Below, in pieces: positions 1 to 21,638 of a stretch of DNA of 21,638 nt. This DNA is from a virus. The notes under the pieces are model-generated. The model searched no databases. It saw only the letters and a list, made by a program, of their open reading frames with translations, and was not told the origin of the DNA. Numbering within the stretch: the first letter of the stretch is position 1; each line of letters opens with the position of its first letter. Location of the stretch: the IMG/VR virus record IMGVR_UViG_3300004770_000134, positions 1-21,638 of that record. The stretch is one strand, 5' to 3'. The translations under genes were made by a program, and so were the position numbers.

Positions 1-70
1 ACCCATTTTCAATTTCCTTTGCAAAGAAAAATTTGCCATAATCGGCACACACATTATAGGAGTTTTTCCA

Positions 71-295
71 ATGGCAACCAAATTTTCTGTTAAAGCTGAA
101 AAGCCCAAACACCGTGAACCTTCAAACTACGTTATCGAACGTGAGTACAAAAAAGAGCGCCGTGAGGTTATGGGTTTGGAAAAAGAACTGCGTGAACATG
201 AAAAAACTGACGCTGCCCACGCTCACCCCATGCACATGAGCCACGAACGTAACTCACAAAAAGACGCACCTTTGCCAAATATGCGTAAGTTCTAA
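71..295 (+). CDS. small charged hypothetical protein
   Basis: This encodes 74 residues with no recognisable domain. The middle (about residues 23-47) is very rich in Lys, Arg and Glu and probably helical. It is followed by a His/Met-rich patch (HAHPMHMSH, residues 50-58) and a tail ending PNMRKF. There is no signal peptide or membrane segment. The start is supported by a TAGGAG sequence 8 bases upstream. Its stop codon (TAA, 293-295) interlocks with the stop of the convergent nuclease gene on the other strand, so the two transcripts end on top of each other. It is the only rightward gene at this end and may belong to a cluster that begins outside the window. I do not recognise the family. A small nucleic-acid or virion-associated protein would fit the charge, but that is a guess. 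Confidence 0.7.
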   Translation: MATKFSVKAEKPKHREPSNYVIEREYKKERREVMGLEKELREHEKTDAAHAHPMHMSHERNSQKDAPLPNMRKF

Positions 296-609
296 GGCAT
301 TATCTCTTTAGGCCACAAGCCTTGCTCAACAAGGCGGCAAACTGTTTTTTGATGTGCTTCATTCCACATATCAACTCGCTGTTGTTTCGTAAGGCTTGAA
401 CCTTGGTCAATTGCGTAATGATGCTCAACACATAATGCAGCCGTGTACTCGTCACTAGCACGAAGCGAACGGCCTTTTCCATGTTTAGCTTGGTTTGAAT
501 GGCTTGCCTGTGTTCTGCCTTCAGCATAACAAATTTGGCAAGGCAGTGACGCTACGTTTTTCAGGTGCTGCTTGCTACGGAAGTAATTAAACTTTGGTCT
601 GGCAGTCAT
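292..609 (-). CDS. YbcO-like (DUF1364) HNH-type nuclease
   Basis: The 105-residue protein has the zinc/nuclease pattern of the lambdoid YbcO/DUF1364 family. It has a C24-x2-C27 knuckle, a conserved His37 in an ASHSNQAKHG stretch, then C60-x2-H63-H64 and an I-D pair (Asp68), followed by a helical C-terminus. YbcO of the E. coli DLP12 prophage belongs to this family and is reported to be a single-strand-preferring nuclease; applying that activity here is inference. Its ATG overlaps the stop of the upstream methyltransferase as ATGA, so the two are probably translationally coupled. It is the last gene of the leftward operon and its stop interlocks with that of the convergent gene at 71-295. Related HNH proteins such as Ref-type nucleases are an alternative assignment. 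Confidence 0.7.
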   Translation of the reverse strand: MTARPKFNYFRSKQHLKNVASLPCQICYAEGRTQASHSNQAKHGKGRSLRASDEYTAALCVEHHYAIDQGSSLTKQQRVDMWNEAHQKTVCRLVEQGLWPKEIMP

Positions 610-1280
610 AAAAAACTTACTTGTTCTTGTTTTGGTTGGTCAACAAACATATCAATCTGCTTGCTGGCTTGTTCTATGCGCTTGCAAGCAATCTCAAAAT
701 ACTTTGGTTCACGCTCAATACCAATGAATTTGCGACCCATTTGAATAGCTGCCACGCCTGTTGTGCCACTTCCCATGAATGGGTCTAGGATTGTTTCAGC
801 TTTTGGGCAAAGTTCAATAACCCATTTCATTACGCCTATTGGTTTTTGCGTTGGGTGGTAACGCTCCTCATTTCCTTGGCGAATCATTCCGTTCCATCTC
901 CATTGCAAACGCCTTACAGCTTTAGGCCAGTTTGTCCAAGCAAGTTCGCAATCAGCAAAATCATTGTCTCCGTTCAATTTATCCCAAACAAGCCAGCATG
1001 ATGTAGGTGGCAAAGTGAAGTAATTACCACCAAAAAAAGCCTGAAACTGTGCTTTTGTGCGTATCAGTTCAATCAATTCGTCAGGGGGTGGCGCTTTGTC
1101 CCAATCAAAATCACCATAATCTTTAGGCGCAGCAAGTTTTCCACGACTTGCCACTTTTTTGCTGTTTTCATTGATGCCATAAGGCGGGTCAGTAATCACC
1201 GCATCAACCTTGTCTAAGGTCGGAAGAATGTCCATGCAATCGCCTAAGTACAGCGTTGCGTCTCCAATTTGAACTTTCAT
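606..1280 (-). CDS. site-specific DNA methyltransferase (beta class, probably N6-adenine)
   Basis: The 224-residue protein has the motif order of beta-class amino-methyltransferases. Catalytic motif IV, DPPY, is at residues 31-34, a variable target-recognition region follows, and the AdoMet-binding motif I (DPFMGSGTTG) is near residues 166-175. It would transfer a methyl group from AdoMet to an exocyclic amino group in DNA. DPPY favours adenine, but N4-cytosine cannot be excluded. No restriction endonuclease gene is adjacent, so it looks like an orphan phage enzyme used for self-protection or regulation. It overlaps both neighbours by ATGA. The C-terminal tail after residue 203 contains QIDMF (208-212), which resembles a sliding-clamp-binding motif (see findings). 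Length is normal for compact phage methyltransferases and no key residue is missing. Confidence 0.93.
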   Translation of the reverse strand: MKVQIGDATLYLGDCMDILPTLDKVDAVITDPPYGINENSKKVASRGKLAAPKDYGDFDWDKAPPPDELIELIRTKAQFQAFFGGNYFTLPPTSCWLVWDKLNGDNDFADCELAWTNWPKAVRRLQWRWNGMIRQGNEERYHPTQKPIGVMKWVIELCPKAETILDPFMGSGTTGVAAIQMGRKFIGIEREPKYFEIACKRIEQASKQIDMFVDQPKQEQVSFL

Positions 1281-1735
1281 ATCACCACCACATCCTTGCC
1301 GTGTGAACGGATGTTGTTGCGGGTTTTTTCAATCATGCGCTCGTAAACCGACCTTGCTACGCTTGTACGCTGTAAATCATGCCATTCCCGCACGTTTTGC
1401 AACGCTTTGATGCCTTGCCCATCCAAACCCATACGCTCGGTGGCTTCGTACCTTAAAGCGGCTTTATGTAGGCTTTCTTGGGCTAATTTGCAGTCTGGCA
1501 GGGCTTCAGGGCCAATGCCGCTTTTGGCAAATGTCTCGCAGATATTCATGAGGTCAACCAGCATACGCCAATCGTCAACTGTGCCTTGACCCATTCGCAT
1601 GGCTTCCAAAGCTGACAATTCAGCCAAACGCAGCTTGTTTAGGCTTGCATTGTCTGTGATGCTTGCGCCAGCGATAGCGTGAGCAATCACATCAATATCG
1701 GTTGACCAAATTTTCCTTCGGCACTGCTTTCTCAC
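1277..1735 (-). CDS. conserved phage hypothetical protein, GTG start
   Basis: This encodes 152 residues when read from GTG at 1735. I prefer this to the ATG at 1801 because AAGGAG lies 6 bases before the GTG. The same context (AAGGAGCATGAA then the start) occurs before the gene at 7521. The GTG also overlaps the stop of a 20-codon ORF as GTGA. The protein would begin MRKQCRRKIW, which resembles the N-terminus of hypothetical proteins I associate with Burkholderiales phages (basic CRRK start, then a helical AHAIAGA region). It is mostly alpha-helical with no membrane segment. Its function is unknown. It is coupled to the methyltransferase by an ATGA overlap. Confidence 0.8.
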   Translation of the reverse strand: MRKQCRRKIWSTDIDVIAHAIAGASITDNASLNKLRLAELSALEAMRMGQGTVDDWRMLVDLMNICETFAKSGIGPEALPDCKLAQESLHKAALRYEATERMGLDGQGIKALQNVREWHDLQRTSVARSVYERMIEKTRNNIRSHGKDVVVI

Positions 1736-1794
1736 TTCATGCTCCTTATTTTGTCTAAAACTTTGTAAGCTCGTGCAAAAGCAATGAAACTCAT
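1732..1794 (-). CDS. 20-codon micro-ORF coupled on both sides
   Basis: A 20-residue reading frame (begins MSFIAFARAY, ends IRSMK) fits exactly between two genes. Its ATG overlaps the upstream stop as ATGA (1794-1791), and its TGA overlaps the downstream GTG start as GTGA (1735-1732). The peptide has a hydrophobic/basic, probably amphipathic N-terminal half. The exact fit argues for real translation, either for a peptide or as a ribosome-delivery leader. At this length chance is not excluded, and conservation was not testable here. Confidence 0.45.
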   Translation of the reverse strand: MSFIAFARAYKVLDKIRSMK

Positions 1795-1988
1795 ATTGCA
1801 CTCACTGGGTAAAAGGTCACTACATCGCTTTTCCAATGAATAGTGGCTTTGCAGCCCAACTTTTTGGCTGTGCTCTCAATCCAGTGCTTGATCGAAGGCT
1901 CGTACATTAATTTTTCAAGCAAACCCAAACTGATGGTCGCCTCTTTGCCGCTATTCACCTTCTCGGCAATCCATGCTTCATAATTCAT
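1791..1988 (-). CDS. small hypothetical protein
   Basis: This encodes 65 residues with no domain I recognise: an acidic/helical first half (NYEAWIAEKVNSGKE), then a Lys-rich segment and a short beta-like end (ATIHWKSDVVTFYPV). No membrane segment. GGGGA sits about 7 bases upstream of the ATG. Its start overlaps the stop of a 28-codon ORF as ATGA and its stop overlaps the 20-codon ORF as ATGA, so it lies in a chain of coupled small genes between a homing endonuclease and the methyltransferase. Confidence 0.7.
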   Translation of the reverse strand: MNYEAWIAEKVNSGKEATISLGLLEKLMYEPSIKHWIESTAKKLGCKATIHWKSDVVTFYPVSAI

Positions 1989-2071
1989 GTTTGTTCCCCA
2001 CTTGTTTCAGATACATTTTGTTCTGTAAATCCAGCTTCTATTGCCAAAAAAATAATTTCAATTTGTGTCAT
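1985..2071 (-). CDS. 28-codon micro-ORF, possibly a shortened phage accessory gene
   Basis: A 28-residue frame starts with MTQIEIIFLAIEAGF and ends with a polar tail (ETSGEQT). Both ends overlap neighbours by ATGA: its ATG with the stop of the homing endonuclease, and its stop with the ATG at 1988. The N-terminus resembles a common phage accessory protein that begins MTREEIIRMAREAGF and is normally longer, so this may be a shortened relative. That match is from memory and unverified. The perfect double coupling supports translation. Confidence 0.5.
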   Translation of the reverse strand: MTQIEIIFLAIEAGFTEQNVSETSGEQT

Positions 2072-2571
2072 AGCAACCCCGCAAAAATGTTGTTTTCTAT
2101 CCGTTTCCAAGCCTGTCCAGTGCGTACCCTGCAAATCAACGACTTGTCTACCCCAAATTTTTCAGCTAGAACTCTCGAAGGCACATTGGTGGCTCGTATC
2201 TCATCCACTTTGTCCCATGACAATTTACCTTCGGTTTGTTGCTTAAACTTTTGAATCTTAAGCCTTTTTGCAATGCTTTGAACCGCACGTTTTCCATTGC
2301 GTGACGACATTTTGGAGCGACTTAAGCGTATGGCATGATCTGGATTGATACATCGGTGGTTGTCGCACTTTGGCACGATAAACCCACCTGCTACAAAATC
2401 CTTGTTTAACAAACCAGAAAACAACCGTCTAACGCTTGTCATCTTTCCGTTGTTGCTTACATAAGGTGTTCCGTTGGCAAAATATCCTTGCCATTCCAAA
2501 CAATCACCGACTTCAATTGTTCTGGCCAGCAAAGATTCGGATGTGTGTATTGCGTGTTTTTTCGTGTTCAT
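2068..2571 (-). CDS. HNH homing endonuclease with C-terminal helix-turn-helix
   Basis: The 167-residue protein has an HNH core typical of free-standing phage homing endonucleases: C69-D-N-H72-x-C74-x-N76-P77-D78-H79. About 20 basic residues follow, then a C-terminal helix-turn-helix at about 117-155 (KLSWDKVDEIRA, then VLAEKFGVDKSLICRV) that would contact the target site. These enzymes nick or cut a cognate DNA site so that recombination repair copies their own gene into it. Unusually, it is joined by ATGA overlaps to both the gene before it (2568) and the micro-ORF after it (2071), so it is seamlessly built into the operon. Its C-terminal half resembles that of the homing gene at 18894. Confidence 0.88.
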   Translation of the reverse strand: MNTKKHAIHTSESLLARTIEVGDCLEWQGYFANGTPYVSNNGKMTSVRRLFSGLLNKDFVAGGFIVPKCDNHRCINPDHAIRLSRSKMSSRNGKRAVQSIAKRLKIQKFKQQTEGKLSWDKVDEIRATNVPSRVLAEKFGVDKSLICRVRTGQAWKRIENNIFAGLL

Positions 2572-2903
2572 TGTGTTGCTTTATCCGTCATACGATTGCT
2601 GGCTTCTTCGCTACGCCAAACATCAACCCGCATCCTTGCAGCTTCCATTCCCCACTTTAGGAATTCTTCGATTTCAATAGCCTCAGCCAAGCCCTCTAAA
2701 AGCGCCTGATAGTCTGGGTGGCTATATGCGTATCGCTCTTGCGCGTTTGCCGCCTCTATGCCTGTTTTAAGGGCTTCTGTCATCAGTAAAGCCTTTTTGG
2801 ACTTCCTGAATTCTTCAAGATGGCAGCGTTTGGCTTTTGCGGCTGCAAATTCTTTGCGGTTTTTGAGGATAAATTCAATGGCCTTGTGTGCGGATTCAGA
2901 CAT
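2568..2903 (-). CDS. conserved phage hypothetical protein
   Basis: This encodes 111 residues from the ATG at 2903. That start is chosen over an in-frame ATG at 2918 because AAGGA lies 6 bases before it. The sequence is strongly helical and charged, with EEFRKSKKALLM in the middle and a DVWRSEEASNRM segment near the end. I recall a widespread protein of Burkholderiales phages with nearly the same motifs, always of unknown function. There is no membrane segment or signal. It overlaps the end of the HNH-AP2 gene by 8 bases, and its ribosome binding site lies inside that gene. It is followed by the second HNH gene at ATGA spacing, so it is flanked by a mobile passenger on each side. Confidence 0.78.
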   Translation of the reverse strand: MSESAHKAIEFILKNRKEFAAAKAKRCHLEEFRKSKKALLMTEALKTGIEAANAQERYAYSHPDYQALLEGLAEAIEIEEFLKWGMEAARMRVDVWRSEEASNRMTDKATQ

Positions 2904-3414
2904 AACATTTCCTTGCAAAATCTTTATTAATCAAAACATTTTTTTCGTGTCTTACTTCAGCGGCTTCTTCCAATGTGTTGAACTTTTGCATCCATACACA
3001 TTTTTTATTTATCCACAATCTAGCAATCCATAGTTTGCTTTTTTTGCAAAAATAAACACCAGAAACACCAGATTTATTGTCTGATCTTGGCAACCTGTTG
3101 ATGTTGTTTTGCGATCTTGTTGCCTCTCGCAAATTTTCAATACGATTGTCTGTTTTTACTAAATTAATGTGATCTACTTCTTTAGGAATAAATCCATAAT
3201 GATATAAATAAATTAAACGATGAGTTGCAAAAATAGCTTTTTTGTTGTTTATTTTTAAACCAATTTGTCTATATCCAACTTTATTTAAAGTGCCAGCTTC
3301 ATCGCCAACTTTTATAGAGTTAGTTCTGGAAATTTTCCAAAAAAGTTTTCCATCTTGATAATCAAAAAATTGTTTAACAAGTTCTTGATTAATTTTTGCT
3401 TCATGGGCGCTCAT
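2896..3414 (-). CDS. HNH-AP2 homing endonuclease
   Basis: The protein has about 172 residues (or 173 from the neighbouring ATG at 3417; AAGGA is 6 bases before the second ATG). It shows an N-terminal module, a conserved HRLIY, the HNH core VDHIN (about 80-84) with the downstream DNRIENLREAT, and an AP2-like DNA-binding domain at about 115-155 (SGVSGVYF, then LWIARLWI). This is the classic architecture of phage HNH-AP2 homing endonucleases, which cleave a target and spread by recombination. The gene is visibly more AT-rich than its neighbours and rich in Asn/Lys/Ile codons, consistent with recent arrival. Its start lies 14 bases inside the nuclease gene before it, and its end runs 8 bases into the next gene. 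Confidence 0.93.
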   Translation of the reverse strand: MSAHEAKINQELVKQFFDYQDGKLFWKISRTNSIKVGDEAGTLNKVGYRQIGLKINNKKAIFATHRLIYLYHYGFIPKEVDHINLVKTDNRIENLREATRSQNNINRLPRSDNKSGVSGVYFCKKSKLWIARLWINKKCVWMQKFNTLEEAAEVRHEKNVLINKDFARKCYV

Positions 3415-3685
3415 CATTTGTCCTTATAGCCCCAATTGCTCTTAGGGCTGCTTCTGCGTTGTCTACACGGCACAATGTACCACCAATCCAATGCTCAAAA
3501 AACTCTTGTTGTAATTTTGTCAATTTTTTTTTGTTGTCAGATTTGATCTCAATTAAAAAAGTATGGTTGCGATATCCGCACAAAATATCCACTGGCAGAC
3601 CAATAATCCAAACGTAAGCGCCAGCGGCTCGTAAAGCAGATACCACTTGCGTTTGATTTGCATCCACCCGCGCAGCGTGTCTCAT
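3401..3685 (-). CDS. VRR-NUC-like PD-(D/E)XK nuclease
   Basis: The 94-residue protein fits a minimal PD-(D/E)XK fold: an N-terminal helix (QTQVVSALRAAG), then P31-V-D33, then the E46-I-K48 catalytic pair in FLIEIKSD, then a basic helix and LQQEFFEHW. VRR-NUC and related phage nucleases of this size can act on branched or structured DNA; a resolvase-like role in replication or recombination is inference. Asp33, Glu46 and Lys48 are all present. It is coupled by ATGA to the 48-aa gene upstream, and its 3' end is overlapped by the start of the HNH-AP2 gene. A non-nuclease role seems unlikely given the intact catalytic set. Confidence 0.82.
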   Translation of the reverse strand: MRHAARVDANQTQVVSALRAAGAYVWIIGLPVDILCGYRNHTFLIEIKSDNKKKLTKLQQEFFEHWIGGTLCRVDNAEAALRAIGAIRTNDERP

Positions 3686-3828
3686 TCGCTACCCCGCACG
3701 ATGTTGGCTTCGCCTTGCTGTTGTTTCTGCCACTCCACGCCAAGGTCATAAGCGTTTGTCATAGCGGTCACGGTGTTCTCATCCACGCCCACTGAGCGCA
3801 ACAAAACAATCAATTCTTCTTTGCTCAT
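3682..3828 (-). CDS. 48-aa hypothetical protein
   Basis: A 48-codon gene fills the gap between two others: its ATG overlaps the upstream stop as ATGA at 3828-3825, and its stop overlaps the nuclease ATG as ATGA at 3685-3682. GAGG lies about 8 bases upstream. The protein begins MSKEELIVLLRS, is acidic and helical, and ends in a Gln-rich stretch (WQKQQQGEAN). No domain is recognised. The exact coupling on both sides is the main evidence that it is real. Confidence 0.65.
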   Translation of the reverse strand: MSKEELIVLLRSVGVDENTVTAMTNAYDLGVEWQKQQQGEANIVRGSE

Positions 3829-4037
3829 TTCAATTCCTCAATCTTCTGTGCAACGTCTTGACCCAACTTCTTGAACAATCCCGAAGGTTCGTTCATAAGC
3901 TGCTTCACCATAAATCTGGCGTGATCTAACGTAGCAGGATTCAAAGCCATCTTTGCGTAATGGATTACTTGGTCGTTGTAAATCTCCGCATACGAAAAGG
4001 GCTTCTGTAATTGATTTTTCTGGTTGCCAGAGTCCAT
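3825..4037 (-). CDS. small phage protein (favoured frame of a two-frame locus)
   Basis: This frame encodes 70 residues. Its C-terminal half (MALNPATLDHARFMVKQL through GLFKKLGQDVAQ) resembles short phage proteins with an A-x-H/AR-x2-V-x2-L pattern and a terminal helix that I have seen downstream of replication genes. It ends in an ATGA overlap with the 48-aa gene, fitting the operon style. The weak point is its start: only a GAG 6 bases before the ATG, and the first 20 residues look unlike a protein N-terminus. A second frame (3838-4080) covers the same DNA with a better N-terminus, so the true gene may join the two by a frameshift. Confidence 0.6.
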   Translation of the reverse strand: MDSGNQKNQLQKPFSYAEIYNDQVIHYAKMALNPATLDHARFMVKQLMNEPSGLFKKLGQDVAQKIEELK

Positions 4038-4080
4038 TTTTTACTCGGTCTAGGATTTCATGCGCTTCATATTTTGTCAT
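3838..4080 (-). CDS. overlapping frame, probable true N-terminus of the same locus
   Basis: This 80-codon frame starts directly after the stop of the zinc-finger-like gene (TAAATG). Its first 35 residues (MTKYEAHEILDRVKNG, then ITEALFVCGDL) look like the start of a phage protein family I recall, with an EA-x2-LD-x-V beginning and a T-x-AL-x3-GDL motif. After about residue 36 the composition becomes odd, and the frame ends 10 bases before the next gene, out of coupling. I read it as the N-terminal part of a gene whose C-terminal part lies in the other frame (3825-4037), either through a natural frameshift or a disrupted reading frame. Two overlapping genes are also possible. Confidence 0.4.
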   Translation of the reverse strand: MTKYEAHEILDRVKNGLWQPEKSITEALFVCGDLQRPSNPLRKDGFESCYVRSRQIYGEAAYERTFGIVQEVGSRRCTED

Positions 4081-4347
4081 TTAAAAACCAACCTCATCAT
4101 CTTTTTCTATAAAACTTTTCTTGGGTGGAAATTTCAACAACTCGCGCAAATCTGTTGGTGGTTTGGTTGCCTTAACTTTTGCTTTAAACGGATTTTCACC
4201 CCATTGGTGTCTGCTGCACATTGGCTTTTCAATCTGAACTGACCACCGATTTGGACATCCAGGCACAGCACACATCAAACGTTGAAATTCGTCATTTTCT
4301 TGTTTGGGTTCGGATTCGTATTTACGTTTTGCGTCAAGATAAGCCAT
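4081..4347 (-). CDS. small zinc-finger-like phage protein
   Basis: The 88-residue protein has a central metal-binding pattern, C-x4-C then C-x2-H (CAVPGCPNRW and CSRHQW), flanked by basic, helical ends. I recall similar small phage proteins with the CKVPGCPNRW motif lying next to replication or helicase-loader genes; none has a proven function as far as I know. AAGGA lies about 7 bases before the ATG. It follows the DUF1376 gene by 2 bases and is followed immediately by the frame at 4080. A DNA- or protein-binding accessory role in replication is inference from position. Confidence 0.75.
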   Translation of the reverse strand: MAYLDAKRKYESEPKQENDEFQRLMCAVPGCPNRWSVQIEKPMCSRHQWGENPFKAKVKATKPPTDLRELLKFPPKKSFIEKDDEVGF

Positions 4348-4349
4348 GT

Positions 4350-5072
4350 TTATTCCTTGTGATATGTGCCTTCAACAATTCGCGGGAATTTTGAAGCGTT
4401 GAACAAAAAATCAATGTCAGCTTTCCAATCCTTGACTCTGCCTGTCAAAAACTTAGATTTGGAAACCATGTCAAAGAACCATTGAAAAAACTCTAAACCC
4501 TTTTCCCGATCCAATTTGTCAGCAGTCACCACTTCTCGCCATCGAGAGGATATTGCTCGTCTGCGGCTATCGTTAACAACTGTCACAGCCGATAACATTG
4601 GCAACATCGTGTTGTACATCTCAACAATTTGTTCAACTGGTGCAGGTGGCGTTCCCGCTTGGCGGGGACGAGTAGCTTTAGCTACTTCTAAATATGGTTC
4701 TTGGTTATTGGTTAATGGTTCTTGGTTTATGGTTGGTTGAACATCCGTTGAACGCTTGTTTAGCCTTCGTTCAGCAGATGCCTTGCCAGCTTTAGACGCC
4801 TGTTCAACTTTTGAATGGTAATGTTCTATTTCTTTGTCTGCTCTAGGACTAACGAATCCATCATCAGTAGACAAAAAAAACTCGTTGAGGACGGTTAAAA
4901 CGTCTTGTTCATTCTCTCTCATGCCAATTTGACGAGCAATATCTCGCTGTTTTATTGGTTGTTCATGAAGGTAATAAAAATCAAGAAGTCGCCGATAAGC
5001 CAAATCTTCCATCAAAGATAAATGGCGTGTGTGGCTGGCATAGTCGCCAATATGAAACTGATAGTAATGCAT
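4350..5072 (-). CDS. DUF1376 (YdaU-like) phage replication protein
   Basis: The 240-residue protein starts with the DUF1376 signature: MHYYQFHIGDY, then LEDLAYRRLLDFYY-like text (here LSLMEDLAYRRLLDFYYLHE, residues 19-38), then a winged-helix-like segment ending FVSPRADKEI near residue 80. A repetitive Pro/Asn/Gln linker (INQEP, TNNQEP) follows, then a C-terminal helical domain with a WKADIDFLF motif. DUF1376 proteins commonly occupy the replication-initiator slot of lambdoid and betaproteobacterial phages. Binding to an origin and helicase recruitment are inferred from that position. AGG lies about 9 bases upstream of the start. The linker DNA is a 7-bp array described separately. Confidence 0.85.
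   Translation of the reverse strand: MHYYQFHIGDYASHTRHLSLMEDLAYRRLLDFYYLHEQPIKQRDIARQIGMRENEQDVLTVLNEFFLSTDDGFVSPRADKEIEHYHSKVEQASKAGKASAERRLNKRSTDVQPTINQEPLTNNQEPYLEVAKATRPRQAGTPPAPVEQIVEMYNTMLPMLSAVTVVNDSRRRAISSRWREVVTADKLDREKGLEFFQWFFDMVSKSKFLTGRVKDWKADIDFLFNASKFPRIVEGTYHKE
4694..4738. repeat. heptanucleotide repeat array inside the DUF1376 gene
   Basis: On the + strand GGTT recurs at 4696, 4703, 4710, 4717, 4724 and 4731, an exact 7-base period of the form WTGGTTN. An extra GGTT is at 4735. Two 13-base copies of ATGGTTCTTGGTT lie 21 bases apart (4694-4706 and 4715-4727). In the protein, three repeats make one 7-residue unit containing NQEP. It could be an iteron-like origin within the initiator gene, as in lambda O, or simply a slippage-prone linker. 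Confidence 0.75.
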
Positions 5073-5177
5073 TGAGTTTTACCTTTTTCACGCACCTTTG
5101 AAAAGAAACGGCGGCAGGGGAAGGTGTAACCCTTTTCGGTCTGCTCATGACTTCAGACCTAGCCGTGTTTCAAAAAA
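5073..5177. other. short non-coding stretch with an inverted repeat before the replication gene
   Basis: About 105 bases separate the 35-aa gene from the DUF1376 start. They contain an inverted repeat GGTCTG (5138-5143) and CAGACC (5154-5159) with a 10-base loop. There is no U-tract after it on the leftward strand, so it does not look like an intrinsic terminator. It may be an operator or an RNA structure affecting the replication gene. I see no convincing gene here. Confidence 0.4.
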
Positions 5178-5285
5178 TTATATATCAATTCCGTGTAAGA
5201 CCATTGCGATCATCATAAAAAGAAGCCAAGCAGTCTCACCATTGAGCGCCAGCAAGAAAGCAACGATAAGCAATGCCCACCTCAT
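5178..5285 (-). CDS. 35-aa hydrophobic membrane peptide
   Basis: This gene encodes 35 residues that are almost entirely hydrophobic: MRWALLIVAFLLALN, a short polar NGET turn, then WLLFMMIAMVLHG. It could form one long or two short membrane helices. Its ATG overlaps the stop of the repressor gene as ATGA, so it is coupled to it. Short membrane proteins in this position are common in phages of this kind but have no assigned role; superinfection exclusion is one possibility, with no direct evidence. Confidence 0.6.
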   Translation of the reverse strand: MRWALLIVAFLLALNGETAWLLFMMIAMVLHGIDI

Positions 5286-5443
5286 TCAATCACCTCAAAC
5301 CATTCTGGGCGCAATACCATTAACTGCCATAGCCTACCCTGCGGTAGCTTGACCCAGTTGTTTACAGCTTGCCTAGAGCATCCAAGCAGCCTAGCAAGCT
5401 CACTAGGTGAGCCTGCACGTTTGATAGCATCTTCTTTTGTCAT
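5282..5443 (-). CDS. YdaS/Cro-like helix-turn-helix repressor
   Basis: The 53-residue protein from the ATG at 5443 is nearly all helix-turn-helix: SPSELARLLG (12-21) then CSRQAVNNWVK (22-32), with a short C-terminal segment ending RPEWFEVIE. This matches small YdaS/Cro-like regulators that act as dimers on phage operators. It is the first gene of the leftward early operon and faces a rightward operon across a 133-base divergent region, the usual place for such a switch. No Shine-Dalgarno sequence precedes the ATG, and a promoter 7 bases away suggests a leaderless message. An in-frame TTG at 5470 also lacks a ribosome site. No CI-type partner repressor is visible in the window. Confidence 0.82.
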   Translation of the reverse strand: MTKEDAIKRAGSPSELARLLGCSRQAVNNWVKLPQGRLWQLMVLRPEWFEVIE

Positions 5444-5449
5444 GGGTGA

Positions 5450-5478
5450 ATTGTATAGGTAAATTGACAAAAATACAA
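5450..5478 (-). promoter_or_regulatory. probable leftward early promoter
   Basis: On the minus strand TTGTAT (5478-5473) and TACAAT (5455-5450) are separated by 17 bases. The -10 element matches the sigma-70 consensus at 5 of 6 positions; the -35 is weaker, with only TTG matching. Transcription would start about at 5443, the A of the repressor ATG, giving a leaderless or near-leaderless mRNA. Confidence 0.5.
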
Positions 5479-5485
5479 CACAATG

Positions 5486-5533
5486 AAAATATTTTGCAAA
5501 TTGTTGCGTTATTCGTAAATTTTACTGTACACT
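5486..5533 (+). promoter_or_regulatory. candidate rightward promoter and operator region
   Basis: The AT-rich intergenic DNA holds a perfect palindrome AAAATATTTT (5486-5495) and possible -35/-10 pairs for rightward transcription: TTGCAA (5494) with TAAATT (5516), or TTGCGT (5504) with TACACT (5528). None is a strong consensus match, so the exact promoter is uncertain. By position it should serve the 5577-7219 operon and may be repressed by the YdaS/Cro-like protein. Confidence 0.35.
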
Positions 5534-5543
5534 TCTATCCATG

Positions 5544-5570
5544 CCGCAACATCTGCGGTCTTTTAAGGAG
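5544..5570 (+). promoter_or_regulatory. 5' leader hairpin and strong ribosome site of the rightward operon
   Basis: CCGCA (5544-5548) and TGCGG (5554-5558) form a 5-bp stem with a 5-base loop, followed by TCTTTT and then AAGGAG (5565-5570), 6 bases before the ATG at 5577. The hairpin plus short U-run could be a weak attenuator or a stabilising 5' stem. The AAGGAG decides the start of the first gene, over an in-frame ATG at 5541. Confidence 0.45.
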
Positions 5571-5576
5571 CACATT

Positions 5577-5780
5577 ATGAATGATCTCAACCCAACCACA
5601 CGACAGTATCCACGCACACTTGACGAGGCGTTTCCCAACACCGTCAAGCACGAGCAGTATCTTTCATATCAGCAGTCAATCAACAAAGACGAGCAGGCAT
5701 CCAATGCTGAGTTTTGGGTGTACATCACGTTGGCGTTTGCCGCTGGCTTCTTAGTTCATTTACTGTGGGGTGCAAAATGA
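5577..5780 (+). CDS. small membrane-anchored phage protein
   Basis: This encodes 67 residues from the ATG at 5577, which has AAGGAG 6 bases before it. The N-terminus (MNDLNPTTRQYPRTLDEAF) resembles a short phage protein I have seen repeatedly in Betaproteobacteria phages, often also carrying a C-terminal membrane helix. Here the helix is at about residues 44-64 (FWVYITLAFAAGFLVHLLWG). The soluble N-terminus would face the cytoplasm if it inserts as a tail anchor. It is the first gene of the rightward operon. Function is unknown. Confidence 0.78.
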   Translation: MNDLNPTTRQYPRTLDEAFPNTVKHEQYLSYQQSINKDEQASNAEFWVYITLAFAAGFLVHLLWGAK

Positions 5781-5859
5781 TTAATGAAATTAATGAACCA
5801 GCATTTCCAACAAATACGCCTATGCAATGGCAGACGCAATGCTGGAGGCACGTAAATGA
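5777..5859 (+). pseudogene. relic of a phage accessory gene, internally deleted and out of frame
   Basis: An ATG overlapping the previous stop (ATGA, 5777) opens a frame that reads MINEINEPAFP, the usual beginning of a widespread phage accessory protein. The usual ending of that family, AYAMADAMLEARK plus stop, is also present (5818-5859) but two bases out of frame with the beginning. The normal middle portion is missing. The ending still overlaps the next ATG as ATGA, so the old coupling survives. Read straight through, the first frame gives a 30-residue peptide ending at 5869. I interpret this as a gene collapsed by deletion; the family match is from memory. Confidence 0.55.
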
Positions 5860-6143
5860 AACCGCATAAACACGCAGACCTTATAAAAGCATGGGCTGAT
5901 GGTGCTGAGATTCAACATTTGGGGATTAGTGGGAGATGGTATGACAGTGAAACACCAGAATGGCTTAATCATGGCGTTTACCGCATCAAACCCGAGCCAA
6001 AGCCTGATTTTGTAGGCTATGTTCATGCAAGTAAATCTTTAACATGGGGTCCAGCCTCTGCTTTCCCTTTTGCTACAGCCAATATCAAAGTTATTTTTGA
6101 TGGCAAAACAGGAAAACCTAAATCAGCGGAGGTATTGGAATGA
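5856..6143 (+). CDS. conserved phage hypothetical protein
   Basis: This encodes 95 residues beginning MKPHKHADLIKAWADGAEIQ, followed by a W-Y...W...YRIKPEP segment (residues about 28-50). I recognise this N-terminal half as a very common phage domain (HAELIKAWADGAEIQ...YRIKP), always of unknown function. The second half is beta-rich and variable. GGAGG lies 7 bases upstream of the start, inside the relic gene. It overlaps the next gene by ATGA. It is soluble, with no signal. A small protein of the early recombination operon. Confidence 0.82.
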   Translation: MKPHKHADLIKAWADGAEIQHLGISGRWYDSETPEWLNHGVYRIKPEPKPDFVGYVHASKSLTWGPASAFPFATANIKVIFDGKTGKPKSAEVLE

Positions 6144-6379
6144 TTAGCTTTGAAACATTTTCATATCCCATGTCAATGGACGAAATTCTTGGTGAACGTG
6201 ATTTGTTCATTGAATACGAGTTTTCTAAATTTGGGCTGGATTACAAAGTGATTGCAGTTTCTGCAAATGGAGACCGTGAAACTATTGACCATTTGCTTGG
6301 CGAAAAAGAGAAACAATCAATCTTGCGCTTAATTGCACAAAACGAACACGAAGCATACGAACAAGGAGTAATGCCATGA
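6140..6379 (+). CDS. hypothetical protein
   Basis: This encodes 79 acidic residues, starting MISFETFSYPMSMDEIL, with a beta-hairpin-like centre (FIEYEFSKFGLDYKVIAVSANGD) and a helical C-terminus (KQSILRLIAQNEHEA). No domain is recognised. GGAGG lies about 7 bases before the ATG, which overlaps the upstream stop as ATGA; its own stop overlaps the ERF start as ATGA. Its place directly before ERF suggests a role in or with the recombination module, but that is positional inference only. Confidence 0.75.
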   Translation: MISFETFSYPMSMDEILGERDLFIEYEFSKFGLDYKVIAVSANGDRETIDHLLGEKEKQSILRLIAQNEHEAYEQGVMP

Positions 6380-6978
6380 AAAATATTGCAACAGCATTGG
6401 TTAAAGCACAGAAGGCGTTTGGCCCTGCTTTAAAGACCGCTACAAACCCGCATTTCCGTTCACGCTACGCTGACCTATCAGCTTGCGTTGAGGCGGTTAT
6501 AGACGCTTTAAACAACAATGGCATTTATCTGCTTCAAAAGAACTACGACTGCGCTGATGGAATTATGGTGGAAACTGTGTTTGTCCATGAATCAGGCGAA
6601 ATGCTTGAATGTGGCATTGTCCACTTTCCTGCCACCAAGAAAGACCCACAAGGCTACGCTTCGGCTCTTACTTATGGTCGCCGTTATTCATTAATGGCTG
6701 CTTGTGGAATTGCTCCTGAAGATGACGATGGAAACGCCGCCAGCAAGTCAGTGCCTAAACACACACCGACCAAGCCTGTACAAGAGATGGTCAAAGAAGA
6801 TCGCAAAGAAGTCTTGTTAACTTCTGCTAAATTCATTGTTGCCAGCATGGACGCAGGCGAAATGAATGAAGCGTTGGCAGAATGGGAAGCAATCACCGAC
6901 CCCGAGGAGAAAACGCATCTCTGGTCTATGTTAGACAGTAAATATCGTTCCGCAATCAAGAAAGTGAAAAATGGCTAA
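6376..6978 (+). CDS. erf: ERF-family single-strand annealing recombinase
   Basis: The 200-residue protein carries the ERF family signature: an N-terminal KAQKAFGPALKTATNPHF, then RYADLSACVEAVIDAL, and the hallmark ALTYGRRYSLMAACGIAPEDDDGN (about residues 98-121). ERF proteins form rings on single-stranded DNA and anneal complementary strands, driving phage recombination and genome circularisation. The C-terminal 75 residues are variable and partly helical, as usual, and may bind partner proteins. AAGGAG lies 7 bases before the ATG. The following SSB-like gene starts inside its last codons, so the two are likely co-produced as an annealing module. Confidence 0.93.
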   Translation: MKNIATALVKAQKAFGPALKTATNPHFRSRYADLSACVEAVIDALNNNGIYLLQKNYDCADGIMVETVFVHESGEMLECGIVHFPATKKDPQGYASALTYGRRYSLMAACGIAPEDDDGNAASKSVPKHTPTKPVQEMVKEDRKEVLLTSAKFIVASMDAGEMNEALAEWEAITDPEEKTHLWSMLDSKYRSAIKKVKNG

Positions 6979-7219
6979 AACAATGTATGAAGTGGTGGCA
7001 GTTGTTGGCAAATACACCAACAAAGACGGTCAAGAAAAGAACCGCTATCAACGTCTGGGTTCAGTTGTTGAAACCAAATCAGGTTTAATGCTCAAAATGG
7101 ATTTGATGCCCATTACCGAGCAGGGCTGGTCTGGTTGGGCATATTTAAATGAACCCAAGCCAAAAGAAGGCTACCAAGGTTTTCCTAAAGACGATTTTGA
7201 CGAAACCATCCCATTCTGA
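6971..7219 (+). CDS. small SSB-like single-stranded DNA-binding protein candidate
   Basis: The 82-residue protein is predicted to be mostly beta-strand: TMYEVVAVVGKYT, then KNRYQRLGSVVET, LMLKMDLMPIT and WSGWAYLNEP, consistent with an OB-fold. It ends KDDFDETIPF, very close to the acidic tail of bacterial SSB (MDFDDDIPF) that recruits replication and repair partners. Its start lies 8 bases inside the ERF gene, and ERF proteins commonly work with an SSB. It is roughly half the length of a standard SSB. I infer single-strand binding; the family is usually left unnamed. An intrinsic terminator follows directly. Confidence 0.68.
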   Translation: MAKTMYEVVAVVGKYTNKDGQEKNRYQRLGSVVETKSGLMLKMDLMPITEQGWSGWAYLNEPKPKEGYQGFPKDDFDETIPF

Positions 7220-7222
7220 GTT

Positions 7223-7246
7223 ATGGGGCTTTGTCCCCATTTTTTT
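7223..7246 (+). terminator. rho-independent terminator
   Basis: ATGGGG (7223-7228) and CCCCAT (7235-7240) form a perfect 6-bp stem with a 6-base loop, followed by a run of T through 7246. It ends the rightward recombination operon right after the SSB-like gene and separates it from the accessory genes starting at 7267. Confidence 0.85.
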
Positions 7247-7266
7247 GACAAATTAAGAGGCACATT

Positions 7267-7524
7267 ATGAACATCGAAAACTGGTTTGCTGAAAACAACC
7301 ACATTTGGAAAGCGTTTGAGGAGCAGGCGTTGTTGATCTATCAGCGAGGCCACCGCCATTATTCAGCAAGAACAATCATTGAGTTCTTGCGTCACCATTC
7401 AGCTTTAAAAGAAGCCAGCGGCGAATGGAAGATCAATGACCACATCACGCCACATTTGGCAAGACGGTTTATGAAAGAGCATCCACACTTGAATGGATTT
7501 TTTGAAACAAGGAGCATGAAATGA
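7267..7524 (+). CDS. conserved phage hypothetical protein (FKIN/GFFETR family)
   Basis: This encodes 85 residues of a very common phage family: an N-terminal W-x2-FEEQALLI segment, then HYSARTIIEFLRHH, EWKINDHITPHLARRFM, and an ending GFFETRS. The pattern (Y-S-A-R-x-I-I, K-I-N, P-x-x-A-R-x-F, GFF-x-x-R) is conserved across many tailed phages and some bacterial genomes, but no function is known to me. It is small, basic and helical, so it may bind DNA. AGAGG lies 6 bases before the ATG, in a context nearly identical to that of the gene at 5577. It follows the terminator and is coupled to the membrane protein after it. Confidence 0.85.
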   Translation: MNIENWFAENNHIWKAFEEQALLIYQRGHRHYSARTIIEFLRHHSALKEASGEWKINDHITPHLARRFMKEHPHLNGFFETRSMK

Positions 7525-7724
7525 AACGCTACTTTTCAACCATTGGGTTCATCATGACCCCGTTCATCATCAGCTATGCGTTCTGGTACATCATCGGCGC
7601 TGGCATCTCGGCAAGCTGGGATTTGGCTAACTGGACGATGAACTTGAAAATCGTTCTGACTGTGTGGGCGTGGGGCTTTGCCACCATGATGCTTTTCAAA
7701 CTCAATGACGACCTACGCACATGA
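7521..7724 (+). CDS. small two-helix membrane protein
   Basis: This encodes 67 residues with two predicted membrane helices: about 8-30 (IGFIMTPFIISYAFWYIIGA) and 41-60 (MNLKIVLTVWAWGFATMMLF), ending in a short charged tail (KLNDDLRT). AAGGAG lies 6 bases before its ATG. The start overlaps the previous stop as ATGA and the stop overlaps the next ATG as ATGA. It is not in the lysis cluster, so a holin role is less likely. Function is unknown. Confidence 0.75.
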   Translation: MKRYFSTIGFIMTPFIISYAFWYIIGAGISASWDLANWTMNLKIVLTVWAWGFATMMLFKLNDDLRT

Positions 7725-7882
7725 TCTACCTTAAAAGAAAAGCGCTTGGCGGCAATATTGTTGTTGCGCGATTTGCGGATGATGACAGATTTGGTGCGAC
7801 TATTTGCCTTGTTCAAACAAGAAGATTAGACCCAAACCTCAAACACACATATTTCTTGGTCAAAGAACGAGGAGGCAAATGA
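7721..7882 (+). CDS. 53-aa hypothetical protein
   Basis: This is a basic 53-codon gene with ATGA overlaps at both ends (7721-7724 and 7879-7882). It reads MIYLKRKALGGNIVVARFADDD and ends FLVKERGGK, with alternating beta-like and charged stretches. No domain is recognised and no clear Shine-Dalgarno precedes it, so its translation probably depends on coupling. Its last codons supply the GGAGG that serves the next gene. Confidence 0.6.
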   Translation: MIYLKRKALGGNIVVARFADDDRFGATICLVQTRRLDPNLKHTYFLVKERGGK

Positions 7883-7998
7883 TGGATTGGATTGATATTA
7901 TTGTTGGCGGCATTGTTGCCATTTTTATTGTCGGAGGCTGCTTGGCGTTGTACGCTGATGCAACGAACCACCCTTGGGGAGAAGATGATGAGCATTGA
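7882..7998 (+). CDS. 38-aa single-pass membrane peptide
   Basis: The gene encodes 38 residues from the ATG at 7882 (an ATG at 7879 adds one Met). GGAGG lies 6 bases before the second ATG. One membrane helix covers about residues 4-24 (DIIVGGIVAIFIVGGCLALYA), followed by a short acidic tail (WGEDDEH). It overlaps the gene before and the gene after. Function is unknown; small membrane peptides are frequent in this operon. Confidence 0.65.
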   Translation: MDWIDIIVGGIVAIFIVGGCLALYADATNHPWGEDDEH

Positions 7999-8380
7999 AG
8001 CAATGAAACATTATGAAGCTGCATTATTGAAAGCCTTTCCAAAAGGTGCGTCTGGTGATGTATTTGAACACTGGAATAAAGCCCGCCAAGCCATTGCAGA
8101 GGCAGAGCAGAACGAGCCTGTGGGCTATTGGATGGGAAAATTCAGCAAAGATGGCGGGGCAACTCTTTATGAGGTGAAGCAAGAAAGTATGTTTGGTTGC
8201 GCCTATCAAAACATTCCTCTTTACACCAACCCACAACCCCGCAAGCCGTTGACGGATGCGCGAATTAATGAAATCGCCGACACAGTGGCAAATATGCCTT
8301 TGGTCGGAATTGTGAATGACTTTAGAACTCGTTTTGCCAGAGCAATCGAAGCCGCCCACGGCATAAAGGAGAATACATGA
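7988..8380 (+). CDS. phage accessory protein with LYT-PQPR motif
   Basis: This encodes 130 residues from the ATG at 7988 (GGAG is 6 bases upstream; an ATG at 7985 is an alternative). An N-terminal helical part (AMKHYEAALLKAFP to ARQAIAEAEQ) leads to a beta-rich middle starting EPVGYWM and closing IPLYTNPQPRKPLTD. A helical end contains FARAIEAAHGI. I recognise the second half as a modular phage accessory domain usually ending in LT-D-x-I-x-EIA and FARAIE. No catalytic residues are evident. The next protein carries a related PV...LYT-PQ-R segment. Soluble; function unknown. Confidence 0.75.
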   Translation: MSIEAMKHYEAALLKAFPKGASGDVFEHWNKARQAIAEAEQNEPVGYWMGKFSKDGGATLYEVKQESMFGCAYQNIPLYTNPQPRKPLTDARINEIADTVANMPLVGIVNDFRTRFARAIEAAHGIKENT

Positions 8381-8727
8381 GTACAGCTCTCAGATGCCAT
8401 AAATGCGGATATGACTTCAGCGGTTCAGGCGATTCAGCTCATGTTTGCCTACAACAACCCCGCACACAACCCAAGCAAGAGCAGGATAAGCCTGTGGCGG
8501 TGGTTACTGGAATGTACGGTGGACGTTTTACCTACGCACCAATCAAATCATCTGTGGTATTGCCTGTTGGTACGGCACTCTACACCCACCCACAACAACG
8601 CACATGGGTAGAACTTACTCAAGAAGAAACTTACGAACTATGGCAAGCTAGCCGATGCGGAGTCCCGCGATACTTAAATTTTGCAAGTTTGATTGATGCC
8701 AAACTCAAGGAAAAAAACAATGGATGA
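8377..8727 (+). CDS. zinc-ribbon phage accessory protein with LYT-PQQR motif
   Basis: This encodes 116 residues. The N-terminus has a C-x2-C pair (CHKCGYDF, Cys 8 and 11) and a later Cys24, suggesting a small zinc ribbon. The middle (KPVAVVTG, then LPVGTALYTHPQQR) resembles the PV...LYT-PQ-R segment of the previous gene, and the end has a helix with WVELTQEETYELW. AAAGGAG lies 5 bases before its ATG, which overlaps the previous stop as ATGA. No known function. The shared segment suggests the two proteins belong to one modular family. Confidence 0.75.
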   Translation: MSTALRCHKCGYDFSGSGDSAHVCLQQPRTQPKQEQDKPVAVVTGMYGGRFTYAPIKSSVVLPVGTALYTHPQQRTWVELTQEETYELWQASRCGVPRYLNFASLIDAKLKEKNNG

Positions 8728-8836
8728 CGATATTTGCAACATCCTCATGCTTTGCACAATCCTGTTTTTTGGAGCAGGATTTTTTACCGCTTTGCTCATT
8801 GCCACTTGGGTGATGATTGAAGCCTTGTCAGACTAA
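8720..8836 (+). CDS. 38-aa single-pass membrane peptide, end of the rightward operon
   Basis: This 38-codon gene begins MDDDICNILML and has a membrane helix (LCTILFFGAGFFTALLIATWVM, residues about 11-32) with a short acidic end. AAGGA lies about 7-9 bases upstream. Its last 9 bases overlap the end of the convergent endolysin gene. The position beside the lysis genes invites a pinholin-like reading, but it lies on the opposite strand and in the accessory operon, so that is unlikely. Confidence 0.6.
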   Translation: MDDDICNILMLCTILFFGAGFFTALLIATWVMIEALSD

Positions 8837-9424
8837 AACCTGATAGGCTTTCTGAGTCAATGCAATTCGTTCAGCAAGTCCAAAGATGCCACCATTGATT
8901 TTGCGAGTTACAGCCTCATAGTTCATGGCATCCGCCAAAGCATTGAGGTTATGTGTTGACCAGAACCAGCCAGCACTTAGCGCAGCGTATTTAGGCGAGG
9001 ACACCAAATCGGGTGAGGCCACAAGATCGGCATTGACGGCCTGGCCAAAGTGCCAATACGAGTCATGCCCCGTGAGTTGGATACAACCCCTGCCTCTGAA
9101 CTTGAACCCATCACCAGACGCTTCGTCACGATTGCCCATGCGTGAGGCGTAGACCTTGTTAGCAATCTTTTGGGGCTGGTGGGCGTAGGCATTAGCAATC
9201 TCCAAAGTAGGGAATCGGCTAGGCCACAATTTAATCAAAGTCTCGGCTTTGTAGTTTAAGTTTTCCTCAAGCGTTTTGAAGTTGTTGCACTCATGGCTGC
9301 ATTGACCGATAAACGCTGCTTGCTGGCGAGGTGTTGCAATGTTGAATTTTGCAAACGTATCGTTAAGTGCAGGCGTCCATTCGATACCAATACCAAGTTG
9401 TTGGAGTTGTTCAGCGCTTACCAT
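8828..9424 (-). CDS. GH19 chitinase-like endolysin
   Basis: The 198-residue protein matches phage endolysins of glycoside hydrolase family 19. The catalytic region is H44-E45 in QCSHECNNF with a second Glu at 53-54 (LEENLNY). It is followed by FRGRGCIQLTGHDSY (109-123), a family hallmark, and AGWFWSTHNLN further on. It would cleave the glycan strands of peptidoglycan. There is no signal peptide or SAR domain, so release across the inner membrane needs a holin. GGGAG lies 7 bases before the ATG, which overlaps the end of Rz by 14 bases. It is last in the late leftward operon, after Rz/Rz1, so the lysis genes run holin candidate, Rz/Rz1, endolysin. Confidence 0.93.
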   Translation of the reverse strand: MVSAEQLQQLGIGIEWTPALNDTFAKFNIATPRQQAAFIGQCSHECNNFKTLEENLNYKAETLIKLWPSRFPTLEIANAYAHQPQKIANKVYASRMGNRDEASGDGFKFRGRGCIQLTGHDSYWHFGQAVNADLVASPDLVSSPKYAALSAGWFWSTHNLNALADAMNYEAVTRKINGGIFGLAERIALTQKAYQVLV

Positions 9425-9836
9425 GAATGATCTCCCTCATTTTTGAGTACTGGTCAATGCAGGCGTTAAGTTCGACAATGGCTTGGTCTCCGTCTCCTGT
9501 GATGGTGACAAGAGCTTCACTAACCGATCTGTCAAGTTCGGCTCTCGTTTCTGTATCGCTAGAGGCGGTACATCCAGCTTGGGGGGTGACGTTGACGAAC
9601 AACCGCTGCTCACCAGTATGGATAGCATTAACAAGCTGAGAGTTTTTAGTTGCCAAAGATTTTTTTGCTTGTGCGAGTTGAGCATCCGCTTGTTCCTTTG
9701 CGTCAGACATTTCCTGATTCTTTTTACCAATGACGATAGCATCTTCTGTCTCTTTCTCTTTGTAACCTTGGTGGTGTCCATAACCATAAACACCTGCCAA
9801 AGTCATTAAAACGCTTAAAATAACCCAAGGGTTCAT
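9411..9836 (-). CDS. Rz: Rz-like inner-membrane spanin
   Basis: This encodes 141 residues from the ATG at 9836, chosen over the ATG at 9842 because AAGGA is 6 bases before the second. It has a short N-terminal membrane anchor (VILSVLMTLAGVYGYGHH), then a charged, Gln/Lys/Ala-rich coiled coil, then a C-terminal ELNACIDQYSKMRE resembling many Rz proteins. Spanins fuse inner and outer membranes at the last step of lysis of Gram-negative hosts. A second gene (Rz1) lies wholly inside it in another frame, as in lambda. It sits between the holin candidate and the endolysin. Confidence 0.85.
   Translation of the reverse strand: MNPWVILSVLMTLAGVYGYGHHQGYKEKETEDAIVIGKKNQEMSDAKEQADAQLAQAKKSLATKNSQLVNAIHTGEQRLFVNVTPQAGCTASSDTETRAELDRSVSEALVTITGDGDQAIVELNACIDQYSKMREIIHGKR
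9437..9685 (-). CDS. Rz1: Rz1-like outer-membrane lipoprotein spanin, nested in Rz
   Basis: This 82-residue frame lies entirely inside Rz, in a different phase. From the ATG at 9685 (AAGGA about 8 bases upstream) it has a basic start (MLNSHKQKN), a hydrophobic signal (LSLLMLSILV) and a lipobox-like SSGC, giving a mature lipoprotein beginning Cys-Ser-Ser. A proline-rich stretch follows (SPPKLDVPPL), typical of Rz1. Ser at the -3 position of the lipobox is less common than Leu, but acceptable. It would sit in the outer membrane and bind Rz across the periplasm. The longer upstream frame is a shadow of Rz. Confidence 0.82.
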   Translation of the reverse strand: MLNSHKQKNLWQLKTLSLLMLSILVSSGCSSTSPPKLDVPPLAIQKREPNLTDRLVKLLSPSQETETKPLSNLTPALTSTQK

Positions 9837-9838
9837 CG

Positions 9839-10291
9839 TCATTCCTTAACCGATTGACGAGCCGCAGCCATAGCTTCACGCTCATGGTCTGGCTCAAGAT
9901 GATTAGCAGGCGTAGAAGGCGCTGAAGGCGCAGACCATTCGGCTACTTGAATAGACTGCACAGGAGGAGCAACATAAGCCGCTGTGTTTGATTTGGCAGC
10001 GTTCATCATGTCTTTGGCCTCATTGCTCACGCCTTTGGTCAAGATGCCACCAATTCCGCCCACAATCAACAAAACAATGTCGTTCAACATCTTTGTGTAG
10101 GCTTGGTCAATCGGGGCCATTTGCTTAATCGGCTGAGTTACAAACGTCACCGAATACAACAAAGCAAACGTAATAAACGCAAATATCAGCGTCACCATAA
10201 TGACGACAAACGCTCTGACGCGAACGTCTATCTCATCGGCAGTTAGCCTGGCATTGTTGGGCGCTAGGAGTTGTAACAGGATTTCCTTCAA
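9839..10291 (-). CDS. putative holin-like membrane protein
   Basis: This encodes 150 residues from a TTG start at 10291, supported by GGAG 7 bases before it. It has two membrane helices, about 28-51 (FVVIMVTLIFAFITFALLYSV) and 69-87 (MLNDIVLLIVGGIGGILTKG), with a short loop between and a long soluble, Pro/Ala/Ser-rich C-terminal tail. It lies directly before Rz/Rz1 and the endolysin, the expected holin position, and a cytoplasmic endolysin requires such a protein. The tail is longer than in most holins, so another membrane role is possible. It overlaps the lipoprotein gene before it by 59 bases. Confidence 0.6.
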   Translation of the reverse strand: MKEILLQLLAPNNARLTADEIDVRVRAFVVIMVTLIFAFITFALLYSVTFVTQPIKQMAPIDQAYTKMLNDIVLLIVGGIGGILTKGVSNEAKDMMNAAKSNTAAYVAPPVQSIQVAEWSAPSAPSTPANHLEPDHEREAMAAARQSVKE

Positions 10292-10457
10292 TTTTTTTCT
10301 CCAAGATAGGTGCTACAAGATACTCAGGACAGGTTTGGGTGAACTCACAAATTGGTTTTTGACATTGTGCATCACCAAAATGATTGGGGTCTTGGCAGAT
10401 ATATCGATAACGATCTTCACAGCCTGCCAGCAACAGTAAAAGAATGATGTACTTCAT
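10233..10457 (-). CDS. small cysteine-rich lipoprotein
   Basis: The 74-residue protein has a short lipoprotein signal (MKYIILLLLLAGC, lipid Cys13) followed by a cysteine-rich mature part: RYICQDPNHF, CQKPICEF, TCPEYL. I recall a family of small phage lipoproteins with an R-Y-x-C-Q-D-P motif in late regions of marine and freshwater podoviruses. GAGG lies 7 bases upstream, and its ATG overlaps the previous stop as ATGA. Its C-terminal 19 codons overlap the holin candidate in another frame. It may act in lysis or in superinfection control at the outer membrane; neither is proven. The true o-spanin here is more likely the nested Rz1. Confidence 0.75.
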   Translation of the reverse strand: MKYIILLLLLAGCEDRYRYICQDPNHFGDAQCQKPICEFTQTCPEYLVAPILEKKIEGNPVTTPSAQQCQANCR

Positions 10458-10732
10458 TTCCTTGCTTCCTCAATTTCTTTTTGAGCCTGTTGCAGTTTTC
10501 GCAAAGTATGCTCCATTGCCATTTCAGCCACATACGCTCGATACCAAACATATCCAGCCGCAGGCACTAACAAAGCAAACAACAACACCAACAAGATTAG
10601 TATTGCATGAAATCCTGAGTCGTCAGCCGCAGAGTAATCATCAAGCCCCACACCCACGCCGCCAGAAGCCCGAGCGTTACCGCCAAGGCGACCCGCATTT
10701 GTCGGCGCTTGCTGATTTCCTCGCGTAGCCAT
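10454..10732 (-). CDS. membrane protein with Gly-rich N-terminus
   Basis: This encodes 92 residues: a Gly/Ala/Asn-rich start (GRLGGNARASGGVGVGLDDYS), a membrane helix at about 42-65 (HAILILLVLLFALLVPAAGYVW) and a coiled-coil tail (LRKLQQAQKEIEEARK). GAGG precedes the ATG by 4 bases. The first 45 codons overlap, in another frame, the end of the upstream gene (10597-11319). The GLDDYSA...DSGFHA motif looks familiar from late genes of aquatic podoviruses, supporting this frame as real. No function known; the topology would suit a lysis or membrane-remodelling accessory. Confidence 0.72.
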   Translation of the reverse strand: MATRGNQQAPTNAGRLGGNARASGGVGVGLDDYSAADDSGFHAILILLVLLFALLVPAAGYVWYRAYVAEMAMEHTLRKLQQAQKEIEEARK

Positions 10733-11319
10733 CTTGCCTCATTCCTTTTCCTGATTTGCTCACGCCTTGCGAATTCCTGTTCTTCAACAATCCGACTGTG
10801 CATCTTGAGAAACCTCGTGTATATGTCCTTTAACTCAGGGGGCGCATACACCATAGCCTCTCGTATCTCTATGCTCAAGTTCTCCAGTTGAAGTTCTACA
10901 AGCGCCCTATCCATTGCGTTCTTGGCGAGGTTTGCGTTTGGGTCGTAGACCGTGTTCGATGTTTCCTCAAGGTCTTTGTAATAATTTGTGAGCTTCTGAT
11001 GCAAATCAAAGAAGTCTCCCATTTTTTGACCAACATCCACGATAAGCTGTGCTTGGAGTTCTTCAGAATCTTGGTGACGCTTGACTTTTTTAATAGGCTC
11101 TGCAACGGCGACAATAGCTTTCTTAACGCCAAATAAACTCTTGAACCAACCCCATATTCCAGAAACTTCTTTTGCAATGGCTTTAACGTCACCAATGGCA
11201 CGTTCAGTCCCCTTCTTGAACTCCTCAATCGCCATGCGTCCTTCATGGAGTTGGTCGCAACCCGCTTTGATCTGTTTGACCAAAGTGACTGCGCCAAGAA
11301 GGAGGGTGATCGGGTCAAT
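10597..11319 (-). CDS. coiled-coil, C-terminal membrane-anchored phage protein with probable AUU start
   Basis: The frame is open from ATT at 11319. An in-frame TTG lies at 11283, but the 12 residues between (IDPITLLLGAVTL) match the usual start of this kind of phage protein (MDPITL-x-L-GAV...). From ATT the product is about 240 residues. It contains a helical centre, DVGQKMGDFFDLHQKL, a YDPNANLAKNAMDRALVEL stretch, an EAMVYAPPELKDIYTRFLKM motif and a C-terminal membrane helix (VALAVTLGLLAAWVWGLMI). It resembles late proteins of aquatic T7-like and other podoviruses, function unknown. The last 136 bases overlap the next gene out of frame. Confidence 0.78.
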   Translation of the reverse strand: MDPITLLLGAVTLVKQIKAGCDQLHEGRMAIEEFKKGTERAIGDVKAIAKEVSGIWGWFKSLFGVKKAIVAVAEPIKKVKRHQDSEELQAQLIVDVGQKMGDFFDLHQKLTNYYKDLEETSNTVYDPNANLAKNAMDRALVELQLENLSIEIREAMVYAPPELKDIYTRFLKMHSRIVEEQEFARREQIRKRNEARWLREEISKRRQMRVALAVTLGLLAAWVWGLMITLRLTTQDFMQY

Positions 11320-11326
11320 GGGCTAC

Positions 11327-11557
11327 TCACTTTTTGCCAAGTTGCGACCAAAACAAAGTTGCCGCACCAAACGCACCAGCTATCCAAAGAATAGGCTTGG
11401 CAGCAGAAGCAATCCAGCCTAAGACCTTAAATGCGCCTTGTAACGATTGAAAAGCATCGACCAAACCTTTGGTGTTTGTATCAATTGAATCAATCTTTGT
11501 TTCCACCAAAACAAGGCGGTCATAGATTTCTTTGTGGGTAATGGTTTGTTCTTCCAT
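11327..11557 (-). CDS. XhlA/holin-like small membrane protein
   Basis: This encodes 76 residues: an N-terminal coiled coil (THKEIYDRLVLVETKIDSID, with heptad-like spacing) and a C-terminal membrane helix (about 46-71, LGWIASAAKPILWIAGAFGAATLFW), ending SQLGKK. This layout resembles hemolysin XhlA-type and other small phage membrane proteins that act with holins. AAGGTG lies 5 bases before the ATG. It lies at the start of the membrane/lysis block, just after the collar-fibre gene. It could be an alternative or additional holin to the protein at 9839-10291. Confidence 0.68.
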   Translation of the reverse strand: MEEQTITHKEIYDRLVLVETKIDSIDTNTKGLVDAFQSLQGAFKVLGWIASAAKPILWIAGAFGAATLFWSQLGKK

Positions 11558-11566
11558 CTCAACACC

Positions 11567-12313
11567 TTATGATTTCATGATGTATGCGAGAGCATAGTAA
11601 GGAGGCAGATTTGCGTTTGTTCCGCTTACACCAGTTGAATTGTTGGTTGTAGTGGTCGCAACGGAAACGCCAGTTGTTGAAGTGGTTGTCGAAGTTCCGT
11701 TAACTTGAGACCCTGAACCAGCAGCAGCAAAACCGCTGCCACCACCAGAAGAAGGAGCTGTGTAATTGTGGTGATGGCCAGGGTCTGTAACTGTTGAAGT
11801 TGAAGTGGCTGTATGGGTATGAGATACCACAATAGCGTCTGTTGAACCACCAGTTCCACCAACAGAATACAAATTACCCGCGCCAACAATGAATGAATCT
11901 TTTAGGTTAGGCGTTCCATTAGTACCGTCACACAACAACCAACCAGAAGGAATAGACCCAATTGAACCAGACCACAAAGAGATCAATCCACTAGGAATTG
12001 TTGCGCCACTAGATGATTGAACTCCAACAATACCATACAAGTTATCGTAAGTTTGAATGGTGTTGCCCACTGCGTCTTGCAGAACAAACTTGTAGTTAAA
12101 ACCGTAAGTCAACCAAATTTCAGTCTGTGGGCGTCCATCTGAACCCAAGACAATAGGGTTGGTGTTGGCATACACACCACCGTTATCAGAGTAGGTCGCA
12201 AGCGGTGTGCTTGAACCTGCTTGATAGGTGTAGATTTGACCACCAGCTAAAGGCAAGCCTGTGCTAGTGAAAAATTGAAAACCGTTACCGATGGGTGCAA
12301 GATTAACGCTCAT
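11567..12313 (-). CDS. tail fibre with collar domain
   Basis: The 248-residue protein starts with a virion-attachment type domain (FTSTGLPLAGGQIYTYQAG through LGSDGRPQTEIWL, residues 15-68). A tail-collar domain (SGLISLWSGS, then GWLLCDG and PNLKDSFIVGAG, about 108-146) follows, then a Gly/Ser/Thr-rich tip ending LPPYYALAYIMKS. Two His clusters, HTH (165-167) and GHHH (179-182), recall the metal-binding H-x-H sites of the T4 gp37 tip. It probably forms a trimeric host-receptor-binding fibre. AAGGA lies 6-7 bases upstream, and the ATG overlaps the previous stop as ATGA. It follows the three ejection-type proteins. Confidence 0.85.
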   Translation of the reverse strand: MSVNLAPIGNGFQFFTSTGLPLAGGQIYTYQAGSSTPLATYSDNGGVYANTNPIVLGSDGRPQTEIWLTYGFNYKFVLQDAVGNTIQTYDNLYGIVGVQSSSGATIPSGLISLWSGSIGSIPSGWLLCDGTNGTPNLKDSFIVGAGNLYSVGGTGGSTDAIVVSHTHTATSTSTVTDPGHHHNYTAPSSGGGSGFAAAGSGSQVNGTSTTTSTTGVSVATTTTNNSTGVSGTNANLPPYYALAYIMKS

Positions 12314-14226
12314 TTTTGTTCCTTACCAATGTCTGAAAGTTTTGCGCCTGCTGCTGGTTTCAATGATTCTTGAATTTGTTTTTCAGCCGCACGTTTTTGT
12401 AAAAATTGACGCCCCATAGTTCCAAGACCGCCAGTTTTTAAATTAATTGCTTGTTCAAGTCCTGTTTTTGCTTTTTCACCCAAGGCGGCTGTAAATGTGT
12501 TTGATTCATTTACATAACTGCCTTTGGGTCGAATTTGGGTGTATTTTGCAACATTTCCCAAAGCCTTTAATTGTCTTTCCACATCAGGGCCAACAATCGC
12601 AAGTAACTTAGGGTCGACTTGTGCCAATGCTTTGTTGTATCCAGCTTGGCTAAAGTTTCCACTTTCATTCACAATGCCTGATTTGCTTTTTAACCAGTTG
12701 ACAATGCCAGCCGCCATTGTTTCTCTAGCTGTTGAATCTTGACCAAGAATTTGTACCATTTGGTCAATGTCTGCTTTTTTGCCATTGACAACAAATTTAT
12801 TGATAAAGTCATCAGCAGCCACTTTGTCATTTACAGCGGCATTAAATGCTTTGTCTTTTTTAAGCAAATCAAATCGCTCTCTAGCCGCAGTTCTTGCCAC
12901 ATCAGCCAAAGGTTTAAGTTCCGCTGCATCACCCGTTAACGGCAAATCTTCAAGAGCTTGGCGAACAATGCCAGCCGCAGCCGCCGCATTACCATCGCCC
13001 GTTCTTTCGGCTTTTCTAATTTCAGCCGCCAAGTTTGTACGCATGGCTTCAAATTGCTCAAACGTCATTGGCTCACCAGCTTTGAATGATTCTAGTTGTT
13101 TGGCAATAGCAGGAGACAAAAAATCTGTTTTAAGTTCTTTACGCAAATTAGCAAAAGCATTATTGGCGACTTCTTGCCCATTTACAGGGAATTCACCACC
13201 AGCGGCTTCTTTCAAAGCGTTGTACTTTTCAGTAATGCCTTGTTTAAGATGATTGTCAAGTTCTTTGTAAGAATTGATAATTGCTTCGCCATTTTCTACG
13301 TGATTTGTACCGTATACGTTAGGCGCGGCTTGATCTCTGATTGCGTTTAAATTTTCTATCAGTTGACCATTTTGCTCGTTAAAACGATTTGCAAGTTCTT
13401 GATTTTTTGCCCGACTATTCCATTCATTTGAAATCTTATGAATGTCTTGCGTTGCTTGACCTTCCGTCAATCTCACAGGGATAGGCAAAGAGTCAGCTTC
13501 AATGTGTCTTTGCAATACAGGTAAGTTAACCTCATGAGGCGGCAATTTAGAAATTTCAGTTTGAATTTCAGGGCTTGCATGGGCAATGGCTTCTTTAATG
13601 GAAGCCTCGTTGGTTGTTGCGGCAGCGCCAGCGTTTTGCATTGAACTGACAGTAGGCTTGACGCCTTGACGCTCAATTGTTACTTCTGGAATAGCGGCTT
13701 TAACAGCGGCACGATTTGCCTGCGCTCCAACCAATGATTGAGCTTCAGGAAAAACAGGCGGCAATTTAGATGCTTCAAAAGCATTTTGCAATGATTGCAC
13801 ATACTCTTGACCTTTAGCCGTTCTTGGCTGATAAGTCATTTGCTGCATTAAGTTACGAGCTTGTTCTTCTGGATTGCCGCCACGAACGCCATAAACCAAA
13901 CCAGTAGCCGCCGCCAATGGAGCAGCAACAGCGCCAGTTAATGCGGTCAACCCAGCCTCGCCAACACCAGCAACGGTTTGATTAAATTTGTGACGAGCTT
14001 CAAATGCTTTTTGAATGGCATCAGCAACCATGCCATTTGGTTGTTCTTCTTTTGGTTGTTCTGCGGCAGGTGTTTGCTCCCACAAATCAGCCAAGTTAGA
14101 AGTGGCTTCTGAGCCGATTTGTGTACCAGGCACATACGTAGAAAACGCATTGCGCTTAGGAGCAACATCTTGCGTTGTCTTTTTTTCAGTAGTGGGCGCG
14201 TCCCACAATTCGGCTAGAGTTCCCAT
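12310..14226 (-). CDS. large ejection/internal virion protein (P22 gp16 position)
   Basis: The 638-residue protein has a short repeated N-terminal motif (LAELWDAP and LADLWEQTP). A hydrophobic Ala/Gly-rich segment follows at about 88-113 (GEAGLTALTGAVAAPLAAATGLVYG) that could enter a membrane, then long, mostly helical sequence to the end. I see no enzyme motif. Its size and place match P22 gp16 (609 aa), an internal protein injected with the DNA: it is third of three helical proteins after the gp10-like gene. The function is inferred from synteny and composition, not from recognised homology. It is coupled to neighbours by TAATG and ATGA overlaps. Confidence 0.6.
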   Translation of the reverse strand: MGTLAELWDAPTTEKKTTQDVAPKRNAFSTYVPGTQIGSEATSNLADLWEQTPAAEQPKEEQPNGMVADAIQKAFEARHKFNQTVAGVGEAGLTALTGAVAAPLAAATGLVYGVRGGNPEEQARNLMQQMTYQPRTAKGQEYVQSLQNAFEASKLPPVFPEAQSLVGAQANRAAVKAAIPEVTIERQGVKPTVSSMQNAGAAATTNEASIKEAIAHASPEIQTEISKLPPHEVNLPVLQRHIEADSLPIPVRLTEGQATQDIHKISNEWNSRAKNQELANRFNEQNGQLIENLNAIRDQAAPNVYGTNHVENGEAIINSYKELDNHLKQGITEKYNALKEAAGGEFPVNGQEVANNAFANLRKELKTDFLSPAIAKQLESFKAGEPMTFEQFEAMRTNLAAEIRKAERTGDGNAAAAAGIVRQALEDLPLTGDAAELKPLADVARTAARERFDLLKKDKAFNAAVNDKVAADDFINKFVVNGKKADIDQMVQILGQDSTARETMAAGIVNWLKSKSGIVNESGNFSQAGYNKALAQVDPKLLAIVGPDVERQLKALGNVAKYTQIRPKGSYVNESNTFTAALGEKAKTGLEQAINLKTGGLGTMGRQFLQKRAAEKQIQESLKPAAGAKLSDIGKEQK

Positions 14227-15563
14227 TATTGAATAATCCCTAATGCTCTTGCTTGCTTGATTTTGTTGCTCATCTCTTGTTGTTGAGCAGGCGACATAGA
14301 TGATTTTAATTTAGCGACTTCTTGAGGTGTCATTTCTTGGAAAAGACGGAAGTCTGAAAAATTGTTAAACGTATCCAATTTGCGTTTGTATTCAGCAGGG
14401 TTGTTGATTGAAGAAGAAAGGTAAGCGGCTTTTGCCAACTTCATTTTTTCCATGCCAATCAATTGATCTGAAACGCGCAACATCGCCTCCTTGGTCATCT
14501 TGGCGTTAGGCGTTGCCATTTCAGCAATTGAACGAGCGGCATCGGTATTTCCACCAGCCAATGCCAACAACTTAGAATTTTTAGCCAATTCGTCTGTGGA
14601 TGATGTTTCAAGTTCAGCAACAGGGATACCAACAGACTGAGCCAAGCCAGACAAGAATTTTTTGCGCTCGCCACCAACACCAGTAAACGATTCAGGTGTA
14701 AGTTGTTTGATTTTTTGAAATGTTGCAATGCGGTTTTGAGCCGCAGAAGCATCAGCCATTGTTTGCGAAATGTCAGATTTGACAAGACCGCCAACAGCTT
14801 CTTGGGTGGCTTGTTGGGCAGAACCAAGACCTGTAATCAATTTTTGATTTTTTGTTGGCGCATTTCCAAGAAGCTGTCTTTCTCCAGTTTCAGGATTAAC
14901 GATTTCAGTTGTTGGCGGCAATTCCATTTTGACCGCTGGCGCTTGACCTGGGCCACCACTTTGATAAGGCGATGTGTACACAGGCACAGCGTACTGGCCT
15001 TGGTTAATGTAAGTAGGCGCTTTGTTAACTTGACCAAATTGCTCTGTATTAGTGCCTGCTTGTTGTACACCATTAGCGATTGTTTGAATCACTCGTTGAG
15101 CGCCAGCAGCACCATGCTTGTCAATGTGCTCCAACAATTTGTCGTGCATTTTGCTTTCATGCTCAGGCACACCAATGACGTTAACCAAATAATCCTTAGC
15201 TTCGTTTAATTTTTCTTTAATAGCTTCAGGATTAGGATTTTTAGGATTGAAATCAGGGTCGGTTAACAAGCCGCCATAGGTCTTGCGTGTTTGATCTTGA
15301 TAGTAAGCGTTCAATTCTGAATTTGCTTTTTTAGACCCAGTTTCAGCCGTAGATGTTCTAGCCGCAGCCTCACGCACAGCCAAAGGCGATGTTTGTTGCG
15401 CTTGTTGCAATTCCAATTGAGCTTTTTGAAGCTGCAACGGATTAAGTTGTTGCGACTGTTTGTATGCTTGGATGCCACCAGCCAAGTTCACCATGTCCGC
15501 AAGAGTCATATTTTTGGGAGGCTGAATCTGCGTAGCAACAGGAGTTGTGGTTAAGTCAGCCAT
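14226..15563 (-). CDS. ejection/internal virion protein (P22 gp20 position)
   Basis: This encodes 445 residues, almost entirely helical and very rich in Gln, Ala and Lys, with a start PPKNMTLADMVNLAGG and a Gln-rich segment (LQLQKAQLELQQAQQ). No enzymatic motif and no signal peptide. Ejection proteins of short-tailed phages have this composition, and its length and position, second of three between the gp7- and gp16-position genes, correspond to P22 gp20 (471 aa). The role in forming a DNA conduit across the cell envelope is inferred. A GGAGG-like site precedes the ATG, and its stop overlaps the next ATG (TAATG). Confidence 0.6.
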   Translation of the reverse strand: MADLTTTPVATQIQPPKNMTLADMVNLAGGIQAYKQSQQLNPLQLQKAQLELQQAQQTSPLAVREAAARTSTAETGSKKANSELNAYYQDQTRKTYGGLLTDPDFNPKNPNPEAIKEKLNEAKDYLVNVIGVPEHESKMHDKLLEHIDKHGAAGAQRVIQTIANGVQQAGTNTEQFGQVNKAPTYINQGQYAVPVYTSPYQSGGPGQAPAVKMELPPTTEIVNPETGERQLLGNAPTKNQKLITGLGSAQQATQEAVGGLVKSDISQTMADASAAQNRIATFQKIKQLTPESFTGVGGERKKFLSGLAQSVGIPVAELETSSTDELAKNSKLLALAGGNTDAARSIAEMATPNAKMTKEAMLRVSDQLIGMEKMKLAKAAYLSSSINNPAEYKRKLDTFNNFSDFRLFQEMTPQEVAKLKSSMSPAQQQEMSNKIKQARALGIIQ

Positions 15564-15565
15564 GA

Positions 15566-16405
15566 TTAATCCTCCTGAACTAAATTAGCGCCAAAATTGT
15601 TTAACTTTTGCGTTGGCTGCAAACTGTAATCCAATTGCGAAACAGGTGTAACTGGCGTTGAAGAAGGCGTATAGCCTCCTTGATTTTTATTCAACAAATT
15701 GTTTAAAAAGTAAGCGTTTCCAGCGCCCTGCAAACCGCCAGACAAAGCGTTTGCCGAACCAATAGTTCCAGCCGCTTGAGCCGCCGCGCCACCAATAGCT
15801 GTTTGGCCTAATGCGCCAGCAGTGTTGGAGGCCAAGTTAGCAGTTGTATTTTGAGCGTTTTGACCCAAGCCAGCAATATCAGCCAAAGTGTTGTAAATGC
15901 CTGTGCGCTGAGTTTGATAATTTTGAAAAGCGTTTTGATAAGCGTTACCAGCGTAATCTTGCGTAAATTGATTCAAACCTTGCAAGGCATTACCACCAAT
16001 AGCACCACCACCCACGTTTGCAGCACGTTGGTTAGTCATCTGACCTTGGTTAAGCATAAAATCATAATTAGGCGCTAAACCATTTTGCAAATCTGTTGCA
16101 TTGAATTGATGCGTTAGATAACCAGAACCTGTGCCTGTTCCTGTTGGATTCCCATTAGCATCATACATTCCGTATGTGCCAGAACCCAATGACCCAAGAG
16201 TGTTTAATGCTTGGTAACCAGCCGCACGATTTGGTGCAAGTTGTTGGTTTTGCGTGTCAAACATCTGCTTTTGGATATCGGCAGCATATCTAGCAGCACC
16301 AGCTTGTGTATCAGCAGCACTTTCAGCAGCGCCAGCACCAAACAAACCACCCAAGAGGCTACCGCCTCCCATAATTGCTGCGCCAGTAAGAGAACCTAAA
16401 GGCAT
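15566..16405 (-). CDS. DNA transfer/ejection protein (P22 gp7-like)
   Basis: The 279-residue protein starts with a hydrophobic Gly/Ala-rich stretch (LTGAAIMGGGSLLGGLFGAGAAES). An A-D-x-Q-x-GAARYAADIQKQMFD helix and PNRAAGYQALNTLGSLG follow, a combination I associate with phage DNA transfer proteins (gp7 family: glycine-rich start, QQ-x-F/D, AGY/ALN-x-L). The rest is Gln/Asn/Ala-rich with many NQ and GG pairs. It would be packaged in the virion and injected early. AAGGGG lies 5 bases before the ATG. P22 gp7 is 229 aa, and the same order relative to the other ejection-type genes supports this call. Confidence 0.72.
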   Translation of the reverse strand: MPLGSLTGAAIMGGGSLLGGLFGAGAAESAADTQAGAARYAADIQKQMFDTQNQQLAPNRAAGYQALNTLGSLGSGTYGMYDANGNPTGTGTGSGYLTHQFNATDLQNGLAPNYDFMLNQGQMTNQRAANVGGGAIGGNALQGLNQFTQDYAGNAYQNAFQNYQTQRTGIYNTLADIAGLGQNAQNTTANLASNTAGALGQTAIGGAAAQAAGTIGSANALSGGLQGAGNAYFLNNLLNKNQGGYTPSSTPVTPVSQLDYSLQPTQKLNNFGANLVQED

Positions 16406-16406
16406 A

Positions 16407-16757
16407 TTAACCCCTTTGAATCAAAATTTCATCGACCTTTTCTGGGTCGGTTTCATCAGTTGCGTGGACACAAAACCAAACACAATCTTCAAGACTTGTG
16501 ATTTTGTGAAAAACACCCGCTTTAATTTCAATACAAGCAGGCGCTTTAAATTCTTTTTCCCAATCATCAGTTTCAACAAGAACTCGACCTTTTGCCAAAA
16601 TAGACAAATGCGAGTAATTGTGAGCGTGTTGACAAGCCTGATAATTTGCTGGAATGGTCATTTCCTTGGCGTATAGCCCATCAGAAAAATGATGTACAAC
16701 ACATGGGTTAACTTCAAAAGTGCCCAATTTTTCAGCAAATTCTTGTGCAATTGTCAT
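16407..16757 (-). CDS. single-domain cupin protein
   Basis: The gene encodes 116 residues from the ATG at 16757, one base after the stop of the previous gene. The in-frame ATG at 16796 would add 13 residues that lie in that gene. The cupin fold is visible: H-x-H with a further His (QACQHAHNYSHLSILAKG), a P-x-C-IEI-x-AG-x-FH motif (H at about 97) and a C-terminal DCVWFCVH. These residues would bind one metal ion. No catalytic partner is evident, so the role could be sugar- or ligand-binding, or structural. Such cupins recur among tail genes of aquatic phages. It occupies the gene-14 slot of the P22-type order. Confidence 0.82.
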   Translation of the reverse strand: MTIAQEFAEKLGTFEVNPCVVHHFSDGLYAKEMTIPANYQACQHAHNYSHLSILAKGRVLVETDDWEKEFKAPACIEIKAGVFHKITSLEDCVWFCVHATDETDPEKVDEILIQRG

Positions 16758-16758
16758 G

Positions 16759-16995
16759 TTATTGATTGTAATACGGGACTTTGAAAGGTTTACCATTTAC
16801 CGTAATGTTTATAAAACCTACGGGCGCAGCAGGAAGGCTACCAGAGCCTGTCGTTGCTGTGGTTGCCGATGAGAAGTTCAACAGATTAAGAAAGAACTGT
16901 TGCCAAGCACGAGTCGGGCGTTTGGTTGAGCTATCCAAAAACTCTGACTGCGGGTATGGGTTTGTTTGCGTTGAGCCGTAAATTCCACCAGCCAT
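16759..16995 (-). CDS. small virion-associated protein
   Basis: This encodes 78 residues. It opens with a Pro/Asn/Ser-rich segment, contains a helix (RAWQQFFLNLLNF) and a Ser/Thr/Gly linker, and ends GFINITVNGKPFKVPYYNQ, a C-terminal motif common in small proteins of freshwater and marine podoviruses. AAGGAG lies about 7 bases before the ATG, which overlaps the gp10-like stop as TAATG. It lies where P22 has the tail needle gene 26 but is far too short to be a needle. It may be an adaptor or decoration protein. Confidence 0.72.
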   Translation of the reverse strand: MAGGIYGSTQTNPYPQSEFLDSSTKRPTRAWQQFFLNLLNFSSATTATTGSGSLPAAPVGFINITVNGKPFKVPYYNQ

Positions 16996-18890
16996 TAGTT
17001 TTCTCCTTCAGAAGCTTTAAGGTTGGCAGAAACAATGACCGCTTTCACAGGGTCTGAGACAACGACTTCATACACTCGATCTCGGGCTGTACCCAATCTG
17101 CGCCAAATGGCACGATTCTTGTATTTGCCTTCAAGACCAATAGAAACCCAGTATTCACGCGACCATGTAGAGCCACCGTCATTTGACCAGCGCAACATAG
17201 CTTGAGGGTTTGCACCTACAACTTCTTGATTTAACGGTGTAGTGATACCAGATAAACCAACACCAGGTTGAAATTGAATTTGTAACTCATCAAAAAATTG
17301 ACGTTGCAAATCAGTCACTAAATGAGGGCAGCGGCGCAATCTACGCACGTTTTGACCGTTATCAGTGTAATTAGTGGAGTCAATCTCGTAAATGTTGCCG
17401 TTGGAATAGTCCCCACAGAGAACCATGCCCTGAAACAACGCAGCACAATTACCACGGTGACGCTCATATTGGCCTAAGTTGTTTGTGTACAACCACTTAT
17501 GCCACATACCTGTTGTAACGTCATAAGCCCAAGTCAGGCCGTTTGTGCCGATACTTGGAAATGTCACCACATAAACTTCATGGCCTTCTAATTGATAAGT
17601 CCATGAAATAGCGTCTGAAATCTTTTGGTTGACCAGTGTATTTTCAACTGCGTGAGTTGAGATACGCTGTGGCTGATAGCCGTTCATTTGCATGACTTGG
17701 GCTTGACCACGGCTGTTTTGCGACACATAAGCAAATGAGTTACCCACGCGAGACATGGAAAACTTAGCTGCGATACCGTGTTGCGTAGAAGTGCCTGGAA
17801 TCCGTTGGAATGGGAAAGGCACAGCGCCCACATCCACCCACGCCTCAGATGATGCCTCACCCAACAAATAAACTTCTCGGTGGTCAACAATAAGGGAGAC
17901 AAGGTTATCAGGCGCACCGTCTTTGGCTGAATAGCTGAGAGCAGGGCTAACAGGAGACAAAAGGTTAGAAGCGCCCCATTGTTGGCTATTTGGTCGGTTA
18001 TAGACAAAATAATTGTCCACAATGTCCACAGTATTACCGCCAGTAAACGCACCGTCAGACGATGGAATAACCGTCCAATTTAGGGCATACAAAGTCTCAG
18101 ACGCAACGGTTTGAGAGGTACTGACTGTGTATGTTCCTGTGCCGCCTGTGCCAGTTCCAAGGGCAGTAATCATAGTGTTGGCTGTAACACCAGCGCCTTG
18201 GATTGTCTGCCCAACATAAAGAGTACCGCTAGACACAGCGCTGACTGTCAACGTAGTGCCAGCAATTGCGCCAGTTACAATAGCGCCGCTTGAAGATGTG
18301 TAAAACTGAGAAGAAATAAGGTTTTGGTTAATGTTGATCGTATACGTACCAACACCACCACTACCTGTTCCAAGCGCAGTAATCACGGTTTCTTGAGCGC
18401 CACCGATAGCAAAGAATTGCTGTCCAACAGCAATAGTCCCCGATTTAACAGAAGTAACCGTCAGGGTAGTACCTGATGTTGACCCTGTGAAAATCGCAGC
18501 CGTTTGCGTACCAATAACCCATGTATAACGGTAAGTTCCATCCACAATGTAGACGTTAATTCCGTTGTCAGAAATTGATACCCGACCAGATGTTGAGTTC
18601 AGTTGACCGATGATGACAGGAGTTAACGCAGTATTTAATGCGTAAACGTATGAGCCACACACAGCAACAAGAATATTCCCACCAGACAAAGTACGCAAGC
18701 CGCGCACTTCCTGTTGATTTGGTAAAGTGGCTTGAATTGTCAGCCCAGGCGTTGGGTATAAAGCAACCACGCCACGAGCGCCATCAGGCTTCGTAGGGTC
18801 AACTTCAGGGCGAAAGTTAATACACTCCTGTGCATCTTGATAGATGGAAGGAGCTTCGTAACTTGCGCCAACAAAGCCAAAATCAGCCAT
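16995..18890 (-). CDS. P22 gp10-like tail/DNA stabilisation protein with two inserted modules
   Basis: The 631-residue protein resembles the packaged-DNA stabilisation family (P22 gp10). It starts [25 protein letters not shown], with LYPTPGL, and later has [37 protein letters not shown] and [14 protein letters not shown], the beta-propeller-like signatures of this family. It would close the portal/adaptor channel and hold the DNA in. Residues 132-197 and 203-268 are two copies of a Gly/Thr-rich module; without them the length (about 490) is close to P22 gp10 (472). Its ribosome site, AAGGGAG, lies inside the end of the homing gene upstream. Confidence 0.9.
18087..18497 (-). repeat. two tandem copies of a Gly/Thr-rich module inside the gp10-like gene
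   Basis: Residues 132-197 (18497-18300) and 203-268 (18284-18087) share the pattern F/V-TG-x2-x-GTTLTV-x-V-x-SGT-x-x-VGQ, then ITALGTG-x-GG-x-GTYT, then N/S-Q-x5. The DNA is also partly repeated. This beta-rich module is an insertion relative to P22 gp10 and reappears in the gp4-like gene. Confidence 0.85.
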
Positions 18891-18893
18891 TAA

Positions 18894-19493
18894 TTACTCC
18901 CTTGGCACGTAGGATTTGCCAGCCAAAAGTGTTTTGATGGATGGCAAACTGATGCCATATTGTTTTGAAAGTTCACGAGCAGAAACGCCTTGCTTACGCA
19001 ATTCTCTAATTTCTTGCGCTTGAGACATAGACAATTTGCAACGAGGGCCTTTATCGCCTGTGTAATCTGGACTGCGACCTTTTGCAGCTTTGTCAGCCAT
19101 GTTGTCGGCATGAGTTCCAACAAATAAATGTTTTGGATTGCAACAAGATGGATTGTCGCAAGTGTGCAAAAGAAAACCAGATTCTGATGAATTTCTTGGC
19201 GCATTCCATTGAATGACGCCAGGATTGACAAGATCAAAAATAACACGATGGGCATAGTAAGAGTATTCATTAATTTGAACCCTTCCATATCCTTGTTCAT
19301 TTTTAAGTCCCATCCAATTCCAACATTCATTTTCAGTTTTTTTATCAACTTTTGACCACAAAACTTCAGGCGTGTTTGCTGGCTTTCCTGGAGGTCGAGG
19401 GCCTTCTCCATTCTTTTTTCTCCAGTAATAAGCCTTTGCATATTCTCTTTGTTTCCTGCGTTTTTCTTCAAGTTGTTGCGTTGTTATGTTCAT
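18894..19493 (-). CDS. HNH homing endonuclease between the gp4- and gp10-like genes
   Basis: The gene encodes 199 residues from the ATG at 19493, with AAGGAG 5 bases upstream; the frame also reads into the gp4-like gene, which is a shadow. Features in order are a very basic start (EKRRKQREYAKAYYWRKK), CWNWMG with an RV-x-INEYSYYAHRVIFD segment, an HNH core H110-x-C112-D-N-x2-C117-C118-N-P-x-H122, and GTHADNMADKAAKGR. A C-terminal helix-turn-helix is at about 153-192. It is a mobile homing gene inserted between tail genes. A hairpin over its ribosome site and a nearby TATAAT suggest it is controlled separately from the tail operon. Its 3' end carries the gp10-like ribosome site. Confidence 0.92.
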   Translation of the reverse strand: MNITTQQLEEKRRKQREYAKAYYWRKKNGEGPRPPGKPANTPEVLWSKVDKKTENECWNWMGLKNEQGYGRVQINEYSYYAHRVIFDLVNPGVIQWNAPRNSSESGFLLHTCDNPSCCNPKHLFVGTHADNMADKAAKGRSPDYTGDKGPRCKLSMSQAQEIRELRKQGVSARELSKQYGISLPSIKTLLAGKSYVPRE

Positions 19494-19526
19494 GATTGCT
19501 CCTTTTAAATGAACAATCACATTATA
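19494..19526 (-). promoter_or_regulatory. RBS-sequestering hairpin with an internal promoter for the homing gene
   Basis: On the mRNA strand GATTGTTC (19518-19511) pairs fully with GAGCAATC (19501-19494), with one G-U pair and a 9-base loop. The 3' arm includes the GAG of the AAGGAG ribosome site and abuts the ATG. A perfect TATAAT (19526-19521) lies just upstream. Transcription from it would start near 19514, inside the 5' arm, removing half of the stem. The -35 region is poor. See findings. Confidence 0.6.
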
Positions 19527-19536
19527 CATCAATCCG

Positions 19537-20508
19537 TCAACGGAAGAAACCCCCCGAAAGTATCCAACCAGCATCCTTGGATTTGCCAACCAGCAGCGAA
19601 TCAGGGTAGCGAGATACTTGAGGTGGTTTCATGTTTGTACGTTTCACCGTAGCTTTAGCCTGCGATGCAAACGCATTAATCATCTGAATTTGTGTAGCAC
19701 TTGCTTTGCCATACATAGGCATCAAGCGTTCAGCCAAACACCAGCGCAAGGCGTTTGTATAGCCTTGTGGCAATGCCAAGTTGTCAAAGTAAGTGTTATA
19801 TCTAGCAAAGATTTGATTGGCAAAGATGTGCATCTCACCCTGAGAAGGGTTAGGCCACACATAAATGTTTCCAAGAATCTCTGTTGGCTGGTAATAGATC
19901 GCTTTAGGCCAAGGGCCATTCAACGTCTTGAGGCCAATCATCTCGTAATCTTCAAGATTCAAGATTGCAACAGGGTAATCTAGACCGCCGTTGACAATTG
20001 GCACACCGTTGGAGTTAGTGTTAATACGTACAAAAGACGAATCAATCGCCAATGGTCGCTCGTAATAACCTGTGATTGTGGTGGATGCAACGGTCTGGCT
20101 GACGTTCAATTGGTATGTGCCAACTTCGTTCACGTTGTTGCCTGCGCCTGTTAAAAAGCCAACAATGCGCGTTCCTGCGGTAATACCCGAGCCGCTAAGA
20201 TACTGATTCAGGTTAATAGCGCCAGAGTTAATGCCCGTGACGGTCAAGACGTTGCCAGTAATAGACCCTGTAAAGCTGGCGTTGATGTTACCAGTAGGGC
20301 CAATCGTGTATTGCGTTTGACCAGGCACAATCGGAAATACGATCTCGGTTTTGTAGAAAACCATCATATCTTCGTTTGACCATTGGTCAATCATATCGTT
20401 GAGCATATCAAAAGCGTCTGCGGCGGCTTCAGGAGTAGGAGATTCCCCTGCCTCCAAAGCGCCGATGTCTTTTAATGCTCTGCTAATGATGTCAAATGGT
20501 ACAGCCAT
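19537..20508 (-). CDS. P22 gp4-like tail accessory (head-tail adaptor) protein with an inserted module
   Basis: The 323-residue protein starts with MAVPFDIISRALKDIGALEAGE, followed by A-x-DAFDMLNDMIDQWSNEDM and IVPGQTQYTIGP. It later contains LPQGYTNALRWCLAERLMPMYGK, all hallmarks of the gp4 tail accessory family, which binds the portal and starts tail assembly. P22 gp4 is 166 aa; residues 77-147 here are a Gly/Thr-rich insertion like those in the gp10-like protein, and the C-terminal part is also longer. P22 gp4 has muramidase activity; I cannot show that here. A weak GGG precedes the start. The homing gene follows it, separating it from the gp10-like gene. Confidence 0.88.
   Translation of the reverse strand: MAVPFDIISRALKDIGALEAGESPTPEAAADAFDMLNDMIDQWSNEDMMVFYKTEIVFPIVPGQTQYTIGPTGNINASFTGSITGNVLTVTGINSGAINLNQYLSGSGITAGTRIVGFLTGAGNNVNEVGTYQLNVSQTVASTTITGYYERPLAIDSSFVRINTNSNGVPIVNGGLDYPVAILNLEDYEMIGLKTLNGPWPKAIYYQPTEILGNIYVWPNPSQGEMHIFANQIFARYNTYFDNLALPQGYTNALRWCLAERLMPMYGKASATQIQMINAFASQAKATVKRTNMKPPQVSRYPDSLLVGKSKDAGWILSGGFFR
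20068..20280 (-). repeat. third copy of the Gly/Thr-rich module, inside the gp4-like gene
   Basis: Residues 77-147 read ASFTGSITGNVLTVTGINSG, then YLSGSGITAGTRI, then GTYQLNVSQTVASTTITG. The order of motifs matches the two copies in the gp10-like protein (F-TG-S-x-x-G-x-x-LTV, SG, G-x-G-I/V-TA-x-T, GTY, SQTVAS). It splits IGPTGNI from YYERPLAI, which look like one continuous strand region in the parent protein. Confidence 0.8.
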
Positions 20509-20511
20509 GAT

Positions 20512-20829
20512 TTAACCCAAATTTGGTGTGAAAACTTGGGCAACCCAAGGCGGCAACACGGTTTTCTTTTCCATGTTGGCAAGCTGTTGCGCTAGGCGTG
20601 ATTCTATGATATTTTCGCCATGTTGGGTAGCATCTTCTTTGACCCAATTAATCACATCTTCCTCGGTGACTTCTGCATAAGGCTTGGCCAAAATTGGGTC
20701 GCCAAACCGCCAATATCCTTCTGTATCCACAGAATAATCACCATCTATCGCAGTAACGTGATACTTGGCTTCGGTAATCAAGCCATCTGTGGCTTTGACT
20801 TCTGAAATTTTCCAATTAAATGTTGTCAT
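20512..20829 (-). CDS. small structural-region protein (DUF7936-like)
   Basis: This encodes 105 residues from the ATG at 20829, two bases after the upstream stop; the in-frame ATG at 20841 lies inside that gene. It begins MTTFNWKISEVKATDGLITEAKY, then VTAIDGDYSVDTEGYW, resembling a phage domain with T-F-x-W-x-I...DG...A-x-DG. An acidic helix (TEEDVINWVKED) and a short Pro-rich C-terminus follow. The domain recurs next to tail-fibre genes of aquatic phages. Function is unknown; its position suggests a virion or chaperone role. Confidence 0.72.
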   Translation of the reverse strand: MTTFNWKISEVKATDGLITEAKYHVTAIDGDYSVDTEGYWRFGDPILAKPYAEVTEEDVINWVKEDATQHGENIIESRLAQQLANMEKKTVLPPWVAQVFTPNLG

Positions 20830-20831
20830 TT

Positions 20832-21122
20832 TTAAATCCAAGATTGCTTAGACTCATCCCATCCATAAGTTCCAGAACTTTGAGGCGTTGGAGGTGTCCA
20901 AACATTGTTGATTAAAGTCCAGCTATTGCATGGATTACCATGAATGTCGTTAGGTCTTGGCGCAGTAAAAATATTGTTTTGATATGTCCATCCAACACTT
21001 GCGCCATTTGCGATTACTGCAATTGTTCCTTCTGGAAATGCAGGCGGCGGGTTTGAAGGCTCGTTTTCATAATCAATGATATTGATTACTGAAGTGCCTT
21101 GAATAATTGCGTAAACAGTCAT
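20832..21122 (-). CDS. small tail-fibre-associated protein with aromatic repeats
   Basis: The 96-residue protein begins MTVYAIIQGTSVINII and then has Trp/Pro-rich short repeats: GWTYQNNIFTAPRP, SWTLINNVWTPPTP and YGWDESKQSWI. This W-T-x3-N-x-F/W-T-x-P pattern is typical of small proteins adjacent to tail fibres in cyano- and other aquatic phages, perhaps a fibre tip or chaperone. AAGGT lies about 5 bases before the ATG. It directly follows the glycine-rich fibre gene. Confidence 0.75.
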   Translation of the reverse strand: MTVYAIIQGTSVINIIDYENEPSNPPPAFPEGTIAVIANGASVGWTYQNNIFTAPRPNDIHGNPCNSWTLINNVWTPPTPQSSGTYGWDESKQSWI

Positions 21123-21130
21123 TTTTTACC

Positions 21131-21638
21131 TTAAAAATAAGCTGTTATATAAATAATGCCAGAGCCTCCAGAAGCCCCTGCAAAACCATTCGTTCCCGCC
21201 GAAGCGCCAGAACCTCCAGCACCAATTGCATAAGAATAACTTGCAGATGGAGAATTTATACATGCTTCAATGTAACCACCAGCGCCGCCGCCGCCTCCCA
21301 TGCCACCGCCTGAGGAATTTGTACCGCCGCCGCCGCCGCCACCACCTGAATTGGCTGCACCAGCGCCAGAAGCTGCATTGGCATTACCAGCACCATTACC
21401 TCCCAAAGCAGAAGCACCACCAGGCATACCTGATTGATAATTTCCTACAGTTGTAAAGGCAGCACCTGCATTACCACTTCCTCCAGAAATAGCTATGCCA
21501 GATGCTCCAGAGCCAATAGTTGCACTGCCACCATAAGCAACAGTGCTATTGTTTTGAGATGTTCCACCCGACCCGCCATTACAGGTTAAAAATGACGAAC
21601 CAAATGTGGTGTTTCCACCTGAAGAACCGTTATTAGTC
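21131..21638 (-). CDS. glycine-rich tail fibre, C-terminal part (gene runs off the window)
   Basis: The frame is open from the window end to the stop at 21131, at least 168 residues; an internal ATG at 21427 is unlikely to be the true start. The sequence is dominated by Gly, Ala and Ser, with polyglycine runs (SGGGGGGGGT, GGGMGGGGGAGGY) and an end SGIIYITAYF that I associate with glycine-rich phage tail fibres. T2-type gp38 adhesins use polyglycine II helices for receptor binding; a similar role here is inference. Strongly biased GC-rich Gly codon runs (GGCGGC) occur at 21283-21345. The 5' end, and probably the shaft, lie outside the window. Confidence 0.8.
   Translation of the reverse strand, partial: TNNGSSGGNTTFGSSFLTCNGGSGGTSQNNSTVAYGGSATIGSGASGIAISGGSGNAGAAFTTVGNYQSGMPGGASALGGNGAGNANAASGAGAANSGGGGGGGGTNSSGGGMGGGGGAGGYIEACINSPSASYSYAIGAGGSGASAGTNGFAGASGGSGIIYITAYF

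Follow-up and report, generated by a model that had tools for sequence, protein, structure and literature searches.

A promoter and masking hairpin predicted to confine translation of a free-standing HNH homing endonuclease gene to its own transcript in P22-like phages

For the intron-borne homing endonucleases I-TevI, I-TevII and I-TevIII, a hairpin in the long transcript closes the ribosome site of the endonuclease gene, and RNA started at an internal promoter does not form the hairpin (PMC2988022). A promoter combined with a hairpin that covers the ribosome site is likewise described for two free-standing genes, segB of T4 and mobE of Aeromonas phage Aeh1, the latter also encoding an HNH enzyme, and hairpins close T4 e, soc and other genes on early transcripts (PMC2988022). 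A review of the T4 mobile elements notes that none of the T4 endonucleases is served by an early promoter (PMC2988022). Here, we describe a leader with corresponding elements in front of an HNH endonuclease gene outside this group of phages.

The window, i.e., the whole stretch of DNA that was analysed, is the entire IMG/VR record IMGVR_UViG_3300004770_000134 (21,638 bases), and carries on its minus strand, in this order, a gp4-like gene, the HNH gene and a gp10-like gene (Table 1). An identical order is found in the complete genome of a near relative, podovirus ctn9Y15 (MW202674), within an extended series of terminase, portal, coat and tail genes, which places the insert in a structural operon by gene content; the operon is presumably late, and the label P22-like, given to the phage in a first-pass annotation, is right by the same measure. 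Residues 198–267 of the gp10-like protein match within the gp4-like gene with 42% identity, which looks like the copying of a single added domain into the two. Matches to bacterial genomes give no decisive pointer to the host, as they comprise four MAG contigs with mixed labels (two Methylococcales/Methylococcaceae, one beta-proteobacterium, and one Bacteroidetes). A Methylococcaceae MAG contig (L254) contains these tail genes as well as an endonuclease leader that has TTGACA-17-TATAGT and the hairpin; this contig and L251 are a hint of methanotrophs as hosts.

The endonuclease matches Pfam HNH_3 (26.2 bits, cut-off 24.8) and zf-His_Me_endon (28.4, cut-off 27), its match to HTH_7 falls under the cut-off, and its PHROG matches are HNH endonuclease families. 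The H/C/N core is conserved across 14 aligned relatives, and a search of solved structures returned one short off-domain match only. The gene is intergenic and does not lie within a group I intron, and the flanking ORFs are intact. The HNH_3 score, the PHROG families and the insertion between otherwise adjacent genes thus agree with its earlier description as a free-standing HNH gene.

Table 1. Features of the endonuclease leader and neighbouring genes in the window
Feature	Position	Strand	Basis or remark
gp4-like (head-tail adaptor-like) gene	19537..20508	-	Pfam SU10_adaptor, phrog_12985; directly upstream of endonuclease gene
Weak -35 position TTTCTT, spacing 17	19544..19549	-	Inside gp4-like gene end; 2/6 match
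TGA stop of gp4-like gene	19539-19537	-	Sequence
-10 element TATAAT	19521..19526	-	Sequence; predicted RNA start G19514; directly before 5' arm
Masking hairpin, 5' arm GTGATTGTTC	19511..19520	-	RNAfold; compensatory changes; arm-swap test
8-bp stem, 5' side GATTGTTC	19518-19511	-	Sequence
Hairpin loop, 9 nt, AUUUAAAAG	19510-19502	-	Sequence
Shine-Dalgarno AAGGAG	19504-19499	-	Sequence; 5 nt before ATG; 5-6/6 match in nearly all relatives
8-bp stem, 3' side GAGCAATC	19501-19494	-	Sequence
Masking hairpin, 3' arm GAGCAATCAT	19492..19501	-	RNAfold; comparative tests; includes half of AAGGAG and first two start-codon bases
Endonuclease ATG	19493-19491	-	Sequence
Free-standing HNH homing endonuclease gene, 199 aa	18894..19493	-	HNH/zinc core; C-terminal helix-turn-helix-like end
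gp10-like head-closure/stabilisation gene	16995..18890	-	phrog_578 head closure Hc3; directly downstream of endonuclease gene

The leader spans 43 nt from the gp4-like stop to the endonuclease ATG. The 8-bp stem with a 9-base loop that had been noted here, covering part of the AAGGAG and ending at the ATG, is present in full, and RNAfold extends it to a 10-bp hairpin (GUGAUUGUUC/GAGCAAUCAU) in 61-, 91- and 141-nt contexts. The predicted folds keep the ribosome site closed in long transcripts, as had been proposed for read-through mRNA. With z scores of -1.7, -2.5 and -1.7 in the three contexts, and with 13, 2 and 9 of 200 shuffles equally good, the hairpin lies at the 1–7% level of shuffles, so that the window by itself is only mildly beyond chance and cannot decide the matter. 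RNA that started at G19514 would lack the outermost four bases of the core 5' arm. It is predicted to refold into a weaker stem, GUUCAU/AUGAAC (-3.6 to -4.3 kcal/mol), which leaves the AAGGAG in its loop and pairs the AUG. The mean unpaired probability of the Shine-Dalgarno sequence is 0.84 in this RNA versus 0.42 in read-through RNA, and the cost of opening the region from the Shine-Dalgarno sequence to the AUG falls from 11.5 to 4.0 kcal/mol. The open site expected for the shorter RNA is therefore supported by the predicted fold, but not the expectation that about four pairs are left, since the RNA refolds; the small stem that holds the AUG counts against full opening.

The TATAAT is perfect, and the -35 element is weak as first described, with two of six positions matching at a spacing of 17 bp. 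A TTGACG at 19540-19535 was considered as an alternative -35 element and discarded, because at only 8 bp from the TATAAT it cannot serve. A promoter scan at the usual thresholds listed nothing at the window leader, and the leader family to which the window belongs has neither a good -35 element nor a TGn extended -10; the window promoter may be weak or dependent on a phage factor.

A scan with the endonuclease yielded 80 loci, each of them between a gp4-like and a gp10-like gene, and 80 further loci, with and without inserts, came from a scan with the gp4-like protein. In relatives with the HNH insert the distance from gp4 stop to endonuclease ATG is 37–69 nt, and the leader follows one order: an optional TTGACA, a TATAAT-like box, 5' arm, loop, AAGGAG, 3' arm, and ATG. 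In ctn9Y15, the same device is built on a different stem (GGTTGGTT/AACCAGCC). Empty gp4/gp10 junctions have a gap of 0–10 nt with no stem and no TATAAT-like box. As the leader elements occur only at junctions with an insert, stem and TATAAT travel with the endonuclease gene, in line with the comparison of carriers and non-carriers proposed at the outset, and the stem is kept in carriers by compensatory changes and not lost without them.

For more distant HNH relatives in Gordonia BrutonGaster, Pseudomonas, Caldibacillus, Myxococcus and Brevibacterium phages, the gene overlaps its upstream neighbour or directly adjoins it, and a leader of this kind is absent; in Microcystis phage MaMV-DL02 and Gordonia phage Nordenberg the gap is present and the device is not evident. 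Near 2926-3001 of L065, L066 and L067 the endonuclease start codon is ATA, not ATG, with the -10 box and hairpin intact, and these copies are possibly silenced elements. In L034 and L038, the endonuclease is separated from the gp10-like gene by a further insert of roughly 1 kb or more. A stronger gp10-like Shine-Dalgarno sequence in insert-bearing phages, which would have suggested that the endonuclease is not translated, was not seen.

Of 39 distinct leaders of this HNH gene, 38 have a TATAAT-like box 20–31 nt before the ATG; the counts at control starts are 0/31 and 0/44 for gp10, 1/83 for gp4, and 8/267 for other ORFs. TTGACA is matched at five or six of six positions, at exactly 17 bp, in 14 of 40 distinct leaders (0.2 expected), and a TGn extended -10 occurs in 12, one of which also has a good -35 element, so that one or the other feature is found in 25 of the 40. 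TTGACA-17-TATRAT or an extended -10 in these leaders points to a promoter of the host sigma-70 type, and not of the T4 late or middle type, a reading that assumes the usual sigma-70 consensus for the host. Box and spacing are conserved, and the predicted RNA start falls inside the 5' arm.

Masking was compared by opening energies, which consider the RNA by itself and ignore gp4 translation, co-transcriptional folding and protein binding. In read-through context the mean SD-to-AUG opening energy is 10.1 kcal/mol for endonuclease leaders versus 5.7–6.5 for control genes. Truncated leaders require 3.2–3.4; with the cut at -20 the value is 3.4, a drop of 6.7 compared with 1.4–1.6 in controls, and leaders with shuffled arms average 5.9. 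Individually, 30 of 40 leaders lie at or under 5% of shuffled leaders (Wilcoxon p 7e-10). Masking is not above shuffled controls in L017, L021, L081, L031, L051, L076 and L080; in the first three of these, the arm pairs with codons 2–4 instead, and a search for relatives of L080 returned L080 alone.

Since the register of the stem slides between families, a single MAFFT alignment of the leaders was left out of the pair counts, and the evidence for pairing comes from folds of each sequence and from arm swaps, in which the 5' half of one leader is joined to the 3' half of another. Own arms give an opening energy of 10.3 kcal/mol versus 6.8 ± 0.37 for permuted arms, with none of 20,000 permutations reaching the own value, and for 22 divergent leaders the values are 9.8 and 6.2 ± 0.52 (z = 6.9; 0 of 50,000), although the distinct leaders are related to each other, so that the permutation counts are not strict probabilities. 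The same exchange has no effect at 69 gp4/gp10 control starts (5.0 vs 5.2). By these modelled energies the arms are co-adapted: swapped arms lose masking. Pair types differ at the same stem position, and G-U pairs are tolerated and frequent. Arms that have changed and still pair include GATTGTTC/GAGCAATC in the window, GGTTGTTC/GAGCAACC in L004, and GTTAGTTC/GAGCTAAC in L005, and further pairing arms are GATGAA/TTCATC (L019) and AAGATTC/GAGTCTT (L049). Judged from sequence comparison, the same device appears in dozens of related freshwater phages, kept by co-evolving sequences.

In 24 of 40 leaders, the local fold pairs the start codon with one or more bases of the -10 hexamer, and in the TATGAT families (L006, L007, L018, L019, and others) the UAUGAU box pairs with AUCAUG across the start codon. 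A promoter never transcribes its own -10 box, and a mask of this kind is therefore absent from promoter-made RNA by construction.

We regard the leader as a self-contained expression control that belongs to the endonuclease gene, masked on read-through RNA and open on RNA from its own promoter, with a probability of roughly 0.78. Read-through RNA of the tail operon would include the 5' arm, whose pairing with the Shine-Dalgarno sequence and the start codon would keep ribosomes off. RNA from the internal promoter, with a start near 19514, would lack most of the 5' arm, the site would be open, and the endonuclease would be made. With a host-type promoter, the gene could be readable as soon as the DNA enters, and would be mute on the late tail message. 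Given the host sigma-70 type of the promoters in relatives and the structural nature of the neighbouring genes, early or low steady expression, and silence under the strong tail-gene message, are likely.

Several other explanations of the leader can be considered. The hairpin could mask the site while the window TATAAT is no working promoter, which would leave the gene nearly silent and reliant on RNA processing or on a hairpin that rarely breathes open. The weak -35 element, the lack of TGn and the empty promoter scan agree with this, but an unused box would decay, and the TATAAT-like box is instead kept at a fixed distance in nearly all leaders, most of them with a good -35 element or TGn, so that we consider a dead promoter unlikely. 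That the inverted repeat is a DNA operator, for the helix-turn-helix of the endonuclease itself or for another repressor, and the RNA hairpin a by-product, seems more doubtful still. In its favour, all families have the repeat next to the -10 box or overlapping it, the C-terminal region of the protein resembles a helix-turn-helix, and I-TevI, which represses its promoter, binds an operator lying over it (PMC2988022). On the other hand, arm sequences differ between families while pairing is kept, the frequent G-U pairs would be mismatches in a DNA palindrome, and the 3' arm includes the Shine-Dalgarno sequence or the start codon.

Translational coupling, where ribosomes ending the gp4-like gene open the hairpin and re-initiate, would lead to expression of the endonuclease with the tail genes, and the short distance from stop to ATG (37–69 nt) could allow it. 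The 5' arm begins 16 nt after the gp4 stop in the window, and 10–44 nt (median 21.5) after it in the relatives; the leading edge of a terminating ribosome usually falls short of 16 nt and of this median, and in the window it should therefore not melt the hairpin. Families with long gaps keep the same device, and coupling leaves the -10 box unexplained, which makes this reading highly improbable. A chance origin, in which an AT-rich leader has a fortuitous hairpin and TATAAT, has in its favour that the window fold is at only the 1–7% level of shuffles, and is of negligible probability because it is refuted by all comparative tests, i.e., box counts, -35 spacing, opening energies, and arm swaps.

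The gap between gp4 and gp10 is an insertion hot spot (L082, L087, L090, L093, L107). Phages with a gp4 identical to that of the window instead have a GIY-YIG gene, a two-gene cassette with an ORF of 360–402 aa, or another small ORF, and other phages have in this gap an unrelated GIY-YIG endonuclease whose C-terminal end is helix-turn-helix-like (L171–L205; e.g., L145:2753-2786). In 13 distinct GIY-YIG leaders, TGGTG(G)TATAAT (CATAAT in one) ends 6 nt, in rare cases 7 nt, upstream of the ATG, and a Shine-Dalgarno sequence is absent; other members of the family are without this box. At such a distance RNA would start with the A of the ATG or with a neighbouring base, as a leaderless mRNA, and the sequence predicts a start used on the gene's own transcript only, which we offer as a lead. 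A wider reading would combine these features into a portable cassette for translation from its own promoter only, lineage-wide, with the -10 box as anti-start-codon arm, a host sigma factor, early action and muteness on the late tail message, and with the unrelated GIY-YIG endonucleases of the same slot converging through leaderless starts. We consider the chances of this wider reading to be even.

Compared with the T4 systems, the likeness lies in the switch. That the window gene follows exactly the logic of I-TevI, as the first-pass annotation had it, holds for the mechanism, with a predicted closed and open site, and probably not for the timing, given the host sigma-70 type promoter and the structural operon. 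I-TevI shows the same switch but is not the sole precedent, as segB and Aeh1 mobE show it too (PMC2988022). The I-Tev genes are in group I introns, are read from T4 promoters of the middle or late type and become open late, whereas the window gene is intergenic, encodes an HNH enzyme (I-TevI is GIY-YIG), and lies in a structural operon with a host sigma-70 type promoter. Closer in setting are segB and mobE, free-standing homing endonuclease genes with promoter and masking hairpin, but they reside in T-even phages, have T4-type late promoters, and were each described as a single case, not as a family whose arms co-vary. As for T4 e and soc, translation is likewise switched by the choice of promoter, but these are ordinary phage genes that are opened late. 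The start site of a mobile gene is hidden in RNA entering from outside promoters also in IS10, IS50 and IS200, which encode transposases and not homing endonucleases, and no homology is claimed.

The open-access papers that were searched contained no description of such control in P22-like phages. New at this locus are the separate lineage, arms that co-vary over dozens of phages, a host-type promoter in a structural operon, and a -10 box within the mask. About 40 natural variants are available for testing how a selfish gene settles in a host operon without being driven, and they also bear on why such genes must stay off late messages. If the proposed control is correct, it is a conserved portable part of the element and not a one-off. 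The device looks independent of I-TevI, segB and mobE, and its timing would be reversed relative to the T4 systems; hairpin-plus-promoter control of homing endonucleases would then have arisen outside the T-even phages, with the opposite timing.
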